64,000 bases of DNA from Fibrobacterota bacterium (GTDB taxonomy: Bacteria > Fibrobacterota > Fibrobacteria > UBA11236). The DNA lies in NCBI GenBank assembly GCA_028287465.1, contig JAQBPO010000042.1, forward strand, positions 62,001-126,000. The letters run 5' to 3'. How positions within the stretch are numbered: position 1 is the stretch's first letter; the number at the start of each line of letters is the position of its first letter. The notes beneath the pieces are model-generated. The model was given only the letters and a program-made list of their open reading frames with translations. It searched no databases and had not been told where the DNA came from. Positions 1 to 64,000 of the stretch are shown here, piece after piece. A program made the position numbers and the translations under genes.

Positions 1-159
1 ACGCCTCGCCGGAAAATACCCTGATGGCCTTATCGGAGCGTTTGGACCGAAGTGGGTACGTTTTCGGCATATTTCATGCGAAAATCGGCATCACCTCAGG
101 GTGTTTTCATTTGTAAACGGGAATGGGGGAAAGGGAAGGACGGCGCCAGGGCGGCCGCC

Positions 160-1686
160 TTATTGGACGCCCTCTTTTTCGATCCTCAGGTTCTCGAGGA
201 ATACGGTTCCACCGGCGGCTCCCTCAGGCTTGGTGATGCTGAAAGGGAGGCGGTTGAACTCGAGCTTCTGGGAGCTCGTCCAGATCAGCAGGGGAACCAC
301 GATGTTCTGCCATCCGGTCTTGGCCGGATCGTACCCCACGTCGACAAGCCGGATTTCCACCGCGTCCGCAAGATGCTTGGACTCCAGCTTGATGCGGAGA
401 TCCGGGGCCTGGGACTGGATGGAGAACTTCAATGCCGATCCGATCCACGAACTCAGGTCGATGGTGTCCTGCGCCCCGGCATTGTCCAGGAACAACAGGA
501 AGGCGATGCCCCAGGAGGTCGTAAAGGTCAGCTTACGGCATTTGGGCTCGGCATTGCAGGTGGTGACTTCTTCGCTTTTCCCCGGCAGGATGCCCTTGGC
601 GCCCGGGTCCGGGACCGCGCCCACGTCCCCGCCGTTGAAATACCAGGTCAGGTTCATCGGCGGCTTGGTGGCGTCGATGGCGGGGCTCAGCTTGCCCTTG
701 GTCTTGTAGCCCAGGATCAGGACCGTATCCTGATCCGGAACGGAGCAGGTGAACAGGTCCTTGCAGTTGGGATCCTTGCAATCGATCAACCCATCCGCGT
801 CGTTGTCCAGCCCGTCCTTGCAGAGCAAGGTGGTGTTTTCGGCCGGCTGGCAGATCGTGAAATTCTCGCAATCCGAATCCTTGCAATCCGTGATCCCGTC
901 GCCATCGTTGTCCTTGCCGTCCTTGCAAAGGGCGGGGGTGTTCTCCACCGGAGGCTGGCAGGCGCTGAACCCGGCGCAATCGGCGTCCGCGCAGTCGATC
1001 TTCCCGTTCCCGTTATTGTCCGCCTTGTCCGTGCAGAGGGCCAAGGTGTTCTCCACCGGCGCGTCGGACGAGCATAGCTTCAGGGTCTGGCATTGGGGGT
1101 CCGCGCAATCGATCTTGCCGTCCGCGTTGTTGTCCGCCTTGTCCGAGCAGAGTATGACGGTGTTCTCCGCCAAGGCGTCCGGGTTGCACAGCTTCAGGGC
1201 CTGGCATTGGGCATCGGCGCAATCGATCTGGCCGTTGGCGTTGTTGTCGATCTTGTCCGAGCAGAGCGCATTGGTGTTCTCGACGAGGATGGGAGGCTGG
1301 CATTTCTGGAAGGACTTGCAGCGCGCGTCGTCGCAGTCCGTCTGGCCGTTGGTATCATTGTCCTTGCCGTCGCTGCAGCGGACCAGGGTGTTCTCGGCGG
1401 TTTCCGAATTGTTGACGGCCTGGCAGGCCTGGAAGATGGAGCAGGCGGGGTCGTCGCAATCAACGAGCCCGTTGGCGTCGTTGTCTATCTTGTCCGCGCA
1501 TTCGCCGATCGTGTTCTCGGTCGGGGTGGGGGAGAAGGCCTCCACCTTGCGCAGCTTGTAGCTGTCCGTGTAATCGGAAATGCAGCTTAGGAGGACGATG
1601 CCCGCCAGCATGGCCAACCCCCTGGTCAGCAACGTGGCGGTCGGAACTCCCGGCGCTTCCGGGAACGGTTTGCCTTGCTTGCTCAT
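160..1686 (-). CDS. Lipoprotein with seven DNDxDG cysteine repeats
   Basis: This 508-residue protein has a lipobox (LLSC, Cys35), so it is probably a lipid-anchored envelope protein. Residues 57 to about 300 are seven tandem units of about 35 residues. Each starts with ENT, then a Cys, then a D-K/G-x-D-N-D/N-x-x-G core, a DC pair and a final Cys. The acidic DNDxDG core resembles calcium-binding loops of thrombospondin-3 or dockerin type; the four regular cysteines suggest disulfides. Residues 302-508 form a separate beta-rich module that could bind glycan, but I cannot name its family. It is the last gene of the five-gene operon and starts 1 nt after the stop of the upstream gene. Function unknown; a surface or periplasmic partner of the upstream channel is inferred from position only. 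Confidence 0.9.
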   Translation of the reverse strand: MSKQGKPFPEAPGVPTATLLTRGLAMLAGIVLLSCISDYTDSYKLRKVEAFSPTPTENTIGECADKIDNDANGLVDCDDPACSIFQACQAVNNSETAENTLVRCSDGKDNDTNGQTDCDDARCKSFQKCQPPILVENTNALCSDKIDNNANGQIDCADAQCQALKLCNPDALAENTVILCSDKADNNADGKIDCADPQCQTLKLCSSDAPVENTLALCTDKADNNGNGKIDCADADCAGFSACQPPVENTPALCKDGKDNDGDGITDCKDSDCENFTICQPAENTTLLCKDGLDNDADGLIDCKDPNCKDLFTCSVPDQDTVLILGYKTKGKLSPAIDATKPPMNLTWYFNGGDVGAVPDPGAKGILPGKSEEVTTCNAEPKCRKLTFTTSWGIAFLLFLDNAGAQDTIDLSSWIGSALKFSIQSQAPDLRIKLESKHLADAVEIRLVDVGYDPAKTGWQNIVVPLLIWTSSQKLEFNRLPFSITKPEGAAGGTVFLENLRIEKEGVQ

Positions 1687-1687
1687 A

Positions 1688-3817
1688 TCAGTCCTCGCGG
1701 CCGAAGCTCATGGAAAAGTCCAGCAATACCTTGGGCTTGGGCAGGTCCCGGCCGAATCCGACCTTCAGGGACGCGCTGTAGCCGACCCACTTGAAGGCGC
1801 CTTCGTGGCTCAGGGCCGCGCCCACGCGCTGCTCGAACCCGCGGTCGCTGTGGAACCGGTTCTCCAGCCAGTAGGCCGGCCCGATGCCCACGGCATGGCC
1901 CAGGTTGAGCCCCAAGAGCAGTTCCACCAGGAGCACTTCGTTGTCCCCGTTCCCGTAGGCGTCCATCAGGCGGTCGGCGTCCTCGCTGCAGCCCAGGAAC
2001 CCGGCCATCAGGCTGTCGGCCTGATCGGTCCGCGACCGCAGATCCTTCAGGCAGGTTTCCAGTTTCTTGTCCCCCAGCTGGTTCTTCTTGAAGTCCTGGG
2101 GATTGAAGAGCAGGATGCCTTGGCGGGCATGGTATTGCGCCAGGTAGGTGAAGAAAAAGGGATTGTCCCTCAAGCGATTGTGGCGCCCGTCCAGGCGCAG
2201 CATGAATCCGCCGGAAGTGACTCCCGAGCCGCCGGCGAAATTGAAACCCATGTCCAGGTACATCCTGTTGTCCGATCCGGCCAGGGAGGCGGGCAGGGGT
2301 TCGAACCCGGCGAAGAAGAACGGCAGGGAGGCTTTGTCGACCTCGGTGAACAAGGCCCCCAGGCGCGCGCGGCCCAGGCGGTAGAAGACATCGGCATGGG
2401 CGCCGCCGTCCACCTGGCGGATGCGGAAGTCCAGGTTCTGGGCCAGGGCCTCGTGGGAGAGCACCTGATAGGAGACCATCTGCCGGGCCTGGTTGCCCAA
2501 TTCGTCCTCGGCGGAGATTTCCACCACGTGGCTGCCGGGGCTGAGGGTGGCGAGGGGGATGCGGCCCCCGGCCAGTTCCACCGCGCCGTTTTCCGAGCGC
2601 GCCAGGTAACGGATATCCCTGCCTGGCCCGAGCGCCACCGGCGTGTAATAGGAGGACTGTCCCTGCAGCAGTTCATTGCTGTTCAAGGCGCTCTCGAACC
2701 TGAGGGCCGAAGGGGCCGCCAGGTTGAAGGTCCTTTTGTCCGCCGCGCCCAAGGGATCCACGGCTTCCAGTCCGAAGGTCAGTTGGCTGACCTGGGAAGC
2801 GTCCTTGACCCGCATGCTGAAGGTGCGGGTGGCGGCGTCGAAATTCATCCCGTCCGGCATGGCGAACGGCTTCAATTTCAATTCCGAAACCAGGTGATCG
2901 GGGTCGGAGATATAAGGCTGGAACTGCCAGAGGCCGTCCGGACCGGTCTCCCGCGCCGGCTCGCCGCCGATCTTGGGCTTGCCGTTGCGGGTTACGATGA
3001 GATCGAAAACCAGTTCGTCGGAATGCTTCGCGGCGTTCTGGGCCCTGGCCTTGACCTTCCAGGCGCCCGCCTTTTCCGGCTTCCCCGTGATGGAATGGGT
3101 GCGGTCGTCCCAATGAAGACCCTGCGGGAGGCGGGAGTCGATGGAGTAGTCCAGGTCGGTCGAAGGCGCGGCGCGGTCCACGGCCCACAGGGTCCAGGAG
3201 AAAGGCTGATCCTCGAAGGCCCGCCGCGGCGGCTCGGAGATGATGGACGGCTGGGTGTTCGGTATTTCCGGCTTCTTCCCGCCGGGCTTCCCGACGAAGC
3301 GCAGCATGCCGAGCAATTCGTTCGGCGCCATCACCGTCATCTTGTTGCCTTCGAAGCGGAATCCGATTTCCGCCTTGTCCGGCACGCGTCCGAAGTATTC
3401 CTCGAGGATGGTTATGAATTCCGCGCCCAGGGTATAGGCGATCTTCTCGCGGCCCTCGGCCAGATCGGCGCGGGACTTCCACACCTCGCCGCTCGATTGG
3501 GCCGAAAGCTCGACCACCGCCGCATTGCGGATCTTGTCGAGCACGCCGGCGGACTTCATGGTCTGCCAGACCTCCTCGTCGATCAGGATCACCTTGTTCT
3601 TGAAACGGATGATGTCCCCGATGGAGACGCCGCGGCGCAGATCCCCGATCAGGAATACGGGCCGTCCCTGGGCGTTGAACCGGGCGGTGAAGTCCGCTTC
3701 CACCTGCTTGTCAGGGATGGAGGCCACCCCGTAATGGTTGAGCGATTCTTCGGCATGCGCCGCCATCGCCAGCCCCAGGAACAGGAGGCAGGAAGCGGTC
3801 CGGAGGAGGTTGCGCAT
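1688..3817 (-). CDS. Exported protein with Ig-like (He_PIG) domains and barrel-like C-terminus
   Basis: The 709-residue product starts with a clear signal peptide ending AMAAHA, so it is exported. The first 190 residues are a mixed alpha/beta region with no family I recognise. Around residues 200-290 there is a putative Ig domain with the LPQGLHWD..ITGKPEKAG pattern typical of He_PIG/cadherin-like folds, followed by two more beta-sandwich-like stretches. The last 230 residues alternate hydrophobic and polar positions and end in KVLLDFSMSF, which looks like an outer-membrane barrel or barrel-associated domain. The start codon overlaps the stop of the upstream ExbD-like gene by one base, showing translational coupling. 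Role unknown; it could be the envelope load of the channel encoded upstream. Confidence 0.88.
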   Translation of the reverse strand: MRNLLRTASCLLFLGLAMAAHAEESLNHYGVASIPDKQVEADFTARFNAQGRPVFLIGDLRRGVSIGDIIRFKNKVILIDEEVWQTMKSAGVLDKIRNAAVVELSAQSSGEVWKSRADLAEGREKIAYTLGAEFITILEEYFGRVPDKAEIGFRFEGNKMTVMAPNELLGMLRFVGKPGGKKPEIPNTQPSIISEPPRRAFEDQPFSWTLWAVDRAAPSTDLDYSIDSRLPQGLHWDDRTHSITGKPEKAGAWKVKARAQNAAKHSDELVFDLIVTRNGKPKIGGEPARETGPDGLWQFQPYISDPDHLVSELKLKPFAMPDGMNFDAATRTFSMRVKDASQVSQLTFGLEAVDPLGAADKRTFNLAAPSALRFESALNSNELLQGQSSYYTPVALGPGRDIRYLARSENGAVELAGGRIPLATLSPGSHVVEISAEDELGNQARQMVSYQVLSHEALAQNLDFRIRQVDGGAHADVFYRLGRARLGALFTEVDKASLPFFFAGFEPLPASLAGSDNRMYLDMGFNFAGGSGVTSGGFMLRLDGRHNRLRDNPFFFTYLAQYHARQGILLFNPQDFKKNQLGDKKLETCLKDLRSRTDQADSLMAGFLGCSEDADRLMDAYGNGDNEVLLVELLLGLNLGHAVGIGPAYWLENRFHSDRGFEQRVGAALSHEGAFKWVGYSASLKVGFGRDLPKPKVLLDFSMSFGRED

Positions 3818-4359
3818 CAGTTAGGCAATCCCCGTTTGTTGATCCATTCCTGGTATTGCCGGTTCAGGCTCTCGGCCTCGGGAGTCTGGTTGTAATCGAT
3901 CTGGTTGTCCAGGCGGAACCATTTCTTCTCCTGGGGGCTCCACTTCATGCGGCCGTGGCTGTAGCTGGGCACGTTGCTGAACTTCTGGATGTACATGGAG
4001 TAGTAGGTCTGCTTCTGGACGTCATGCCGCACCACCATCAGGTTCTGGTTGGCATCGGCGGCCTCCAGGATCCGCGCGCCTCCGCCCAATTCCGTGAGGA
4101 TGACGGAGTTGCCGTTCAGATCGAAGGCGTCCTCGTACTGCCGGGCGTCCTTGTCCTCGCGCTTGTTCCCCACCACGTAGGCGTAGGCCTTTTCCCAGAT
4201 GGTGCCTTTTTCGGCCCGCTCCAGGCGCGCCTTGTCCAGGCTCATCATGGGCACCAGGAGAACCATGCGCAGGACCAGGATCACCACCATCACGGTCAGG
4301 GCGTCCTCGACCGCGAGCGCGGGCCCCAGATCTTCGGCTTCGGATTGATGCACTATCAT
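3817..4359 (-). CDS. ExbD/TolR/MotB-like single-helix protein
   Basis: The 180-residue protein has one transmembrane helix (about residues 20-39) close to the N-terminus and a periplasmic remainder. Asp19 sits at the cytoplasmic start of that helix in VEDALTVMVVILVL, matching the position of the proton-carrying aspartate of ExbD and TolR. Arg31 inside the helix is unusual. The C-terminal 140 residues do not look like the OmpA/MotB peptidoglycan-binding fold or the standard ExbD domain, so the family assignment rests on topology, the aspartate and the MotA/ExbB-like neighbour. Its start overlaps the stop of the channel gene by one base and its stop overlaps the next start, as expected for subunits made in step. 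Confidence 0.8.
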   Translation of the reverse strand: MIVHQSEAEDLGPALAVEDALTVMVVILVLRMVLLVPMMSLDKARLERAEKGTIWEKAYAYVVGNKREDKDARQYEDAFDLNGNSVILTELGGGARILEAADANQNLMVVRHDVQKQTYYSMYIQKFSNVPSYSHGRMKWSPQEKKWFRLDNQIDYNQTPEAESLNRQYQEWINKRGLPN

Positions 4360-5624
4360 CAGTTGATTTCCGGCTTGAGGTGCCTGGGAACGCTGATCTG
4401 GGACTGGACCTCCAGGAAGGACCGGTACTGCCGTTCGTAGTTGAGCAGCTCATCCATGCGTTTGGCGAAGGCCAGCTGCAGGGGAGGGATGTCCCCCATC
4501 TTCTGGGCGATATGCTGGACGAAGCCGCCCAGCATATCGACGTTCTTGTTGACGCCCAACTGGGTCTCCTGGATGCGGAGCTCGGTGTCCTTGAGGGCCT
4601 TGAGGAACATGGACTCGGAGTCCTTGTGCAGGCGCATCCAGTTCTCCTGGGAGCCCTGGTAGAGCGCGGTGATATGCTTCTGCGAACTCTCCTTCAGTTC
4701 CAGCAGGCGCCCTTGGAACTCCCGCTCCAGGTCGAGCATCTTCTGCTGGAAGGCCTGCTGCTGCATCAGGGACTTGCCCAGATCGTCCTTGCCGCCCACC
4801 TGCTCGCGGATCCAGGGCTGCAGGTCGGTGATGCTCCATTCGTCGACGAAGCCGTTCACCATCTCGAAGGTGCCGCAGATGCGCTTGAGGACCTGGATGG
4901 TGAGGAGCTCGATGAGGATGGAAAGGGCGGTGGCGATCAGGGTCGCGAGGATGGCGTATTGATCCCCGTCGATGGCGCCGGCGATGTGCTCCACGAAGCT
5001 GGAACCCTTTTCCGCGTTCTTCGGATCCAAGGTGAGGATGGCCTCGCGCATGGGGGGGAAGGTCATGATCAGGCCGATCAGGGTCCCGAGGAATCCCAGC
5101 TTGAGCAGGATGCGGTTGACCGAAGCGTGCACGCCGACTTTCTTGTCCACGCTCTTCATCCGCCGCATGGTCGCGTGATCCATCATGGCCGCCAACGGGA
5201 CCGTATCGCCCTTCATGCCGAACATGAGGGAGCGGTTGATCAAATCGTACAGGTGGCCGGTAAGGTTCAGGGATTGCAGCCGGGTCTGCAACTCCGCCAG
5301 GGATATCCCCCGGGCCTGCAGCAGGACGCCCAGGGTAAGCTTCACCTTCTTCAGGCCGTGGGAAAGGACCCGCAGCTGGATGAGCGCGGAAACCTGGCCG
5401 TAGGCGAAGATGGCGAACATGATGAGCAGGAAGGGATCGTTGTACCAGGAGGGGATCCGGGGCGCATGGGCCGTGGCGGCATGGCCGGGGGCGCCTATCT
5501 GGAGGCAGACGACGGCCGCCGCGAGGACGGGCAAGGGCATCAGCTTGGCCCATCCGATCAAGGTTCCCGTCTTATCGGCGGTCAGCTTGGCGTTTTCCAA
5601 TGGCGAATGGCTCTTCATGCTCAT
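4359..5624 (-). CDS. MotA/TolQ/ExbB-family proton channel with long coiled-coil tail
   Basis: This 421-residue inner-membrane protein shows the family signature in GFLGTLIGLIMTF (residues 177-189) and ILATLIATALSILIELL (225-241), the two long helices that line the ion path. Two more hydrophobic stretches lie at about 27-45 and 64-84, giving four helices. Residues 270-421 are charged and heptad-like, a cytoplasmic coiled-coil tail longer than in TolQ or ExbB and reminiscent of ZorA-type channels. I placed the start at 5624: AAGGA lies 6 nt upstream and the ATGA overlaps the stop of the barrel gene. A second ATG at 5618 is possible. With the 180-residue partner it should form a proton- or sodium-driven stator; what it drives is not known. 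Confidence 0.9.
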   Translation of the reverse strand: MSMKSHSPLENAKLTADKTGTLIGWAKLMPLPVLAAAVVCLQIGAPGHAATAHAPRIPSWYNDPFLLIMFAIFAYGQVSALIQLRVLSHGLKKVKLTLGVLLQARGISLAELQTRLQSLNLTGHLYDLINRSLMFGMKGDTVPLAAMMDHATMRRMKSVDKKVGVHASVNRILLKLGFLGTLIGLIMTFPPMREAILTLDPKNAEKGSSFVEHIAGAIDGDQYAILATLIATALSILIELLTIQVLKRICGTFEMVNGFVDEWSITDLQPWIREQVGGKDDLGKSLMQQQAFQQKMLDLEREFQGRLLELKESSQKHITALYQGSQENWMRLHKDSESMFLKALKDTELRIQETQLGVNKNVDMLGGFVQHIAQKMGDIPPLQLAFAKRMDELLNYERQYRSFLEVQSQISVPRHLKPEIN

Positions 5625-6754
5625 CTCCCTTCCTTGGACCGCAGTCCGAAAATCAATTCGCCGCTCCAGGCGACGCGGAACTGGCTCCTGTCGGAACCGA
5701 AATACGAGATCCGCCCCAGCCCCAGGCTGAGGGGGATTCCCTGTTCCCCGAGGCTGATCGAGGTAAGCGCCACCGGAGCGAACCGGTACCATCCGCCCGG
5801 GATGAATCCTTCCGGCGTCACCACCATCCCCATGCCCCAGGTTCCCAGGAATCCGGGCAGGTCGTCGAACGCGGCGTAATGGATGGGGGCCTTGTAGATG
5901 TCCGGAGCGACCGTCACCGTGTAACGGAAGGCTCCCATGCGGGTTTCCACGCTATGCGCCAGGGAGGGGGGAGCGGCGTTCTCGAAAATCTTCACGACCT
6001 TGGTGGGCGAGGTGCCGGCGTTCCGGCCGAAATATTTCCCCCGGAGATCCGATTCCGTCCAGAAAAATTCCGGCAGGGGCAAGGGCGCCCATTGCAGGTG
6101 GTAGCGCACGAAATCGGCCCCGATGCGCGCCCCGCCTCCGAAACGGCCGGCCTTGGCCGCATAAGGCACCGAATCCGACAGCTCCCCCTTGAAAGAAACA
6201 TAGGACGCCTCGGCGCCGACGTAGATGAAACCGAACTTCTTCACCAAGGCCGCTTCCGTCCTGCCCCTGCGGACCAGCACGCCGCTATAGGAATAGTCCA
6301 TGGCATATCCCAAGGTCAGGCTCTCGTCCCAATGCCCCAGGCGATCCCAGAGGCCTTCCTTATCCTGGGTGCTCAACCATGAGGACCCCGATCCTTGCGC
6401 GGAACCGCCTTCCCCCTGGGAGGCGGACGGACCCGCGTTCCCCGAGGCCAGTTGCGAGCGGATCTCCGGGAAATCGGCCAACAGCGCATCCGCCTGGGAT
6501 CGTTCGAAGCGGCCGGCTTCGGTCCCATCCAGGAATACGATCAGGGAAGGCGTCGCCCCGCGTTGTTTCCAGACCGTCACCCGACCGGAGGCGAGCCTGG
6601 AGGTTTCAAGGCCCAGCTTTTTGGAAACGAGGTCCAGGAATTGCCGGTCTGTGACCGGCACGCCCATCTCCTGTGCGGTCGCGGGTGCGGCCATCAAGGT
6701 GATACCCATTGCCAGCGCGCAATAAAATGCGAGCACGATGCGTTTTCTACGCAA
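5621..6754 (-). CDS. Exported outer-membrane-barrel-like protein, first gene of the channel operon
   Basis: The 377-residue product opens with a basic stretch and a signal peptide ending PATAQ. Residues 30-110 form a small globular domain; a Gly/Ser-rich linker follows, and from about 135 onward the sequence shows repeated amphipathic beta-strands rich in aromatic residues, as in an outer-membrane barrel. I chose a TTG start at 6754, with GGAGAGG 7 nt upstream, because an in-frame extension to 6901 would run through the predicted promoter. The last base triplet overlaps the start of the channel gene. As first gene of an operon with an ExbB/ExbD-like pair, it may be the outer-membrane end of that machine. 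No named family recognised. Confidence 0.8.
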   Translation of the reverse strand: MRRKRIVLAFYCALAMGITLMAAPATAQEMGVPVTDRQFLDLVSKKLGLETSRLASGRVTVWKQRGATPSLIVFLDGTEAGRFERSQADALLADFPEIRSQLASGNAGPSASQGEGGSAQGSGSSWLSTQDKEGLWDRLGHWDESLTLGYAMDYSYSGVLVRRGRTEAALVKKFGFIYVGAEASYVSFKGELSDSVPYAAKAGRFGGGARIGADFVRYHLQWAPLPLPEFFWTESDLRGKYFGRNAGTSPTKVVKIFENAAPPSLAHSVETRMGAFRYTVTVAPDIYKAPIHYAAFDDLPGFLGTWGMGMVVTPEGFIPGGWYRFAPVALTSISLGEQGIPLSLGLGRISYFGSDRSQFRVAWSGELIFGLRSKEGR

Positions 6755-6834
6755 GGTCCACCCTCTCCCGAAATGGAATTTCCAACAAAGCGATTTTACG
6801 GATCCACCCAGACCCGAGGAAAATCTTTGGACAG

Positions 6835-6899
6835 AATATTGCCCCGAACGGGATTGCCTGCCGGGCGGATGGTTTCCTGGGCGGGGCGGTTTTGGCCCC
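6835..6899 (-). promoter_or_regulatory. Box-type promoter of the channel operon
   Basis: On the minus strand the box GGGGCCAAAACCGCCC (6899-6884) is followed after 42 nt by CAATAT (6841-6836), or after 43 nt by AATATT, as the -10 element. This places transcription start near 6828 and a leader of about 74 nt before the TTG start at 6754. The same box-to--10 arrangement recurs at seven other promoters here. Inferred from sequence only. Confidence 0.5.
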
Positions 6900-7028
6900 A
6901 AGGTTCCGTTACCGAGGGATACCGGCGAAGAGCGTCAATTATCGGGGAAACGGGCGCCTAGGCCGGGAAATACTCCGTGTTACTTCGAAGTCTGGGAAAC
7001 CGCATCCGGACGTCGCCGTCCGCCGCGG

Positions 7029-7661
7029 TCAGACCGGAAGTAACGTGCCGGTTACGGTCTCGTTTTCCGGGGAGGCCAGCCAGGTGATGGCGCGGGCGAT
7101 GGACGCGGCAGGGGTCCAGCGCGAATGGTCGGCGTCGGGCATGGCCGCGCGGTTGGCCGGCGTATCGATGGTATCCGGCAGCACCGCGTTCACCAGGATG
7201 CGATCGGACCGGATCTCCGCCGCAAGGGCCAGGGTCATCCCGGCCAAAGCGGACTTGGCGGTTACGTAGGCGATCTTGCCTCCGGGATGCTCAACCGCGG
7301 CGCGCGCGGCCACGTTGACGATGCGGCCTCCCTGACCGGTGGCGCGGATGCGGCGCACCGCCTCCCGGCAGGCCAGGAATGCGGTCACGGTATTGATGCG
7401 CCATTGGGCCTCGAACTCTTCCAGGGTGGTATCCGCTATGGCCGCCATGGAAAATCCCCCGGCCACGTGCACGGACGCCCATAGGGGCGGGAGGGTAGCG
7501 TAGTAACGCGCGACCGCCTTTTCGTCCCCGAGGTCCACTTCCTGCCGGGTGGGACCATGGCAGATGGCGCCGGCGGCTATAAGCCCTTCCACCACGGCCG
7601 GACCCAGGCCCCCGCCCGCGCCGGTAATCACGATATGGCGTCCTGCAAGCGATTGGCTCAT
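7029..7661 (-). CDS. Short-chain dehydrogenase/reductase lacking the catalytic serine
   Basis: The 210-residue enzyme has the SDR dinucleotide motif TGAGGGLG (13-20), the conserved Asn91 and the YxxxK pair Tyr133/Lys137, so it should bind NAD(P)H in the cytoplasm. The serine expected 13 residues before the tyrosine is Ala120, and the usual NNAG motif reads VAGGF (67-71). Both features are known from dihydropteridine reductases, which makes a pteridine-type substrate possible; other SDRs with such changes exist. It is short for the family (usually 240-260). AGGGGGG lies just ahead of the ATG. It stands alone between unrelated genes. Substrate unknown. Confidence 0.88.
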   Translation of the reverse strand: MSQSLAGRHIVITGAGGGLGPAVVEGLIAAGAICHGPTRQEVDLGDEKAVARYYATLPPLWASVHVAGGFSMAAIADTTLEEFEAQWRINTVTAFLACREAVRRIRATGQGGRIVNVAARAAVEHPGGKIAYVTAKSALAGMTLALAAEIRSDRILVNAVLPDTIDTPANRAAMPDADHSRWTPAASIARAITWLASPENETVTGTLLPV

Positions 7662-7827
7662 GGGATCCCCCCTGGTTTTGCCCTCCCTCGCCGGGAGGCG
7701 CGGGCCTGGGGAAAATAACTATTCGCGCCCCCCGCGCCGCTTTTTTCCGTATTTCCCGGGGGGAGCGGCAAGGTGGGATGGGCCCCCCGGGCGGACTATG
7801 CCGCCGCGGTCCAAGCGGGAACGATCC

Positions 7828-9465
7828 TCAATTACAGGTCGAGGTCCCTGCGTAACCGCATTTCGCGAGGCTGGAGTTGGGGGTGACGGTGGAATCCTTT
7901 CCCGGGGCAAGGAGCACGGACCTGGTCACCTGGTAGCCGCGCAGGGGCCCGGACAAGGTATCGATGGCGTCCATGGTCAGGCTGTGGGAAACGTTGGGCG
8001 AGAAGTATTTGTAGGTCAGATGGACGTCGAAGGACTTCGTCCCATAAGGCCTGAAGGTCCAGGCCGTGCCGGTCGTGGAAGTGGAAATGCCGGCTTTGTC
8101 GCCCACCATCGCGCCGGCGCTCCCATTGGAGGTCCAACCCGCGTCGTTGAGGTCCAGGGTCGTTCCCGAGGCGCGCGCTATCCAGTTCGTCCCGCCGTCC
8201 GTGGTCGTCAACAGGGTCCCGCCCTGGCCCACCACGTATCCTGCCGAAGCGGTGGTCCAGTATACACCGGTCAGGTTCCTGGCGGTGCCGCTCGTCTGGG
8301 CCGTCCAGGCGGCTCCGCTGTTGATCGTCTTGAGGATGGTTCCCGAATCCCCTACCGCGTAGCCGACCGTGCTCGAGGCCAGGAAAACGGCGTTCAGATC
8401 CCGGGTGGTTCCGCTGGTCTGGGCGCTCCATCCGGTCCCCCCATCGGTGGTGCGCAGGATGGTTCCCGCGTTCCCCACCGCAAGGCCGTTATTGTTCGAG
8501 GTCATGAAGATGCCGTTCAGGTTCTGGGAAGTCCCGCTGGTTTGCGCCGTGAAGGAGGTGCCGGTGGTGGTCTTGCGGATCACGCCCGCATTGCCGACCA
8601 CCCAGCCCGCATTGTTCCCCGTGAAGTAGAGGGCGTTCAAATCCTGGGTGGTACCGCTCGTCACCGGAGTCCATGAGACGTTATCCGTGGTCTTCAGCAC
8701 CACGCCTCCGGCTCCCGCCGTCCAACCGACCGAAGAGCCCGGGAAGGCGACCGCATAGAGGTTCGCCGTGGTGCCGCTGACCAGGGTGGACCAATTGACC
8801 CCGCTGTTGGTGGTCTTGAGGATGGTTCCGCTATCGCCCACGGCGTCGCCGCTCGTGTTGCTGCCGAACTCCACGCTCCGCAAAGCCGGACCGATCTGCA
8901 TCGAATCCCGCGAGGTCCCGTCCACGCGGATGCGGACCCACTTCACGTTGTTGGCCAAGGAGGCCGGGCTGTTGGAAACGAAGCGCGCGCGCAGGATGGA
9001 GTATACGGGATTGGCGGTCTTGGACACGAAAGCGGTATCGCCGGGATTGACCGTGAAGGTGACGGAATCCCGGTGCACCGTATCCGTCCGCGCCGGATTC
9101 AAGGTGGTGTCTATGGAAAGGATGACGGCCTTCCAGGTGCGCAAGGAGGCGAGGGAGAATACCTTGGGGGTGACCGTGACATTGCCGGAATCCGAACGCC
9201 CGCTGATCGCGTAGGAATAGGTCTGGGTGGCGGACCCGGCGGAACTCAGGATCACGATCAGGGAGTCCAGCCGGAACAGGGTATCGGCGGAAGCGGACTT
9301 GAACAGGGCATTGGCGTTGGATTTGAGGTTCACCTCCAGGCTGAGGTAGCCGGGCTTTCCCGGATCCACTTCCAGGGTCTCGAAAAGGCAGGAGGCGAGC
9401 AGCAGGAACAGCGCGAAGGAAATCCTGTTCCATCGACCCTTTGGGTTCGGCATCGGTTGACTCAT
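7828..9465 (-). CDS. Lipoprotein with seven-bladed YCF48/BNR-type propeller
   Basis: The protein (545 residues from the chosen start) carries a lipobox (LLASC) after a hydrophobic stretch. The first 190 residues form a beta-rich N-terminal domain. Seven repeats follow, each built like GWxVGxxGxIxKTTxxGxxW..QTSGTxxxLNAV, the pattern of YCF48/Hcf136 propellers and related BNR blades. A 90-residue tail with two cysteines (CGYAGTSTC) closes it. The start is uncertain: in-frame ATGs lie at 9483, 9465 and 9456; I chose 9465 because it gives a normal lipoprotein signal. Role unknown; YCF48 repeats in secreted bacterial proteins are usually surface scaffolds rather than photosystem factors. Confidence 0.88.
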   Translation of the reverse strand: MSQPMPNPKGRWNRISFALFLLLASCLFETLEVDPGKPGYLSLEVNLKSNANALFKSASADTLFRLDSLIVILSSAGSATQTYSYAISGRSDSGNVTVTPKVFSLASLRTWKAVILSIDTTLNPARTDTVHRDSVTFTVNPGDTAFVSKTANPVYSILRARFVSNSPASLANNVKWVRIRVDGTSRDSMQIGPALRSVEFGSNTSGDAVGDSGTILKTTNSGVNWSTLVSGTTANLYAVAFPGSSVGWTAGAGGVVLKTTDNVSWTPVTSGTTQDLNALYFTGNNAGWVVGNAGVIRKTTTGTSFTAQTSGTSQNLNGIFMTSNNNGLAVGNAGTILRTTDGGTGWSAQTSGTTRDLNAVFLASSTVGYAVGDSGTILKTINSGAAWTAQTSGTARNLTGVYWTTASAGYVVGQGGTLLTTTDGGTNWIARASGTTLDLNDAGWTSNGSAGAMVGDKAGISTSTTGTAWTFRPYGTKSFDVHLTYKYFSPNVSHSLTMDAIDTLSGPLRGYQVTRSVLLAPGKDSTVTPNSSLAKCGYAGTSTCN

Positions 9466-9629
9466 CCTGAAGGGGGAAACCATCAATGGTAGTTTACCCC
9501 TCTCCTCCATCCCGTTCATCCTATTATCGGACGTGACGGGAGGTTACCCGCAGGCGGCGTGGGGCTTTCGGAGCGTCGATTTGGGTTTTTTTGGGCAAAT
9601 CCCCTCGGCCGGAGGCGCGCCACCGCGGC

Positions 9630-11366
9630 CTAGGAACCTGCGGCCGGTCCCTGCTCCAGCTTCCGCAAGGCGGATTCCAGGGTCGGCGCCAGGTTCTCCC
9701 GTCCGATGGCTTCCATCAAACCGGCCTTCTCCAGGACCGACCGCGTCTGATCATGGATCCCCACCAACAGGAAAGGGATGCCGCCCTTGCGGCAGCGCAA
9801 GGCGAATTGTTCCAAGGCGTGCAAACCGGTCGCGTCGATATGCTGCATCTCGCGGATGCGGAGGATGACGGCCTTCGGTTTCGCGCCCACCTCGGCGAGG
9901 GTTTCCTCGAAGCGTTGCGCGGCCCCGAAGAACAGGGGTCCCTGCACGTCGAACACCTCCACGCCCTTGGGGAACTTCTCCTTGGCCCAGACTTCGGGCT
10001 CGATCTCCGGCCTTTTCTCGTCCCGCAGCGCCCGGGTCAAGGCCTGGATGCGGACGGATTCGGACATGTCCTTCATGAAGAACATCAGGGAAACCAGCAT
10101 GCCGGCCTCGATGGCCACGGTCAGATCGACGGCCACGGTGAGCCCGAAGGTCGTCAGCAGCACGATCACGTCGGAGCGCGGGCTGCGCAGGAGGGCCTTG
10201 AAGGTCCGCCACTCGCTCATGTTGTAGGCGACCACCACCAGGATCGCGCCGAGGGCCGGAAGCGGGATCAAGGCCGCCCATCGGCCGAAAACCATCATGA
10301 TGAGAAGGAGTACCAGGGAATGGACGATACCGGCGATGGGCGTGCGTCCGCCGTTCTTCACGTTGGTGGCCGTGCGGGCGATGGCTCCGGTCGCGGGAAT
10401 GCCCCCGAAAAGCGGGGAAGCGAGGTTCGCGATCCCCTGGGCCACCAGTTCCATGTTGGAGCGGTGCCGTCCCCCGATCATGCCGTCCGCCACGGTCGCG
10501 CAGAGCAGGCTCTCGATGCCGGCCAGCAGGGCGATGGTCATGGCGGGACGGAACAGGTCGCGCGCTTCGCTCCAGGTCGCATGGGGGAGATGGGGAAAGG
10601 GCAGGGAAGAGGGGATGGAGCCGAAGCGGGAGCCTATGGTCTCGACCTGCAGGCCGAAAACCTGGACGACCGCGGTCGCGAGCACCAAGGCGATCAGGGA
10701 ACCGGGAATCCGGCGCGAGACCTTCGGCCATAGCGCGATGATCAGGATGCAGGCCGCCGCGATGGCGGCGGCGGCGGGATTGAAGGTGGGAGCCGCGGCG
10801 GCGTACGCGCTCCATTTGGCGAGGAAGCCCGAAGGCACCGAGGCCATGGACAGTCCGCCGAGATCCTTCACCTGGGAGCTGAAGATGATGACGGCTATGC
10901 CGCTGGTGAAGCCCACGGTCACGGGATGGGGGATGAACTTGATGAAGGATCCGAACCCCGCGACGCCCATCGCGACGAGCATGGCGCCGGCCATGAGGGT
11001 GGCGATCATCAGGCCGTCCATCCCGTACTTCTGCACGATGCCGGCCACGATGACGACGAAGGCGCCGGTGGGTCCGCCGATCTGCACCCGGCTCCCGGAC
11101 AGGCAGGAAATCAGGAAGCCCCCGACCACGGCGGTGATCAATCCCCTTTCCGGGGAAACGCCGGAGGCGATGGCGAAGGCGATGGCCAGGGGAAGGGCCA
11201 CGATGCCGACGATCGCGCCGGCCATGAGGTCGTTGAGGAAGGCGGCCCGGTCATACCCCTTGAGGGCGGTGAGGATTTTCGGGCGGAGCGCGGTACGGGG
11301 AAGGACGCGGGATTCTACGGATTCCCTGGGCATGTCTTTTTCGAGGGTAGGAGGTGCTGGTTCCAT
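9630..11366 (-). CDS. SulP/SLC26-family anion transporter with STAS domain
   Basis: This is a complete SulP permease. The membrane core (about residues 40-440 of the 578-residue form) includes the family motifs GFTSGIAVIIF and the IGGPTGAF segment near the anion site. The C-terminus is a STAS domain with VFDVQGPLFFGAA and the helix around IDATGLHAL. Substrates in the family are sulfate, bicarbonate, dicarboxylates or other anions, and the sequence alone does not decide which. The start at 11366 is chosen because a conventional promoter lies at 11413-11441, which excludes a longer TTG-started form; an ATG at 11333 is also possible. It is monocistronic and is the clearest housekeeping transporter in the window. 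Confidence 0.93.
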   Translation of the reverse strand: MEPAPPTLEKDMPRESVESRVLPRTALRPKILTALKGYDRAAFLNDLMAGAIVGIVALPLAIAFAIASGVSPERGLITAVVGGFLISCLSGSRVQIGGPTGAFVVIVAGIVQKYGMDGLMIATLMAGAMLVAMGVAGFGSFIKFIPHPVTVGFTSGIAVIIFSSQVKDLGGLSMASVPSGFLAKWSAYAAAAPTFNPAAAAIAAACILIIALWPKVSRRIPGSLIALVLATAVVQVFGLQVETIGSRFGSIPSSLPFPHLPHATWSEARDLFRPAMTIALLAGIESLLCATVADGMIGGRHRSNMELVAQGIANLASPLFGGIPATGAIARTATNVKNGGRTPIAGIVHSLVLLLIMMVFGRWAALIPLPALGAILVVVAYNMSEWRTFKALLRSPRSDVIVLLTTFGLTVAVDLTVAIEAGMLVSLMFFMKDMSESVRIQALTRALRDEKRPEIEPEVWAKEKFPKGVEVFDVQGPLFFGAAQRFEETLAEVGAKPKAVILRIREMQHIDATGLHALEQFALRCRKGGIPFLLVGIHDQTRSVLEKAGLMEAIGRENLAPTLESALRKLEQGPAAGS

Positions 11367-11412
11367 GGCGGGCGGTGCCGGCGCTCGGGCCTTTCCGGAA
11401 GGGTGCCCTATG

Positions 11413-11441
11413 AGTATAGACGTTTCGCGGCGGGAACGCAA
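11413..11441 (-). promoter_or_regulatory. Sigma-70-like promoter of the SulP gene
   Basis: On the minus strand TTGCGT (11441-11436) and TATACT (11418-11413) are separated by exactly 17 nt, placing transcription start near 11406, about 40 nt before the ATG at 11366. Unlike the promoters of the surface genes it has a recognisable -35 hexamer and no upstream box. Confidence 0.55.
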
Positions 11442-11511
11442 AACCGGGCCCGGTCCTTTCGGATGTCAATCTGGCAGGAGAGGGCGTCCCGGGTCCGGGA
11501 GCCGGTGAACC

Positions 11512-13203
11512 TCAGGTATCCGGCCCGTTCACGAGGAAGCGGATGATGCGGCAGGCATGGCCTTGGCTGGCGGGATTCCTGGCCGCGGCCATGACCAAGG
11601 TGAGTTCATGCGCTTTCATGGGCAGATCCCCGCTGAAAAGGATGGTCCAGGGAATGTGCAGGGAGGAGCTCCAGGGCGTGAACAGATCCCTCGTGCCCAT
11701 GGCCTTACCGTCGATGGAATAGTCGATCATGCCCGCATCGTACCCGGAAGGGATGACCATGCCGACGGCGGTTCCCGTGAACGCGAGCTTCAGGGTATCG
11801 CCAGGGGTGGTGGATTCGAGGACGGGCACGTTGACGAAACCTTCCCGCGTCCCTCCTTGCGCCGGTTTCCATGAGTCGATCCGCCGCCAGCCATGGACGA
11901 GGACGGCGCGCGAGATCGAATCGGTATGCCCTTGGTGGTAGCACAGGCTGTCCTGCATGCGGGCGGGAAGCGGATGCGCCGGGGGAACGGCGGAAGAGGC
12001 GGAGGTCCGGCCCCAGGCGGAATCCAGCAGGCGCGCGATCCCCTTGGAATAGATGCCCTGTCCCAGCGGTCCGGGATGCACGTTGGCGCCGAACTCCTCC
12101 CAGGTATAATGTTCGGCCACGTATTGGGCCAGGTTGATGGAAGGGATCCCGTAACGCCACGCGGTCTTTTCGTAATCGACCATGGGGGCGACCGGTTTGC
12201 CGGCCTTGATGTTGGGGTAGAAAGAGGGGTCGATGAAATACAGGAAGACGATGTCCATGGCGGGGTTGGCCTTGAGGGCCTGGCGGACGATCCCTTCATA
12301 GGCCCGCGTGCGCTCGATGGAAGGCACGCCGTTGGTCGTGTCGTTCACGGCCGATTCCAGGAAGAGCAGGTCGATGCGGCCCTTCTCCAGCACGTCCCTC
12401 CGCAAGCGGAAGCCGTGCATATTGCTTCCCACGCTGGGTATCCCGGCGTTGATGAATTCGAACGAGGTCTGCGGGAACCTCCGCTTGAGGTGATTCTGGA
12501 TGCTGTCGCGCCAACCGGGGTTGTACGTGATGGAACCGCCCAGGAAAGCCACCCGCCCTTGCTTCAGGATCCCGAACCGGTAAGCGCTCGAGGCGAGATC
12601 GTCACGGAGCACGATCCGGTCCGAGGCCCATAGTCCGGTCGCCGCGAGCCGGAAATCCCTTACGCCGCCGTCCGACAGGAGGACATTCCCGGCCCGGTAC
12701 GGGTAGACGCCTTTCCCGGTTACGGTCACTTGGCAGGGGAACTCCGCGCCGGCCTTGGCCAAGGGGGCCGGGGATCGGTCCTGCAATCCGGGCCTTGCCG
12801 CTTCGGTCCCGGCCTGCTTGCGGTACCAGGGACCCTCGCCGGGTCCGGGATTTCCCCATAGGCTTCGCCCGGTCAAGGAATGGCGTGGTGCGATGTAGGG
12901 CGTGCTTGCGGGTGCGGGCCAGGCTCCGCCCGATCCTGGACCCTGCGACGGAATCCTTTCGAGGGCCGTCGGCCGGACCGGCAGGGTCAGGGAATATCCG
13001 CCCGAAGCATCGGCGAAAGCCGAGGTCTCCCGGGAGGGGTCCGCCGGATCCGCGCATCGGATGAACGCCCCCGCGATGGGCGCGCCCGTATCATCTTTAA
13101 CCGTACCCGTTACCTCCGCGTGTCCCGGCATCGCAAGAAGGCAGAAAAGGATGCAGGGCAGCAAACCAGGACAGGGAACCAAGCTCGGACTATCGGACCG
13201 CAT
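11512..13203 (-). CDS. Secreted SGNH/GDSL hydrolase with N-terminal carboxypeptidase-regulatory-like domain
   Basis: The 563-residue protein has a signal peptide ending MPGHA, then a beta-sandwich of the carboxypeptidase-regulatory type (VTGTVKDDTGAPIAGAFI). The catalytic module contains block I GGSIT (Ser224), block III with VND (Asn287) and block V NVHPG (His376), so the Ser/His machinery is complete. Such enzymes are often carbohydrate esterases that remove acetyl or feruloyl groups from hemicellulose. The C-terminal 170 residues are a further beta-rich module. The start at 13203 has GGGAG 5 nt upstream. The linker at residues 80-155 is rich in Pro, Gly and Ser. Substrate not decidable from sequence. 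Confidence 0.9.
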   Translation of the reverse strand: MRSDSPSLVPCPGLLPCILFCLLAMPGHAEVTGTVKDDTGAPIAGAFIRCADPADPSRETSAFADASGGYSLTLPVRPTALERIPSQGPGSGGAWPAPASTPYIAPRHSLTGRSLWGNPGPGEGPWYRKQAGTEAARPGLQDRSPAPLAKAGAEFPCQVTVTGKGVYPYRAGNVLLSDGGVRDFRLAATGLWASDRIVLRDDLASSAYRFGILKQGRVAFLGGSITYNPGWRDSIQNHLKRRFPQTSFEFINAGIPSVGSNMHGFRLRRDVLEKGRIDLLFLESAVNDTTNGVPSIERTRAYEGIVRQALKANPAMDIVFLYFIDPSFYPNIKAGKPVAPMVDYEKTAWRYGIPSINLAQYVAEHYTWEEFGANVHPGPLGQGIYSKGIARLLDSAWGRTSASSAVPPAHPLPARMQDSLCYHQGHTDSISRAVLVHGWRRIDSWKPAQGGTREGFVNVPVLESTTPGDTLKLAFTGTAVGMVIPSGYDAGMIDYSIDGKAMGTRDLFTPWSSSLHIPWTILFSGDLPMKAHELTLVMAAARNPASQGHACRIIRFLVNGPDT

Positions 13204-13379
13204 CGAATCTCCCATGGGTTCCACGATAGGCAAGATATTCCGGAACCCCGGCCACGCATCCGGGTAAAAGCCTTGAAAATGGATTTCCGCGCCCGGGTCT
13301 TTCTAAAGCAGGATTTTTCAGGGAAGGGTGGATAAATATGTAGAAAGGATAGTCGTTATCACGTATATTATCCCGGAAC

Positions 13380-14264
13380 ATGGAACGCAGACACTTCCTG
13401 AAAACCATCCCATTCCTACCCACGGCGGCAAAAGCCATGAACCTGAACGAACTGAACGCCAAGACCAGCTCCCTCAAGAACGGGAACAAGATGCCGGTGC
13501 TTTTCATCGGTCACGGCTCCCCCATGAACGGAATCGAGGACAATGCCTTCAGCGAAAGTTGGGTAGCCCTTGCCAAGGAAATCCCTTTGCCCAAGGCGGT
13601 GCTTTGCGTGTCCGCCCATTGGCTTACCCAGGGGACCGCGGTCACGGCCATGGAGAAGCCGGAAACCATCCACGACTTCGGCGGGTTCCCCAAAGAGTTG
13701 TTCGATGTGCGCTATCCCGCTCCCGGCAGCCCCGCCATGGCGGAAGAGACCCGGCGCGCGGTGAAATCCGCCCCGGTGGCATTGGATCACGAATGGGGGC
13801 TCGACCATGGGGCCTGGACCGTGATCAGACGCATGTATCCCGACGCCGACGTGCCGGTTCTGCAATTGAGCATCGATTACCATAAGCCGCCGCAATACCA
13901 TTACAACCTGGGAAAGGAACTGGCGTCCCTGCGGGAGAAGGGCGTCCTGATCCTCGGCAGCGGGAACATGGTCCACAACCTGCGGATGATCGCCTTCGAC
14001 CGCATCAACGATCCGGAATTCGGATTCGATTGGGCCCTGGAGATGAAGGCCGTATTCGCCAAGCTGATCCACGAAAGGAACCATAAGGCACTTATCGATT
14101 ATCCGGGCCTGGGCGCGGCGGCCAAGCTGGCCATCCCCACTCCGGATCACTATTATCCCCTGCTGTACGCCCTAGGTCTCCAGGAGAAGGGCGAGACCGC
14201 GACCTTGTTCAACGATAAGGCGGTCGCCGGTTCCCTGACCATGACTTCGGTCAAGATCGCCTGA
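13380..14264 (+). CDS. ygiD: 4,5-DOPA dioxygenase extradiol-like protein (LigB superfamily)
   Basis: This 294-residue protein matches the YgiD/4,5-DOPA-dioxygenase family of class III extradiol enzymes: GHGSPMN (His45), SAHW (His80), DHGAW (His143) and GNMVHN (His199) supply the metal ligands and catalytic histidines. The N-terminus MERRHFLK resembles a twin-arginine leader but lacks a convincing hydrophobic core and cleavage site, so export is doubtful. It probably opens a catechol-type ring; the physiological substrate in this family is poorly established. It lies convergent to the next gene with only 24 nt between their stops and has no obvious operon partner. Confidence 0.9.
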   Translation: MERRHFLKTIPFLPTAAKAMNLNELNAKTSSLKNGNKMPVLFIGHGSPMNGIEDNAFSESWVALAKEIPLPKAVLCVSAHWLTQGTAVTAMEKPETIHDFGGFPKELFDVRYPAPGSPAMAEETRRAVKSAPVALDHEWGLDHGAWTVIRRMYPDADVPVLQLSIDYHKPPQYHYNLGKELASLREKGVLILGSGNMVHNLRMIAFDRINDPEFGFDWALEMKAVFAKLIHERNHKALIDYPGLGAAAKLAIPTPDHYYPLLYALGLQEKGETATLFNDKAVAGSLTMTSVKIA

Positions 14265-14288
14265 ACCTTCCGGGAAGGCGGTTTCCCG

Positions 14289-14915
14289 CTATTGCTTCTC
14301 CGCCGAGGCCTTTTCCACCAGGCCCTTGAAGCGCGCAAGGCTCTCGGCCATGGATTTTTCCGTCTCCTTCAGGTTCCGGTCCACCATTTCCGCCTTTTCG
14401 TCCGAGTACCAATCCGCGTAAGTCAGGAGGGTGTTCTTGCCCTGGGGCTTCAACTGGAAGCGCACGGAACAGATGTAATTGCCCTTGTCCGGCTCGAAGG
14501 CCGCGCGCCATTCCGCGTCCTTGGCCACGTGGGTCACTACCACGTTACCTTCGTCCCCGGCGATGGTCGCGTGCAGGTTGTCCCCGATCTTTTCGAGACC
14601 GCGCTTCTTGTCGCCGGCGACGCCGAAGGCGTTCATGCCTTCGTTCGAGATGAGCCTTTTCCAGACCTTGGACGGCTCCGCCATGATTTCAATGCTGGCG
14701 GTAGGGCGCGACAAGGCGATCTTGTCGGAATGCGTGGTGGCCGAAGCGACGGCCGCCGGGGATGGCGCGGGGGCATTGGCGGAAGGCGTCCCGGACGGGG
14801 CGGTGCCTGTCTGGGCGGTGGATGACCCGGCTTTGCCCGCATCCGCCGCCGCGGCGGGCGGCGCCAGGGGGATGGAAACCATGGCCAGGATCCCGAACAG
14901 TCGCTTGCGATTCAT
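14289..14915 (-). CDS. Exported SRPBCC/START-like protein
   Basis: The 208-residue protein begins with a signal peptide (MNRKRLFGILAMVSIP...APPAAAA), followed by an Ala/Pro/Ser-rich linker (about 25-60) and one SRPBCC-type ligand-binding domain: a first strand with ASIEIMAEPSKVWKRL, central strands, and a long C-terminal helix ending KASAEKQ. These folds bind hydrophobic ligands. AGGAG lies 7 nt ahead of the ATG at 14915. It faces the dioxygenase gene convergently. No partner gene suggests a ligand; function is unknown. Confidence 0.85.
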   Translation of the reverse strand: MNRKRLFGILAMVSIPLAPPAAAADAGKAGSSTAQTGTAPSGTPSANAPAPSPAAVASATTHSDKIALSRPTASIEIMAEPSKVWKRLISNEGMNAFGVAGDKKRGLEKIGDNLHATIAGDEGNVVVTHVAKDAEWRAAFEPDKGNYICSVRFQLKPQGKNTLLTYADWYSDEKAEMVDRNLKETEKSMAESLARFKGLVEKASAEKQ

Positions 14916-15319
14916 GGACTCTCCTAGAAGGGGTGTTTGCCTGGTTGGCAAAGGAATTTATTTCCGGCCCCGGAGGAAGCATTAAATCACCAACCGGGGT
15001 GGAAAGCCGCGGAACGCGGAGAATGAATCCAGGTTCTCCCGTTTTTACAGCATGCCGGTGGAATCAGCCAAGGGCATCGGGCCTCCATGATCCCATAGGC
15101 CGCCGCGTTCCCGGAGGGAGAGAGGAGTACGTAGCGGGCGTGTTTCCCTCCCCGTACCTGCACGCCCTGCCCTGGAAACGGGACTGGCCGGCCGGTTCGC
15201 GGAAAGGACCGGGCTGGGATGGCGCGCGCGGCCGGAACACCCCGCCGCGGCAAGGTAGCCGGGGCGAGGGAGGCAGTCAGGATTGGAGGACGGAGGGGTG
15301 ACGGAGGTGAACCGCTTCC
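14916..15319. other. 404-nt gap without recognisable gene
   Basis: The stretch upstream of the SRPBCC gene and downstream of the metallopeptidase gene holds only short overlapping open frames with no domain, signal peptide or ribosome site. A TCCGG/CCGGA hairpin lies near 14968. A TAAATT on the minus strand near 14960 could be the -10 element of the SRPBCC gene. I see no RNA gene. Confidence 0.4.
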
Positions 15320-16573
15320 CTAAGGCATGCCCTTGGTCTGGCATTCGGAAGCCATGGCGCTCAGGCTTTCCCCCGTAATGGACTGGACGCGAACGGAAAT
15401 GTCGTCCGCGGTCTTCTGCCAAACGGAAGTCAGGAACCCGGGGTGCTTCATCTCGATGAAGTACCAGTACTTGCCGCCGGTCTGGTAGACATCCGTGAAC
15501 GAACCCGTGCACTTGGTCCCGGTGGGCCAGCGGAAGAATCCGTTGAGGGCGCGTACCGCGTCCGGCATGGCTTCGCCGAATCCGCTGGCGCCCGTGGTAT
15601 TGTAATAGGCCTGGTACGAATGCACCGCCTCGTGGGTCTGGACCCCCATGATTTCATACCATCCGGAGTAGGAGGAGGACTGGCCGTCGATGTATTCGCT
15701 GCTGAAGTTGAGGGTATTGCCGCCCGTATTGGCCACCCCGCTCATGGATTTGATATTGGCGGTGTAGCTGGCGTATTTCTTGGGCTGGGTCGGAAGCTTG
15801 AACGTGCTTTGGCAGACTTCCATCAGGATTTCCTGCTCGGACTTTACCCAATCCGGCACAAGGGATTTGTATTTGGCCACTCCCGCGCTGGCGTCGAAAT
15901 TGAAGGTCATGGGCATGGAGCACTGGGTGGCCCAGGCGGGGTCGGAGGAGAACATGCGGAAATTGTAGGTGCCCGTATAGGCGGACACGGCGCGGCCGTT
16001 GATCTTGGCGAGCCCGCCATGGTGTCCGGGTTCGGTGCAGAACAGGGAGTCCAGGGCCGCTTCGGCCTTAGCCAGGGGCCGGGCCACGGATGCGGCCATG
16101 GCGCTCGTGAGGGAGGCGACTCCGTTCTGCAAGGTCACCTTGTGCCAGGCCACCTGGGAACCCATGGATACCCGGAGCAGGTAGAGCTGCTGGGCGCCTT
16201 CAGGAGCGGCGAAGGCCAGGGTATGGGTGCCGGCGGCCAGATCCTTTTCCGCCACCTTGCGGACCAACCGGCCGCCCACGCTGAACAGGTCAAGCGAGAC
16301 CCGTTCCCGGCGATCGAGAGAAAGCGAGAGGCTGCGGCCCTGGGACTGCATGGAGATGGCGTAGCCCTCGGGCTGGCGGATCCCCACGGCGCCGCTGAAG
16401 GCGTATTTGCCCTGGGCGTCCGTGACGGCCTTATTGGCGATGCTCCTGAATTGGCAGGTGGCTCCCGCGATCGGGGCCCCGGATACGGAAAGCACGGTCC
16501 CGGAAATGCTCACCGTCTGTGCCTGGGTGATGGATGCGCAAAAGAGCGCCGCAATGCAAATGCGATATTTCAT
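15320..16573 (-). CDS. Secreted metallopeptidase-like protein (basic secretory protein family, HEAVH)
   Basis: The 417-residue product has a signal peptide (ending SITQA), a carboxypeptidase-regulatory-like domain (VSISGTVLSVSGAPIAGATC), then a sorting-domain-like stretch with LDLFSVGGRLVRKV...LYLLRVSMG that is internal here. The C-terminal 240 residues carry HEAVHSYQAYYN, an HExxH zinc site followed by a Glu in GEAMPDAVR, the pattern of plant basic secretory protein (PBSP) family peptidases. Several cysteines suggest disulfides. ATG 16573 has AGGGGG shortly upstream. Upstream lies one of the four GTTGTC palindromes, so it probably belongs to the same regulon as the genes at 25523, 32507 and 32838. 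Peptidase activity is inferred from the motif. Confidence 0.85.
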   Translation of the reverse strand: MKYRICIAALFCASITQAQTVSISGTVLSVSGAPIAGATCQFRSIANKAVTDAQGKYAFSGAVGIRQPEGYAISMQSQGRSLSLSLDRRERVSLDLFSVGGRLVRKVAEKDLAAGTHTLAFAAPEGAQQLYLLRVSMGSQVAWHKVTLQNGVASLTSAMAASVARPLAKAEAALDSLFCTEPGHHGGLAKINGRAVSAYTGTYNFRMFSSDPAWATQCSMPMTFNFDASAGVAKYKSLVPDWVKSEQEILMEVCQSTFKLPTQPKKYASYTANIKSMSGVANTGGNTLNFSSEYIDGQSSSYSGWYEIMGVQTHEAVHSYQAYYNTTGASGFGEAMPDAVRALNGFFRWPTGTKCTGSFTDVYQTGGKYWYFIEMKHPGFLTSVWQKTADDISVRVQSITGESLSAMASECQTKGMP

Positions 16574-16747
16574 GATTCCCCCTGATGATTCTGACATTCC
16601 GGTCCCGATTCGGCATTTCGGGAGACGGCTCGAAGTCCCCGTTCCCCGGGCACCCCACGCGCCTTCCCGGAAACGGTAACCTTGGACCCACCGTATTCGG
16701 GGTGTTTCCCCATAGCCCCTGGCGGGGCGAATCCTCTAGTCGGATCC

Positions 16748-16811
16748 AATCTACCGCCGGCTTCCGGATAGTGCCTGGGGTCCCGGGACAAAGGGTTGTC
16801 CTGGCGACAAC
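16748..16811 (-). promoter_or_regulatory. GTTGTC-palindrome promoter of the metallopeptidase gene
   Basis: The perfect palindrome GTTGTC-N5-GACAAC occupies 16795-16811. On the minus strand, 41 nt further on, TAGATT (16753-16748) is the likely -10 element. With transcription start near 16741 the palindrome is centred at -62. No -35 hexamer is visible, which fits activator dependence. The leader would be about 168 nt. Confidence 0.6.
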
Positions 16812-16863
16812 GACCAGGGTATTTTTGAGGTCCGGGCAAGATTGTTTGGGGTCGCAAATCAGG

Positions 16864-17427
16864 TTATTTGAGCTCGGCGGCGGCATATTTCATGGTACCG
16901 GTCATTTCCACCCGGGAAGTGACCCCGCCTACGACCCCTTTTCCGGTTACGCGGATGGTCGAATCGTTCGGGAACCATACCTTGAAGGCGATCGTCTCGT
17001 CCGAGGTCCCGGAAAGGCTCGTCTTATTGTCGACGGCCTGCTGGTAGATCCATCCCTCTTCGTCGGCATTCACCTTGACGTTCGGATAAATGGGCGTGAG
17101 ATCATAGGTATGCAGCTTGCGGTTGTTCGGCTGGCCGTTCTCCAAGGTTTCGGGAAGGATCTCGGTCCCGTTGCCGGCATGCGTGGCGGCCGTATAGGCG
17201 AGGACGTTGGGCTTTTCCTTAGCGAGCGCGCTGAGCGCCCAATTGATTGCGCTTTCCGCGACAAGCTGGGCCTGGGCGTGGTTGGAATCCCTGCCGGTAT
17301 GGCTTACCTCTCCCCGCACGCTGTAGACGGCGATGGAACCCATTACGGTAAGCACCATCAGCAGCATCAGGATGATGACCATGGCGAAACCGGATTGCGA
17401 GCGATGGATTTCTGGCATGGTCCTCAT
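16864..17427 (-). CDS. PilX/GspK-like minor pilin
   Basis: The 187-residue protein has a prepilin leader ending QSG, then FAMVIILMLLMVLTVMGSIA as the pilin helix. The residue at mature position +5 is Ile rather than Glu, as in GspK/PilX-type subunits that sit at the pilus tip and need no Glu5 salt bridge. Behind the helix is a soluble domain of about 140 residues. It follows the PilW-like gene after 1 nt and is the last gene of this cassette. It should be inserted in the inner membrane, processed by prepilin peptidase and act in priming pilus or pseudopilus assembly. Confidence 0.85.
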   Translation of the reverse strand: MRTMPEIHRSQSGFAMVIILMLLMVLTVMGSIAVYSVRGEVSHTGRDSNHAQAQLVAESAINWALSALAKEKPNVLAYTAATHAGNGTEILPETLENGQPNNRKLHTYDLTPIYPNVKVNADEEGWIYQQAVDNKTSLSGTSDETIAFKVWFPNDSTIRVTGKGVVGGVTSRVEMTGTMKYAAAELK

Positions 17428-17428
17428 C

Positions 17429-18034
17429 TCAGTTCAACAGCTCCACGCGGACCTTCGGGTTCCTGTCGCGGACGAACAGGCTCTTGCCCGCCTGGGACTT
17501 GACGTCCAGGCTGAATTCCACCGACTTCACCTTGGCCGGAAGGAGGGTCACGGCGCCGTTAAGGTCGTAATAGGTGAACCCGATGGTGACGACGCCAAGG
17601 CCTTTTATAAGGGGCATGAAGATCGGGGGATTGCTGTTGCAGGCCACCTGCGCCATCAGGGTATCGCCCTTGGAACCGCCTGCCTTGGCGAAATAGGTGA
17701 TCGCCACGGTATCGCTCGCGCCGCAATGACGGCCCTTCAGGTCCACATAGGTGAACTGGAATTTGGCGGATTGCATGATGAATTTATAGCGCTTGTTCGA
17801 CAGGCAGGCGCCGGTATTGGCGATTTCCGTATTCATGCTCTGCACGGCCGATTTGGTCATGGTCTGGAGCCTGGCCTGGGAACCGATATCCCTGTAGCCT
17901 TTCACCTGGCCGATGAACAGGTAGGAACCCGAGGCCACCAGGAGGATCCCGATCCCGGCGCACAGGAGCAGTTCCATCAAGGTGATTCCGCCTTGGCGGG
18001 ACGGGCGGGAGTCCGGAACGGTTGCCGCGCTCAT
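17429..18034 (-). CDS. PilW-like minor pilin
   Basis: The 201-residue product has the leader MSAATVPDSRPSRQGG and mature start ITLMELLLCAGIGILLV, with Glu at +5. The rest is a beta-rich domain with two cysteine pairs, as in PilW/GspJ-like subunits. The ATG at 18034 overlaps the TGA of the PilV-like gene (ATGA), so translation is coupled. A longer in-frame extension exists but lies inside the upstream gene and is not needed. Confidence 0.87.
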   Translation of the reverse strand: MSAATVPDSRPSRQGGITLMELLLCAGIGILLVASGSYLFIGQVKGYRDIGSQARLQTMTKSAVQSMNTEIANTGACLSNKRYKFIMQSAKFQFTYVDLKGRHCGASDTVAITYFAKAGGSKGDTLMAQVACNSNPPIFMPLIKGLGVVTIGFTYYDLNGAVTLLPAKVKSVEFSLDVKSQAGKSLFVRDRNPKVRVELLN

Positions 18035-18441
18035 GGCTCCACCAGGACCATTCCGATATTGTACGAGTGCCCGGTCCAGGTCAGGTTGACCTTGGCCTTG
18101 ATCATGTTGTCGGTTCCCGGTACGCGGGAGAGCGTCGTGACCACGGTGTAATTCGTCTTCTTGCCTTTGTAGGTGGTGGTCGTGGCCTGCGTCGAGCCCA
18201 GGGTTGCGTACTTGGCTTTGAACGTTGCCGAATCCGAGAGGGGGATCTTGGTCCTCTCGAGCAAGGTGACGGCGATATTGGCCGCTTCCGTGAGGTCGCC
18301 GGACTTGCCCAGGGCCTTTCTCTGGGTGCCGGAATAGGCGGTGAGGCCCACGAAGGAAATGCACAGCAGCAGGATGGCCATCAGGATCTCCAGCATGGAG
18401 AATCCCGACTGCCCGCGGCCGCCTCCCTCCCTATCCTTCAC
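18031..18441 (-). CDS. PilV-like minor pilin (GTG start coupled to DUF4114-like gene)
   Basis: From a GTG at 18441 the product has 136 residues: leader VKDREGGGRGQSG and mature FSMLEILMAILLLCISFVGL with Glu at +5, then a small beta domain. The GTG overlaps the TGA stop of the upstream secreted-protein gene (GTGA), and AAGGA lies about 10 nt before it. That coupling ties the pilin cassette to the DUF4114-like protein. The role should be that of GspI/PilV-type subunits in the tip complex. Confidence 0.83.
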   Translation of the reverse strand: MKDREGGGRGQSGFSMLEILMAILLLCISFVGLTAYSGTQRKALGKSGDLTEAANIAVTLLERTKIPLSDSATFKAKYATLGSTQATTTTYKGKKTNYTVVTTLSRVPGTDNMIKAKVNLTWTGHSYNIGMVLVEP

Positions 18442-19142
18442 CGTACCAGATCCTTGCTCAGAAGCTTGCGGTTGAAGATCCCGATTTCGAGGTTCGTTAC
18501 CGTGAATACGACGTCGTCGAAATCCATGTCGGAAAAGGCCTGGGTGCAATCCTCGAAACCGAACTCGAGGTTCCCGTCCTTGTCCCGCCCCACCACGGAC
18601 CAGCGGTTCCCGAAACGCCAGTTGGGGTTGGGCATGATATCGCTTGTGGCGGCGCTGCGATGCCGGTCATAGCCCCGGTTGGGCCCGGAATACTTCGGTA
18701 GCTGATCCTCGGGGGTGATGGACCAGCAGCCGAAGAAGGCGCAACCCGCGACCACCTTGTACATGAAGGTGATCTCGGCGCCGGTGGGAATGGGGAAGGA
18801 AACCTTGGTGCGGAGATCCACGGAAGTTCCTGGAGCGTCATGGTTGGTGAAGAGGAATACCTCCTCCTCCTTGCCCGTCGCGCTCTGGACCACGGCCCAG
18901 AGTTCGCCGGTCCATCCGGCCTCGTTCCCCTTCAAGGTGACGGTGATGGGTTCCAGGGTTCCGAAACCCCCTTTCCATTTGCCGCCGCCGCCGCTGGCCG
19001 CTCCCGTATAGAGGAAGCTCGCCCCCACATACAAGGTATCCGACGACCACATGGCCGAGTTCCGGTAGGGGACATAGATGGCTGATTGCGCGAGCAGACC
19101 GCTCGGCAACGAGAACAGCATCAAGGCCGTTGGAAATCGCAT
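18438..19142 (-). CDS. Secreted DUF4114-like protein, coupled to minor pilins
   Basis: The 234-residue protein has a signal peptide (ending GLLAQ) and one domain. The C-terminal half contains GFEDCTQAFSDMDFDDVVF, the acidic pattern of DUF4114-type, probably calcium-binding, beta-sandwiches; the first half has DTLYVGASFLYTGAASGGGG and a central GNEAGWTGELWAVVQSATG. It is about 75-80% identical by eye to the protein encoded at 19314-19997, a tandem duplicate. The same domain opens the 1010-residue protein at 27470-30502. The start at 19142 has GGGAGGG just upstream. Because its stop overlaps the PilV-like start, it may be a pilus-associated or pilus-exported component. Confidence 0.85.
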   Translation of the reverse strand: MRFPTALMLFSLPSGLLAQSAIYVPYRNSAMWSSDTLYVGASFLYTGAASGGGGKWKGGFGTLEPITVTLKGNEAGWTGELWAVVQSATGKEEEVFLFTNHDAPGTSVDLRTKVSFPIPTGAEITFMYKVVAGCAFFGCWSITPEDQLPKYSGPNRGYDRHRSAATSDIMPNPNWRFGNRWSVVGRDKDGNLEFGFEDCTQAFSDMDFDDVVFTVTNLEIGIFNRKLLSKDLVR

Positions 19143-19313
19143 GAACCCTCCCACCCGACGGATTGAATCCTGCCTTGATTCTACTGTATGGAGGGAAGAG
19201 CTTTCAGGGACTATCGGACGGTAACAAGGATCACGCAACGGATCGGAATCGAAAAAAACCCCAAATGCTGAAATTACCCTGGGAGCGCTTTCAATGGCCT
19301 GAGGCATGAATCC

Positions 19314-19997
19314 TCATCGCACCATGTCCCGGGCCAGGAGCTTCCGGTTGAAGATGCCTATTTCCAGGTTCGAGACGGTGAAGACGACATCGTCGAAATC
19401 CATATCCGATCCGTCATCGGTGGCGTCCTCGAATCCGAATTCCAGGTCACCGGCGGGATTCCGGCCGACCACGGACCACCGGTGCCCGAACCGCCAATTG
19501 GGGTTCGGCATGCCATCGCTGCTGGCCTGGCTGAAATAGGGGTCGAAACCGCGGTTGGGTCCGGAGTATTTCGGGAACAGGGAGGGCGGATAGTCGGTCC
19601 CAAAAACGACCTTGTACATGAAGGTGATTTCCGCGCCGGCCGGGATGGGGAAGGAAACCTTGGACCTGAGGTCCGCGGAAGTCCCCGGAGCGTCATGGTT
19701 GGTGAAGAGGAAGACCGTTTCCTTCGCGCCGGTGGCGCTCTGCACGATGGCCCATAGCTCACCGGTCCAACCCGCCTCGCTTCCCTTCAAAGTGACCATG
19801 ATGGGCTGGATGATCCCGAATCCGAACTTCCACTTCCCGCCGCCGCCGCTGGCGGCGCCGGTGTAGAGGAAGCTGGCGCCGACATAAAGGGTATCCGCCG
19901 TCCAGAGCGATTTATTCTTATAGGGAACGTATATCGCCGACTGGGCGAAAAGCCCCATGGGCAAGGCCAGGAGCAATAAGGAGGCTATGTATCGCAT
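19314..19997 (-). CDS. Secreted DUF4114-like protein, tandem paralogue
   Basis: The 227-residue protein has a signal peptide (ending GLFAQ) and the same single domain as its downstream neighbour, including DTLYVGASFLYTGAASGGGG, LFTNHDAPGTS and DMDFDDVVF. The two differ mainly in a central insertion (a GCAFFGCW-containing loop in the neighbour) and in the acidic loop. Both end in a similar basic stretch, NRKLLARDMVR here. GAAAGGGA precedes the ATG. Its stop lies 172 nt from the neighbour's start, so a separate promoter for the neighbour is possible. Function unknown. Confidence 0.85.
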   Translation of the reverse strand: MRYIASLLLLALPMGLFAQSAIYVPYKNKSLWTADTLYVGASFLYTGAASGGGGKWKFGFGIIQPIMVTLKGSEAGWTGELWAIVQSATGAKETVFLFTNHDAPGTSADLRSKVSFPIPAGAEITFMYKVVFGTDYPPSLFPKYSGPNRGFDPYFSQASSDGMPNPNWRFGHRWSVVGRNPAGDLEFGFEDATDDGSDMDFDDVVFTVSNLEIGIFNRKLLARDMVR

Positions 19998-20147
19998 GGA
20001 TCCCTTTCAAACCGCCCGGGGAGGGTCGGTTCCCGCTGCGATCATACGCCATGGAAAGGGGATCCGTCGTATGGTTTCGGGCCTGGGGGAGGATACGGAG
20101 GGTTCCTGCAGACCCCCTAATTCCTTAAGAAAATGAAATCCCGGGGA

Positions 20148-22775
20148 TCAGTACTCCATCGCCAGCCAAAGGCCCACGGTGCGGGTCTGGCCGAAATGGG
20201 TGCTGCCGAAGCTCGACTCGAACTTGTACAGGTACGGGGTATCCAGGACGTTCAGGACCGCGGCCCTGACTTCCAATCCGACCCCGCTCATGGGCAGGCG
20301 GTATTCCATGCCCAGGTCGAAGGTGGCATGGGGCGCGACGGATTTGTCCGGGGAACCCGGCTCTTCCGGTTCCAGGGAGAGCAGGTCGATCACGTCTTCG
20401 GAGTAACCGCGGCGGGCCAGTTCCGCGCGCGACTCCCCTTCGTCCAGGGCCATGCCGTCCTGGCCTACCAGGTCGAAGGGCAGGCCGGAGTCGAAACGGC
20501 CCCCGAAGGTGGCGGCCAATCCCATGGGGAGGCGGTAGCGCAGGTTCAGGACCGCGGTGGCGATCTGATTGTGCTCGGTGGGGAAGAAGTCCTCTCCGGC
20601 GAAGGGGTGGCCGTAATTGTGGCCTTCCTCGCCCACCAGCAGACCGGCCGCGATGGGGGAGGAGCCGTCGTCCGGCTTGAGGCCCAGGGAAGCGCATCCG
20701 CCCGCGGACAGGGATCCGGAAAGCCGTTTCCATTCGCGCAGGTGGACCGTGAACAGGCCTCCCGCGACCACGCCGCGCTTGAGGTTGACCGGGAAGATGA
20801 GGCCGGAGGCGCCCAGTTCCGCCTTGACCAGGAAGCTGGTGAGGTATTTGCCGTAGGCCCCGGCGTCGAAGACGAGGTAGCGGCCGTAACGCCAATCGGC
20901 CCCGAGGTCCAAGGCGATGGCCCGTTGGGCACCCACCGTAGCGGGTATGGTACCTTGATCGTCGCCGGAGAGCGGCCGCAGGGCCGGCGAGCTGGACATC
21001 AGGATATTCTCGAGGGGTGCCCGCGCGGCGAGCCAGTCCAGGGACGCGCGCAGGTCGAGATCGCGATTGACGGCATAGGCCGCGGCCAGGCGCGGGGAAA
21101 AAGCAAGCTCGGTCTCGAACAGGTCGAAGGCATCGTAGCGGAGGCCCGGGAGGAAGGACCATTTGCCGATTTCGAACCCGTCCTGCACATAGGCGGAAAC
21201 GGCGGACCCGGTGCGTTTCTCGTCCGCGGTCAGGGAGCGTCCGTTCCTGGAGATATCATAGGGCTTGAAGCGGTTGTCGGTCTGCGCGTCCGCAAGGGCG
21301 GAGTCCGTGACCGCGAAGGAAAGGGATTCGACGAGGGGATTGATCTCCCCGGAGACCCCGGCGCGGATCCGGTGGCCGCCGCCCAGCATGGCGGGTCGGG
21401 CCGTCAATTCGATTTGGCCGCCATGGTAGCCGTTCTCCCGGGAGGCTCCGATGAAAAAGCGTTCGTTCTCGCCCAGGGCGCGCAGGGAGTCCGCCGCCGA
21501 GCCGATGCGGGACAAGCCTCCGCTGGTCAGCTTGGCTTCCGCCCGGCGCGTGTACACGGCGGCCGCAAGGTGCGCGCTGCCTCCCAGGCCCGCTTCCAGG
21601 CGGGCTCCCGCCAGGTAGGATCGCAGTTCCTGCCCCTGGTCCTGGGCCGGCGTACGGCTCAGGGAATTCGGAACCTCGTATCCGCCCGCATCATAGGCTC
21701 CCAATACGTGGAATTGGATGTCCGCGCCCGCGAGGACGCTCAGCTTGCCGAAGAGATGGGCCCCATCCCCGCCGGCGTGGATGGGGTCGAAACCGGATAC
21801 GGGATCGAGGTAGCGATCGCTGCCGCTGCGGGCCGCGCTCACGAAAAGGCCGGTATACTCGCCGAGCCTGCCGCTGCCCACGGCCTGGATTTCCCTGGTG
21901 CCGAACGAGGCCGCTCCGGCGCCGGCGCGCAGGGAGAAGGGACGATCCAGTCCGTCCCGGGTGGTCACCGAGACCACGGCGGAACCGGCTGCGTACTGCG
22001 CCGGAAGGCCACCGGCGCGCACGTCGATGGATTTCGCCACATCGGCGTTGAAAAGGCTGGAATAGACTCGCGTGGGATTCCCGGACCAGGGGATGCCGTC
22101 CACCACGTATTGCACCTGGGCGTCCTCCCCGCGTGCATGCAGGCGCCCGTCTTCGTCGGGAACGACATCGGCGCTTTGCAGCAGGACCGCTTCGGCCGCC
22201 TTTTCCCGGGAGGGGACCAGGAGGCCCCGGATTTCTTCGGAGGTGAAAAAGGAATGTCCGGTCATCTCCAAGGGGGAAAGCGATCCCTCGGCGCGCACGA
22301 CGCGTTCCGGCAGGGATACGGCATCGGTCCCGGCCCCGCAGGATAGGTCCACGTTTACGGTGAGGGCGTTGTCGATCACGATTTCACGGACGGCCAGCAC
22401 GTACCCGCCGATGCCCGACTCGGCTCCGCCGCGGATGGCTTCCAGGCGGTAGGCCGCGAAAGGGACGCTGCGGAAGGCGAACGATCCGTCGCTCCCGGGA
22501 ACGGTTTCCTGCAAGGCCCGATCGGAGGATATCTCCCTCAGGACGATGCGCACGGATCCCGATCCGCTCCTTCCGGATTCCGATCCCTTTGCTCCATCAT
22601 GGAGGGATTCCCGTGCGAAGCCCCAAGGGGTGTTCTCCGGACTCGCGGCTTCCGCGCAGGCGCCTCCGGGGAACCGGCCGGAAAGGGTCGCCAGGGAGGA
22701 TTGACCCATCGAGGCCATTACTAGGGAAAGGATCAGGCTGGCGGTTTTTGAGGATGACATGATAATGCTTTCCAT
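20148..22775 (-). CDS. TonB-dependent-receptor-like outer-membrane protein
   Basis: The 875-residue protein has a signal peptide, an N-terminal carboxypeptidase-regulatory-like domain (about 75-150: RIVLREISSDRALQETVPG, then FAFRSVPFAAYRLEAI), a plug domain with VQYVVDGIPWSGNPTRVYSS and VAKSIDVRAGGLPAQY, and a barrel of about 600 residues ending in TVGLWLAMEY with a terminal aromatic. This is the layout of TonB-dependent receptors of the SusC/OMR type, though no SusD partner or classical TonB box is visible. It probably imports an oligosaccharide or other bulky ligand. The gene lies 123 nt downstream of the propeller gene, with a terminator-like hairpin between them. Start 22775 has AGGG 5 nt upstream; 22760 is an alternative. 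Confidence 0.88.
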   Translation of the reverse strand: MESIIMSSSKTASLILSLVMASMGQSSLATLSGRFPGGACAEAASPENTPWGFARESLHDGAKGSESGRSGSGSVRIVLREISSDRALQETVPGSDGSFAFRSVPFAAYRLEAIRGGAESGIGGYVLAVREIVIDNALTVNVDLSCGAGTDAVSLPERVVRAEGSLSPLEMTGHSFFTSEEIRGLLVPSREKAAEAVLLQSADVVPDEDGRLHARGEDAQVQYVVDGIPWSGNPTRVYSSLFNADVAKSIDVRAGGLPAQYAAGSAVVSVTTRDGLDRPFSLRAGAGAASFGTREIQAVGSGRLGEYTGLFVSAARSGSDRYLDPVSGFDPIHAGGDGAHLFGKLSVLAGADIQFHVLGAYDAGGYEVPNSLSRTPAQDQGQELRSYLAGARLEAGLGGSAHLAAAVYTRRAEAKLTSGGLSRIGSAADSLRALGENERFFIGASRENGYHGGQIELTARPAMLGGGHRIRAGVSGEINPLVESLSFAVTDSALADAQTDNRFKPYDISRNGRSLTADEKRTGSAVSAYVQDGFEIGKWSFLPGLRYDAFDLFETELAFSPRLAAAYAVNRDLDLRASLDWLAARAPLENILMSSSPALRPLSGDDQGTIPATVGAQRAIALDLGADWRYGRYLVFDAGAYGKYLTSFLVKAELGASGLIFPVNLKRGVVAGGLFTVHLREWKRLSGSLSAGGCASLGLKPDDGSSPIAAGLLVGEEGHNYGHPFAGEDFFPTEHNQIATAVLNLRYRLPMGLAATFGGRFDSGLPFDLVGQDGMALDEGESRAELARRGYSEDVIDLLSLEPEEPGSPDKSVAPHATFDLGMEYRLPMSGVGLEVRAAVLNVLDTPYLYKFESSFGSTHFGQTRTVGLWLAMEY

Positions 22776-22818
22776 GAGTGCCCTGGAAAAATAATGACGA
22801 TGCGGGATAAGCCGGGGG

Positions 22819-22847
22819 AAAAAGAAAGGCCGCCCCCACGACGGCCC
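22819..22847 (-). terminator. Terminator-like hairpin after the BNR propeller gene
   Basis: On the minus strand a GGCCG/CGGCC stem is followed by TTTCTTTTT. It would end transcripts of the gene at 22899-25523 before the TonB-receptor gene. The stem is short, so partial read-through is likely. Confidence 0.45.
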
Positions 22848-22898
22848 TTCCCTCCGACCTCGCCGCCCCAAGGGCCGGGTCATAGGCTCAAATCGGCT

Positions 22899-25523
22899 TT
22901 ATTCCAGCATCACCCGCCCGGCCAGCTTGCCTTGGCCGCTTTTCAGGACCATCAGGTAAAGGCCGGAACGATCCGGCGCCTCGATTTCGAAGCGGCCCTG
23001 GTACGGTCCGGAGACCATTCCCAGATCCCGGGATTGGAGGACCGCGCCCTTCAGATCGGTAAGTTCGGCCCGGTAATGCTCCGGCTTCGCGGCGGCGAAG
23101 CGGATGGAAACCGCTCGACGGCCCTTCTCGGCCACGGCGGTAAAGCCTTCCGCTATCGGAACGAGGCCGGCCCGGGCCGAGACCGAGGGCGATGCGTTGA
23201 ACAGCGGGGACTCCCAAAGCCCGCGGCCGAAGGTGGCGGCCCGCAGGCGGCTTTCGTCCACGGTCCGGCCGTAGAAGATTTCCAGTTCGCGTACGCTCAC
23301 GTTGGGAAGGTTCGCGAAGAAGGGGACCCAGGCGGACATGGAATTGTCCCGGTAGAATATCCCCACGTCCATGGCCACGTAGACGCCTCCTGCGGTCCCT
23401 TTCTGGAACACGATGGCATTCGCGGGAAGGTTGGGCAGTCCTTCGGAATAGTTGATCCAGGCGGTTCCGGCATTGGTGGACTTGAAGACCTTGTTGCCCG
23501 CGGAATACCCCGACAGCGCCGCCCACAGGGTATTGGGATTCCCGTTGTCGATGGCGATGTGGCTGATGCTTGCCGACCCCGTGGGAAGCCCCGTTGCGAT
23601 GTTGGTCCAGGTCCCTCCGCCGTCGGTGGTGCGCCCGAGGGCCGTGGCCTTCACGCCGTAGACGATGCGGTTGTTGGCGGGGTCCACCACGATATTGCGG
23701 AGGCTGCCCGAACCCGGCAGGGTGCCCATCTGGGACCAGTTCGATCCGCGGTCCGTGGATTTCCAGATATTGGTCGAGCCGTAATACAGGACCTGGGCGT
23801 CCTTGGGGTCCTGCATCCACGAGGTGTTCCAGGGCCCGGTCTGCCCGGGAGGCGAGATGTTGGACCAGTTCCGGCCGCCGTTGGACGTGCGCGCGATGCC
23901 GCCGTTCTGGGTCTCCACGTACAGGTAGTTGGTGTCGGCCCAATCGAAGAAGCACTCGAAGCCATCCCCGCCGTAGATGTGCTTCCACGTCCCGTTGCTC
24001 AGGAGGTTGGTCCCATTGTCCTGCCAACCGCTCATGACCTTGCCTTGATCGAGGGGCGATGCGCCCAGGCGGTACATTTCCGCGATCGAGAGGGTATTGC
24101 CCAGGTTGGTCCAGTTGGTCCCGCCGTTGACGGTCTTGAAGATCCCGCCGTCGGATGCCGCCCATACGATGTTCCCCGCGCCGGGCGCGAACTCGACGGC
24201 ATGCACGTCCGTATGCACGCCGCTGTTGCCGGAAGCGATGGTCCAGTTGCCCCCGCCGTTCGTGGATTTCCAGATATTGATGCCGCCCACCATCACGTAA
24301 TCGGGGTCCGTGGGGGATACCCCCAGGCCCAGGTCGTAGAAGGCCTGGCCGCCGCCCACGTCGCTGCCGTTGTTGGAGTAGCCGAGGATGTTGGGGGAGG
24401 TGGACTTGGTGCTGAAGGAGCTCCCGGCGTCCGAGGACCGGTAGAATCCCTGGAAGTCCCGCTGGTTGGACCCCAGGGCGTAGACCACGTTCGGATCCGC
24501 GGCCGTTACGGCGATGGCGAATCGCGCCGTGGTCGGGAGATTGGAGGCGGGGGCGAAGGAGGACCCGCCGTCCACGGACTTGTAGAAGCGCCCGCCCGCC
24601 GCATACACCACATTGGGATCGTCCGGCTTGAATTCGATGTCCTTGATGATGGACTGGTTGAGGGCCACGGTCCAGGTGACCCCGGCGTCGGCCGTGCGGT
24701 AAATGCCGTTGGAGGCCGCCGCCATGATGATCCGCGGGTCTTTCGGGTTGATGACCAGCTTGGAAATGCGCCGGCCCAGGCTCACGGCCCAGTCCAGTCC
24801 CGTCTTGTTCCAGGTCTTGCCGCCATCGACGGATTTCAGCACGCCGATGCTGCGGGTATCCGAACCGTCCCCGTCGCCGGTGGCCAGGTACTGGACGCGA
24901 TCGTCGTTCGGATCAATGACGATGTCGGAAACGCCCAGCACGTTGAGGTTGTCCGTGGAGGTGGTCCAGCCCACTCCGGCGTTCGATGTGGTCCACAGGC
25001 CGCCGCCGGGGGAGCCGACGTACATGATGTTCGGATCCCTGGGATTGAAGCGGATGAAATTGAGGCGGCCGGCTCCGCCGCCCGAGGTGGGCACTACGGT
25101 GGGGCCCATGGCCTTCCAGTTCCCGGCCGAGGGAGGCATCGCGGTCCCGTTCAGCCCCAGGAAAAGGGCGGCCTCTTCCACGCGCCGGGACGGCAGGGTG
25201 ACGTCCCCGCTGGGATACACGCGAGGCTCCATATAGGCTTCCCAGCGTTTGAACTGGAACAGGTCGTCGTCCTCCTCCTCGCCGAACTCCCCCGCGGCCG
25301 CTTTGGCCAGGACATTTCCGCCCTCTTCGGGCTGCTTTTCCCGGGTTTCCTCTTCCCGATAGAACTCGCGTTGGATGGAATAGAAATTGGCGCCCGCGTC
25401 CTCCCTGGCTTCGAACCAGGCGCGCGGCTCCGGCGCTTCCTGCGAAGTGGCGGTGGCGGGAGCGAAGGAGGCGGACGCCGCCAGAATCGTCCCGAATACG
25501 GTCATTTCCCTTTTCGATACCAT
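22899..25523 (-). CDS. Secreted BNR/sortilin-type propeller protein with C-terminal sorting-like domain
   Basis: The 874-residue protein has a signal peptide, a 100-residue charged N-terminal region and then two long series of BNR repeats (ITNWTNLG-like cores with the Asp-box pattern S/N-x-D-x-G-x-T-W, e.g. SVDGGKTWNKTGL, TSNGGRNWSNIS). This is the double propeller seen in VPS10/xyloglucanase-like proteins. It could be a GH74-like glycosidase, but I did not locate a convincing catalytic aspartate pair, so binding or scaffold roles remain open. The last 80 residues fit a sorting-domain pattern with AELTDLKGAVLQSRDL and SGLYLMVLKSG. Start 25523 has AAGGGG 8 nt upstream. A GTTGTC palindrome controls its promoter. 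Confidence 0.87.
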   Translation of the reverse strand: MVSKREMTVFGTILAASASFAPATATSQEAPEPRAWFEAREDAGANFYSIQREFYREEETREKQPEEGGNVLAKAAAGEFGEEEDDDLFQFKRWEAYMEPRVYPSGDVTLPSRRVEEAALFLGLNGTAMPPSAGNWKAMGPTVVPTSGGGAGRLNFIRFNPRDPNIMYVGSPGGGLWTTSNAGVGWTTSTDNLNVLGVSDIVIDPNDDRVQYLATGDGDGSDTRSIGVLKSVDGGKTWNKTGLDWAVSLGRRISKLVINPKDPRIIMAAASNGIYRTADAGVTWTVALNQSIIKDIEFKPDDPNVVYAAGGRFYKSVDGGSSFAPASNLPTTARFAIAVTAADPNVVYALGSNQRDFQGFYRSSDAGSSFSTKSTSPNILGYSNNGSDVGGGQAFYDLGLGVSPTDPDYVMVGGINIWKSTNGGGNWTIASGNSGVHTDVHAVEFAPGAGNIVWAASDGGIFKTVNGGTNWTNLGNTLSIAEMYRLGASPLDQGKVMSGWQDNGTNLLSNGTWKHIYGGDGFECFFDWADTNYLYVETQNGGIARTSNGGRNWSNISPPGQTGPWNTSWMQDPKDAQVLYYGSTNIWKSTDRGSNWSQMGTLPGSGSLRNIVVDPANNRIVYGVKATALGRTTDGGGTWTNIATGLPTGSASISHIAIDNGNPNTLWAALSGYSAGNKVFKSTNAGTAWINYSEGLPNLPANAIVFQKGTAGGVYVAMDVGIFYRDNSMSAWVPFFANLPNVSVRELEIFYGRTVDESRLRAATFGRGLWESPLFNASPSVSARAGLVPIAEGFTAVAEKGRRAVSIRFAAAKPEHYRAELTDLKGAVLQSRDLGMVSGPYQGRFEIEAPDRSGLYLMVLKSGQGKLAGRVMLE

Positions 25524-25588
25524 CGGCAGTCCCCTTCGCATGGAAAGCGGCGCGCTCCATTATCCCCCCCGGGAGGGGCGCCGGGGAT

Positions 25589-25652
25589 AATTTACCGCGG
25601 AGCCCGATGGGGATGTTTGCGATCGGGAACAAAGGGTTGTCCGTAAGACAAC
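25589..25652 (-). promoter_or_regulatory. GTTGTC-palindrome promoter of the BNR propeller gene
   Basis: The palindrome GTTGTC-N5-GACAAC is at 25636-25652. TAAATT (25594-25589 on the minus strand) follows after 41 nt, giving a start near 25582 and a palindrome centre at -62, identical to the spacing at 16748-16811. Both sites also share the flank ACAAAGG. Confidence 0.6.
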
Positions 25653-25706
25653 ATGGCCGGAACCTGGAAAAAGGCGCGTTTCCGCGCCCGCCGGGTCGTC
25701 TGCGGG

Positions 25707-27326
25707 TTACGGGGCGCCGGGTTCCACGGAAAGGACCTTCACGGCCATTCCGCCGGGCATGCGCACGGTCAGGAAATAACGTCCGGGAGGGTAACCGGCC
25801 AGGGAAAGGGTTCCTGCCTGCCCGGACTTGAGGGTCGTTTCTGAGGCCTGCCTGCCCGATATATCGTATAAACGCGCCACGATCGGAGCCGTTTCCGCGC
25901 CCGCGGCTCCCGCGCCCGCGGCTCCCGCGCCCGCGGCTCCCGCGGCCGGTACCGTAACGGTCAGGATACCGTGGGCCAGGGTAATCTCCGGATAGGCGGC
26001 GGTCTTGGGGGCGATCGGCCCGGATACGGCCGTGGGCGCGTTCAGGACGCGGAAGATGATATGCGCGAGGCTGTCCTGGCCTTCCGCGTTCGGATGCACC
26101 CCGTCCGGCACCAGATCCCCATGCGCTTCCATTGGAGTATGCAGGTCGATGACGGTAAGACCCCGTTCGGCGGCGATCTGCTTGATGGCGGGGATGGTGA
26201 AGTTCACGATGATCGAATCGTTGATGTTCTGGAACTGGTATTCCCCGTTACGCTTGAAGGACGGGCAGGGCAGCAGGAGCACGACCTTGGGCTTGGGATT
26301 GAGGGTGGCGAGGGTGTCGAGCATCCACCGGTAGTCGGCCATGTAGACGTTCTTGTTCCAATACTGCGGACGGGAATCGTTGGTCCCGAGCTTGATGGTC
26401 ACGAGGTTGGGCTTGAGCTTGAAGATGTCCGGGAACCGGGAGGTCTTGTAATAAGGGCTCAGGCTGTTCCTGGTCATGTAGGCCCCGGAAACCCCGTCGT
26501 TCTGGACGAAATAATCCCGGCCGAAAAGCATGTTGAGCCGCATCGGGTAGGAATCCTTCTTCACCGTCCCCGGAGTCCCGAAGGCGTAGTCCGTGATGCT
26601 GTTTCCTACGCAGGCGATGCGCGTCGCCTTCGACAGGAAGGTCCGGTAGAAGATGGACGCCAGGGAGTCATGCCCGACCGCATTGGGATGGACGCCGTCC
26701 GCGAAGAGGCTCTGGAACGGGAGCAGGGGCGTATAGGCGTCGATGATGTTGAGGTTCCTGGCGGCGGCCACCTTCTTGATGATCGGCATGATCTCGTTCT
26801 TGATCACCGTCCCGCGGATCCCGGCCGAGCCGGTCTGGTCCACGAATGCGGGGCAGGGGAGGACGAGGAAGATTTTCGGATGCGATTTCATGGCGGACAG
26901 GGTATCGATGAGGGCCAACAGGTCCCCTTCGAACTCGCCCTTATGGGTATCCCAGTTCACGGGCTTGGAATCGTTGGTCCCCAGCTTGATGGAGATGATG
27001 TCCGGCTGGAAGGCGAAGACGTTGGTAAGCCTGCCCAGGGTCCAGTAGGAGAAGTCCCCCTTCTTGAGCAGGGTGCGGCCCGAGACGCCGTCGTTCTCGA
27101 CCAGGAAGGCCGGGCCCAGGAGGTTCTGCAGCTTGGCGGAATAGGCGTCCGTGGCCGAGGGGCCCGCCGTGATGCTGTTCCCGATGCAGGCCCATTTGAT
27201 GGGCGCTTCGATATCGGCAAGGGCCGGTATGGCGGCGGCCGATGCCAGGGCCAGGGCCGCGAAACCGTTCCTGCCGTATTTGCCGAAAGACTTGCGGAAG
27301 GAAAGTACAGCAGTCGCAATACGCAA
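25707..27326 (-). CDS. Secreted protein with two tandem SGNH hydrolase domains
   Basis: The 539-residue protein starts at TTG 27326, with a strong GGAGG 5-6 nt upstream, and carries a signal peptide ending PALA. Two complete SGNH modules follow, each with GNSIT (Ser near residues 51 and 244), an LGTND block and DGVHPN (Asp/His). Both triads look intact, so this is a bivalent esterase, possibly acetyl-xylan or rhamnogalacturonan type. An Ala/Gly linker (about 462-478) built from an exact 15-bp tandem repeat leads to a C-terminal sorting-like domain (ARLYDISGRQAS ... PGRYFLTVRM). The two domains look like an internal duplication. Neighbours suggest a role in polysaccharide use. Confidence 0.9.
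   Translation of the reverse strand: MRIATAVLSFRKSFGKYGRNGFAALALASAAAIPALADIEAPIKWACIGNSITAGPSATDAYSAKLQNLLGPAFLVENDGVSGRTLLKKGDFSYWTLGRLTNVFAFQPDIISIKLGTNDSKPVNWDTHKGEFEGDLLALIDTLSAMKSHPKIFLVLPCPAFVDQTGSAGIRGTVIKNEIMPIIKKVAAARNLNIIDAYTPLLPFQSLFADGVHPNAVGHDSLASIFYRTFLSKATRIACVGNSITDYAFGTPGTVKKDSYPMRLNMLFGRDYFVQNDGVSGAYMTRNSLSPYYKTSRFPDIFKLKPNLVTIKLGTNDSRPQYWNKNVYMADYRWMLDTLATLNPKPKVVLLLPCPSFKRNGEYQFQNINDSIIVNFTIPAIKQIAAERGLTVIDLHTPMEAHGDLVPDGVHPNAEGQDSLAHIIFRVLNAPTAVSGPIAPKTAAYPEITLAHGILTVTVPAAGAAGAGAAGAGAAGAETAPIVARLYDISGRQASETTLKSGQAGTLSLAGYPPGRYFLTVRMPGGMAVKVLSVEPGAP
25896..25940. repeat. Three exact copies of a 15-bp repeat
   Basis: CGCGCCCGCGGCTCC occurs three times head to tail inside the double SGNH gene and encodes the Ala-Gly linker before its C-terminal domain. 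Since the unit is a multiple of three, copy-number change would lengthen or shorten the linker without breaking the frame. Confidence 0.9.
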
Positions 27327-27469
27327 ACCGACCTCCGGTAATGAAGTGTTCAGGGAAGGCGCGAAAAAGGCGCCGACCGGATGTGGGGCGCCCGAAATGA
27401 TTGGCTGTAGGACAGGGAAAGCGCCGGAAGCCGCCCCACGCGGTTCCGACGTTCACGAAATATAGAAGG

Positions 27470-30400
27470 TCAGGGAGCCTTTGCGGTAAGGTTGCGGACC
27501 ACTCCGGTGCGGGTGTACCGGATTTCCTGCTTACCGTTCTTGAAGCGGAAAACCACCTTCCAGACATAAACGCCTTGACCGGCCTTCTGGCCCTTGGCGT
27601 TGGTAAGATCCCAGACCAGGTAGCTGACCATGCCGCGCTTGGCGGCGCGTTCCTGGTTGTTCAGCTCCCCGCGGTACCCGAACGCCTGCTTGAAGCTCTT
27701 CACCCAGTTGCCCAGGTTGTCGAAGATGGCCACGTCGGCGATGTATTCCCCCGTGGAGATGACCTGGACCGCGCTGATGCCGGGGGGCATGGTGCTGACC
27801 TTGCCTCCGTCCATGTTGGGCGTCACCGGCGCGTTGATCGCGGGGATCACGGGGACGTAAAGCGTGCCGGGAACGAATCCCGCCGGGAAATCCGCCGGCG
27901 GCACCCAGACGGTGACGTACCCGTTTACGGACTTCTTGGAATATTCGCTTCCCGCGTCGTTCTGCGGGTCGTTGTTCACCACCACGAATCCCGGGGAGCT
28001 CGTGTTCATACCGGCGACCGGGGGATAGCCGCGGAACAGTTCGATCTCGCGGGGAGGCTTGCCGCCGATCAGCTTTTCCCCGTGGATGGGCGGGAGGTTC
28101 CCGTTCAGATCCGTATAGGTTCCGTTCACGTTCATGTATACGCAGTCGCCGGTGAGCGGGGACGGGCCGTTGCCGTTGGCCACCAGGAAGGTGAAGGTGC
28201 CGTCGCCGTTGTCCCGGGGCTGGGAGTAGGGGACGACCGGTACCGAGTGCGCGTAGTCGGTGCAGAGGCCGTTCACGGTCTTGGAGAATCGGATCAGTTC
28301 CTGCCAATCGGATTGGGTCTTCAGCTGTTCCGAGACCTTGATGGTCATGGTGTCCACGTTGAGGATGGTGGAACCGGGGGTGACGGCCAGGCTGTTGAAC
28401 GGATGGAAGGTCGCGGACACGATGATCGGGCCCATGGAGTCGTTGATGGCCGGCTTCTGGGCGCCGAAGATATTGTCCGAGGGCAAGGTGGCGAAGGGCT
28501 TCTGGCCCAAGGCGATGGACGTGGCTCCCGGAGGGAAGGGGGATCCCGAGAAATCCGCCACCAGGACGTTGGGCGCTCCCTCCTTGAGCGAGAGGACCGG
28601 GGGCTTATCGTTGTCATGCTCCGCGTCCACGGAATTCCAGTAGGTGGGGGTCAAGGACGTGGGCAGGACCTCCAGGGGCCGGCTGAAAACGATATAGACC
28701 TTGTCGCCGCGTCCGTCCCCGTCGGTATCCTTGATATAGGCGACCTTGACGAGGTTGAGGGCGGGAAGGAGGTCGACCGTCGCGGAATAGGGCTTGCCGT
28801 TGATCTGGGCTACCGCCGTGACGGGAACCTTGGTGACGGCCTTGGACGTATCCAGCCAGCCTTCGAGCCTGCCCGAACCGGCAACGGCCGGCGTGGTCTG
28901 GAAGCCGAAGCCGACGACAACGGTGAAGACGTTGGAGTTGACGTCCGTTTCGACCGCCGTCACGGTTTCCTTGTCGCCCTGGGCCGAGGTCAAGGTGACG
29001 AGAATGGTGTCCCGGACGCCGACCGTGGCCGAAGGGCCTTTCACGACGATCATGATGGAATCCGCTTCGCCGTCCTTTACCGTGGCGATCTGGCCCGCGG
29101 GGTTGCCGGGAAGGGTGATGGTCAGGCCTTCCGCCGAACCGCCGTTCCACGCCTTGTTGTCCGTGACGCGGTTGTTGTAGACCTCGTCCACGTAGACGAC
29201 GGTGATATTGTCCGAGGTCTTGCAGGATAGGACGTTGTCGCCCGGGTTGGGAGGGACGGCTTCGTTCTTCACGATATCGCCGGACTTGTAGCCTCCGCCG
29301 GCCTGTTCGATCATGGGTACCCGGCCGATGACATCCCCGGAAAGCCCGCATTTGACTTCGGCCCAGACCGTATCCTGGTTGCGGGTGAAGCTCTGATCGG
29401 TGACCCGGATGCTGATGCAGGTAGTGGTGCGCGTGATGTCCGCCGCGGTATCCGGGCAGCTCACGATCTTGACGGTTTCCGGCTTGTCGGGATAGGCGAT
29501 GTTCAGGGTCGCGGTGACGGTATTGCCGTCCGGCCTGCCTACGCGGTTATGGGTCTTCACCGTGGCGGTCACTTCGCCGAGGAAGAAGGATTCCAGGATC
29601 TTGTTCCCGGGAATGCCCGGCTTTTCCTGGATGGGCACGGCCAGGGTCCAGTTGCCCGTGATGCCGTTACGGACCGGGACTCCGGCGATAATGGTTTCGC
29701 TGTCGGATGCCGCCGCGCCCTTGCGGTTGCGGATCTTGAATACGAACTCCTTCTTTTCGGGATTGGCGCCGTTGACGAAGTTGCCGGTATAGTCGTCCGT
29801 GTAGACCAGGTAAACGCTGTCGCTGGCGGGGGAGTAGAACGCGCCGGGCGCCAGGAGGTTCCCGGCCTTGTCGGTGAAGCTGAGGCGGGCGGAGACCTCG
29901 GCATTGGCCAGGGACAGGGTGGTGCCGAAGATGATGTCGTCGAAATCCATGTCGGACGCGCCGGAGGCGCCGGCCGGCTGCACGTTGTCCTCGAATCCGA
30001 ACTGCACCAGGCTGTCGTTGACGCGCCCGGCCACGGACCAGCGATGGCCGTACTTCACGCTCGAGGCTTCGGAAACGTACCTGCTGACGCCCGGGATATT
30101 GAGGCCGGTGTACTTGGGCTTGCGGCTTTCCTCGGTCGGGAAGCTGCCGTTGGCCGGGGTCACCACCTTATAGATGAAATAGACGGTGTCGCCGACGGGA
30201 ATGTCGTACAGATCGCTGAGGATGATCTTCTGATTGGGAGTGGAGTGGTTGGTGAAGAGGAACACTTCCTGTCCCGTCTTCGGCGCGATGAAATACAGGT
30301 TGCCGGTCCATCCGGCTTCGTTGCCGATCAACCACACCGATACCGGATCGAAGGAGGCGCGCGTGAAGGACGCGCCGATGTACATGGTATCCGCTTTCCA

Positions 30401-30502
30401 AAGCGGCTGCGGCTTCGGAGGCGTGAAGATATCCAACTGCGCGGATACGTTCGCGATCCCCAAAACGATCAAAAAGGAAAAAGCCAGCTTTAAGCTTCTC
30501 AT
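27470..30502 (-). CDS. Large surface protein: DUF4114-like head and FlgD-like C-terminal domain
   Basis: The 1010-residue protein has a signal peptide (ending NVSAQ). Residues 20-190 repeat the DUF4114-like domain of the genes at 18438 and 19314 (KADTMYIGASF, NEAGWTGNLYFIA, SDMDFDDIIF). The middle consists of several Ig-like repeats with recurring DTILVTLTSAQGDKETV-type strands and an EF-like DTDGDGRGDKVYIVF segment. The C-terminus (about 900-1010) with VAIFDNLGNWVKSF and GQGVYVWKVVFRFKNG is a FlgD-like Ig domain, shared with the fibro-slime protein at 35637. It is likely a long fibrous surface or matrix protein. Start 30502 has GGGGGG 7 nt upstream. Its function is unknown. Confidence 0.88.
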   Translation of the reverse strand: MRSLKLAFSFLIVLGIANVSAQLDIFTPPKPQPLWKADTMYIGASFTRASFDPVSVWLIGNEAGWTGNLYFIAPKTGQEVFLFTNHSTPNQKIILSDLYDIPVGDTVYFIYKVVTPANGSFPTEESRKPKYTGLNIPGVSRYVSEASSVKYGHRWSVAGRVNDSLVQFGFEDNVQPAGASGASDMDFDDIIFGTTLSLANAEVSARLSFTDKAGNLLAPGAFYSPASDSVYLVYTDDYTGNFVNGANPEKKEFVFKIRNRKGAAASDSETIIAGVPVRNGITGNWTLAVPIQEKPGIPGNKILESFFLGEVTATVKTHNRVGRPDGNTVTATLNIAYPDKPETVKIVSCPDTAADITRTTTCISIRVTDQSFTRNQDTVWAEVKCGLSGDVIGRVPMIEQAGGGYKSGDIVKNEAVPPNPGDNVLSCKTSDNITVVYVDEVYNNRVTDNKAWNGGSAEGLTITLPGNPAGQIATVKDGEADSIMIVVKGPSATVGVRDTILVTLTSAQGDKETVTAVETDVNSNVFTVVVGFGFQTTPAVAGSGRLEGWLDTSKAVTKVPVTAVAQINGKPYSATVDLLPALNLVKVAYIKDTDGDGRGDKVYIVFSRPLEVLPTSLTPTYWNSVDAEHDNDKPPVLSLKEGAPNVLVADFSGSPFPPGATSIALGQKPFATLPSDNIFGAQKPAINDSMGPIIVSATFHPFNSLAVTPGSTILNVDTMTIKVSEQLKTQSDWQELIRFSKTVNGLCTDYAHSVPVVPYSQPRDNGDGTFTFLVANGNGPSPLTGDCVYMNVNGTYTDLNGNLPPIHGEKLIGGKPPREIELFRGYPPVAGMNTSSPGFVVVNNDPQNDAGSEYSKKSVNGYVTVWVPPADFPAGFVPGTLYVPVIPAINAPVTPNMDGGKVSTMPPGISAVQVISTGEYIADVAIFDNLGNWVKSFKQAFGYRGELNNQERAAKRGMVSYLVWDLTNAKGQKAGQGVYVWKVVFRFKNGKQEIRYTRTGVVRNLTAKAP

Positions 30503-30664
30503 ACGAATACCCCCCGTAACTTTGACCCCAACGATGCGCGATGACCTTCCCAAAATATCACCACTGGGACAAAAATGCGCGATAAAAAGCGGAAAAAGCG
30601 AACCGCGGGAGGAAATTTACCACCGGTCGCGATGCCGATCGCGAAGCCCAAAAACCCCAAAACG

Positions 30665-30688
30665 GAAAAGACCGGCATGAGCCGGCCT
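30665..30688 (-). terminator. Terminator after the sugar-dehydrogenase-like gene
   Basis: On the minus strand a CCGGC/GCCGG hairpin with a four-base loop is followed by TCTTTT, about 35 nt past the stop at 30723. Confidence 0.6.
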
Positions 30689-30722
30689 TCAGGGTAACCG
30701 CAAGGTGCGGTAAGGGAAGCGG

Positions 30723-32507
30723 TTAGAACAGGACGGGCCGGGCGAAAGAGTCCCCTCCCTGCCGCAGTTCCAGGAGGTAGACCCCTTGGCTCCGGTTTCC
30801 GCGCGAAAGCGGATATTTGCCGGGACCGGATCCCGAGCGTTCTTCGACGAGGCTGCCGTCCATGGTCCGGAGCGCAAGGGTGAAGTCCCCGGCGAGGTCG
30901 ACGTCGACGATCAGGGCGCCCGGCCGGACCGATCCGACCTTGAAGCCCGAGGACAGGGGGGAAGTCCGCGCGAGGCGCTGGGACAGGCCCACGGAAGGAT
31001 TCCAGGTCCGGTCCGAAATGGCGTTCAAGGTATACCAGGTTTCATTGTCCCAAAGGGCGTTGGTTCCCGCGGCCGGTTTCACGCCGGTAAGCTTGATGTC
31101 GACCACGTATTCCATCGCCTTGAGGCCGCTGATCTGCAGGAATACCCGCTTGCCGTCGTCGGAGACCTGGACGCCGGAAACGGTCCGGTTCTCCACGGCA
31201 TCCTTGCAGCATCCGTACGCGGCGCCGCGGGTATAATGCCATTGGGTAACGTTGAAGTTCGCGGGAGCGAGGCCGGTCTTGCTCACGGGTTCGGTGAATT
31301 CGATCTCGAAACCGTCCTTGAAGGAGTGGACGGCCAGCATTTCGAAAACCGAACCGGAAGCCTTGGGCGTCATCTTATAGAAGGGCATCAACCCGTTTCC
31401 GGGCCAATTCCCGAAATGCTCCATCGATCCCAGGTAAAGCGCGCCGTCCGGGCCCCAGGCCATGCGGTTGATGCCGGACGCCCCGGTAGCGTTCGAGAAG
31501 CGGAAAATGGCGCCTTGGTAGTCGCCGTTCACCTTTTCCAGGGCGAAGCGGGTGAGGCCGGGTCCGTTGGCATCCCCGCCGAACCATTGGCCGGCATAGG
31601 GTCCCTTGCTCACGTAGACGGGCTGGCTGTTGGAGGCGCCGGCGATCTGGGACGGGTAGGGGATCCAAACCGCCGGGGGCTGGTAGGGAAGCTTTTCGGC
31701 CCAGTTGGGGGCCTGGGGCGGGCTTTGGCGGTGGCCGTAGAAGCGCCCCTGCTTGATATGCATGAAGGTGCAGCCGGGCAGCCAGCTGCCCTGATTGTCC
31801 ATTACGAACATCTCGCCGGCATCGTTCATTCCGGCCCCATTGGGGGAGCGCAGGCCGCCCGCCCATTTCTCCAGGTTCTTGCCGTCCGGATCCCAGCGCA
31901 GGAAGGCGCCGGAATAATCGCTGGAGGCGACCACGTCCGAAGGCCCGCCGACCCGGATGCTCCCGGAATAGGGCGCGTAGAACTTGCCACCGCTGAAGAT
32001 GGGGGTGAAGATCCATTGGTGCCACTTGGCTCCCATGGGCCAGGCCAGGATCTTGGTCCGGTTGGCGGCGGGATCCCCGGTGGCCGCATTGCTGGGGATG
32101 GAATAGAAGGCGTCCCGATCGGAAACGTAGATCTTGTCGTTCACGACGTTGACGCCGGAAGGTTGGCGGAAATCGCTGGCGATCTTGGAAACCTGGATGG
32201 TACCAGTCCCGGTGGCTCCGCTCACGATGAAAACGCACGAGTTGGGGTCGGGGTTGGGGACCTCCCCGCCGCCCATGGTTCCCGTGGTGACCAGGACCAT
32301 GCGGCCGTCCGACAGGAAGTCTATCCCCATGGTGCGGTATTTGTCCGGGAGACCCAGTTCCTTGATGTCGAAAGCGGGATGGACCGTGGTAGGGATGGAG
32401 AAAGCGGGCGCGGTCATCCATGCCAGGACGCCCATCCCGATCGCGATCGCCTTCACCCGGCCATGGATCGCATTGAACCCTTGAATGAAGCCTTTTGCAG
32501 GAACCAT
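30723..32507 (-). CDS. Secreted sugar-dehydrogenase-like propeller with sorting-like C-terminus
   Basis: The 594-residue protein has a signal peptide (ending APAFS) and a six-bladed propeller region (about 50-400) with FLSDGRMVLVTTG, GLRSPNGAGMNDAGEMFVMDN and GINRMAWGPDGALYLGSM, the pattern of PQQ-dependent sugar dehydrogenase-like and related Planctomycete-type proteins. Quinone ligands cannot be verified by eye. An Ig-like domain (about 410-510) and a C-terminal sorting-like domain (LRTMDGSLVEERSG ... GVYLLELRQGG) follow. The ATG has AGGGGGG 3 nt upstream. It is divergent from the TIGR02147 regulator, and each promoter has its own GTTGTC palindrome, so the regulator probably controls it. 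Confidence 0.83.
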   Translation of the reverse strand: MVPAKGFIQGFNAIHGRVKAIAIGMGVLAWMTAPAFSIPTTVHPAFDIKELGLPDKYRTMGIDFLSDGRMVLVTTGTMGGGEVPNPDPNSCVFIVSGATGTGTIQVSKIASDFRQPSGVNVVNDKIYVSDRDAFYSIPSNAATGDPAANRTKILAWPMGAKWHQWIFTPIFSGGKFYAPYSGSIRVGGPSDVVASSDYSGAFLRWDPDGKNLEKWAGGLRSPNGAGMNDAGEMFVMDNQGSWLPGCTFMHIKQGRFYGHRQSPPQAPNWAEKLPYQPPAVWIPYPSQIAGASNSQPVYVSKGPYAGQWFGGDANGPGLTRFALEKVNGDYQGAIFRFSNATGASGINRMAWGPDGALYLGSMEHFGNWPGNGLMPFYKMTPKASGSVFEMLAVHSFKDGFEIEFTEPVSKTGLAPANFNVTQWHYTRGAAYGCCKDAVENRTVSGVQVSDDGKRVFLQISGLKAMEYVVDIKLTGVKPAAGTNALWDNETWYTLNAISDRTWNPSVGLSQRLARTSPLSSGFKVGSVRPGALIVDVDLAGDFTLALRTMDGSLVEERSGSGPGKYPLSRGNRSQGVYLLELRQGGDSFARPVLF

Positions 32508-32529
32508 CTACCCCCCTAATGATGCCCCT

Positions 32530-32603
32530 AATCTAGGGAGGAATCGGAACCCCCGCCTGATCAGCACGACTAAACGGTCGGAAAACGTTGTCCGAAGGAC
32601 AAC
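32530..32603 (-). promoter_or_regulatory. GTTGTC-palindrome promoter of the propeller gene
   Basis: The palindrome at 32587-32603 is followed on the minus strand, after 51 nt, by TAGATT (32535-32530). Transcription would start near 32523, only 16 nt before the ATG, with the palindrome centred at -72: one helical turn farther than the -62 sites. Confidence 0.55.
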
Positions 32604-32673
32604 AACCTTTCCGCCCGTCCCTATTATACCCCGTGGACACGGCCCGTGCCATTTGAGGGGATTGAGCGCGTCC

Positions 32674-32748
32674 GTTGTCCTTAAGACAACCTTTCCTTCC
32701 GTTCCGGACCGGATTGCCGGGGGGATGAGGGGGTCCAGGCGGTAGATT
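32674..32748 (+). promoter_or_regulatory. GTTGTC-palindrome promoter of the TIGR02147 regulator
   Basis: The palindrome at 32674-32690 is followed after 52 nt by TAGATT (32743-32748), with start near 32755 and palindrome centre at -73. Its presence ahead of a regulator gene suggests autoregulation. Confidence 0.55.
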
Positions 32749-32837
32749 GCCCGTAAGGGGAACCGGTGCGCGGCTTGGGCCGTGACCTGGATTTATATTT
32801 GGGCGAGCGCGCCTTAAAAAGCGACAGGGGTTTATCA

Positions 32838-33704
32838 GTGGCCACCCGGACGACTGGACGGATTTTCGATCACCTGGATTACAGGGTGTATTTGAAGGAG
32901 CATTACGAGAAAAGCAAGGAAGCGAATCCGCATTTTTCCTTCCGATCGTTCTCGAACAAGGCCGGATTCAAGACCAAGGACTTCCTGTACCGGGTGATGC
33001 ACGGGGAGAAGAACCTCTCCCAGGCCAGCATTTTCAAGCTTTCCGGCGCCCTGGGCCTGAAGCGGGAGGAGATCGAATACTTCGAGAATCTGGTCAAATT
33101 CAACCAGTCGAAGGTGATCAAGGAGAAGGATTTCTATTTTCAGAAGCTCGCCGCCATGCGCGGCGAATACAATACCGACAACTCCGCCCACCGGCTGGAG
33201 GCCCAGCAATACGATTATTACAGCAAGTGGTGGCATACGGCGGTGCGTTCGCTCCTCGACATGCATGAATTCCGGGGCGACTATAAATGGCTGGCCAAGA
33301 AACTCGATCCCGCCATCTCCGCCCAGCAGGCGGAGCAATCCGTGACCCTGCTCGAGAACCTGGGCCTGGTCGCCCGGGATTCCTCCGGACGCTACAAGAC
33401 CACGCACAAAACCTTGACTACCGGCACCCCCATCCTGCCCCTGGCGATCACCAAGTTCCATTTGGGCACCCTTGAGCTCGCCACGCGCTGCCTGGACGAG
33501 GTTCCCAAGGAAGAGCGGGACCTTTCCTGCCTGACTTTGGGGATTTCCAGGAAGACCCTGGACAGAATCAAGCAGAAGCTGAAGCGCTTTCGCTCGGAAC
33601 TGCTTAAATTGGCCGAAGCGGACGAAGAGGCGGATACGGTGTACCATTTGAACCTGCATATGTTCCCCCTCAGCAAGCGTGAAAAGCCGGAGGGACCGGC
33701 GTGA
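32838..33704 (+). CDS. TIGR02147-family transcriptional regulator
   Basis: The 288-residue protein matches TIGR02147/DUF4423, a family expanded in Fibrobacter. Residues 1-95 contain a helix-turn-helix-like region (FSFRSFSNKAGFKTKDFLYR, then NLSQASIFKLSGALGL and IEYFENLVKFNQ). The C-terminal part has the family marks YYSKWWHTAVRSLLDM, TLGISRKTLDRIKQKLKRFR and VYHLNLHMFPLS. Start: GTG at 32838 with AGGGG 7 nt upstream; a longer frame upstream would cross the -10 element. Its stop overlaps the GTG of the next gene (GTGA), tying regulator and lipoprotein together. It is the best local candidate to bind the GTTGTC palindromes, including two in its own upstream region. Confidence 0.92.
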   Translation: MATRTTGRIFDHLDYRVYLKEHYEKSKEANPHFSFRSFSNKAGFKTKDFLYRVMHGEKNLSQASIFKLSGALGLKREEIEYFENLVKFNQSKVIKEKDFYFQKLAAMRGEYNTDNSAHRLEAQQYDYYSKWWHTAVRSLLDMHEFRGDYKWLAKKLDPAISAQQAEQSVTLLENLGLVARDSSGRYKTTHKTLTTGTPILPLAITKFHLGTLELATRCLDEVPKEERDLSCLTLGISRKTLDRIKQKLKRFRSELLKLAEADEEADTVYHLNLHMFPLSKREKPEGPA

Positions 33705-35443
33705 AGGCAGGTTTCCGGAACCGTTTAAAGCGGGTTTCCCTGGCTTCCACGACCCTCCTGGTCCTTGGATGCATGGACTGGATGGAAGGGGACCGCCTCT
33801 CCGGCAACGGCTCCGAGGTGGAGAACGCCATCGTGGTGGGCCGCGTCGTACTCGCCTCCGGGAAGCCCGCCGCGGCCACGGATATCTCCTTTTATCCCGT
33901 CGCATACGATGCCTTGGCGGACGCGCCCCTCGCTCCTTCCTTTACGACCAGGACGGATACGGCGGGCGCGTACAGCTTGCGTCCGCCCGCGGGATCCTAC
34001 AACCTCTGGGGACATCAACCGGCGGCCGGACTGCGGTTCCTGATCCAGGACGTCCAGGTGGACAGCGTTGGCAAGGTGGAGGTCGGGGCCGGAACCCTGG
34101 ACCGTCCAGGCCGCTTGCGCGTCACCCTGCCGGAAGGCTCGTGGGAGGGCGGATACGTGTACGTGCCGGGCACCCCCCTGGCCGTGGGCGTGGACGGGGC
34201 GGCGGATTCCAACGGCACCATGTTGATCGATTCCATTCCCGCCTGCCGCCTCAAGACCGTGCTGCTGGCCCGCAAGGGCAAGCCCAATCTGGGCCGCGTG
34301 CTCGGTACGGACGTGGTGATCAATCCGGGCGAGACCACCTTCCTCCCCTTCACGGAGTGGGCCCATTCCGCCCCCATCAGGGTGAACGTCAACGGCATCC
34401 TCGCCAAGCGCGTGACGGCCATCCCGTTGCTGATGCGGCTCTCGGCCCCGGACTTCGATTTCTCCCAGGCGCGCGGGGACGGAGCGGACCTCCGCTTTAC
34501 GACGGAAACCGGACGCATCCTTCCCGTGCACGTGCAATCCTGGGATTCGGCGGGCGGCGCGGCGACGGTTTGGGTCAAGGTGGATACGGTCTACGCGGAT
34601 TCGGAACTCCACAAGATCCGCATGCATTGGGGCAACCCCCGCGCGTCGGCATCCACCGCTTCCGTTTTCGATTCAGGCAACGGCTACGTGGGCGCCTGGC
34701 ACCTTGACGCCGCCCCTTCGGGAACGCCTTTGTCCTTCCCGGATGAAAGCCCGGCCGGCAATGACGCAAGAGCCATGGGCATCCTGGGCAAGGCGGATTC
34801 CATGCCCGCCATCGGGGCGGCGGACGGACGCATCGGAGGCGGCGTTCCTTTGAACGGCAAGGACGCGTACCTGATGTCCACGAGGGAATACGCGGGCCCG
34901 GCGCAGTTCACCGCTTCCTTCTGGTTCCGGACCTCGAGCAAGGAGGGCGGCAAGATCCTCGGATTCGTCATGCCGGGTCTCAAGAACGTGACCTACGGCA
35001 GCAAGACCGGCAATTTCAATTTCGACCGCGTGGTATGGATGACCGACGATGGCTGGCTGCATGCCGGTTTCACCTTGCGCAGCACCAGTTATCCCACCAT
35101 CATCGGATCCTGGCAGTCCTTTACCGCGGCCACCCCCTTCAATGACGGCCAATGGCATCACCTCTCCTATACCCTGTGGGATACGGGGGCCATGTTGGTG
35201 GTGGACGGGGTCAAGGTGTCCGGATACACCGGCCTGGTCCGGCCCTTGCCGGAACCGGGGCATTGGCGCATCGGGTACAGCGGCGAAGGGAAATGGGATC
35301 CCGAGTGGACCAGCGAGTACTTCCAGGGCAGCATCGATGAGGTGCGCCTGGCGCACAAGTCCCGGAGCGAGGATTGGCTGCGCCTGGACTACGAATCCCA
35401 GAAGCCGGGATCGACCTTGTTGACCATCGAAAAGAATCCCTGA
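33701..35443 (+). CDS. Lipoprotein with DUF2341 and LamG-like domains
   Basis: The 580-residue product has a lipobox (LVLGC, Cys24). After a carboxypeptidase-regulatory-like domain (about 45-130) comes a DUF2341 region (about 245-325) with RLSAPDFDFSQARGDGADLR and VWVKVDTVYADSELHKIRMH, then a concanavalin-like LamG domain (about 335-575) with DGQWHHLSYTLWD and GSIDEVRLAHKSRS. This DUF2341-LamG order is typical of surface glycan-binding proteins. The GTG start overlaps the stop of the TIGR02147 regulator, so the two are made together; the lipoprotein could be a sensor or the main target of the regulator. Confidence 0.9.
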   Translation: MKAGFRNRLKRVSLASTTLLVLGCMDWMEGDRLSGNGSEVENAIVVGRVVLASGKPAAATDISFYPVAYDALADAPLAPSFTTRTDTAGAYSLRPPAGSYNLWGHQPAAGLRFLIQDVQVDSVGKVEVGAGTLDRPGRLRVTLPEGSWEGGYVYVPGTPLAVGVDGAADSNGTMLIDSIPACRLKTVLLARKGKPNLGRVLGTDVVINPGETTFLPFTEWAHSAPIRVNVNGILAKRVTAIPLLMRLSAPDFDFSQARGDGADLRFTTETGRILPVHVQSWDSAGGAATVWVKVDTVYADSELHKIRMHWGNPRASASTASVFDSGNGYVGAWHLDAAPSGTPLSFPDESPAGNDARAMGILGKADSMPAIGAADGRIGGGVPLNGKDAYLMSTREYAGPAQFTASFWFRTSSKEGGKILGFVMPGLKNVTYGSKTGNFNFDRVVWMTDDGWLHAGFTLRSTSYPTIIGSWQSFTAATPFNDGQWHHLSYTLWDTGAMLVVDGVKVSGYTGLVRPLPEPGHWRIGYSGEGKWDPEWTSEYFQGSIDEVRLAHKSRSEDWLRLDYESQKPGSTLLTIEKNP

Positions 35444-35517
35444 ATACCGGCTCCTACGGTAATTCCCCAAAGTCCAGCGCCGCCTCTCCGCTCCGGCTTC
35501 CGAACGCCGCCTCGGCA

Positions 35518-35581
35518 GGGGCAAGGCGGCCCCAGTCCCGCTCCGGGACCCTGAGTCCATCCCGTACCGTAACCCTATCTT
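35518..35581 (+). promoter_or_regulatory. Box-type promoter of the fibro-slime gene
   Basis: GGGGCAAGGCGGCCCC (35518-35533) is followed after 42 nt by TATCTT (35576-35581), giving a start near 35588 and a 49-nt leader. I found this box by looking at the distance predicted from the -10 element. Confidence 0.5.
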
Positions 35582-35636
35582 AGCCGTGGCCCCTTCTGCA
35601 TGATGGGGCCGCCAAGACGACGGTAGGGGGAACTTC

Positions 35637-38120
35637 ATGTCAAATCCGATCCGATCCATGCTTCTCGTTCCGCTCTTTATCGCGCTGACCGCGACCTGGT
35701 CCTCGGCCCAGACCAAATCCATCCCGATCACCATCCGCGACTTCAACGCGTCCCACGCGGATTTCGAGGATACGAAGGGAACCTGCAGCGTCGACGGGAA
35801 CGGCGTAAAGGGCATGGTGCAGGACACCCTGGACGCCACCCACAAGCCCGTGACCTCGGCCGCGAGCCCCTGTCCAAAATACGATATCCGGACCTGGTTC
35901 CGCGACGTTCCCGCGGTCAATCACCGCTATTGCCTGGAACTGCCGCTCGAGCCGGTGGCGAACAAGGTCAATACCTTCCAGACCCCGGCGGTGTTCGCCC
36001 AGAATTACTTCCCCATCGATTCCGTCCCCGGGCCCACCGCGCCCTTCACGCCCGTCAAGGCTCCTGATCCCGTGACTCCGGGCAAGGCGGGAGAGACCTT
36101 CGCCGGCGGGCATAATTTCCATTTCTGCATGGAGATGCACGCGACCTTCAAATACCGCGGCGGCGAGGTGTTCGACTTCAAGGGCGACGACGACCTGTGG
36201 GTATTCGTCAACAACCACCAGGCCCTGGACCTGGGAGGCCTGCAGAACAATGGCGCGGGTACGGTCGACCTTGATGCGCAACAGGCGGCCCTGAAAATCC
36301 TGCCGGACAATTATTACACCTTCGACCTTTTCTTCTGCGAGCGGCAGACCACGGGATCTCACCTGCAGGTCACCACCAGCATCGATATCATCCCCCCGCC
36401 GGCGCCGGGCCTGCATATCGCCGACGAGAACCTGAACGTGATCCGTTCCGGGGACACCATACCCGTGGTCCTGGGATCCGCGGGTAAAATCTTCAAGGCC
36501 GTGAAAATCGAGACCCAGGTCCAGACCCTGGATTGCAACAACCTCACCTCCCAGATCAAGACCCCGGCCCAGGGCAACTGGGCCTTCAACAATGGCGCCC
36601 TGCCCGCGGGAACCCAGGTCTCCATCAGTCCCGCCGGGCTGGCTCCCGGCCCTTACAAACTTGTGCTGGAAAGCGCCGGGGTGCGGGATTCGATCTGGAT
36701 CAAGGTGGCGGACCTGCCCAAGGTGGCCACGCCGGTGGCGACGCCGCCGGGCCAGGCCTTCGCGGGGACCCTTTCGGTGGCGCTCACGGACGCGACTCCG
36801 GGAGCCGTCATCCATTATACCACCGACGGGACCTTGCCTACCGCTTCCAGCCCGGTCTACGCCGGCCCCATCGCGATATCGGCGACCACGGTCCTCAAGG
36901 CCATGGCCGAACTGGCCAACTATACCGCGAGCGACATCATGTCCGATACCTATACCAGGACCCCGGGCAAGGCGGCCAGGGGATACTACCAGGATCGCGA
37001 CGGCGACGGCCGGATCGAGACCGCCGTGCTCGTCTTCGACGCGAACTTCACCGTCGCCCCCAAGGAAATCAAATTCACCGACCCCTTCGATCGGACCAGG
37101 ATCCAGACGGTCACGGCCTCCACCCCCGGGGCGCGTAGCGTGACGGTTACCCTGGCGCCCTTCACCCCGGGCACCGGGTTCGCCACCGACGTGCTGGCGA
37201 ACATCTCCGCCGACGCCGAATTCGCCGCTCAAGGCGTCCCCATGGACGACAGCGTGGGACCCGTCGTCAAGGTCGTGAAATCCGTCCCTTCCGCCGTGGC
37301 CGGGACCCCGTCCTCGATCGAGATCGACTTCTCCGAACCGGTCCCCCTGGACGCCGCCTCCCCGGTTTTCCCCCTCGAAATCAAGCGCGGCCAGGGAATC
37401 GTGGACAATGCCGAGGTCAAGGTGTCGCGCATCGAACAGCTTTCCCCTTCGCGTTACCGCATCGTGTTCGCTTTGGATTCCAAGTTCCCCGTCCCGGGCG
37501 ACAGCGTCCGCATCGCGCCCAACCGGCCCGTGAAGGACATCGCCGGAAACCGCAGCGACATGCGCTACTTCATCCCGGTCACGGGCGATCCGCCCCGCGC
37601 CTCCGCGGACCTCAACGTGGGCCTGACCGAAGGAATCACCCACGGGCCGGCGCAGATCAACTACCGGCCCATTCCCAATCCGGTCGTCGTGCATGGCAAG
37701 GAGACATGCGTGAACTGCGGCGACATAGGCATCAAGGATATCCTGCCTGCCCTGGAGACCGGAAAGATCTCGACCGTGGGCCCCACCTGGAAGGTTATGA
37801 CCAAATACCCCTTCAAGTACTCCATGCTCTTCTTCGACAACCTGGGCCAGTTCGTCAACAAGGCCGAAGGCCAAGTGGTGCCTGAGGCCTTCGAACGGCT
37901 GCGGGCCACGGACAAGGTCGGGGATTCGGTCCTGGTGGAGCTGACCTTCCTGCCGGTGGCGAGCGACGGCAGGGCCATCGGCACCGGGGCCTATATCATG
38001 AAGGGCATCCTCCAGATCCAAGATCAGAAGGGCATCAAGGGGAGCCAGGGAGAGACGATCACCCTGGTCCCCACCGAACGGAACATCATTTCCAGGTTTG
38101 GGTACATCCGCAACCAGTAG
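35637..38120 (+). CDS. Fibro-slime domain surface protein
   Basis: The 827-residue protein has a signal peptide (ending WSSAQ). Residues 25-255 contain a fibro-slime domain (TIGR02148) with FCMEMHATFKYRGGEVFDFK and GDDDLWVFVNNHQALDLGG and the closing YTFDLFFCERQTTGS. It is followed by an Ig-like stretch, a chitobiase-C-type domain (about 365-440: GAVIHYTTDGTLPTASSPVY), a segment with YYQDRDGDGRIETAVLVFD, and a C-terminal FlgD-like domain (MLFFDNLGQFVNKAEG) shared with the 1010-residue protein. In Fibrobacter, fibro-slime proteins are linked to adhesion to cellulose; that is known for the family, not shown here. It has its own box-type promoter. Confidence 0.92.
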   Translation: MSNPIRSMLLVPLFIALTATWSSAQTKSIPITIRDFNASHADFEDTKGTCSVDGNGVKGMVQDTLDATHKPVTSAASPCPKYDIRTWFRDVPAVNHRYCLELPLEPVANKVNTFQTPAVFAQNYFPIDSVPGPTAPFTPVKAPDPVTPGKAGETFAGGHNFHFCMEMHATFKYRGGEVFDFKGDDDLWVFVNNHQALDLGGLQNNGAGTVDLDAQQAALKILPDNYYTFDLFFCERQTTGSHLQVTTSIDIIPPPAPGLHIADENLNVIRSGDTIPVVLGSAGKIFKAVKIETQVQTLDCNNLTSQIKTPAQGNWAFNNGALPAGTQVSISPAGLAPGPYKLVLESAGVRDSIWIKVADLPKVATPVATPPGQAFAGTLSVALTDATPGAVIHYTTDGTLPTASSPVYAGPIAISATTVLKAMAELANYTASDIMSDTYTRTPGKAARGYYQDRDGDGRIETAVLVFDANFTVAPKEIKFTDPFDRTRIQTVTASTPGARSVTVTLAPFTPGTGFATDVLANISADAEFAAQGVPMDDSVGPVVKVVKSVPSAVAGTPSSIEIDFSEPVPLDAASPVFPLEIKRGQGIVDNAEVKVSRIEQLSPSRYRIVFALDSKFPVPGDSVRIAPNRPVKDIAGNRSDMRYFIPVTGDPPRASADLNVGLTEGITHGPAQINYRPIPNPVVVHGKETCVNCGDIGIKDILPALETGKISTVGPTWKVMTKYPFKYSMLFFDNLGQFVNKAEGQVVPEAFERLRATDKVGDSVLVELTFLPVASDGRAIGTGAYIMKGILQIQDQKGIKGSQGETITLVPTERNIISRFGYIRNQ

Positions 38121-38458
38121 GGTTTGAAGGTGCCCCTCGGCGGCACCAGGCGGCTCCCGCCGCGGTGTCGGGGCCTTAAGGCTTGGGTTGGGCGGAGTCA
38201 GGGGAGGACGGGACCAAAGGGGAAGGTTCCGGAATCCAACGGGCTTCGCCGATCGATACCCTCGCCACCCGGGTCAATGCGATGACCCCCCCAAAGACTG
38301 ACCGAAGGCTTTCCGGATTTCGAATGGCGATCCCGATGACTCTCCGGTCACCCTCGCCTTTATATGGATTCCTCGCGGGCGTAGGGCCCGATCCAATGCA
38401 TAGGCGAAGGCCGCGGATGCATTGGAGGGGTGGGTAGCAAGCCCTTGCCCCGTAAAGG
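38121..38458. other. 338-nt convergent gap with a perfect inverted repeat
   Basis: Between the convergent genes lies a stretch with a perfect inverted repeat, CCAATGCAT (38393-38401) and ATGCATTGG (38417-38425), with a 15-nt loop. Short minus-strand open frames exist but lack ribosome sites, signal peptides or recognisable domains. No promoter box is visible. Confidence 0.5.
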
Positions 38459-39439
38459 TCAGGGGCCGGCGGGCAGGGGCAGGGCCAGGGCCGAGCCGGG
38501 TCCGGTAACACGCAGGAAACGGGGCCCTGGAGCGGCGGAAGCGGGCAAGGCAAGGTCATGTTCCCCCGCCGCCATGTTCCGATCGAGCAGGCTTTCCGTT
38601 ATCCGACCCCGCGAATCCAGGATCACGATGAGGGACGGTCCCGCCATGGGCAGGTTGAATCGCAAACGCCCGTTGCCGGCTTGGGCGGTGAGCGACGGCA
38701 GGTTCCGGTCCGCCGCGTAGCCTTGCCGCGGCGCCAGGCCGACCACGCCGTTGCTGTCCGCGGAAAAGGAGATGTAGTCCCAATTCAGGTGATAGGAATC
38801 CAGCATGAACTGCATGACCTGCACGCCCGCTTCCAAATCCACCTTGGCCAGGTTCCTGTAGAACCGCCAGGCATGGTAATCCTTGGTCCCGACGAGGGTG
38901 AGTCCCGGCGTCTTGTTCACCCCATTGAAGCTGACATGGCATTTTATCTGGTCGGGCTGGGAGGCGAAGTGGGCGCTGATCCAGTAGGTCCCGGCCTTGG
39001 CCACGTTCACGGTCACGTTGGCGAAGTCCGTGGCATGGGCGGCCCCGATATAGATGGATTTCGGTTGCTCCGCGGAAGGATAGAGCGTGCCGTCGGGGAG
39101 CTTATCCACCTCGCCCGGATTGGAATTGGTGATGTAGAAGGCCGGGTGATCCTTCTCCCCGTCGTCGGCGCGGTTGGCCGCGGTGGATCCGGGGGCTACC
39201 CCCTGTCCCGCCTTGTCATCGGACTTCCACCCGATGTTCATGCCGCCCAGATCGTAATCCTCGAAATCGATGCGGCCGGGAATGGCCCGCGGCGCGCCGC
39301 CGTAGGGCGTCCCTTTGTAACCCGCCGGGATGTCCGCCGCGGCGAGGCCTCCGGTGACGGCCGTGATGAGAATCGAGGCGGTCAGGCCCCGGGAAAGGCC
39401 GCTCCGGGCCCGCAAGGTGACGGAAGGATGATGACGCAT
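38459..39439 (-). CDS. Secreted CBM6-like protein with sorting-like C-terminus
   Basis: The 326-residue protein has a signal peptide (ending GGLAAA). The mature part starts IPAGYKGTPYGGAPRAIPGR followed by IDFEDYDLGG, the usual opening of CBM6-type carbohydrate-binding proteins, and continues with VTVNVAKAGTYWISAHFASQ and VMQFMLDSYHLNWDYISFS. The C-terminal 75 residues resemble a sorting-like domain (IVILDSRGRITESLLD). Start 39439 has GGAG 9 nt upstream. It is related in layout to the protein at 49133. It should bind polysaccharide at the surface; no catalytic domain is present. Confidence 0.86.
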   Translation of the reverse strand: MRHHPSVTLRARSGLSRGLTASILITAVTGGLAAADIPAGYKGTPYGGAPRAIPGRIDFEDYDLGGMNIGWKSDDKAGQGVAPGSTAANRADDGEKDHPAFYITNSNPGEVDKLPDGTLYPSAEQPKSIYIGAAHATDFANVTVNVAKAGTYWISAHFASQPDQIKCHVSFNGVNKTPGLTLVGTKDYHAWRFYRNLAKVDLEAGVQVMQFMLDSYHLNWDYISFSADSNGVVGLAPRQGYAADRNLPSLTAQAGNGRLRFNLPMAGPSLIVILDSRGRITESLLDRNMAAGEHDLALPASAAPGPRFLRVTGPGSALALPLPAGP

Positions 39440-39522
39440 CGTATGCGCTCCAAGGTTGATGGGTCCATGTTTCCCCCTGAACGGAACCGATACCACCCGA
39501 ATCCGTTATCCCAAGGCCCCCG

Positions 39523-40944
39523 TCAGATCCCGACTTCGATCCGGAATACGTAGTAGTAGTCCGAAAGCCGGCTGGTGATGGGGATCTTGATCGGCTTGAT
39601 GTTATAGTCGAAGGTGCGCGTATGATCATTGGCGACCTGCAAATAGAAATTGGCGCCCTTGATGAGCTCTTTCTTGGCCAGCATCGACCAATGGAAACGA
39701 TCGCTCTTGACCTGGCCGGCCACGGAACCCGGACCGTTCACGGGATCGTAATCCTTGTGGTACGGGACCGGATGCTGGAACTCGAATACGGCGTCGATAT
39801 TGTTCGTCCAGAGGGCATTGTAGTATTCCCCTTGCAAGGAAAGCAGATCGATGAGCTTGAAAGTCGGCAGGTTCATCCCGAACATGACCGGGATGCGGTT
39901 CTTGATGTTCGGATAGTAGAAGGGATAATTCTTCACGCCCAGGACCGCGACTTCCGCGAAGAGGCGGAGGTCCGACGGGCTCATGATTTCGTCCAGGCCC
40001 GCGATCCAGGCTTTGGGATCCAGGGAGATTCGACCCATCAACTTGGTGCCCTGGAAGGTGTAGAATCGGGTGGTGTCGCGGGAGATGCTGACCAGGGAGT
40101 CCTTCATGGATCCGGCGGGCTTGGCCGGATCCGTATCCGGGACCTTCACCGTCTGTATGTCGGTGATGATGGAAGTGGGCCAACGCATATAGTCCGGGTT
40201 GGCGGTGGGATCGTGCTGGGCCGGGGCTTCCTTGCTGGGACGGGCCGCGATAAGGTGGTTGAAATCCACGCCCGCGCCCAGCTCCAGGCCCGGCACGCCC
40301 TTATAGGCGGTCACCAGGGTGGGGGAGATGCTGTGCATGGGGGCGAATTGGCTTTCCATGGGGAGCAACAAGGTCGTCTTCCACCGGTTTTCCATCAGGT
40401 TCAGGGTATACGCCGCGCCCTGCACCTGGTAGTTGGCGCTGTTCATGAGGTTGAAGCCGCCCGTCACCAGATAACCGGGATAGGTCCCGGAGCGGAGCAG
40501 GTATTCGCCCAGGTTGGAAGCGTCCGGGTTATACTTGTACCAGAAAATGCCCAACTGAAGATCCGACCAGGGCGCGTCCGGGTTGCCGAAGTGGTAATCG
40601 AACTCCGCGTTCACGGGCCCCACTCCGAACTTGGGCAGGCGGGTATGCGGCGCGCCATCCTGTTCGGGGAGCACGTAGAAGAACACCCCTCCGAATCCCA
40701 TCTTGACTTCGATATGGTCGTCGAGGCGTAGGTTGCGGTTGATGGAGATGTTGGATCTGCGGAGCACCTGGTTGTGGTAATCCTGGCCGGTCTCATCGTT
40801 GAAACCGTGCACGATCTGGCCGTAATCGACGCTGGCCCGGACCGAGCTTTCGCTCGCCTTGACGTCCAACTTGGGTTCCTCGGCGAAGGCGGCGCTCCCG
40901 AACAGGAGTGATAGGAATGCCGCCGGTATGAATTGCTTAGCCAT
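39523..40944 (-). CDS. Outer-membrane barrel, member 1 of a four-paralogue family
   Basis: The 473-residue protein has a signal peptide (ending SAAFA) and a long series of amphipathic beta-strands ending in DYYYVFRIEVGI. Diagnostic segments are PNIKNRIPVMFGMNLPTFKL, DLLSLQGEYYNALWTNNI and ANFYLQVANDHTRTFDY. These recur in the three tandem genes at 50220-54718. I know no named family; a porin-like or substrate-specific channel is likely. Start 40944 has AAAGG 4 nt upstream. Its promoter carries the GGGG box. It lies 83 nt downstream of a CBM6-like gene's start on the same strand, so both may share a transcript. Confidence 0.87.
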   Translation of the reverse strand: MAKQFIPAAFLSLLFGSAAFAEEPKLDVKASESSVRASVDYGQIVHGFNDETGQDYHNQVLRRSNISINRNLRLDDHIEVKMGFGGVFFYVLPEQDGAPHTRLPKFGVGPVNAEFDYHFGNPDAPWSDLQLGIFWYKYNPDASNLGEYLLRSGTYPGYLVTGGFNLMNSANYQVQGAAYTLNLMENRWKTTLLLPMESQFAPMHSISPTLVTAYKGVPGLELGAGVDFNHLIAARPSKEAPAQHDPTANPDYMRWPTSIITDIQTVKVPDTDPAKPAGSMKDSLVSISRDTTRFYTFQGTKLMGRISLDPKAWIAGLDEIMSPSDLRLFAEVAVLGVKNYPFYYPNIKNRIPVMFGMNLPTFKLIDLLSLQGEYYNALWTNNIDAVFEFQHPVPYHKDYDPVNGPGSVAGQVKSDRFHWSMLAKKELIKGANFYLQVANDHTRTFDYNIKPIKIPITSRLSDYYYVFRIEVGI

Positions 40945-41279
40945 GATGCCTTTCCAGTCCAATGCATTTAAAAGCGTTGTGATCGTCGTGCACATATGCC
41001 CCCCAAAGCGTAAAGCCGATCCGGCGGAGACATCGTTCCGGCCCTCGGGGGATCCCGGAGGTAGCACGGAGGATAACCCAATCGGTGTCGATGAATATTA
41101 GCCGGAGAGGTACGTTCCAACCCATGGGTCCGGGGGAATCAGCGGGCCAAATTGGCCCCACCGTATTTGGATCCTTGGGGCAGGTTGCCCGCGAGCAATT
41201 AAACCGTACTCGGCCGTGGCTTCCGGCCGGCCGGCATCGATCATGTGCGCCGGGCATTACCCGGTAATCGGGGCGCCGA
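40945..41279. other. 335-nt gap holding the barrel-gene promoter
   Basis: Apart from the box-type promoter at 41095-41159 the interval contains no gene. The part at 41160-41279 follows the end of the pilus-adhesin gene and shows no clear terminator. Confidence 0.5.
41095..41159 (-). promoter_or_regulatory. Box-type promoter of the barrel gene
   Basis: On the minus strand GGGGCCAATTTGGCCC (41159-41144) is followed after 43 nt by TAATAT (41100-41095). Start near 41088; the leader is about 144 nt. The box is an almost perfect inverted repeat. Confidence 0.55.
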
Positions 41280-43076
41280 TCAGTCCAGCGCGCCGAAATC
41301 GCGCTTCCAATTCTTGGAAAGGCGTCCCTTGATCCTGCCGACCGGCACGTTGGTCTGGATCTTGATCACGGATTGCACGGTCATCCGTTCGCAATAGAAG
41401 AAGTCGAAGGGATAGGTCTGGTAATAGGTGAGGCCGAGATCGTCGAAATAGGTGACCCGGGAAAGCGAGACGTGGATGCCCCCCAGGTCCATCACCAGCT
41501 TATGGTCGATGAACAGCCAGACATCGTCATCCCCCTTGAAATCGAACTCCATCCCGGGGAGGAGCTCGAAGGTGGAGTGCATTTCCATGCAGAAGGAATA
41601 ATTGCGATCCTTTCCCTCCTTTCCGAAACCCTTTCCGTCGATCCAGAAGAAGCCGGAGTCCGAGGCGCCGCCGGTCCGCGTGAAGGCATAGGCGTTGCTC
41701 CCCATGTCCGTCCTATGGATGAAGGGAAGGGAATCGTAGATGCGGACGTTCTTGAAGAGGGTGTCGTTGGCCGTGGCCACGGGAACGCAATCGTTCTCGA
41801 CATCCGGCGTGTTCCGGGGGACGATATGGTTCACCGGGGAGTTCGCGACCCAGGGGTCGAACCAGCGATCCACCCCGCAGCTGTAGAAGGCGCTGTCGGG
41901 AACGGCCGTCCTCACGGGTTTGCCGATGCTGTCCAGGCCGAAGAACCCGGCATCCGTGGCCGTGTACCGCATGGTCCCGGATTTGACCATGTTAAGGTGG
42001 GGCGAGGCGCCGCCCACGCCCCAGGGAGGGCTCTCGAATTCCGGATTGCTCTTGTCGCTATGGTAGTCGTAGAAGATGACCTTGCTCCACATGGTGTCCG
42101 GAGGCGCGGTGACGGAACCCTTCATCGAGATCCTCTGCTGCAGCGGGCTCCGGAAGAGGGTATCGCTGCCCGCCATGGCCTTGAAGCCTTCCGTGAAAAG
42201 GGAGAAGACGTCCGTACCAAGGGATTTCACGCTGTACCGGACCGATGTCCCCGCGATGATCGCCGTATCCTCCCGGGCCTCCTGATAGGTCGAATCGAAA
42301 GGGGAGAGCCGTATCCCCGGGATCGGTTTTTCCGAAACCCATTCGGGCCCGCTCCAACCTACCTGCCCGAAATCGCTTCCCCCGTTCTCCTTGTGGAAGA
42401 ATTCGAAGTAATAACGTTGACCGCTCTTCAGGAAGACGGGCGCGGAAACGGTCTTATAGTCGGGCCCGACGGGCTGGTTGTCCTTGGACGGCCAGACATT
42501 GCCTTCCATATGGGAGTAGTTGTAGGCGAGCGGCAGGACCGGGAGGTTCGCCGGCTTGTCGTCCACGCTGAGGAAGAATTCCGATTCATCGTCCGCGCGG
42601 ACGTAGAAGGTGTATGATCCCGTGGCAGGGGGGTGCAGGTAACCGCGGTACATGAAGCCGTAGTCATCCTTGTAACCCGGATCACCCATGAACCCGTTAT
42701 CGTGGAAATAGGATCCCAGGGAGCTCGACTTCACGGTTTTGGGGGTCCCGAGCGAACCGCTCCTGGCCAGGACCCGGAAGTCCGACGCGCCGAAATGCCC
42801 GCTCGTCTTCCAGAGCATCCCGTTGACGAATCCGCGCGTCGCCGCGCGCGTATAGACCGAATCCCTGCCGTTGAGGACCTCATCCGCCAGCAGGGTCATC
42901 ATGCCGTCGGAAGCGTAGAAGGATTGGACCTTGTGCATGTAGTTCTGGGCCGCCATCCTGTTCTGCTTGCCATCGAACAACATGGCCACGCCCACGGCTG
43001 AGATGCCCAGGATCATGAGCAGGGTGAAGACCAGGATGAATCCGGAATCCCGTCCGGAGGCGCGCGCGATTCCCAT
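41280..43076 (-). CDS. PilX-like minor pilin fused to PA14 and fibro-slime domains
   Basis: The 598-residue protein begins as a prepilin: leader ending RDSG (residue 12), then FILVFTLLMILGISAVGVAM. As in GspK/PilX tip subunits, there is no Glu at mature +5. After a short pilin part comes a PA14 domain (about 95-270: FMYRGYLHPPATGSYTFYVR, FFLSVDDKPANLP, GQRYYFEFFHKENGG), then a fibro-slime domain (about 330-585: FCMEMHSTFELLPGMEFDFK, GDDDVWLFIDHKLVMDLGG, FDFFYCERMTVQS). The predicted role is a pilus-tip adhesin for glycans. It is the last gene of a four-gene minor-pilin operon and starts 2 nt after the PilW-like stop. I do not know this fusion from described pilus systems. Confidence 0.9.
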   Translation of the reverse strand: MGIARASGRDSGFILVFTLLMILGISAVGVAMLFDGKQNRMAAQNYMHKVQSFYASDGMMTLLADEVLNGRDSVYTRAATRGFVNGMLWKTSGHFGASDFRVLARSGSLGTPKTVKSSSLGSYFHDNGFMGDPGYKDDYGFMYRGYLHPPATGSYTFYVRADDESEFFLSVDDKPANLPVLPLAYNYSHMEGNVWPSKDNQPVGPDYKTVSAPVFLKSGQRYYFEFFHKENGGSDFGQVGWSGPEWVSEKPIPGIRLSPFDSTYQEAREDTAIIAGTSVRYSVKSLGTDVFSLFTEGFKAMAGSDTLFRSPLQQRISMKGSVTAPPDTMWSKVIFYDYHSDKSNPEFESPPWGVGGASPHLNMVKSGTMRYTATDAGFFGLDSIGKPVRTAVPDSAFYSCGVDRWFDPWVANSPVNHIVPRNTPDVENDCVPVATANDTLFKNVRIYDSLPFIHRTDMGSNAYAFTRTGGASDSGFFWIDGKGFGKEGKDRNYSFCMEMHSTFELLPGMEFDFKGDDDVWLFIDHKLVMDLGGIHVSLSRVTYFDDLGLTYYQTYPFDFFYCERMTVQSVIKIQTNVPVGRIKGRLSKNWKRDFGALD

Positions 43077-43078
43077 GG

Positions 43079-43906
43079 CTAGGGCCGGTTCCGCATGCGG
43101 ATTTCGGAGTTGAGGGTGACCCGCCGATACCCGTCCCCCTGGTAGCCGGGATCCGGAAGATGGGGCCTGGCCGTCACGGAAACCTTCGCGGAATGCATGC
43201 GGTCCCAGGCGGTGGTGGCCGTTCCCGCCGAGTCGAAGAAGGTCAGCCTTACCGATTCGATGTTCTCCGCCAGGACGATGCCGCCCATGGACAGGTCGGT
43301 CCCGTTCAGATCATAGTCCTCCCTGGTAAATGCGTAAATCTGATCCCCCGAATTGAAGGCCGTGGCGGAGGCCAAGCGGAGGGAGTCCTGGCCCGAAGGG
43401 CCCTTCTTCAAGCCTTTCGCGTAACCGTCCAGGTTGTATCCCGTGGCGATGTCCACCTGGGAAATCGGGCTGGCCTTGTCGCCGCGCTGGATGAGGATGG
43501 CGGCGGCATTCCGGAACAAGGACTCCTCATCGATGGGGACGGTAAAGGATGCGGGGCGATCATCGTAATAGGTCTGGGTACCGCCCCGGGGATTTATCGC
43601 CAGGCTGAAACCCGCAGGGGATCCGGTGGCCGGTTTGATGACCGGCCATCCCGATTCCGGCAGGTACGCCCCCGCCTCCATGATCCTTTCCTCCAGGCGC
43701 TTGACGACGTAATGCGCGTTCTGATCGCGGTCGGCGAGCCGTTCCTGCAGGTTATAGGCCCGATGGGAGTCGCTGAAGAATCGCGTGATCAACAGGACCA
43801 GGATTCCCGAAACCGCCATGCCGATCACGACCTCGACCAGGGTGAAGCCGCATCGGCCCCGGTCCGGCGCGCCGATTCCGGGCGGTTCAGAAACTCTTCG
43901 ACACAT
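43079..43906 (-). CDS. PilW-like minor pilin
   Basis: The 275-residue product has a prepilin leader ending DRGRCG and mature FTLVEVVIGMAVSGILVLLI with Glu at +5. The long beta-rich body (about 235 residues) with NAHYVVKRLEERIMEAGAYL fits PilW/GspJ subunits. The ATG lies 20 nt inside the end of the PilV-like gene. It should pair with the adhesin-carrying PilX-like subunit downstream in the tip complex. Confidence 0.88.
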   Translation of the reverse strand: MCRRVSEPPGIGAPDRGRCGFTLVEVVIGMAVSGILVLLITRFFSDSHRAYNLQERLADRDQNAHYVVKRLEERIMEAGAYLPESGWPVIKPATGSPAGFSLAINPRGGTQTYYDDRPASFTVPIDEESLFRNAAAILIQRGDKASPISQVDIATGYNLDGYAKGLKKGPSGQDSLRLASATAFNSGDQIYAFTREDYDLNGTDLSMGGIVLAENIESVRLTFFDSAGTATTAWDRMHSAKVSVTARPHLPDPGYQGDGYRRVTLNSEIRMRNRP

Positions 43907-44339
43907 AGGTCGTCACTTTCATGGTGTCCATGGTTCCGGTGCCCCAGGTGACCGTAAGATCGATCCTGCGCACTCCCGGAAGCGATGCGCCATCCTTGGG
44001 GGAGGAGGCCGGGCCGACGACGCGCTTGACCGCCAGGTTCGAGTACCGGCTGTCCGCGTAGACGGTGTCCTTGGGCGGCCATGAAGCGGGGTCCTGGGCG
44101 ATGCGCACGCGCATCGATTCGACATGCTTTTCGATGACCTGGGAGGCCCGCTGCATGTTCGAGTTCGAGCGGGACAGCCCAGAAGACCCGCCCTGCATGC
44201 GCATGAACACGGTGATTCCCGTCCCGAGAACGACCAGGGCGACGATCAATTCGAGCATGCTCCAGCCCCGCTGAGCGGAACCGCCGGCGGGCCGCGCCGA
44301 TCCGGATCGAGGACCCGGATCCCGGGACGTGGGGATCAT
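43887..44339 (-). CDS. PilV/GspI-like minor pilin
   Basis: The 150-residue product has leader residues ending GGSAQRG and mature WSMLELIVALVVLGTGITVF with Glu at +5. The small soluble domain ends TVTWGTGTMDTMKVTTYVSK. Its ATG overlaps the TGA of the preceding FimT-like gene (ATGA). Size and layout fit GspI/PilV subunits. Confidence 0.87.
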   Translation of the reverse strand: MIPTSRDPGPRSGSARPAGGSAQRGWSMLELIVALVVLGTGITVFMRMQGGSSGLSRSNSNMQRASQVIEKHVESMRVRIAQDPASWPPKDTVYADSRYSNLAVKRVVGPASSPKDGASLPGVRRIDLTVTWGTGTMDTMKVTTYVSKSF

Positions 44340-44824
44340 CTCGTGCTCCGGATGCGGCCCGTGCTGGCCAGAACGTCGACGGTGTCGCTGAAGTCGGCGG
44401 AAACGATCACGACCTTGGCGCTGAGGAAGGCGGATCCGTCCCCGCGATAGATGACGGATTGGGGGTAGGGAGCCGGGATGAACAGGAGGATTCCCTTCGG
44501 GAGCGCGAAGGGCGCCAGGTAGGGCTTGTCCTTCCCGACGTCATAGGCGTAGGAACCGGGGGCGAAAGTGTCCTGGAACAGGAATGCCTTCGGAGGCGCG
44601 GAATCCGTGTCGAAATAGACGCCGCAATGCAGGGAAGGATTCGCCATGGCCCGGCCGCGGGCCGTCTGCATGAGCTTGCGCAGACCCACGACGGCGCTTT
44701 TCTGTTCCATCGTCTTCAAGTATTTCGAAATGGGCGACCTGGCCGCAAGGGTCAGGATGAGGATGATGCCGACCACGGTCATGACCTCCAGCAGGGTGAT
44801 TCCGGTTTGTGAACGCGCTTTCAT
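44336..44824 (-). CDS. FimT/GspH-like minor pilin, first gene of the operon
   Basis: The 162-residue product starts MKARSQTG followed by mature ITLLEVMTVVGIILILTLAA with Glu at +5. The body, with VVGLRKLMQTARGRAMANPS and a C-terminal DTVDVLASTGRIRSTR, is typical of GspH/FimT. Start 44824 lies downstream of the predicted promoter, which excludes a 23-residue longer form. It opens the operon FimT-PilV-PilW-PilX/adhesin. The main pilin, ATPase and secretin genes are not in the window. Confidence 0.88.
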   Translation of the reverse strand: MKARSQTGITLLEVMTVVGIILILTLAARSPISKYLKTMEQKSAVVGLRKLMQTARGRAMANPSLHCGVYFDTDSAPPKAFLFQDTFAPGSYAYDVGKDKPYLAPFALPKGILLFIPAPYPQSVIYRGDGSAFLSAKVVIVSADFSDTVDVLASTGRIRSTR

Positions 44825-44894
44825 TTGCCCCCGGGGCTCCCGAATCCCATCCGCAATCGGATCCCCCATCCCCATTATAGGGCTGGCAAGCATG

Positions 44895-44960
44895 AGTTTA
44901 CTTGACTAAAGTCCCGAAACGCCTCGCGGGCGGTGGCCACTTCAGGGTATTTTTGACCCC
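44895..44960 (-). promoter_or_regulatory. Box-type promoter of the minor-pilin operon
   Basis: On the minus strand GGGGTCAAAAATACCC (44960-44945) is followed after 44 nt by TAAACT (44900-44895), start near 44888. A second possible -10, TATAAT, lies at 44879-44874. Read on the plus strand, the same box lies 40 nt before TATCAT (45001-45006) of the divergent gene at 45058, so it could serve both. Confidence 0.5.
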
Positions 44961-45057
44961 GGGCCCGCTCCGAAACCTGCGCCCGGAGACGGGGAATTCC
45001 TATCATTGTTGTCTTGCGGCAGGCCATGGCCTGCCGCATTGCGGACGGGAGCAAGTC

Positions 45058-46440
45058 ATGGACCTGAAAACCATCGCCGGCGTCGGATTCATTTTCGCGG
45101 GCTCGATCCTGCCTTCCCTGGGCCAGGGCGTGGGCTTATCCGGCACCGTAACCGCCAAGGCCAACGGCCAAAAGCTCAAAGGCGTGGTGGTCGAGCTCGC
45201 GAAAGCCGGTTTGTCCGATACCACCGATTCCCTGGGCCGGTACAATCTGGGGAAAGCCACCGGCCTCGCCTACCGTCTCGCCGGGAATGCCGCGGGAGCC
45301 GGAGCGACGCTTCGCGGGAAGGTCCTTTGGATCCGGATGGGCTCCCCGGAGGCAACCCGGGCAACCCTCTCCACCCTGGAAGGCCGAACCGTGGCCGTGC
45401 TCAAGGGTGGGCCGCAAACCGGAGAAGGCCTTCCCTTCGCCTTGCCCGCGACCCTTCCGCCCTCCAGAACCTACCTGCTCCGCATCGAGGGAGCCGGCAC
45501 GAACGCCTTGTACCGGATCCTTTTCGCGGGCGGGGACGCCCTCATGATTCCGGTTCCGGCCCACGCGAACGGAAAAGCCGGTCCGGCATCGGCCAAGGTC
45601 GCGACCGCAACGGATACCCTTCGAGCCCGCCGCAGCGGATATAAAACTTCGGAAACCGCCCTGGATTCCTTTACCGGGATTCAGGACATCGCTTTGGAAA
45701 CCGAAGCCTTCGGTTGCGCGGCCGGGGCCCTCTGCTGGGATTTCGAAGAAGGCCGCATCCCGGACGGATGGACCACCTTCCGCAATGAATTCAACGGGAC
45801 CCTGCTCGTCGACGGTACCAAGCCCCATAAGGGCGGCTTCGCCCTGCATGCCAAGGACCTGGTGGGCGGGAAGGAAGGCGTCCAGGGCGGCCCGAAGAAA
45901 TCCATCAAGTACACCCTGCCCGCGAACTTCGGCCCGATCCTGTGGGGGCGCGCGTTCGTATTCACCACGCCGGCGCGGCCTGCGTCCCATGCGGGGCTTT
46001 TCAATGCGCGCTATCCCAGGCCCGGTTCGACCAATACCACCATGGCGGCCCTGGACTGGTATGAACTGGCCACCTACCAGCAGACCTATATGGCCATCTG
46101 GCATCCGCCCGAACCGCCCGGGTATCCCGAATGGGTCCTGCATTCCGACAAGCCCCTGGTCCTGGACGCGTGGGCCTGCCTGGAATGGGTCTTCGACGGC
46201 TCCAACGGAACCGCCCCCGAAGCCGCCGACCCGCGGGTATGGGTGGACGGGACCGAACTCGCATGGCCGGATACCTTCGTCTTTTCCGACCCCGCCGGGA
46301 AGCCGAAGCCGGTGATGGAAAAGGCGCAGAATTTCACCATGCTGGAAACCGGCGTCTACCTCTACCAGGGCCTGGTCCAGGCCACCAATTGGTGGATAGA
46401 CGACCTGGCCGTGTCCTCCCGGCGCATCGGCTGCCAGTAA
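45058..46440 (+). CDS. Secreted lectin-like protein
   Basis: From the ATG at 45058 the product has 460 residues with a signal peptide (ending SLGQG). A carboxypeptidase-regulatory-like domain (GVGLSGTVTAKANGQKLKGV) is followed by an internal sorting-domain-like stretch (ATLSTLEGRTVAVLKGG ... RTYLLRIEGAG). The C-terminal 220 residues form a concanavalin-like sandwich starting ALCWDFEEGRIPDGWTTFRN, with WACLEWVFDGSNG and WWIDDLAVSSRRIGC, resembling Cip1-like and other plant-cell-wall-binding proteins. Binding or lyase activity cannot be decided by eye. It has the same order of modules as the metallopeptidase at 15320, with a different C-terminal domain. Confidence 0.8.
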   Translation: MDLKTIAGVGFIFAGSILPSLGQGVGLSGTVTAKANGQKLKGVVVELAKAGLSDTTDSLGRYNLGKATGLAYRLAGNAAGAGATLRGKVLWIRMGSPEATRATLSTLEGRTVAVLKGGPQTGEGLPFALPATLPPSRTYLLRIEGAGTNALYRILFAGGDALMIPVPAHANGKAGPASAKVATATDTLRARRSGYKTSETALDSFTGIQDIALETEAFGCAAGALCWDFEEGRIPDGWTTFRNEFNGTLLVDGTKPHKGGFALHAKDLVGGKEGVQGGPKKSIKYTLPANFGPILWGRAFVFTTPARPASHAGLFNARYPRPGSTNTTMAALDWYELATYQQTYMAIWHPPEPPGYPEWVLHSDKPLVLDAWACLEWVFDGSNGTAPEAADPRVWVDGTELAWPDTFVFSDPAGKPKPVMEKAQNFTMLETGVYLYQGLVQATNWWIDDLAVSSRRIGCQ

Positions 46441-46538
46441 ACGGTCCTTGGGCCGGAGGCCTCCTCCGATAGGCCCAGGGATGGTGGCGGTTTTCCCCTG
46501 ATTCGTTCGCGGAATTGCCGTTATAGGCCGATCAAACA

Positions 46539-46603
46539 GGGGTCAAATTGGCCCTGCGCCCGCCCCCAATCCACCCTGGGGAGACCGGGCCCCTAGTTAG
46601 ATT
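46539..46603 (+). promoter_or_regulatory. Box-type promoter of the GH17 gene
   Basis: GGGGTCAAATTGGCCC (46539-46554) is followed after 43 nt by TAGATT (46598-46603). Start near 46610, leader about 105 nt. Confidence 0.55.
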
Positions 46604-46714
46604 AGGGTCGTGATTTGGGCCGGATCCCGGGGGGCGAATCCGGTCCGTAACGGTTGGCCCGTAACGATTGGCTCGAAACGAACGGCCCGAAAAGGGCCTG
46701 GAAGAGGTATCCGG

Positions 46715-49018
46715 ATGTCCATGTTCAAGAACGTAATCGGGGTCTTCGCGCTGGCTGGGATGTTCGCCTCCCAGGCCTTTTCCCTCGCGGGAACGCTCAC
46801 CGCGGCCAACAACAACTGGACCGGTACCGTAGAGGTTACGGGAGCCATCACCGTTCCCCCCGGCCTCACCTTGACCATCGCCCCGGGCACCCGCGTGCGC
46901 GCCACGGGCACCAATCTCGCCATCACGGCGAACGGCCCGGTCAAGGCGTCCGGCACCCTGGCGAATTACATCGACTTCTACGGCGTGGGCCTGGTGCTCA
47001 ACGGCGCCGGTTCCCAGCACGTGCTGGAATACTGCGTCCTGATGAACAACCTGACCAGCGCGGTATGGATCGCCGGAGCGGACGCGAAGCTCAACCATGT
47101 GCAGATCCAGGACTTCGGCACCAACGGGGTGGCGATCACCGGTGCCGGTTCCAAGGTCGCCATGCAATACTGCACCATCGGCGCCAAGTCCCGGCTCTTC
47201 GGCGGCGCGGAAGCCGTCTCGGTAGCCATCAGCGGCGGCGCGGACGCGGCCGACGTGGACATCTCCAATTCCATCCTCGGCTTCGAGAACAAGCCCACCC
47301 AGGTGGGCCTTTCGATCAAGACCGCCGGCGGCGCCGCGGCGGCCTCCGCTTCGGTCAAGGTCCGCTATTCCATCATCACCGGGACCCGTGTCGGCACGGG
47401 CGCGGGAGAGGTGGGAATCCTGACCGGCACGGACCCGGACGTCAAGGATATCCCCAACCTGGACTACCATCTCTGGCCCTATTCCGCGGCCATCAACGCG
47501 GGCGATCCCGCTTCCGATTTCTCCGCCGAACCCGCGCCCAACGGCGGACGCGTGGACATGGGTTATTACGGCGGCACCGCCGAAGCCTCGCCTTTCCAGT
47601 TCCGCATCGTTTCGCCCAACGGCGGCGACTCGCTGACCCCGGCCACGACGGCCACCATCAAATGGCAGGGCGGCAAGCTGCTCGGCGTCAAGAAGCTGGA
47701 CTACTCCATCAACAACGGGACCAGCTGGGTCGCCATCACCTCTTCCGCGGACGCGGGCGGCACCGGCAGCTTTGCCTGGACCGTACCCGCCGTGAAATCG
47801 CCGAACTGCCTGGTCCGGGTTTCCCTTCCCACCGGCGAAGGCGTCGACCAATCCGACCGCGTCTTCACCATCGGCGATACCACCAGCGGCAACAGCAACG
47901 GCGTCCTCAAGGATCCCACCCTCTTCCGCTGCATTCCTTTCACCGCCTATCATGACGGCCAGAATCCCGGCGGCGGCGAGCCCACCCTGGCGCAGGTCAA
48001 GGCGGATCTGGAGCTCATCAAGCCCCTGACCCGGGAAATCCGCACCTACGGGTCCGGCATGACCACCCACGGCAGCAAGCTCCCCGCGCTGTGCGATCAG
48101 ATGGGCATGAAGATCCATATGGGCATCTGGATCGACGATACCTATACCGAAGCCGCCAACCAGCAGTCCATCCTGGAGGGGATCGACCTGGTCAACGAGG
48201 GCCATGCCTCGATCAAGACCGTCATCGTCGGCAACGAGTTCCTGCTGCGCGTGCGCGCGGCCCATAAGGACGTCGGCGCGGCCGAGGCCAAGCTGGTCCG
48301 CTATATCAAGCAGGTGAAGGCGGCGGTTCCCCCGGGCATCGTCGTCGGAACGGGCGAATCCTATCCGGACTGGCTCGCGGCCAGCGACGAATTGATCAAG
48401 GCCGTGGACCGCGTCATCTGGCACGTGCATCCCTGGTGGGAGCAGAAGTCCGCCGACAATGCGGGCAACCATGCCTACAATGTCTATCTCCAGATGAAGG
48501 CCCGTATCGCCAAGGTCCCCGGCGGCAAGCCGATGGTGCTGGGCGAGACCGGCTGGCCCACCGAGGCCACCACCGGCGCGGCCGTGGGCAGCCCGGAGAA
48601 CCAGGCGCGTTACCTCAAGGATCTGCATGCCTGGGCCCGCAAGGAAGGCCTCGACTACTGGTTCTTCACCAACGTGGACGAGAAGTGGAAAGGCAACGAA
48701 GGGGCCGTCGGCGCCCATTGGGGCATGTACAATTCCGATCGCACCCCCAAATACATCATCGGGCACCTGAACGAACTGATCCCCGCCGCCACCCGTTGGG
48801 AAAACGATCCCGTGGCCACGGCAATCCGCCTGCGCGCCCAGGACCGCTTCGCCCTGCATGGGACCGGGACCTCGGCCGCCAACCTGTCCGTTTACAATTT
48901 GCAAGGCCGCCTGATCGGGACCCTCTCGGGCGCCGCGCCGGCCGGTGAAAACCGCTTGCTGGAAAAGACCCGGAAGGCTGCCCAAGGGATCATCCTGATC
49001 GGCCAACGGGCACGTTGA
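46715..49018 (+). CDS. Secreted GH17 beta-1,3-glucanase-like enzyme with beta-helix domain
   Basis: The 767-residue protein has a signal peptide, an N-terminal right-handed beta-helix (about 25-290: VPPGLTLTIAPGTRVRATG, YCVLMNNLTSAVWIAG, YCTIGAKSRLFGG), an Ig-like domain (about 295-390: SPNGGDSLTPATTATIKW) and a GH17 catalytic barrel (about 405-690). Glu508 in VIVGNEFLLR is the expected acid/base and Glu611 in VLGETGWPTE the nucleophile. The last 60 residues resemble a sorting-like domain (LSVYNLQGRLIGTLSG). It should cut beta-1,3- or mixed-linkage glucan outside the cell. GAGG lies 7 nt before the ATG. It is followed by a CBM6-like gene on the same strand. Confidence 0.92.
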   Translation: MSMFKNVIGVFALAGMFASQAFSLAGTLTAANNNWTGTVEVTGAITVPPGLTLTIAPGTRVRATGTNLAITANGPVKASGTLANYIDFYGVGLVLNGAGSQHVLEYCVLMNNLTSAVWIAGADAKLNHVQIQDFGTNGVAITGAGSKVAMQYCTIGAKSRLFGGAEAVSVAISGGADAADVDISNSILGFENKPTQVGLSIKTAGGAAAASASVKVRYSIITGTRVGTGAGEVGILTGTDPDVKDIPNLDYHLWPYSAAINAGDPASDFSAEPAPNGGRVDMGYYGGTAEASPFQFRIVSPNGGDSLTPATTATIKWQGGKLLGVKKLDYSINNGTSWVAITSSADAGGTGSFAWTVPAVKSPNCLVRVSLPTGEGVDQSDRVFTIGDTTSGNSNGVLKDPTLFRCIPFTAYHDGQNPGGGEPTLAQVKADLELIKPLTREIRTYGSGMTTHGSKLPALCDQMGMKIHMGIWIDDTYTEAANQQSILEGIDLVNEGHASIKTVIVGNEFLLRVRAAHKDVGAAEAKLVRYIKQVKAAVPPGIVVGTGESYPDWLAASDELIKAVDRVIWHVHPWWEQKSADNAGNHAYNVYLQMKARIAKVPGGKPMVLGETGWPTEATTGAAVGSPENQARYLKDLHAWARKEGLDYWFFTNVDEKWKGNEGAVGAHWGMYNSDRTPKYIIGHLNELIPAATRWENDPVATAIRLRAQDRFALHGTGTSAANLSVYNLQGRLIGTLSGAAPAGENRLLEKTRKAAQGIILIGQRAR

Positions 49019-49061
49019 TTTGAATCGGGCGCTTCGCCCGCGGAACCGGGCTCTTCGCCCG

Positions 49062-49099
49062 AAGGCGCCGCGACCCTGGGTGGGGAACGGGGCGCCTTT
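49062..49099 (+). terminator. Terminator-like inverted repeat after the GH17 gene
   Basis: AAGGCGCC and GGCGCCTTT flank a 22-nt loop, 44 nt past the stop. The short T-run makes it a weak intrinsic terminator. A smaller GGGCG/CGCCC hairpin lies just upstream. Confidence 0.4.
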
Positions 49100-49132
49100 C
49101 ATTCAATCGGGGGAGGGAAAGGAACCAGTCAC

Positions 49133-50119
49133 ATGGTTTCATCTCGTCCGTTTCTTCGCTTGCTCCTCATACGCATACGCCGCATAGGCGTGCATTCCCG
49201 ATCCCTCCTGGCGGCCGCGCTGCTCTGCGCCTCCGCAGCCCATTCCACCGTGCCTGCGGGATATCCAGGCACGGCCTACCAGGGCAAGGTCCAGGAGATC
49301 CCCGGCCGGGTCTTCCTTTCCGATTTCGATCAGGGTCCCAAGGAAATGGTCTGGCACGACTTCGAGGCCAAGAACCAATGGGCGTGCAAGGTGCGCGACA
49401 GCACCGGGGTGGGGCTCCAGCTCATGGGCCAAGGCGGGGACAAGGGGGATACCAAGGAGGCCGATTCCCTGGTCAAGGCGCGCCTGGGCAAATGCTACCT
49501 GGCGCAGACCAATAGCGGCGATTGGACCAAATACACCGTGAAGGTCAAGCAGGCCGGGACGTACCGGCTGGCCATGCTCTCGGCGGCGGCGGAAACCCAG
49601 GTGCCTTTCGTGGCCGCTTCCATCCTGAGCGACAAGGATTCCGCCGGCACCGGGAAATTGACCCTGCCCATCACCACCTATTTCCACCATTGGGTGTACA
49701 CGCGGGACCTGTCGCGGTTGTCCCTCGACACCGGAACCCAGGTCCTCCGGTTCGATATCCCCGGCAACGGCCCCATGAATATCGACTATATCGATTTCGA
49801 ATACGCCGGGCCCGCCGGCCTGGATGGGACCGGGGCCTCCGCGCCGGCCGGATCTCCGGGCCTTTCCGTGGATCGCCTGCTGCGGGAGGATGATGGATCC
49901 GTGCTGCTGGAATTCTCCGCCCCGGGCCGCGAGGCCGCCCTCATCCGCGCCTTCGACGCCTCCGGCACCGTACTCGCGTCCGGAACCGTTCACCCTTCGG
50001 AAGCGGGGAAACCAGGTCGGCTCACGTTCCGGACGGGGTTACCTGCCCATGGCCTGGTATTCGTGGAACTGCGGCAGGGCGCCGGCAGGACCATCGCCAG
50101 GACCTTCCTGATCCGTTGA
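49133..50119 (+). CDS. Secreted CBM6-like protein with sorting-like C-terminus
   Basis: The 328-residue protein has a basic N-terminus and signal peptide (ending SAAHS), then VPAGYPGTAYQGKVQEIPGR, the same opening as the protein at 38459. The core with YTVKVKQAGTYRLAMLSAAA and VLRFDIPGNGPMNIDYIDFE is a CBM6/CBM35-type sandwich. The C-terminal 80 residues are sorting-like (LIRAFDASGTVLASGT ... GLVFVELRQGAG). AAAGGA lies about 9 nt before the ATG. Next to the GH17 enzyme, it probably helps bind the same polysaccharide. Confidence 0.86.
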   Translation: MVSSRPFLRLLLIRIRRIGVHSRSLLAAALLCASAAHSTVPAGYPGTAYQGKVQEIPGRVFLSDFDQGPKEMVWHDFEAKNQWACKVRDSTGVGLQLMGQGGDKGDTKEADSLVKARLGKCYLAQTNSGDWTKYTVKVKQAGTYRLAMLSAAAETQVPFVAASILSDKDSAGTGKLTLPITTYFHHWVYTRDLSRLSLDTGTQVLRFDIPGNGPMNIDYIDFEYAGPAGLDGTGASAPAGSPGLSVDRLLREDDGSVLLEFSAPGREAALIRAFDASGTVLASGTVHPSEAGKPGRLTFRTGLPAHGLVFVELRQGAGRTIARTFLIR

Positions 50120-50185
50120 AGACGACCCAACCGCCCTTCAGCGGTCCTGCTGCCGTGGTCGCCCAACAGCTGCCACGGTACTACG

Positions 50186-50201
50186 GCCGCCCAAGGGCGG
50201 C
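50186..50201. terminator. Hairpin between convergent genes
   Basis: GCCGCCC-AA-GGGCGGC is a perfect hairpin in the 100-nt gap between two convergent genes. It lacks a T-run, so intrinsic termination is uncertain. A CCGTGG/CCACGG pair lies next to it. Confidence 0.4.
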
Positions 50202-50219
50202 TCCCATGCCCGACGCTTC

Positions 50220-51677
50220 CTAGAAGAAATACGTGAGCTTGGACATCCAGTACCAATCGTCCATGGTCGAGAAGATGGAGAAGTAGGTATTGGTGGTGCC
50301 GGTTCCCACCGGGCGGAAATGGTCGTTCGCCACCTGGGCGCTGAAGCGGACATGGCCCATGACCGTTTTCGCGAGATGCAGGGACCACTTCCAATCGTCC
50401 TTGTGCAGGTTGGTGGCGTCGTACGGATCGCCCCAGGCCAAATCCTCGTAGACCGTCCCGCCCTTTTCGGAAACGACCGTGCGCGAGGCGCGGAGGGTAT
50501 CCCCCGAGGCGAGCACGTAGCCGGAATCCAGTTTCAGGGGGCGCAGGTTGTTGCTCCGGTTGGAGACCGGCGTGGGATTATGGCCGGTCTGCAGTTCGGT
50601 CAGATCGTTCTTGTACGGGGACGCGTAGTACTCGACTTCCAGGGAAAGGTTGTCCAGCAGGCCGAAGGCGGGGAAATTGAAGCCCGCCATGACCGGGATC
50701 CGCTTGGATCGATCGGCGTAGATTCCTTTGTAATCCTTGACCCCGATCAGGCCGGCCTCGCCGTAGAAGATCATGTCGTTCTTGCCGAAGCCCCATTCCG
50801 GCAGGAGGGCCTTGGGGTCGAAGCTGAAGAACGCGTCGAGCTTGGTGCCCTGGTGGGACAGCCAGGTGGTATCGGCGGGGTTGGCCGGGTCGAGGTAGAA
50901 ATAGCTCCTATCGATCGGGTCCACCACGTCCGCGTCCTTCACGAAGGTGAATTGGCTGCCGTCGCGGGGATTGGTCGCGAAGCCGTATACCGGAAGCAGG
51001 TGGTAGAAGTTCACGCCCCCGCCGTACCGGAATGTTTCGCCGAGCCTGTGGGAGAAGATATAAGCGAGGGAATAATCGAACAGGGGCTTGTTCTCGGTCT
51101 CGCTCGAGAAGATGAGATCGTGTTCCGTGTTGCCGAGGGAACTGTGCAGGCGCGTGCCCAGGAAGTTGGAGATGGGCAGGGTCTCCTTGGTCTCGAACCC
51201 GGAGACGAGGGCGCCTGGATAGACGGGACCGCGCAGGAGGTAGAGTCCCAGGTTCTTGACGTCCGGATTGTAATTGTAGGGGAAGAATCCGAAGGTGGCG
51301 GAAAAATCCGAATGGCCCCGTTCGCCATGGGTATAGGTGAAATTGGCCTGGGTGATGTAGGTCGCGATGCTGACGCGCAGCAGACGCGCGTTCTGGGTAT
51401 TGCCCTGCATGGGATGTTCCTGTCCCGCCCCGATGCCCAGGGAGCCGTCCCAATGGTCGTCCACGGTGACGTTGGCCGTCACCTGGGTTGCCGCGGTCTG
51501 CATCCAGTTCCCGTTGAAGTTGAACTTGGTGGTATCGGTCGCGTTGCCGACCATGCCGGTCTGCACCCATCCGAAGCCTTGGATGCTGATTTCCGGCGTG
51601 GCATGCCCAAAGGCGGCAAGACCGGCCAGGAGGAGCGCTCCCAACGGAGCGGACATTGCGGATGAAGCGAATTTCAT
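50220..51677 (-). CDS. Outer-membrane barrel, paralogue 4 (third of the tandem array)
   Basis: The 485-residue protein has a signal peptide (ending FGHA) and the family segments RSKRIPVMAGFNFPAFGLLD, NLSLEVEYYASPYKNDL and VRFSAQVANDHFRPVGTG, ending in DWYWMSKLTYFF. The terminal Phe is typical of outer-membrane barrels recognised by the BAM complex. AAGGA lies 9 nt before the ATG and the previous gene ends 30 nt away, so it belongs to one operon with the next two. Substrate unknown; the three copies have diverged enough to have different substrates. Confidence 0.88.
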   Translation of the reverse strand: MKFASSAMSAPLGALLLAGLAAFGHATPEISIQGFGWVQTGMVGNATDTTKFNFNGNWMQTAATQVTANVTVDDHWDGSLGIGAGQEHPMQGNTQNARLLRVSIATYITQANFTYTHGERGHSDFSATFGFFPYNYNPDVKNLGLYLLRGPVYPGALVSGFETKETLPISNFLGTRLHSSLGNTEHDLIFSSETENKPLFDYSLAYIFSHRLGETFRYGGGVNFYHLLPVYGFATNPRDGSQFTFVKDADVVDPIDRSYFYLDPANPADTTWLSHQGTKLDAFFSFDPKALLPEWGFGKNDMIFYGEAGLIGVKDYKGIYADRSKRIPVMAGFNFPAFGLLDNLSLEVEYYASPYKNDLTELQTGHNPTPVSNRSNNLRPLKLDSGYVLASGDTLRASRTVVSEKGGTVYEDLAWGDPYDATNLHKDDWKWSLHLAKTVMGHVRFSAQVANDHFRPVGTGTTNTYFSIFSTMDDWYWMSKLTYFF

Positions 51678-51707
51678 AGGGTCAATCCTTTCATGGCCCC
51701 GGAGGTC

Positions 51708-53162
51708 TCAGAAGAAAAAGGCGAGCTTGCCCATGACATACCAGTCTTTCCAGGTCGCGAACGTCTCGTCATAGGTGGGGAACCACGGTTGCTGGGATCC
51801 GATCCGGAAATGATCGCTGGCCGCCTGGGCGCTGATCTTGACGTGCCCGGAGAGGACCTTGGACGCGTACAGGGACCATTTCCAATTGTCCGCGCGGACA
51901 TCGTAGGGAGCCATGGTGGAATCGGTCCGGTTATAGTTGGGCGATCGGGGGATCGGGCTCGAGAATTCCATCAGCTTCGCGTAATCCGGCATATAGGGGG
52001 AATTGAAATATTCCACCTCCAGGGAGAGATCGTCCAGGAGCTTGAAGGACGGGAGGTTGAACCCGAACATGACCGGGATGCGCTCGGCCACCTTCCGGTA
52101 GATGAGCTCATAGCTTTTGACGCCGATGACCGCGGCCTCGCCGTAGAGGACGAGTTCCCTGGGGCCCATTGCCCCCTCCAGGCCGCCGAACAGTTCCTTG
52201 GGGTCGAAGGCGAACCGGCCCATCAGCTTGACGCCTTTGTGCGAATACCATTCGCGCGCGATGCGGAGGCTGTCTTCCGGGGTGGCTCGGGCGGCCGGGG
52301 CCAGGACCGTGGTATCCTTGTCCAAGGCGTAGATCCGGTCCAGGCGGTTGGGAAGCCCGCCGGTCTGGATCAGGTCCGGATCGAAATAGGCCTCGGCAGG
52401 GGAGGTCGCGTCCCCTCTTACGGGCAGGGCATGATAGAAGTTGACACCGGCTCCCAGGTCCAGGACCTTTCCGAAGCGGTAGTCCCCCACGTAGATGAGG
52501 GAGAAGTCGTATTTCGGTTTCAGGTCCGTCTCGCTCACCAACAGGACGTCCTGGGTGAACGATTCCCCGAAGGAGCTGCGGACATGGGCTCCCAGCATGT
52601 TGGCGGATTGGACCATCTCCTTGGTCTCGAACCCCGATACCAGGACCTGCGGGTATACGGCCCCGCGGATCAGGTAGAGTCCCAGGTTCTTGATATTGTC
52701 GTCGTACTTGAAGGCGAATAGCCCGGTCGTCAGCGCGAAGGGCGAGCGCGTTCCCGTTCCCGAAGGATTCCAGGCCAGGCTGGCCATGTTCACGAAGGCG
52801 AAGTTCCCCAGCTTCACGCCCTTGAGGTGGCCCAGGTCCCGGTCGCCGACGGGATTATGGGCCTTGATGCCGCCCACTCCGAGGGATCCCTGCAGATTGG
52901 GGTTGAACCCGAACTCCATGTTGAACAGGGCGCCGGTATTCTCCAGGTAGTTCCCGGTATAGTCGTTGTTGCTCGTGACGGTATCGGAAGTGGCGATGAC
53001 GCGGCCCGCCTGCATCCAGCCTGCGCCATGGAAATCGACCTTGAAATCATTGGCGAATTGGGCGATGGCGGGAGCCAGGGCCAGGCCGGCCGCTATCGCG
53101 GATCGGGCGAGGATGCGGGACGTCATGCCTGCGATACCTTGGTTCGAGTCGGGCTTTTCCAT
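51708..53162 (-). CDS. Outer-membrane barrel, paralogue 3 (second of the tandem array)
   Basis: The product (484 residues from 53162) contains VAERIPVMFGFNLPSFKLLD, DLSLEVEYFNSPYMPDY and VKISAQAASDHFRIGSQ and ends WYVMGKLAFFF. The start is uncertain: GGAAGG lies 8 nt before the ATG at 53162; the ATG at 53126 gives a more ordinary signal peptide (ending APAIAQ); a TTG at 53186 would overlap the upstream stop. Strand pattern and terminal Phe indicate an outer-membrane barrel. No catalytic motif is visible. Confidence 0.87.
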   Translation of the reverse strand: MEKPDSNQGIAGMTSRILARSAIAAGLALAPAIAQFANDFKVDFHGAGWMQAGRVIATSDTVTSNNDYTGNYLENTGALFNMEFGFNPNLQGSLGVGGIKAHNPVGDRDLGHLKGVKLGNFAFVNMASLAWNPSGTGTRSPFALTTGLFAFKYDDNIKNLGLYLIRGAVYPQVLVSGFETKEMVQSANMLGAHVRSSFGESFTQDVLLVSETDLKPKYDFSLIYVGDYRFGKVLDLGAGVNFYHALPVRGDATSPAEAYFDPDLIQTGGLPNRLDRIYALDKDTTVLAPAARATPEDSLRIAREWYSHKGVKLMGRFAFDPKELFGGLEGAMGPRELVLYGEAAVIGVKSYELIYRKVAERIPVMFGFNLPSFKLLDDLSLEVEYFNSPYMPDYAKLMEFSSPIPRSPNYNRTDSTMAPYDVRADNWKWSLYASKVLSGHVKISAQAASDHFRIGSQQPWFPTYDETFATWKDWYVMGKLAFFF

Positions 53163-53182
53163 GGGTTCGGCCTTCCGAGGCT

Positions 53183-54718
53183 TCAAAACGTGAATCCGAT
53201 TTTCATCATGGCGTAATAGTCGCGCAATTCCGTGAACGCGCTTTCATAGCGCGTCGTGGCGCCCGAGGGGGAATCCTCCCATGGGCGGAAGTGGTCGTTG
53301 GCGACCTGGAAGCTCACCTTGACGTATTTCTGGAGGGTCTTGGACATGTAAAGGGACCACTTCCAATCGTCCTTGGTCATGTGCTCCACGTCCACGTCGG
53401 AAAAGGCGATGGTGGTATCGGATTCCAGGCGGCCCTGGGCGTCGGCCTTGCGATCGTATTCCTGGGAATGGTTGCTGACCGGGATGGGGGAGGTTTCCTT
53501 GACCAGCTTGAAGTAGTCGTCCCGGAACTTCGCGCCGTACCATTCCACTTCCATGGCGCAATCGTCGAGGAACCCCAAGGTGGGGATGTTGAATCCCAAC
53601 ATCACGGGGATGCGTTCGCCGATCTTTTCGTATACCCCCGGATAGTTCTTGGTGCCGATGACCGCCGCTTCCCCGTAGATCTTCCAGTCGTTCTCCCCGA
53701 AAGGGCCCCGGCCGAAGAGGAATTTCGGATCGATCGAGAAACGGCCCATCACCTTGGTCCCCCGGTGGGTGAGCACCGTGGTGTCGCGGCTGGACCAGAT
53801 GGCGGTGGTATCGTCTATCCCGGTGAAGGTGCCGTTGCTCGAATCCCGGCCCGCGGCATTCGGCTTCAAGGTGCCGTCGGCGTTGAAGGAAACGGTATCC
53901 GTCGCCACGTAGATGTATTTCTGCTGGTAGGGGTGGCGCACGGAAAGCGCGCTGCGGTTGTCCTTCCTGAAACCGGGATCGGTCAGGTTGGTCAATTCCG
54001 GTTTCATGGGGAGCAGGCGGTAGAAGTTCACGCCGAAGCCGAGGGTGAAGAGTCCCTTGACCTGGTATTGGGCCAGGTAGGCCAGGGAGAAATCGAACTG
54101 CGGAGGCAGGTCGGTCTCGCTCTTGAGGACCAGATCCTGGGTGAATCCGCCCAGGACGGATTTGATGTTGAAGCCCAGGGTATTGGCGATGGACGGATCG
54201 ATCTGGTTGGATTCGAACCCGGACATCAGGATTCCCGGGTAGACCGGGCCCCGGAGGAGGTACTCGCCCAGGTTGCGGACGTCCGGATTGTAGACGAAGG
54301 GGAAGAGCCCGAAGGTGCCTTTCAGCAAAGGGGCTTCCTTGGCGCCCAGGGTATAGGCGAACTTGGCCTGGGTGATGAACACCTTGTACCCGGTTTCGCT
54401 CTTGCGCTGGGTGGAATTGTAGACCCCGCCTTGCGGGTCCTGGGATTCATAGCCGCCCATCCCCATTGCCCCGTCCCAGTGCTCGCCGATATCGGCCAGG
54501 ACGGTGAATTGGGCGCCCGGATGGTGGATGTAGTTGCCGTTGTAATTGTACAGGCTCACCAGGGTGTCGCTGCTATGCATCACCCGGCCGAACCCGTACC
54601 AGCCTTTGCCGGACAGTTTCAGGCTGAGGCCATCCAGGGACGCCCCCCAGCACGCTTGGGCCAGGGCCGCGATCGTCGGCAGCATGCATAAGGCTTTCAG
54701 GGGTCTCGATGCCCTCAT
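53183..54718 (-). CDS. Outer-membrane barrel, paralogue 2 (first of the tandem array)
   Basis: The 511-residue protein has a signal peptide (ending ACWGA) and the family segments IGERIPVMLGFNIPTLGFLD, CAMEVEWYGAKFRDDYF and VKVSFQVANDHFRPWED, ending YYAMMKIGFTF. It carries the longest extracellular-type insertions of the four, around residues 240-310. GGAAAGGAAA lies upstream of the ATG. It begins the three-gene array after a terminator at 54785-54810, so the array should have its own promoter in 54719-54784, but I could not find a convincing one. Confidence 0.88.
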   Translation of the reverse strand: MRASRPLKALCMLPTIAALAQACWGASLDGLSLKLSGKGWYGFGRVMHSSDTLVSLYNYNGNYIHHPGAQFTVLADIGEHWDGAMGMGGYESQDPQGGVYNSTQRKSETGYKVFITQAKFAYTLGAKEAPLLKGTFGLFPFVYNPDVRNLGEYLLRGPVYPGILMSGFESNQIDPSIANTLGFNIKSVLGGFTQDLVLKSETDLPPQFDFSLAYLAQYQVKGLFTLGFGVNFYRLLPMKPELTNLTDPGFRKDNRSALSVRHPYQQKYIYVATDTVSFNADGTLKPNAAGRDSSNGTFTGIDDTTAIWSSRDTTVLTHRGTKVMGRFSIDPKFLFGRGPFGENDWKIYGEAAVIGTKNYPGVYEKIGERIPVMLGFNIPTLGFLDDCAMEVEWYGAKFRDDYFKLVKETSPIPVSNHSQEYDRKADAQGRLESDTTIAFSDVDVEHMTKDDWKWSLYMSKTLQKYVKVSFQVANDHFRPWEDSPSGATTRYESAFTELRDYYAMMKIGFTF

Positions 54719-54784
54719 GACTCGATTTCCTTTCCGAGGAATGGCGCAATGCGGGCGAAGGGGCTCGCATCGGGCGGCTTCGGG

Positions 54785-54810
54785 AAAAACCGGCCCCTTG
54801 CGGGGACCGG
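54785..54810 (-). terminator. Terminator after the DUF1080 gene
   Basis: On the minus strand CCGGTCCCC-GCAA-GGGGCCGG with one bulge is followed by TTTTT, 44 nt past the stop at 54854. A second hairpin (GGCCGCA/TGCGGCC, 54815-54831) lies between the stop and this element. Confidence 0.7.
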
Positions 54811-54853
54811 CATCGGCCGCATTATGCGGCCTGCATGGATTTCAATGCGGGTT

Positions 54854-55960
54854 CTAGAAGCGGACGGCTTTGCGGCTGTAGCTGCCCTTTTTGTCCGACA
54901 GGTTGACGAGATAGATGCCCTTGTTAAGGCCCTGGAACTCCTGCGAAAGGATGCCGTTCCGCCCGGCGCGGTTCGCCACCACGCGGCCATGCGCGTCCGA
55001 AAGGGTCATGCGGTAGTCGCCGTCCGCGTAGCCGCCCACCATGAGGGAGGAGCCGTCCGCGTTCCAGGCCGTCCGGAGCGAGGAGATGCGGGAGACGGGC
55101 GCCTTGATGGAAGCGGGGTTTCCGGGGTTGGCCGGGCAAAGGGGCTTGCCCGTGCCTGGGACCAGTTCGCGCACCTTCATCCATTGGTATTTGTTGGGGC
55201 CGCCCTTCCAGTCGCCGGTACCGGCATGGATCTGCAATCCGATATAGCCGGTTTCGGTAATCACGCTCTGGGTCGTGGTCTGGTAGTCGGTGACGGGATG
55301 GAGGGAATCCGTCATGTAGGCGGTGATATGCCCGGGTTCGCCCGTAACGCGTACGTGCATCATGTTGAATCCGTCCGCGTCCCAGATCTTGCTCCAATCG
55401 GCCATGTTCCATTTGGCGAGGCGGGCATCAATCTTGGTCTCGGTGGCCAGGCTGTAATAATCCTGGGAGGGGCCGTTCAGCCCTTCCGGCCAGATGCCGC
55501 CCAGGGTTCCGCCGGGCTGGTAGTCCAGCATGACCTGCCACGCCTGTCCCTTGCCGTTCGAGCGCATGAATATGCCGCCGTCGTTCTCCCATCCCGGGAA
55601 GAAGGAGACGCGCACTTCGACGTCCTTGTAACGGCGCATGGTGTAGAGGAGCCCGCCGCTGCCGCCGGGGTTCTGATCGGACCAGAGGATTTTCTGGCCG
55701 GCTTTTATCTTGCCCGCCGTTACCAGGGCCGGATCTTCGGCCACCCACCAATGGCCGCCGTCACCGTGCGAGGAATTGGAGATCCACCAGTATTTCTCGG
55801 CGCTCGCCGCGCTTCCGTCATAAACCGTAAGCCAGCCTTCGGAATCGTACAAGGCGCATTCGGAACCCGGATCCTTGAGGGGTTCGCGCAGGAACGCCCC
55901 GTAACTCATGGAAGCCATCAAGCCACCGGCAATCCAAACCGTTTTTTTGAAATCGAACAT
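54854..55960 (-). CDS. Secreted DUF1080 (3-keto-disaccharide hydrolase-like) protein
   Basis: The 368-residue protein has a signal peptide (ending SMSYGA) and a DUF1080/LamG-like sandwich (about 30-265): WWISNSSHGDGGHWWVAEDP, YKDVEVRVSFFPGWENDGGI, FMRSNGKGQAWQVMLDYQ and TGYIGLQIHAGTG. DUF1080 proteins are annotated as 3-keto-disaccharide hydrolases or glycan-binding domains. The C-terminal 80 residues fit the sorting-like module (RMTLSDAHGRVVANRAGR ... GIYLVNLSDKKG). It is divergent from a PQQ-type sugar dehydrogenase, which could provide 3-keto substrates. Both have box-type promoters. Confidence 0.88.
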   Translation of the reverse strand: MFDFKKTVWIAGGLMASMSYGAFLREPLKDPGSECALYDSEGWLTVYDGSAASAEKYWWISNSSHGDGGHWWVAEDPALVTAGKIKAGQKILWSDQNPGGSGGLLYTMRRYKDVEVRVSFFPGWENDGGIFMRSNGKGQAWQVMLDYQPGGTLGGIWPEGLNGPSQDYYSLATETKIDARLAKWNMADWSKIWDADGFNMMHVRVTGEPGHITAYMTDSLHPVTDYQTTTQSVITETGYIGLQIHAGTGDWKGGPNKYQWMKVRELVPGTGKPLCPANPGNPASIKAPVSRISSLRTAWNADGSSLMVGGYADGDYRMTLSDAHGRVVANRAGRNGILSQEFQGLNKGIYLVNLSDKKGSYSRKAVRF

Positions 55961-56044
55961 AAGTCGCCCCCTTAAAATCAGAATGATTCCCCACCCCTCC
56001 CGGTCCGCGGCACGTCGACCATCGAAATCCGGTACTCCGCAACA

Positions 56045-56109
56045 AAATTATCGCGAACCGCCGGATTAGGATTTCCCAATCCCGGAATTCCATGGGCCAT
56101 TTTGGCCCC
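56045..56109 (-). promoter_or_regulatory. Box-type promoter of the DUF1080 gene
   Basis: On the minus strand GGGGCCAAAATGGCCC (56109-56094) is followed after 43 nt by TAATTT (56050-56045) within GATAATTTTG. Start near 56038, leader about 78 nt. Confidence 0.55.
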
Positions 56110-56216
56110 ACCCCGGAAAAACCCCGACCGCTTCCGCCGGGACGGGAGGGAAAGTACCGGTAACGCTAGGGTTACCCGAACCCGGTCCCGCAGGGGTTTG
56201 GGGGCTTGCGCCCCTT

Positions 56217-56281
56217 GGGGTCCCTTTGCCCCCGGGAGCCCTGGATTTCCCTACCCGGATTGTACTACAGTGCGATAAAAT
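56217..56281 (+). promoter_or_regulatory. Box-type promoter of the sugar dehydrogenase gene
   Basis: GGGGTCCCTTTGCCCC (56217-56232) is followed after 43 nt by TAAAAT (56276-56281). Start near 56288, leader 48 nt. This box was found at the distance predicted from the -10 element. Confidence 0.55.
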
Positions 56282-56335
56282 GATCGCGTGGGGAATACGC
56301 TCCGTAGGGGCTTCCGGTTTTTGAGGGAGAAAATC

Positions 56336-57946
56336 ATGCGTTTACATAACGGGGCCGCGCCCCTTACCAATACGTCCATAAAAACCCTAATCCTGTCGGC
56401 GGGCCTGGCGATGGCGGGGGCGGCGCATGCGCAGCTCAACCATGGCTGCCCGGCGGTAGCGAATACGGATTTCAAGCTGACCACGGTGGTGGCGCGTTCC
56501 GCCGGCATCGATGAGCCAATCAAGATGACCTTCGACATGGACGCCCAGGGCAACGTCGACATCTATTGGGTGGAGCGCCTGGGAAAGGTCAAGAAATACG
56601 CGGCCGCGACCAAGGCCGTGACCACCATAGCCACCCTGAACTACGCCGTGGGCGATTACGAGGGCGGGGTAACCGGCATCGCCCTGGACCCCTCCTTCAA
56701 GACCAACCGCATGATGTACATCTATTACAGCATGGGCAAGGAGGGCGCCTATCACTTCCGGGTTTCCCGGTTCCAGCTGAATTCCGCGAACGTCATCGAT
56801 ATGGCGTCCGAACGCGTCATCATCCAGATCCCGGCGAGCTACAGCCGCATGCACACCGGCGGCGCGATGCTGTTCGACGAGCAGGCGAACCTGTACATCA
56901 CGACGGGCGAGAACCAGAGCGGCGAAGAAGGCCCTCCCAATACGAATGACCTGCGCGGGAAGATCCTCCGCATCCATCCCATCCCTTTCGCGGCGACGGA
57001 TAATCCCGTCACGGGCCTGGGCACCACCTACACGGTTCCGGACGGGAACCTGTTCCCCAAGGGCATGGAAAAGACCCGGCCGGAAATCTACGTCATGGGG
57101 ACGCGCAATCCGTATTCCCTGACCATGGATCCGGTCCGCAAGGTGATTACCTGGGGCGATATCGGTCCCGACGGCAAAGGCGTCACGGAGGAACATAACC
57201 TGACCGGCAAGCCGGGCAATTTCGGGTACCCGTATTTCGCGGGCAACAACATCCTATTGGCCGGCACGGGAACCGCGGCCGCTCCCGTAAACAACAATAC
57301 CAAGGGCGCGGGCCTGGTCAACCTCCCGCCGGCCCAGCCCGCCATCAACTCCTATATCCAGGAAGCCGCCATCACCGGCCCCATCTACCGGTACGACGGC
57401 CATTCCAAATCGACGGTCAAGCTGCCGCCCCATTTCGACGGCGCCTGGTTCGTGACGGATTTCCAGACCGGGTACATGGACACCATCTCCCTGAACAAGG
57501 AAGGCACGGCGAAGACGGCCCAGAACAGGATCTTCTCCACCATGCATTTCGATCGCCCGATCGACCTCCAGGTGGGCCCGGACGGCGCCCTCTACATCAT
57601 GAATTACGCGGGATGGTTCGGACCGGCCACGACCACGGGCATCCAGCGCATCGAGTATTCCGGCACCTGCCGCCCGGAACTGGCGACGGCCTTGGCGGAG
57701 GCTCCTTCCCTGGCCAAGGCCTTAGTGACGTCCCGAGGCTCCATCCTGGACGTGGCGGGCGCGAACGGCGCCTACGCTCTGGAGATCGGCGACCTGCAGG
57801 GTCGGACCCTGGCGGAATACCATGGCTCCGGCGACCGGAGTTTCGACCTCACGGGCCTGATCGGGAACCGTACCGGCCTCTATACGGCCAAGCTGGTGTC
57901 CGGAGGAGCGACCTCCATGCATAGGGTCCTGTTGGGAGCCCGCTGA
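56336..57946 (+). CDS. Secreted PQQ-dependent sugar dehydrogenase-like protein
   Basis: The 536-residue protein has a signal peptide (ending GAAHAQ) and a six-bladed propeller of the glucose/sorbosone dehydrogenase family: EGGVTGIALDPSFKTNRMMY, YSRMHTGGAMLFDEQANLYI, TTGENQSGEEGPPNTNDLRG, IYVMGTRNPYSLTMDP and LQVGPDGALYIMNY. The MHTGGAM and GTRNPYS segments match the quinone/calcium-site regions of the family. The C-terminal 80 residues are sorting-like (LEIGDLQGRTLAEYHGSG ... GLYTAKLVSGG). It should oxidise sugars outside the cytoplasm. AGGGAG lies 6 nt before the ATG. Its neighbours DUF1080 and ThuA fit a keto-sugar pathway. Confidence 0.9.
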   Translation: MRLHNGAAPLTNTSIKTLILSAGLAMAGAAHAQLNHGCPAVANTDFKLTTVVARSAGIDEPIKMTFDMDAQGNVDIYWVERLGKVKKYAAATKAVTTIATLNYAVGDYEGGVTGIALDPSFKTNRMMYIYYSMGKEGAYHFRVSRFQLNSANVIDMASERVIIQIPASYSRMHTGGAMLFDEQANLYITTGENQSGEEGPPNTNDLRGKILRIHPIPFAATDNPVTGLGTTYTVPDGNLFPKGMEKTRPEIYVMGTRNPYSLTMDPVRKVITWGDIGPDGKGVTEEHNLTGKPGNFGYPYFAGNNILLAGTGTAAAPVNNNTKGAGLVNLPPAQPAINSYIQEAAITGPIYRYDGHSKSTVKLPPHFDGAWFVTDFQTGYMDTISLNKEGTAKTAQNRIFSTMHFDRPIDLQVGPDGALYIMNYAGWFGPATTTGIQRIEYSGTCRPELATALAEAPSLAKALVTSRGSILDVAGANGAYALEIGDLQGRTLAEYHGSGDRSFDLTGLIGNRTGLYTAKLVSGGATSMHRVLLGAR

Positions 57947-57984
57947 GGCCATCGCCGGACGCGGAGCCGGCAAGGGTTGAACGG

Positions 57985-58013
57985 AAAAGGAACGCCCTCA
58001 GGGCGTTCCTTTT
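57985..58013. terminator. Bidirectional terminator
   Basis: AAAAGGAACGCCC and GGGCGTTCCTTTT pair perfectly over 13 bp around a 3-nt loop. With A-run and T-run on opposite sides it can stop both convergent genes (ends at 57946 and 58051). Confidence 0.85.
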
Positions 58014-58050
58014 TGATTTCTTCCGGCGGTAAGCGAGGGTAGGGAACCGG

Positions 58051-59601
58051 TCAGTCGGAAAGGATGCGGAGCTTCCCCATCGCATCGCGATAGGCGGAAA
58101 GGGAAGGCCGGTCGGCCTTCGATGCCTGTCCGTCCTCATTTCCCGCCGGGTTCCGCAGGAAGTACCACCCGTTTTCGAACCGCTGGGCGGGCGCGCCCGC
58201 CCGCCGGGCCATGCCGGCAGGGGCGCGGACGGCGATAGGAGTCTTGTTGGCTTCCAGGGGGACTTTCACGATCACGCCCTTGGGTACCGCTAAGGTGATT
58301 TCCAGGGCGGCGGCCCCGGGGATCGCGCCTGCGGAGGTGAATTCGATCTCGACCGGGATGGCGCTTCCGGGCCTGACCAGGGAAGGGAAGGCGGGGGAGG
58401 CCTTGAGGCGGAAAGCCGGGTCCCCGGTAACCTGCATGCTACCGATGAGGACTCCCTGGGTTCCGGAAACGTGCTTGAGGGACATGGCCCGGACGCTCTT
58501 CGCGCCGGAAGCGGCCATCCCCAGATTGAAGGGCGATTCCGCGGAGGCTATCTGCCCGGCCACGAGGGCCTCGCCCTCGGGGGGCAGGGAATCGGCCATG
58601 AAAAAGACCTCAATGTCCTGCAATACCGGGGTGCCGCCGGAACCGCCCGAACCGGAGGCCAGGTAGATGCCCCCGTTGTTGAGCACGCCTCCCAGTACCT
58701 GCCGCCCCGTATTCAAGGGAGCCAGGGCCCGCCAGGCATTGGTCTGGGTATTGAAGGCATGGGTCTCCTTATGGGCCAGCAGGCCGTTGGAAACGCTCCC
58801 TCCGCCCGCGACGATGATCTCCTGCCCCAAGGTGATGAGGACGGATCCGCTCCGCTTCAGGGGATGATCGCTCTCCGCGGGCAGGGTCGACCAGGCTCCC
58901 GTGGCGAAGTCGAATACGTCCACCTTTTCCAGGGTGGCGAAGATGTCCACGGTGGCCTTGTCCGGTTTGTAGTTGGAACGGCGCCCCCCAAGGGCATAAA
59001 GCTTCCCGTTTGCGACGGCGGTCTGGAAATGATCGCGTTCGCGCGGCGCGTCCGGCAGGGCCTTCCATTCGCCGGTGGCGGGATCGTATTCGTCGAGCCA
59101 CGGGACCCAGCCCGCGGAATGCCCGTCCTTGATGCCCAAGGCCACGTAGATCTTGTCCTGGTACACCGCAACGCCGGCCGAACCGCGCAAGCGGGCCGGG
59201 GGGATGGTCATGCCCTTTATCCAGGTATCCGTCAGGGGGTCGAAGATGTACATGCTCGGCACGGGAATCTCATGGGGATAGCCGCCGTTGAAGGCGCAGA
59301 TCACGTAGACGAGGCCGTGGAGGGAAAGCGCCTGGAAATGGTTGAGCTCCACCGGGGTATTGGCCATGTTGCGCCAGGCCTTGGTGGCCGGGGAGTATTC
59401 CTGGACCGGCGAAATGCCGCGGCCCCCTATCAGGTAGAACTTGCCTCCGGCCTGGGCGAACGAGCATTCTTCGCGGCCGATGGGTTTGCCGGTCTGGCCC
59501 ACCACGGACCATTTCCCGGTCTGCGCCCGGATCGACGGGACCAGGGCCATGGCCATCAATAGGACCAGGGCGGGTTTCAACGCGTTGCGATCGGACATCA
59601 T
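58051..59601 (-). CDS. Secreted Kelch-repeat protein
   Basis: The 516-residue protein has a signal peptide (ending SIRAQ) and Kelch blades over residues 30-325 (GGKFYLIGGRGISPVQEYSP, NGKLYALGGRRSNY, QEIIVAGGGSVSNGLLAHKE), each with the GG pair and the following Tyr/Trp. Residues 340-450 form an Ig-like domain (LKHVSGTQGVLIGSMQVTG). The C-terminus does not fit the sorting-like module of its neighbours. It is probably a carbohydrate-binding or galactose-oxidase-like surface protein; oxidase copper ligands were not seen. GAGGGG precedes the ATG. It lies 96 nt downstream of the F5/8C gene with no terminator between, so they may be co-transcribed. Confidence 0.88.
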   Translation of the reverse strand: MMSDRNALKPALVLLMAMALVPSIRAQTGKWSVVGQTGKPIGREECSFAQAGGKFYLIGGRGISPVQEYSPATKAWRNMANTPVELNHFQALSLHGLVYVICAFNGGYPHEIPVPSMYIFDPLTDTWIKGMTIPPARLRGSAGVAVYQDKIYVALGIKDGHSAGWVPWLDEYDPATGEWKALPDAPRERDHFQTAVANGKLYALGGRRSNYKPDKATVDIFATLEKVDVFDFATGAWSTLPAESDHPLKRSGSVLITLGQEIIVAGGGSVSNGLLAHKETHAFNTQTNAWRALAPLNTGRQVLGGVLNNGGIYLASGSGGSGGTPVLQDIEVFFMADSLPPEGEALVAGQIASAESPFNLGMAASGAKSVRAMSLKHVSGTQGVLIGSMQVTGDPAFRLKASPAFPSLVRPGSAIPVEIEFTSAGAIPGAAALEITLAVPKGVIVKVPLEANKTPIAVRAPAGMARRAGAPAQRFENGWYFLRNPAGNEDGQASKADRPSLSAYRDAMGKLRILSD

Positions 59602-59697
59602 ATTCCCCTCTCGATCAGGATCGGCGCTCCGCGGCCCCGGGCGGCCGATTGCCTGGCCTTACCGGTGCGGGATTCGCCGGGATTTCTTCCCCGGCCC

Positions 59698-60375
59698 CTA
59701 AGGTAAAAATCGATCCGGGAGGAATCTTCCCGTCAGGGAAAAATCCCCGCCTGCCCGGAACCGGGATCCGGGCTTGGGTGCGGCGGTACGGGGCCGGAGC
59801 GCGGCATGGGATTGGAGGACAGCGGGGCCTTCGGTGCCGTAGGCCTCGAATTCCATGATGGAATAGCCGAACTCGAAAAGGCGCTTATAGCAGCGGACCC
59901 GGAGGAACCGGGTCTCCACGGGATCGAGCTTGATGAAACTGAGGCACATGTCCACCGGCCTGGGCTGGTATTGGAGGGTGGTGTCCGTGAAGAGGGTGGA
60001 CCATCTGGAATCGTCGTAGGAAGGCGTATCCACCGCCGGTTTCCAGGCCTGGATGGAATAGCGCTTGGCCCCGGAATGCTCCCAGTAGATGGCGATGGAG
60101 TCGACGGTGTATTTCCTGCCGAGATCCACGAGGAACCAGGCGGAATCCTTGTTCTTGTCGGTGCCGTAGTTGCTTCCCCATCGGGAGCCCTGGGTTTTGG
60201 GGCCGTCCACGGCCTTGTCCGGCGTGAGCATGCCTTCCACGCTGGAGGCCTTGCAGACCTTGTTCAATGCGATGTTGGGCCGCGCCGCCCAGGCGGAAGG
60301 CATCCAGCCCGGGTTCAGGACCATGGACAAGGCGAGGATGGCGGCGAGCCGGGTGGCTGGAGGCATCGGGATCAT
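59698..60375 (-). CDS. Secreted F5/8 type C (CBM32-like) protein
   Basis: The 225-residue protein has a signal peptide (ending SAWA) and one discoidin/CBM32-type domain: NIALNKVCKASSVEGMLTPD, KAVDGPKTQGSRWGSNYGTD, DSAWFLVDLGRKYTVDSIAI and a closing FLRVRCYKRLFEFGYSIMEF. Such domains bind galactosides or other glycans. The 40-residue tail is rich in Arg and Pro, recalling the basic C-termini of Fibrobacter surface enzymes. AAAAGGAG lies 5 nt before the ATG, directly joined to a terminator hairpin that could act as an attenuator. Confidence 0.88.
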   Translation of the reverse strand: MIPMPPATRLAAILALSMVLNPGWMPSAWAARPNIALNKVCKASSVEGMLTPDKAVDGPKTQGSRWGSNYGTDKNKDSAWFLVDLGRKYTVDSIAIYWEHSGAKRYSIQAWKPAVDTPSYDDSRWSTLFTDTTLQYQPRPVDMCLSFIKLDPVETRFLRVRCYKRLFEFGYSIMEFEAYGTEGPAVLQSHAALRPRTAAPKPGSRFRAGGDFSLTGRFLPDRFLP

Positions 60376-60389
60376 GGGGGCTCCTTTTG

Positions 60390-60422
60390 AAAAAAAAGGA
60401 GACGCGGACCAGGGGGTCCGCG
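60390..60422 (-). terminator. Terminator joined to the next ribosome site
   Basis: On the minus strand CGCGGACC-CCCT-GGTCCGCG is followed by a run ending in eight T. It should end the ThuA transcript. The T-run leads within a few bases into the AAAAGGAG of the next gene, so read-through would be needed for co-expression. Confidence 0.75.
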
Positions 60423-60454
60423 CCTCGCATCCGTACCGTTCCGTTACGATCCTT

Positions 60455-61537
60455 TTATTGGACCGTGACCAGCCGGGAATTCCGGCCGTTCTTGGTGGCC
60501 ACCACGACCGAGTAGACGGTGGCCCCTTTGAGATTGTCGAAGGTATAGCTCTGGACTCCGGTTCCGGAACGCTGGGCGATCCGCTTGCCGCTGAGGCTCA
60601 GCAGTTCCACCTTGTGGGACCCGAATTCCGAGGTCTTGATGGTCAGGGAGCGCGCCCCATTCGCCACTCCGATCCCGGCTCCGGCCGGCTTGGCGGGACC
60701 CTGGTGGATATCCGAAGGACCGCAAATGTCCGAGTTGATGGCGCATTTGGAGGCCCAGGAAAGGGAGCGCGCCAGCACGGTTTTGCAGAAATCGTTCTTC
60801 TTGAAGATGTTGTCCCCGTGCCCCATGGCGTAGTAGAAGGTCCTGCCGCCTTCGGGGGCGTCCTTGACCCAGATGATGGGATGGTCCCCGCCCATCTTGG
60901 TGCATCCGGCGCAGCTGGATTCGTCCAGGGTGTAAAGGACATGCACGCCCGCGGCCAGGCGGGGATTGGTCTTGTAGGCGTACCACTCCTCGTCGAAGGA
61001 CTGGGTGATGGGCAGGCCCTTCATGATGGGATGGTTCTTGGCGTACGCGCCGGTATCGATATCCAGCTTGGCGATGCCGCCGCCATGGGAGCTCAGTTCG
61101 CCGCCCAGGTAGGTGGTATAGTCGGGCCAGCTGCCCTTGCTGTCGCCGGAACCGTGGAACCCGACGAAGCCGCCCTTGTTCATGTAGGCGAGCAGGGCGG
61201 TGCGTTGATCGGTATTGAAGATCTTCCCGGACTCCGTCGAGTTGTTCAGGATGACCACGCTGTACTGCGCGAGATTGGCCGCCGTCATGACCGAAGCCTG
61301 ATCGGTCTTGATCAGGTCGAACTTCATGGCGATGGCCAGGGAATCCAGCAGGGTGTTGGCGGCGATGCGGCTGCCATGGGCGAATCCTCCCACCCCCCAG
61401 AAGTCCAGGACCTTGGGATTGGCCGCGACGGCGGGCATGGACGCCGCGCCGCAGAGGAGCCCGAGCGAAAGCGCCAGCGCCAGGCCCTTGTGGGTTTTGC
61501 GGCCCGCTGCCGATTTGGTGGATGTGTAGGATTTCAT
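60455..61537 (-). CDS. Secreted ThuA-domain protein with sorting-like C-terminus
   Basis: The 360-residue protein has a signal peptide (ending MPAVAA) and a ThuA-like domain (PF06283, about 40-265): KVLDFWGVGGFAHGSR, AQYSVVILNNSTESGKIFN, NKGGFVGFHGSGDSKGSW, YLGGELSSHGGG and FYYAMGHGDNIFKK. ThuA-type proteins belong to trehalose and sucrose utilisation through 3-keto sugars and have a glutamine-amidotransferase-like fold. The C-terminal 75 residues are sorting-like (VELLSLSGKRIAQRSG). GGGGGAG precedes the ATG at 61537. With the DUF1080 and sugar-dehydrogenase genes it suggests an extracellular keto-sugar route. Confidence 0.88.
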   Translation of the reverse strand: MKSYTSTKSAAGRKTHKGLALALSLGLLCGAASMPAVAANPKVLDFWGVGGFAHGSRIAANTLLDSLAIAMKFDLIKTDQASVMTAANLAQYSVVILNNSTESGKIFNTDQRTALLAYMNKGGFVGFHGSGDSKGSWPDYTTYLGGELSSHGGGIAKLDIDTGAYAKNHPIMKGLPITQSFDEEWYAYKTNPRLAAGVHVLYTLDESSCAGCTKMGGDHPIIWVKDAPEGGRTFYYAMGHGDNIFKKNDFCKTVLARSLSWASKCAINSDICGPSDIHQGPAKPAGAGIGVANGARSLTIKTSEFGSHKVELLSLSGKRIAQRSGTGVQSYTFDNLKGATVYSVVVATKNGRNSRLVTVQ

Positions 61538-62183
61538 GGTTCTCCCCCGGGTTGTGAAACGTTTCGTTCCGCTGATTCCTTTGCCGCGGAACCTTCGCAC
61601 ATTGTGAAGGTATCGCGGGGATTTTCTTCCGGAGCGGGGGAATGCCCGGGATTCGGGGCCATAATGCCCCCGTGCCGCGTAACCTCCGCCCACCGTAGCA
61701 TGCGTGCGACGCCGGCGCAATTTCCGCAAGGATCGCGGAGGTCCTGATCCGGGAGGCAACGGACCCCGCCGCCTTCGCGATAGCACCATGTATGACGGGA
61801 GCGGATCGGTTCCGGATATCGCGACCGCTTCGGGGCACCTCCATGCCTGGCTTAACGGGCCCTTTTCGATTTGAGGATTTCAGGATCTATGCTACGGGAA
61901 ACCCCTATGTGACGTGTGGAATGTCACGCATAATCCTTTAAATCGGCGCATTCCGGTGGTCCGGCTGGGCGTCTTGCAAGTGGCTCAAGGTCAAGCCTTT
62001 TTGCGTTCCGGAATGGCCGGCGAAAACGGGTTATAGTTCGGGCGTCCGCGTCCCGCCTGGTTATAGAATCGTAAAGCCATGGTACGGACTCGTAAATCGT
62101 CTTCCAACCGTAACTTACGCGAAGGTCCGGGATCCGGCCGGATCGATCCATGATGCGTCGGAACCACGGTTAATCCGCACACC
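61538..62183. other. 646-nt divergent gap
   Basis: The left part holds the box-type promoter of the ThuA gene (61607-61670). Further right there is a GTGAC/GTCAC inverted repeat (61909-61927) and two GGTTATAG direct repeats near 62030 and 62060 that could contain -10 elements for the adhesin gene. No RNA gene or convincing small protein gene was seen. Confidence 0.5.
61607..61670 (-). promoter_or_regulatory. Box-type promoter of the ThuA gene
   Basis: On the minus strand GGGGCATTATGGCCCC (61670-61655) is followed after 42 nt by TACCTT (61612-61607). Start near 61600, leader about 63 nt. The -10 match is the weakest of the set. Confidence 0.4.
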
Positions 62184-64000
62184 ATGTACGCGCTTTTCCG
62201 GAATCACTTTCCATTCATCCCGCGGGAGCGTTCCGGCTTAAACGGTTTTCCGATCGCGCTTTTCATTTTCATGGCGGGACTCGGTTCCGGGACCGCGGCC
62301 ATCAAGACCTGGGTGGGAGGAAACGGACCCGGCGGCGCGAACGGTTGGGCCACGGGCGCCAACTGGAGTCCTTCAGGCGCGCCCGCCGCAACGGACACCC
62401 TGGTATTCGATGGCACCACCGCCAACGATTGCCTCGTGAACTCCCCCGTCGTCACGGCCAACAAGATCACCATGACCGGTTACACCCATGTCTTCGATCT
62501 CAACACGCGCACCCTTGCCATCGCAGGCACCCTGGGGGATTTCCGCACCAGCGGCACCTTCTCCTTCACCACGGGCAAGATCTCCTTCACCGGAACCGCG
62601 GCGCAGACCTTCATCCCCCATGCCAGCCTCACCATGCCGCCCATCGAGCAGAACGGAACGGGCGGAACCACCATCGCGACCAATGCCCTGATCACCTCGA
62701 GCCTTACCATGGCCAACCTCGCCAGCAACGGCGCCTTCAACCTGGGATCGGGATTCGTCCATAGCGTCACCGCCACCCTGACCCTGAACGCGAACGGCAA
62801 CCTGGATTTCGGAAGCTCCACCTTGGCCTTCGGCGGCACCGCCGCCAATTTTTCCGCCTTGACCACCCTGACCCCGGGAACGGGTACCCTTCGGTTCAAC
62901 GCCACCTCGGGAACCCAGGTGTTCACGCCCAAGTCCGGCGGCACCCATCCCAATATCACCCACACCGCGGCGGGCATCCTGCAATTGGCGACCAACGGCC
63001 TCACCTGCCTCAGCTACAGCAACTCCGCCGGCATCCTGGATTTCAACGGCATGAACGTCACGACCACGACGGGCGATTTCACCGTCACCAACGGAACCTC
63101 CACCACCTTCACCAACCTGGCGGGCAGGACCATCACCGTGGGCGCCAATGCCACGCTTACGGGGCAATCCGGGAATCTGCTCAACCTCAATCCCGGAGCC
63201 ACGGGATGGACCCTCACCGGCACGGCCTCCAGCACGGTGGCCGCGAACTATGCCGCCATCTCCTATGGTACGGTCAATCCTTCCAACATCATCGGCTCCA
63301 CCGCGAACTGCACCGACGGCGGGAACAATGTCCGTTGGGCCTTCCTTTCGGCCTATACCTGGACAGGCTTGGGGGCGGACTATAATTGGAGCACGACGGG
63401 CAACTGGTCCGGTGCGGCCGTCCCCAACTCCCTCTCCCAGGTCACCTTTGACGGGACATCGACGAAGAAGTGCATCCTCGACGTCGATGCGACCGTGTAT
63501 TCGATCCAGTTCACCAGCGGCTATTCCTCCTCGGATGCCAATACCGGCAAGTTCGATTTCTCGACCCATACCCTCTCGGTCGCGACGGGGGCGGCCGATT
63601 TCACCATGGGCTCAAGCGCTTCCATCGTGCCCGGCACTGGAACCCTCGCCTTCACCAATACGGACGGGGCCGCTACGCAATCTTTTACGCCCAGGGCGGG
63701 CGCGACCTTTCCGGCACTCTCCAAAAGCGGCGCGGGAACCCTGACGCGCGCCACGAATGCATTGACGGCGGGGGCCTTGACGGTCACCGGCGGCGCCCTG
63801 GGATGGGGAAGCGGTTCCCTGACCAATGCGGTGGCGTCCATCAGCGTTTCGGGCGGCGCTTCCATGGATTTCGGCGCCCAAACCGTCCAGGTCACCAGCG
63901 GGAACGCGGACCTTTCCGGCGTGGGAACCTTGGTCGCGGGCACCGGTACCTTGGAATTCACCGGGACCGGCGGCACCCAGGTATTCACCCCCAAGGCTTC
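62184..64000 (+). CDS. Repeat-built secreted adhesin, 3' end outside the window
   Basis: An open frame from ATG 62184 continues without stop to the last base, at least 605 residues. It has a signal peptide (core FPIALFIFMAGLGSGTAA). The rest is Thr-, Gly-, Ala- and Asn-rich beta-solenoid-like sequence. Two large units begin with TWVGGNGPGGANGWATGANW (residue 42) and TWTGLGADYNWSTTGNWSGA (about residue 391), each followed by a VFDGT- or TFDGT-type strand and a Cys. Inside the units GTGTL..F..T.G.Q.FTP(K/R)(S/A) recurs three times. This is the style of autotransporter-like or filamentous adhesins with TWxGxxxxxWxxxxNW repeats. Total length and C-terminal anchor are unknown. Confidence 0.85.
   Translation, partial: MYALFRNHFPFIPRERSGLNGFPIALFIFMAGLGSGTAAIKTWVGGNGPGGANGWATGANWSPSGAPAATDTLVFDGTTANDCLVNSPVVTANKITMTGYTHVFDLNTRTLAIAGTLGDFRTSGTFSFTTGKISFTGTAAQTFIPHASLTMPPIEQNGTGGTTIATNALITSSLTMANLASNGAFNLGSGFVHSVTATLTLNANGNLDFGSSTLAFGGTAANFSALTTLTPGTGTLRFNATSGTQVFTPKSGGTHPNITHTAAGILQLATNGLTCLSYSNSAGILDFNGMNVTTTTGDFTVTNGTSTTFTNLAGRTITVGANATLTGQSGNLLNLNPGATGWTLTGTASSTVAANYAAISYGTVNPSNIIGSTANCTDGGNNVRWAFLSAYTWTGLGADYNWSTTGNWSGAAVPNSLSQVTFDGTSTKKCILDVDATVYSIQFTSGYSSSDANTGKFDFSTHTLSVATGAADFTMGSSASIVPGTGTLAFTNTDGAATQSFTPRAGATFPALSKSGAGTLTRATNALTAGALTVTGGALGWGSGSLTNAVASISVSGGASMDFGAQTVQVTSGNADLSGVGTLVAGTGTLEFTGTGGTQVFTPKA

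Follow-up and report, generated by a model that had tools for sequence, protein, structure and literature searches.

Few ion-driven motors of the pentamer:dimer type are known, namely MotAB/PomAB, AglRQS, ZorAB, SiiAB, TolQR and ExbBD (PMC12204202). GldLM also belongs on this short list. In the Bacteroidota, TonB-dependent barrels carry an Ig-fold N-terminal extension that has been implicated in the contact with TonB (PMC12204202), a parallel for the arm of the barrel protein described here. The four-gene set that we analysed stems from the Fibrobacterota, a phylum whose members degrade polymers and about whose surface machinery little is known. As a set, the four genes match no named system in Pfam, NCBIfam or PADLOC, and a search of the open-access literature found no description of them; the system appears to be undescribed, as originally predicted. 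A 2016 survey of the phylum does not mention gliding, MotA, ExbB or TolQ.

The genes lie in a stretch of 64,000 nt, here called the window, from a Fibrobacterota bacterium (GCA_028287465.1, contig JAQBPO010000042.1, positions 62,001-126,000). Five open reading frames, G1, G2, G3 (the D gene), G4 and G5 in that order, occupy the minus strand of the window from 6754 to 160, with junctions of -4 (G1/G2), -1 (G2/G3), -1 (G3/G4) and +1 nt (G4/G5); the tight five-gene operon of the original prediction is thus present. With an alternative start of G2 at 5618, the G1/G2 junction would become +2 nt. A promoter scan returned a single site, located on the opposite strand and at chance level. Elsewhere in the window, a YCF48-type (PSII_BNR) repeat protein (E 5.7e-18) is encoded at 7828-9519, two genes upstream of the operon and on the same strand, and a TonB-dependent receptor-like barrel protein (PF00593, E 4e-16) at 20148-22883.

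A search of all open reading frames of the fetched loci recovered the core of G1, the MotA-like G2, D (G3) and the Ig/barrel protein G4 in the same order at 21 of 21 distinct loci. Since homologous frames occur at 20 other loci (D identity 27-87%), always in the order G1-G2-G3-G4, these are real genes and not chance open reading frames. G2 and G3 overlap by 1, 4 or 8 nt in 18 of the 21 loci. The flanking genes differ between families and none is common to them, and the persistence of the four genes at 21 loci while their neighbours change suggests that they work as one unit. The proposal of a five-gene unit consequently stands for the four core genes, which are kept together, and falls for G5, which lies outside (4+1). 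Conservation with the block does not extend to any gene for a substrate of transport. Two loci contain irregular frames: in G087 (L070:8879-9381, the same DNA as L065:7974-8476), two overlapping frames share the D gene, which is either disrupted or affected by an assembly error, and in G012 (L028), around the junction of D with the Ig/barrel gene, the N-terminal domain of the latter is divided between two reading frames.

The four-gene set is nearly confined to the Fibrobacterota. A profile of G3 found matches in 17 of 167 genomes of the phylum, and one based on the N-terminal domain of G4 in 18 of 167, from seven families, as well as in one genome outside the phylum (G265; about 220 tested); the core is nearly absent from the large family f3. 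Scanning 84,980 species with one strict pattern, which distant relatives could escape, yielded 14 loci, of which 12 are titled Fibrobacteres, Fibrobacteria or Fibrobacter and two only 'bacterium'. One of these two is the G265 contig and the other lies in G087, a Fibrobacterota genome. The distribution derives mostly from metagenome-assembled genomes, in which absence may mean missing contigs, though many of the genomes lacking the core are nearly complete. The G265 copy consists of the four-gene block on a contig of 4679 bases (C206; L062/L110) with a GC content of 25%, in a genome that the taxonomy used groups with the window genome at the level of the domain only and whose bin also contains SprA. 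The GC content (25%) and 3-mer make-up of the contig, which match those of the other readable contigs of the bin, speak against a binning error. The copy is probably genuine and, in line with its classification, located outside the phylum; it possibly reflects a transfer or a neighbouring phylum.

G2 (4359..5624, minus strand; 421 aa) is a MotA/ExbB-like channel subunit, with four transmembrane helices predicted by hydropathy at approximately residues 28-46, 64-82, 172-190 and 225-243. Its match to the Pfam family MotA_ExbB (PF01618) scores 17.8 bits (E 0.0029), below the cut-off of 22.9, while the family matches 11 of 14 G2 relatives (E up to 0.1; best E 2.4e-4), and in an hhalign comparison with eight MotA/ExbB proteins from the genome itself, the pore region aligns with a probability of 57.6 and an E value of 1e-4. 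In an alignment of the 14 relatives, the pore region (4893..5129, minus strand) reads GFLGTLIGLIxTFPPM ... AIDGDxYAIxxTLxATxxSxxxE, that is, a pore helix with GxxGTxxG and, after it, another conserved pore helix that bears threonine, as in the PF01618 family. The strongest conservation falls on the last two transmembrane helices, and T181, T188, T228 and T232 are invariant. Judging from these sequence features, we count G2 among the remote members of the MotA/TolQ/ExbB superfamily. The profile evidence, together with the co-conservation, supports the idea of a MotA/TolQ/ExbB-type channel pair in a tight operon with envelope proteins that belong to no named family. The long cytoplasmic tail ascribed to the channel does exist in the window protein, where the alignment of relatives places about 157 residues at the C-terminus (4362..4832, minus strand), but its length varies among relatives and it is therefore not a core feature.

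The small subunit G3 (3817..4359, minus strand; 180 aa) has one transmembrane helix followed by a periplasmic beta-rich domain. The helix starts with an acidic pair, of which position 18 is acidic in 21 of 21 loci (Glu in 20, Asp in one; codon of Glu18 at 4306..4308, minus strand), whereas position 19 is Asp in most loci, Glu in two, Asn in one and Ser in one. The invariant acid is accordingly Glu18 and not Asp19, which had been proposed as the key residue of the helix; hhalign sets the Asp of ExbD opposite position 19, beside Glu18. The periplasmic part forms one domain of approximately 120 residues (3835..4200, minus strand), for which an AlphaFold2 model (pLDDT 80.6) predicts a pair of short helices ahead of seven consecutive strands, with a further helix at the C-terminus. 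ExbD has a periplasmic fold with a mixed order of helices and strands, unlike the seven consecutive strands of this model. G3 does not match PF02472 (ExbD/TolR) at E values up to 1, its periplasmic domain matches no Pfam family and no OmpA-like peptidoglycan-binding domain, and hhalign against the ExbD proteins of the same genome aligns only 35 columns of the transmembrane region, with a probability of 2.2. Foldseek found nothing under E 0.001 for the model in the PDB. The fold matches listed comprise TipC2 (Z 7.6) and polo boxes (Z 5 to 7.5), values in the range typical of unrelated models, and include no ExbD, TolR or MotB chain; the domain may nevertheless have an ExbD-like fold. Membership of G3 in the ExbD, TolR or MotB families was rejected on the missing profile match and the alignment restricted to the transmembrane region, which bears out, at the level of sequence, the description of the channel's partner as devoid of a standard ExbD or MotB periplasmic domain.

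G4 (1688..3817, minus strand; 709 aa) begins with a signal peptide and an N-terminal domain, followed in the AlphaFold2 model by three Ig-like domains and a 12-stranded barrel. The N-terminal domain (3305..3748, minus strand) is a family of its own in the alignment, matches no Pfam family and is the best conserved part of the protein, with 23 invariant positions in 10 relatives, making it a candidate for the contact with the motor. The fold search barely probed this domain, since its matches were dominated by Ig domains. The three Ig/cadherin-like domains (residues 186-455; 2453..3262, minus strand) are indicated by fold matches, with Z values of 12.7 and 12.5 against the cadherin-like modules of SraP, and by the Pfam family He_PIG (E 7.5e-10), which is also found in 12 of 13 relatives. 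The C-terminal 245 residues or so (approximately residues 460-706; 1700..2440, minus strand) are modelled as a barrel of 12 strands with a helical loop at 565-626. This region contains 12 amphipathic strands compared with 8.1 +/- 1.6 in shuffled sequences, and it has no Pfam match at E values up to 10. The barrel matches the porin KdgM with Z 12.1 (165 residues, rmsd 4.3), FapF with Z 11.0 over 193 residues and TamA with Z 8.7, where the background for models without a clear match is Z 7 to 8, as the tool states. The KdgM and FapF values exceed this background over the whole domain, and the supposed Ig protein is thus, in its predicted structure, an envelope-spanning outer-membrane barrel protein with an Ig arm in the periplasm. 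Of the Ig protein and separate outer-membrane barrel originally listed, the Ig-like domains are upheld by He_PIG, but the barrel is the C-terminal part of the same protein. The even number of strands would place both ends of the barrel, and hence the arm, in the periplasm. With a pTM of 0.41, and with residues 100-185 of the N-terminal domain poorly modelled (pLDDT by blocks mostly 43-61), the domains of G4 are credible singly and their mutual arrangement is not.

The first gene of the core, G1 (5621..6754, minus strand; 377 aa), has a TTG start behind GGGAGAGGG and a signal-peptide-like segment at residues 6-24, and is predicted to be secreted. Its homologues lead the block at the 20 other loci, and it belongs to no family in Pfam or NCBIfam. 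The original prediction placed the barrel in this gene. An amphipathic-strand scan of G1 gave 9 strands, no better than the 8.4 +/- 1.7 of shuffled sequences, and the demonstrable barrel is the C-terminal part of G4, although G1 may be a barrel after all. Relationships of G1 to the G4 barrel (hhalign probability 2.0) and to the G4 N-terminal domain (0.2) were rejected.

The window operon is a divergent second copy with an added lipoprotein, G5. The window genome carries another copy on contig C82, whose G2 is 41% and whose D is approximately 33% identical to that of the window. G5 occurs only at three loci (L030, L020 and L023), those of the window, G002 and G005, which form one G2 clade with a support of 100/100, apart from the ordinary copies of the same genus; all three genomes also carry an ordinary copy. 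In family f1, the ordinary copy has a conserved gene of approximately 330 aa upstream in the opposite orientation (L017:5640-6635 and equivalents in seven other loci), which is absent at the window copy and in other families. G5 (160..1686, minus strand; 508 aa), an accessory of the window-type copy, has a lipobox (LLSC) at Cys35, then seven acidic double-disulfide repeats, and ends in a domain of approximately 190 residues. The repeats belong to a described family, NF033662 (E 2.7e-55, seven stretches). The C-terminal domain has no match in Pfam or the PDB and one weak relative, another secreted protein of the same genome (E 5e-5); from the look of its pattern, we suspect a sugar-binding jelly roll. 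A lipoprotein with such a possible domain suggests a polysaccharide-related task for the window copy.

Based on these findings, we propose a hypothetical mechanism in which (i) five copies of G2 surrounding two of G3 would form an ion-driven inner-membrane motor with the 5:2 stoichiometry of its family; (ii) ions would pass at the pore threonines of G2 and Glu18 of G3, as their conservation suggests; (iii) the periplasmic beta-domain of G3, unlike the peptidoglycan-binding end of MotB/TolR, would hand force to a dedicated partner; and (iv) this partner would be G4, whose periplasmic arm, composed of the N-terminal domain and the three Ig-like domains and of sufficient length to extend far across the periplasm, would meet the motor. 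As the arm would point to the inner membrane, its conserved tip is the natural meeting place with G3, and the force could act directly on the G4 barrel without the need for TonB. G1 would serve as a secreted partner. We consider this combination of a motor with a barrel-borne arm, taken as a whole, to be reasonably probable. The motor might then gate or power the outer-membrane pore in a Ton-like manner, but through an arm that is part of the barrel protein itself. Such a task is favoured by the resemblance of the barrel to porins and by the accessory lipoprotein that joins one copy, and we put it forward tentatively, as somewhat short of probable; the barrel may also be an anchor only.

Other tasks have been considered for the same set of proteins. 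The plan of Agl-Glt, a motor plus outer-membrane proteins (PMC3169522), would suit a machine for surface motility or adhesion in which the motor would drive the G4 barrel, or proteins bound to this barrel, along the cell in the manner of AglRQS-Glt or GldLM, and the Ig domains and the repeat lipoprotein of the window copy would fit adhesion. However, Glt and Gld partners are missing from the conserved block, the ordinary copies share no adhesin-like gene beyond the four, and the Ig domains should, given the even strand number, face the periplasm and not the outside. We therefore regard this explanation as unlikely. Envelope maintenance similar to that by Tol-Pal, with the motor pulling or holding the outer membrane via G4 as an anchor, agrees with the pairing of a motor with a protein fixed in the outer membrane and with substrate genes not lying nearby. 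Its patchy occurrence (17-18 of 167 genomes) and near absence from family f3 are unlike those of an essential maintenance system, and profile comparison does not relate the G3 domain to TolR, which leaves this possibility rather improbable.

A role of the block as the motor of the type IX secretion system (T9SS) might be considered because Fibrobacterota have SprA and a T9SS has been proposed for Fibrobacter succinogenes (PMC6851124). Yet SprA occurs in 159 of 167 genomes (in 89 of 89 of good quality) and the core in only 17-18 of 167, so that the block is not a general T9SS motor. In addition, GldM has four periplasmic domains forming a shaft of 18 nm (PMC9389320), in contrast to the approximately 120 periplasmic residues of G3, and we consider this role very improbable. 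Returning to the motor with a barrel-borne arm, we judge it almost evenly balanced whether the four genes represent a self-contained trans-envelope motor class of the Fibrobacterota, in which the barrel protein's own drive arm would dock on a new axle subunit without TonB, TolA, GldM or a peptidoglycan-binding part. If true, a further 5:2 motor with a different axle domain and an outer-membrane partner encoded next to it would provide an additional means of transmitting force through the periplasm. Since the minimal set comprises four genes, the system is testable.

Among the characterised systems, MotAB/PomAB share with the block the four predicted transmembrane helices of the large subunit and the single one of the small subunit, but G3 has no OmpA-like peptidoglycan-binding domain and separate MotA/MotB-like genes are present in the genome. 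In total, the window genome has ten other MotA_ExbB places and eight ExbD (PF02472) places for roles of this kind, and G3 is not among the latter. ZorAB is a motor with a cytoplasmic tail on its large subunit, like G2; the partners in the block, in contrast, are envelope proteins, and assignment to Zorya was rejected, as none of the five proteins has a match in PADLOC. GldLM resembles the block in that its small subunit has no peptidoglycan-binding domain and may pass force on, and differs from it by the long shaft that G3 does not have and because the distribution of the block does not follow SprA. AglRQS-Glt likewise unites a motor and outer-membrane proteins in one system. However, AglR and AglQ/AglS are clear members of PF01618 and PF02472 with two ExbD-type subunits, whereas the block has one D gene at every locus and no Glt genes. 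In the window genome, contigs C32 (L079, L087, L089) and C96 (L082, L088, L090) each carry a cluster in which one ExbB-type gene is accompanied by ExbD-type genes (two on C32, two matches on C96), a layout like that of AglRQS and of FSU_2400-2403 in F. succinogenes. The latter is an ExbB/ExbD/ExbD/TonB cluster and different from the four-gene block.

The Ton system (ExbBD-TonB and its receptors) is comparable in that an ion-driven inner-membrane pair is expected to act on an outer-membrane barrel, and it shares with the block the acidic residue at the start of the small-subunit transmembrane helix and the GxxGTxxG motif of the large subunit. In contrast to Ton, the block has neither TonB nor a plugged receptor, the periplasmic domain of G3 is not ExbD-like by profile, and G2 has four predicted transmembrane helices, not three; its 12-stranded barrel bears an Ig arm of its own. 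The C-terminal part of G4 has, in its predicted structure, the fold of the 12-stranded porins KdgM and FapF (Z 12.1 and 11.0), from which it differs in that the barrel has no Pfam match and is fused to Ig-like domains as well as to a novel N-terminal domain.

What the first reader, a model, noticed from the sequence alone, without database searches (positions are those of the whole stretch)
41280..44824. Minor-pilin operon ending in a PilX-PA14-fibro-slime fusion: a candidate pilus-tip glycan adhesin
The last of four coupled minor-pilin genes has a prepilin leader without Glu5, as in tip subunits, and then two adhesion-type domains, PA14 and fibro-slime. Fibro-slime domains are nearly exclusive to Fibrobacter-like bacteria and slime moulds and are linked to surface attachment. 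A tip subunit that carries them would give pili a direct grip on plant polysaccharide, a mechanism I do not know as described.
Basis: partly seen in the sequence, partly recalled or inferred. Interest (0 to 1): 0.8.

Follow-up and report, generated by a model that had tools for sequence, protein, structure and literature searches.

The report
Pilus-tip pilin carrying sugar-binding-type domains
A small subunit predicted to cap a retractable bacterial hair carries two sugar-binding-type domains, and relatives across the phylum Fibrobacterota keep the same protein frame but swap one domain for others, which would give these bacteria an exchangeable molecular grip on polymers.

Summary
A tight four-gene minus-strand operon (FimU-, PilV-, PilW- and PilX/GspK-type minor pilins) ends in a 598-aa prepilin without Glu5. 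It carries a PA14 domain (E 1.4e-17) and a fibro-slime domain (3.2e-31), the latter itself a PA14 relative. It is no artefact: 11 loci in 5 of 6 genomes of the genus keep it (dN/dS 0.13-0.20 between orthologues).

A phylum search found more. Families outside the class keep the same chassis: Glu5-less helix, conserved beta-rich segment, C-terminal fibro-slime module and a W-[+]-R-D-Y-G tail seen only in pilin fusions. The domain between helix and beta segment differs: PA14 here; DUF1349, GH115_C or paired discoidin domains elsewhere. One relative has a propeller-like C-terminus. In Fibrobacter-like genomes a 2,100-2,800-aa PilX-type protein fills the slot. The genome encodes PilB, PilT, PilC, a PilQ-like secretin and a prepilin peptidase; no PilY1 was found, but without a positive control.

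Best reading: the cap of a T4aP priming complex acting as a modular adhesin. Sugar binding, tip position and ligand are inferred. PA14-bearing pilins are already known, so this is a new variant of a known kind; the swappable insert and fibro-slime fusion were not found described.

The parts
44336..44824 (-). FimU/GspH-type minor pilin, leader MKARSQTG|ITLLE (Glu5 present); ORF could start upstream at 44893
43887..44339 (-). PilV-type minor pilin, Glu5 present (TIGR02523 9e-8, below cut-off)
43079..43906 (-). PilW-type minor pilin, Glu5 present (N_methyl PF07963 2e-6, above cut-off)
41280..43076 (-). PilX/GspK-type modular pilin, 598 aa, no Glu5, PA14 plus fibro-slime
42807..43076 (-). residues 1-90: leader (1-12) and N-terminal pilin helix, conserved across the phylum
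42342..42728 (-). residues 117-245: PA14 domain, inserted after the helix; Asp162-Asp163 motif
42087..42281 (-). residues 266-330: conserved beta-rich segment, probable pilin beta-sheet (not shown in structure)
41346..41606 (-). residues 491-577: fibro-slime core TIGR02148 with GDDD motif; the whole C-terminal module is about residues 331-578
41283..41309 (-). residues 590-598 WKRDFGALD: C-terminal tail found in pilin fusions only

Best explanation
The operon encodes the priming/tip complex of a type IVa pilus. FimU-, PilV- and PilW-type subunits carry the cap subunit, which lacks Glu5 and so is expected to sit on top. The cap is a modular pilin: a ligand-binding domain (here PA14) is inserted between the pilin helix and a beta segment, and a second PA14-related module (fibro-slime) follows at the C-terminus. 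Prepilin peptidase cleaves at G12|F13, the helix enters the filament tip, and both modules are displayed there, where they bind glycan, probably through Ca2+ held by their Asp-Asp motifs. PilB and PilT then extend and retract the pilus against the bound surface. The insert is the specificity part and is exchanged between lineages; the fibro-slime module and tail stay nearly constant. Shown: gene order, leader, missing Glu5, domains, conservation, insert exchange, genes for PilB, PilT, PilC, PilQ-like secretin and prepilin peptidase. Inferred: processing, tip position, use by the T4aP rather than a T2SS, glycan binding, ligand identity.
For: Four-gene order with Glu5 in the first three and not in the last in the genus. 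Glu5 missing in 18 of 18 chassis proteins aligned. PA14 and fibro-slime over curated cut-offs; Foldseek matches to PA14 lectins. Asp-Asp motif conserved in PA14 (DD in 10 of 11, DN in one) and GDDD in the fibro-slime core. Same chassis with other inserts in three other families. T4aP genes PilB, PilT, PilC, PilQ-like and prepilin peptidase. The reduced genomes of sister genus g2 lack both clear T2SSE-type ATPases and the chassis. Tip complex capped by a Glu5-less subunit: PMC10191384.
Against: No binding, localisation or expression data. Low-confidence models (pLDDT 48.8 and 54.2), so the PA14-in-pilin insertion rests on alignment. The operon is not next to pilus machinery genes, and a GspE-like ATPase is also encoded. 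One genome of the genus (G003) lacks the fusion. G093 carries chassis genes outside the usual operon.
Confidence: 0.6

Rival explanations
1. The four genes are the pseudopilus tip (GspH-I-J-K) of a type II secretion system, and the inserted domains recognise secreted enzymes or hold them near the secretin rather than gripping the environment.
For: GspK is also a Glu5-less tip subunit with an inserted domain (PMC8179133). A GspE-like ATPase is encoded. The small PilX of the same window scores best with GspK NF037980 (1.4e-7). Minor pilins of T2SS and T4aP are exchangeable (PMC10191384).
Against: The GspE-like ATPase has its own prepilin genes close by. The fusion does not hit GspK at E<=1. Up to three such operons per genome and insert exchange fit adhesion better than secretion.
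Confidence: 0.17
2. The tip pilin binds the exopolysaccharide or surface glycans of the species itself or of neighbouring cells, serving aggregation or twitching, and not plant polymer.
For: PA14 lectins bind many sugars (PMC8092209). PA14 is the least conserved segment in the window's orthologue group, as for a variable ligand.
Against: The window-type operon keeps company with a GH17 glucanase, CBM6-like, porin-like and free fibro-slime genes in three species. Neighbourhood is weak evidence, so this remains open.
Confidence: 0.15
3. The C-terminal module is mainly a structural cap that replaces PilY1 in priming assembly, and sugar binding is secondary or absent.
For: The fibro-slime module and the W-[+]-R-D-Y-G tail are far more constant than the insert, as expected of an assembly part. 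No PilY1 hit in 168 genomes (no positive control).
Against: Exchange of the insert for other domains, some from known sugar-binding families, and the conserved Asp-Asp pair argue for ligand binding.
Confidence: 0.08

Closest known systems
Modular type IV pilins, e.g. Streptococcus sanguinis PilB (vWA) and PilC (lectin) (PMC8179133, PMC9934059)
   Same: Adhesive domain of a non-pilus family grafted on a minor pilin with a class III leader, probably tip exposed; PA14 is one of the 15 commonest such grafts.
   Different: Here the PA14 domain lies between helix and beta segment rather than after the pilin module, a second domain follows, the carrier is the Glu5-less cap of a four-gene set, and the insert is exchanged between lineages on one chassis.
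T4aP priming complex PilHIJK (FimU-PilV-PilW-PilX) with PilC/PilY1 (PMC10191384)
   Same: Four-gene order, last subunit without Glu5.
   Different: The cap pilin carries the adhesive-type domains itself; no PilY1 was found (without positive control).
GspK of T2SS (PMC8179133)
   Same: Glu5-less tip subunit with an extra domain inserted in the pilin part.
   Different: Inserted alpha-domain there, beta-sandwich-type sugar-binding families here; no fibro-slime module; no NCBIfam GspK match.
Fibro-slime proteins of Fibrobacter succinogenes (PMC3079729, PMC4668043)
   Same: Same TIGR02148 module; antibodies to such proteins reduce adhesion to cellulose (reported in PMC4668043).
   Different: Those are free proteins and no pilin fusion is mentioned in the passages read; the pilin-fused copies share a C-terminal tail not seen in free ones.
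MpPA14 and yeast Flo/Epa PA14 lectins (PMC8092209)
   Same: Domain family, Asp-Asp motif, Foldseek match.
   Different: Different carrier; conservation of the sugar-contacting loop residues was not established.

Membership tests
T4aP priming/tip complex (PilHIJK / FimU-PilV-PilW-PilX) | Four adjacent minor pilins with class III leaders | tested here: met
   recurs in relatives
T4aP priming/tip complex (PilHIJK / FimU-PilV-PilW-PilX) | Cap subunit lacks Glu5 | tested here: met
   Phe5 here; 18 of 18 chassis proteins lack Glu5
T4aP priming/tip complex (PilHIJK / FimU-PilV-PilW-PilX) | PilX_N (PF14341) match | tested here: inconclusive
   None for the window protein; relatives from 7.3e-6 (over cut-off) to 0.06
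T4aP priming/tip complex (PilHIJK / FimU-PilV-PilW-PilX) | T4aP machine in the genome | tested here: met
   PilB and PilT over cut-off, PilC-type, PilQ-like just under cut-off; prepilin peptidase
T4aP priming/tip complex (PilHIJK / FimU-PilV-PilW-PilX) | Location at the pilus tip | not testable with these tools
   needs imaging
Modular pilin | Pilin N-terminus plus a domain not specific to pili | tested here: met
Modular pilin | Complete pilin fold in the carrier | tested here: inconclusive
   beta strands predicted at low confidence
PA14 lectin | PF07691 above cut-off and Asp-Asp motif | tested here: met
   DD in 10 of 11 homologues, DN in one
PA14 lectin | Ca2+-dependent sugar binding | not testable with these tools
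   needs binding assay
Fibro-slime domain (TIGR02148) | Model match over cut-off | tested here: met
   107.7 bits against 45
PilC/PilY1 | PF05567 propeller | tested here: not met
   No PF05567 match in the window protein; none in the genome either, but that search had no positive control
T2SS GspK | NF037980 match | tested here: not met
   No hit at E<=1 for the window protein; one relative at 0.063

The most novel reading that the evidence does not exclude
Fibrobacterota use one conserved pilus-tip chassis as an exchange platform. The ligand-binding domain sits inside the tip pilin between helix and beta segment and is swapped between lineages (PA14, DUF1349, GH115_C, paired discoidin), the C-terminal module can also be swapped (fibro-slime or propeller-like), and this cap takes the place of PilY1, uniting in one molecule fibro-slime proteins and type IV pili, two factors long linked to cellulose adhesion in Fibrobacter.
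Probability: 0.45. Interest if true: 0.75.

Novelty: new variant of a known kind. Interest (0 to 1): 0.62.

Why it matters
How Fibrobacter-like bacteria hold on to insoluble plant polymers is an old open question; fibro-slime proteins and type IV pilins are both implicated but are treated as separate factors in the papers read. A tip pilin that contains the fibro-slime module joins the two and makes the question directly testable. If the insert exchange is functional, it is a natural system for changing what a retractable pilus grips.

Tried and rejected
Gene-model artefact or chance fusion: rejected; the protein is conserved at 39-78% identity in ten other loci under purifying selection. Fibro-slime as an unrelated domain: rejected; the same residues score with PF07691 in the window protein, its neighbour and several relatives. 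Fusion restricted to the genus: true only of the PA14 version; the chassis is wider. PilX-PA14 outside the phylum: the pattern-based scan of GTDB genomes gave full-length matches only in this genus; one Saccharibacteria protein (L130) joins PA14 to an ordinary Glu5 pilin, a different architecture. PilY1 absence: no hits in three searches but no positive control could be found, so absence is not claimed. Structure prediction: two jobs, both low confidence because few sequences were admissible; only the PA14 region is leaned on, and the fibro-slime fold only as agreeing with sequence. A tree of the 86-column fibro-slime core clusters the pilin-fused copies (3 changes against 16.7 in shuffles), but one origin or several is not settled. 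G099 in family f12 matches the helix weakly but its protein has no recognised domain.

Full report
WHAT IS THERE. The minus strand from 44824 to 41280 holds four genes that overlap or abut. The first three are prepilins with Glu5. The fourth (43076-41280, 598 aa) begins MGIARASGRDSG|FILVFTLLMILGISAVG, a class III leader with Phe at position 5. It contains PA14 (PF07691, residues 117-245, 1.4e-17) and Fibro_Slime (TIGR02148, residues 491-577, 3.2e-31). The fibro-slime residues also score over cut-off with PA14 (place C73:103328-103549), so the protein carries two related domains. Foldseek of the model matched PA14 lectins (Epa1, Flo1, MpPA14) and PA14 pairs of anti-sigma factors (6qdi, 6qe7). 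The model is weak overall (pLDDT 48.8), better in much of the PA14 region (blocks of 70-86).

IT IS A REAL, CONSERVED GENE. A search of 61 relatives found the full-length protein in five of the six genomes of the window's genus, eleven loci in all (one cut by a contig end) including a tandem duplication, and nowhere else in the class sampled, where only the fibro-slime part matched. Named relatives are MAGs titled Fibrobacteres or Fibrobacteria bacterium (RYN_348, nzgw217, Chersky_265). The FimU-PilV-PilW-fusion order recurs, with up to three separate operons per genome. Between orthologues dN/dS is 0.13-0.20 over the whole protein and at most about 0.25 in any segment; in the window's orthologue group PA14 is the least conserved segment.

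THE CHASSIS IS WIDER THAN THE GENUS. A profile of the pilin-plus-PA14 part, run over 168 genomes of the phylum, found proteins in families f7, f9 and f11 that match only at the pilin end. Fetched with their flanks, they are the last genes of the same kind of operon and have a C-terminal fibro-slime module. Pfam shows what stands in PA14's place: DUF1349 in f7 (G079 above cut-off, the others below it), GH115_C in f11 (three proteins above cut-off), two F5/8 type C domains in f9 (two proteins above cut-off). The segment after the insert (window residues 266-330) is conserved in all of them, so the insert sits between the helix and a segment that looks like the pilin beta-sheet; this is read from alignment and is not shown in structure. 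Insert length is about 180-210 residues, or about 300 for the double discoidin. The chassis-plus-fibro-slime proteins with a complete end finish in W-x-R-[D/E]-[Y/F]-G plus two or so residues, which no free fibro-slime protein with a visible end had. A chassis tree without the insert puts the PA14 versions in one clade (100/99) and needs five insert changes against a minimum of four; the long row G093 is uncertain in it.

VARIATION AT THE OTHER END. In G093 one chassis protein has a fibro-slime C-terminus and another has BNR/Sortilin-type repeats instead; neither lies in the usual operon. In family f3 (many 3-4 Mb genomes, Fibrobacter-like by inference) the operon ends in PilX_N proteins of 2,133-2,766 aa with no fibro-slime match.

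MACHINE. The window's genome encodes PilB (696.7 bits, cut-off 675.65) next to a PilT-family gene (481, cut-off 319.1) and a PilC-type gene, further PilT-family genes and a PilQ-like secretin just under cut-off, and a prepilin peptidase. A GspE-like ATPase gene elsewhere has its own prepilin genes nearby. A second, small PilV-PilW-PilX set lies in this window at about 18549-16864. So a T4aP with retraction is encoded, and the T2SS-like machine seems to have its own pseudopilins; which machine uses the fusion is inferred. PMC4704652 reports that all Fibrobacteres genomes then known have T4P genes and all but one have TIGR02148, discussed there as separate factors; it also notes one fibro-slime protein with a flagellar FlgD domain.

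MECHANISM. PMC10191384 states that conserved minor pilins form a tip complex capped by a subunit without Glu5 and that assembly starts with it. On that model the fusion is the cap, and its modules are the first part of the pilus to meet a surface. PMC8092209 describes how PA14 lectins bind sugar through Ca2+ on an Asp-Asp motif; the motif is present in PA14 here (DD in 10 of 11, DN in one) and in the fibro-slime core (GDDD in the complete copies of the genus). Sugar binding follows by family, not by test. The GH17 gene (3e-10), a CBM6-like gene, a porin-like gene and a free fibro-slime gene stay beside the window-type operon in three species, which hints at polysaccharide use but does not name the ligand.

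NOVELTY. PA14 on pilins is recorded (PMC8179133) and a glycan-binding minor-pilin complex is characterised in S. sanguinis (PMC9934059). The library searches found no description of a pilin fused to a fibro-slime domain, or of domain exchange inside a cap pilin; subscription papers and preprints are mostly not held, so this is absence from the searched library only. I rate it a new variant of a known kind.

Noticed in passing
L163:1751-9364, L164:4722-13022, L165:4104-11249, L166:3989-11437, L167:3944-10345: In Fibrobacter-like genomes (family f3) the minor-pilin operon ends in a Glu5-less PilX_N-type protein of 2,133-2,766 aa; one has collagen-like GPMGP repeats and Pfam finds little else. 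A giant pilus-tip candidate worth its own study.
   Followed up: partly
L197:1341-3293 (G093:C82): Same pilin helix and DUF1349-like insert, but the C-terminus is a BNR/Sortilin-type repeat region instead of fibro-slime, so the C-terminal module is exchangeable too.
   Followed up: partly
window 16864-18549 (-): A second, small minor-pilin set (PilV-, PilW- and a 187-aa PilX/GspK-type protein without Glu5) in the same window.
   Followed up: partly
L154, L156, L157, L158 (family f11): The PilW-type pilins of these operons also lack Glu5 (Gly5: LTLIG, VTLLG, ITLLG, FTLVG), so two of the four subunits lack it.
   Followed up: no
window 35637-38120, 38459-39496, 39523-41067, 46610-49018: Free fibro-slime protein, CBM6-like protein, porin-like protein and GH17 glucanase stay beside the operon in three species of the genus.
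   Followed up: partly
L130:5509-6321 (Candidatus Saccharibacteria NP70): An ordinary Glu5 pilin joined to PA14, an independent PA14 modular pilin.
   Followed up: no
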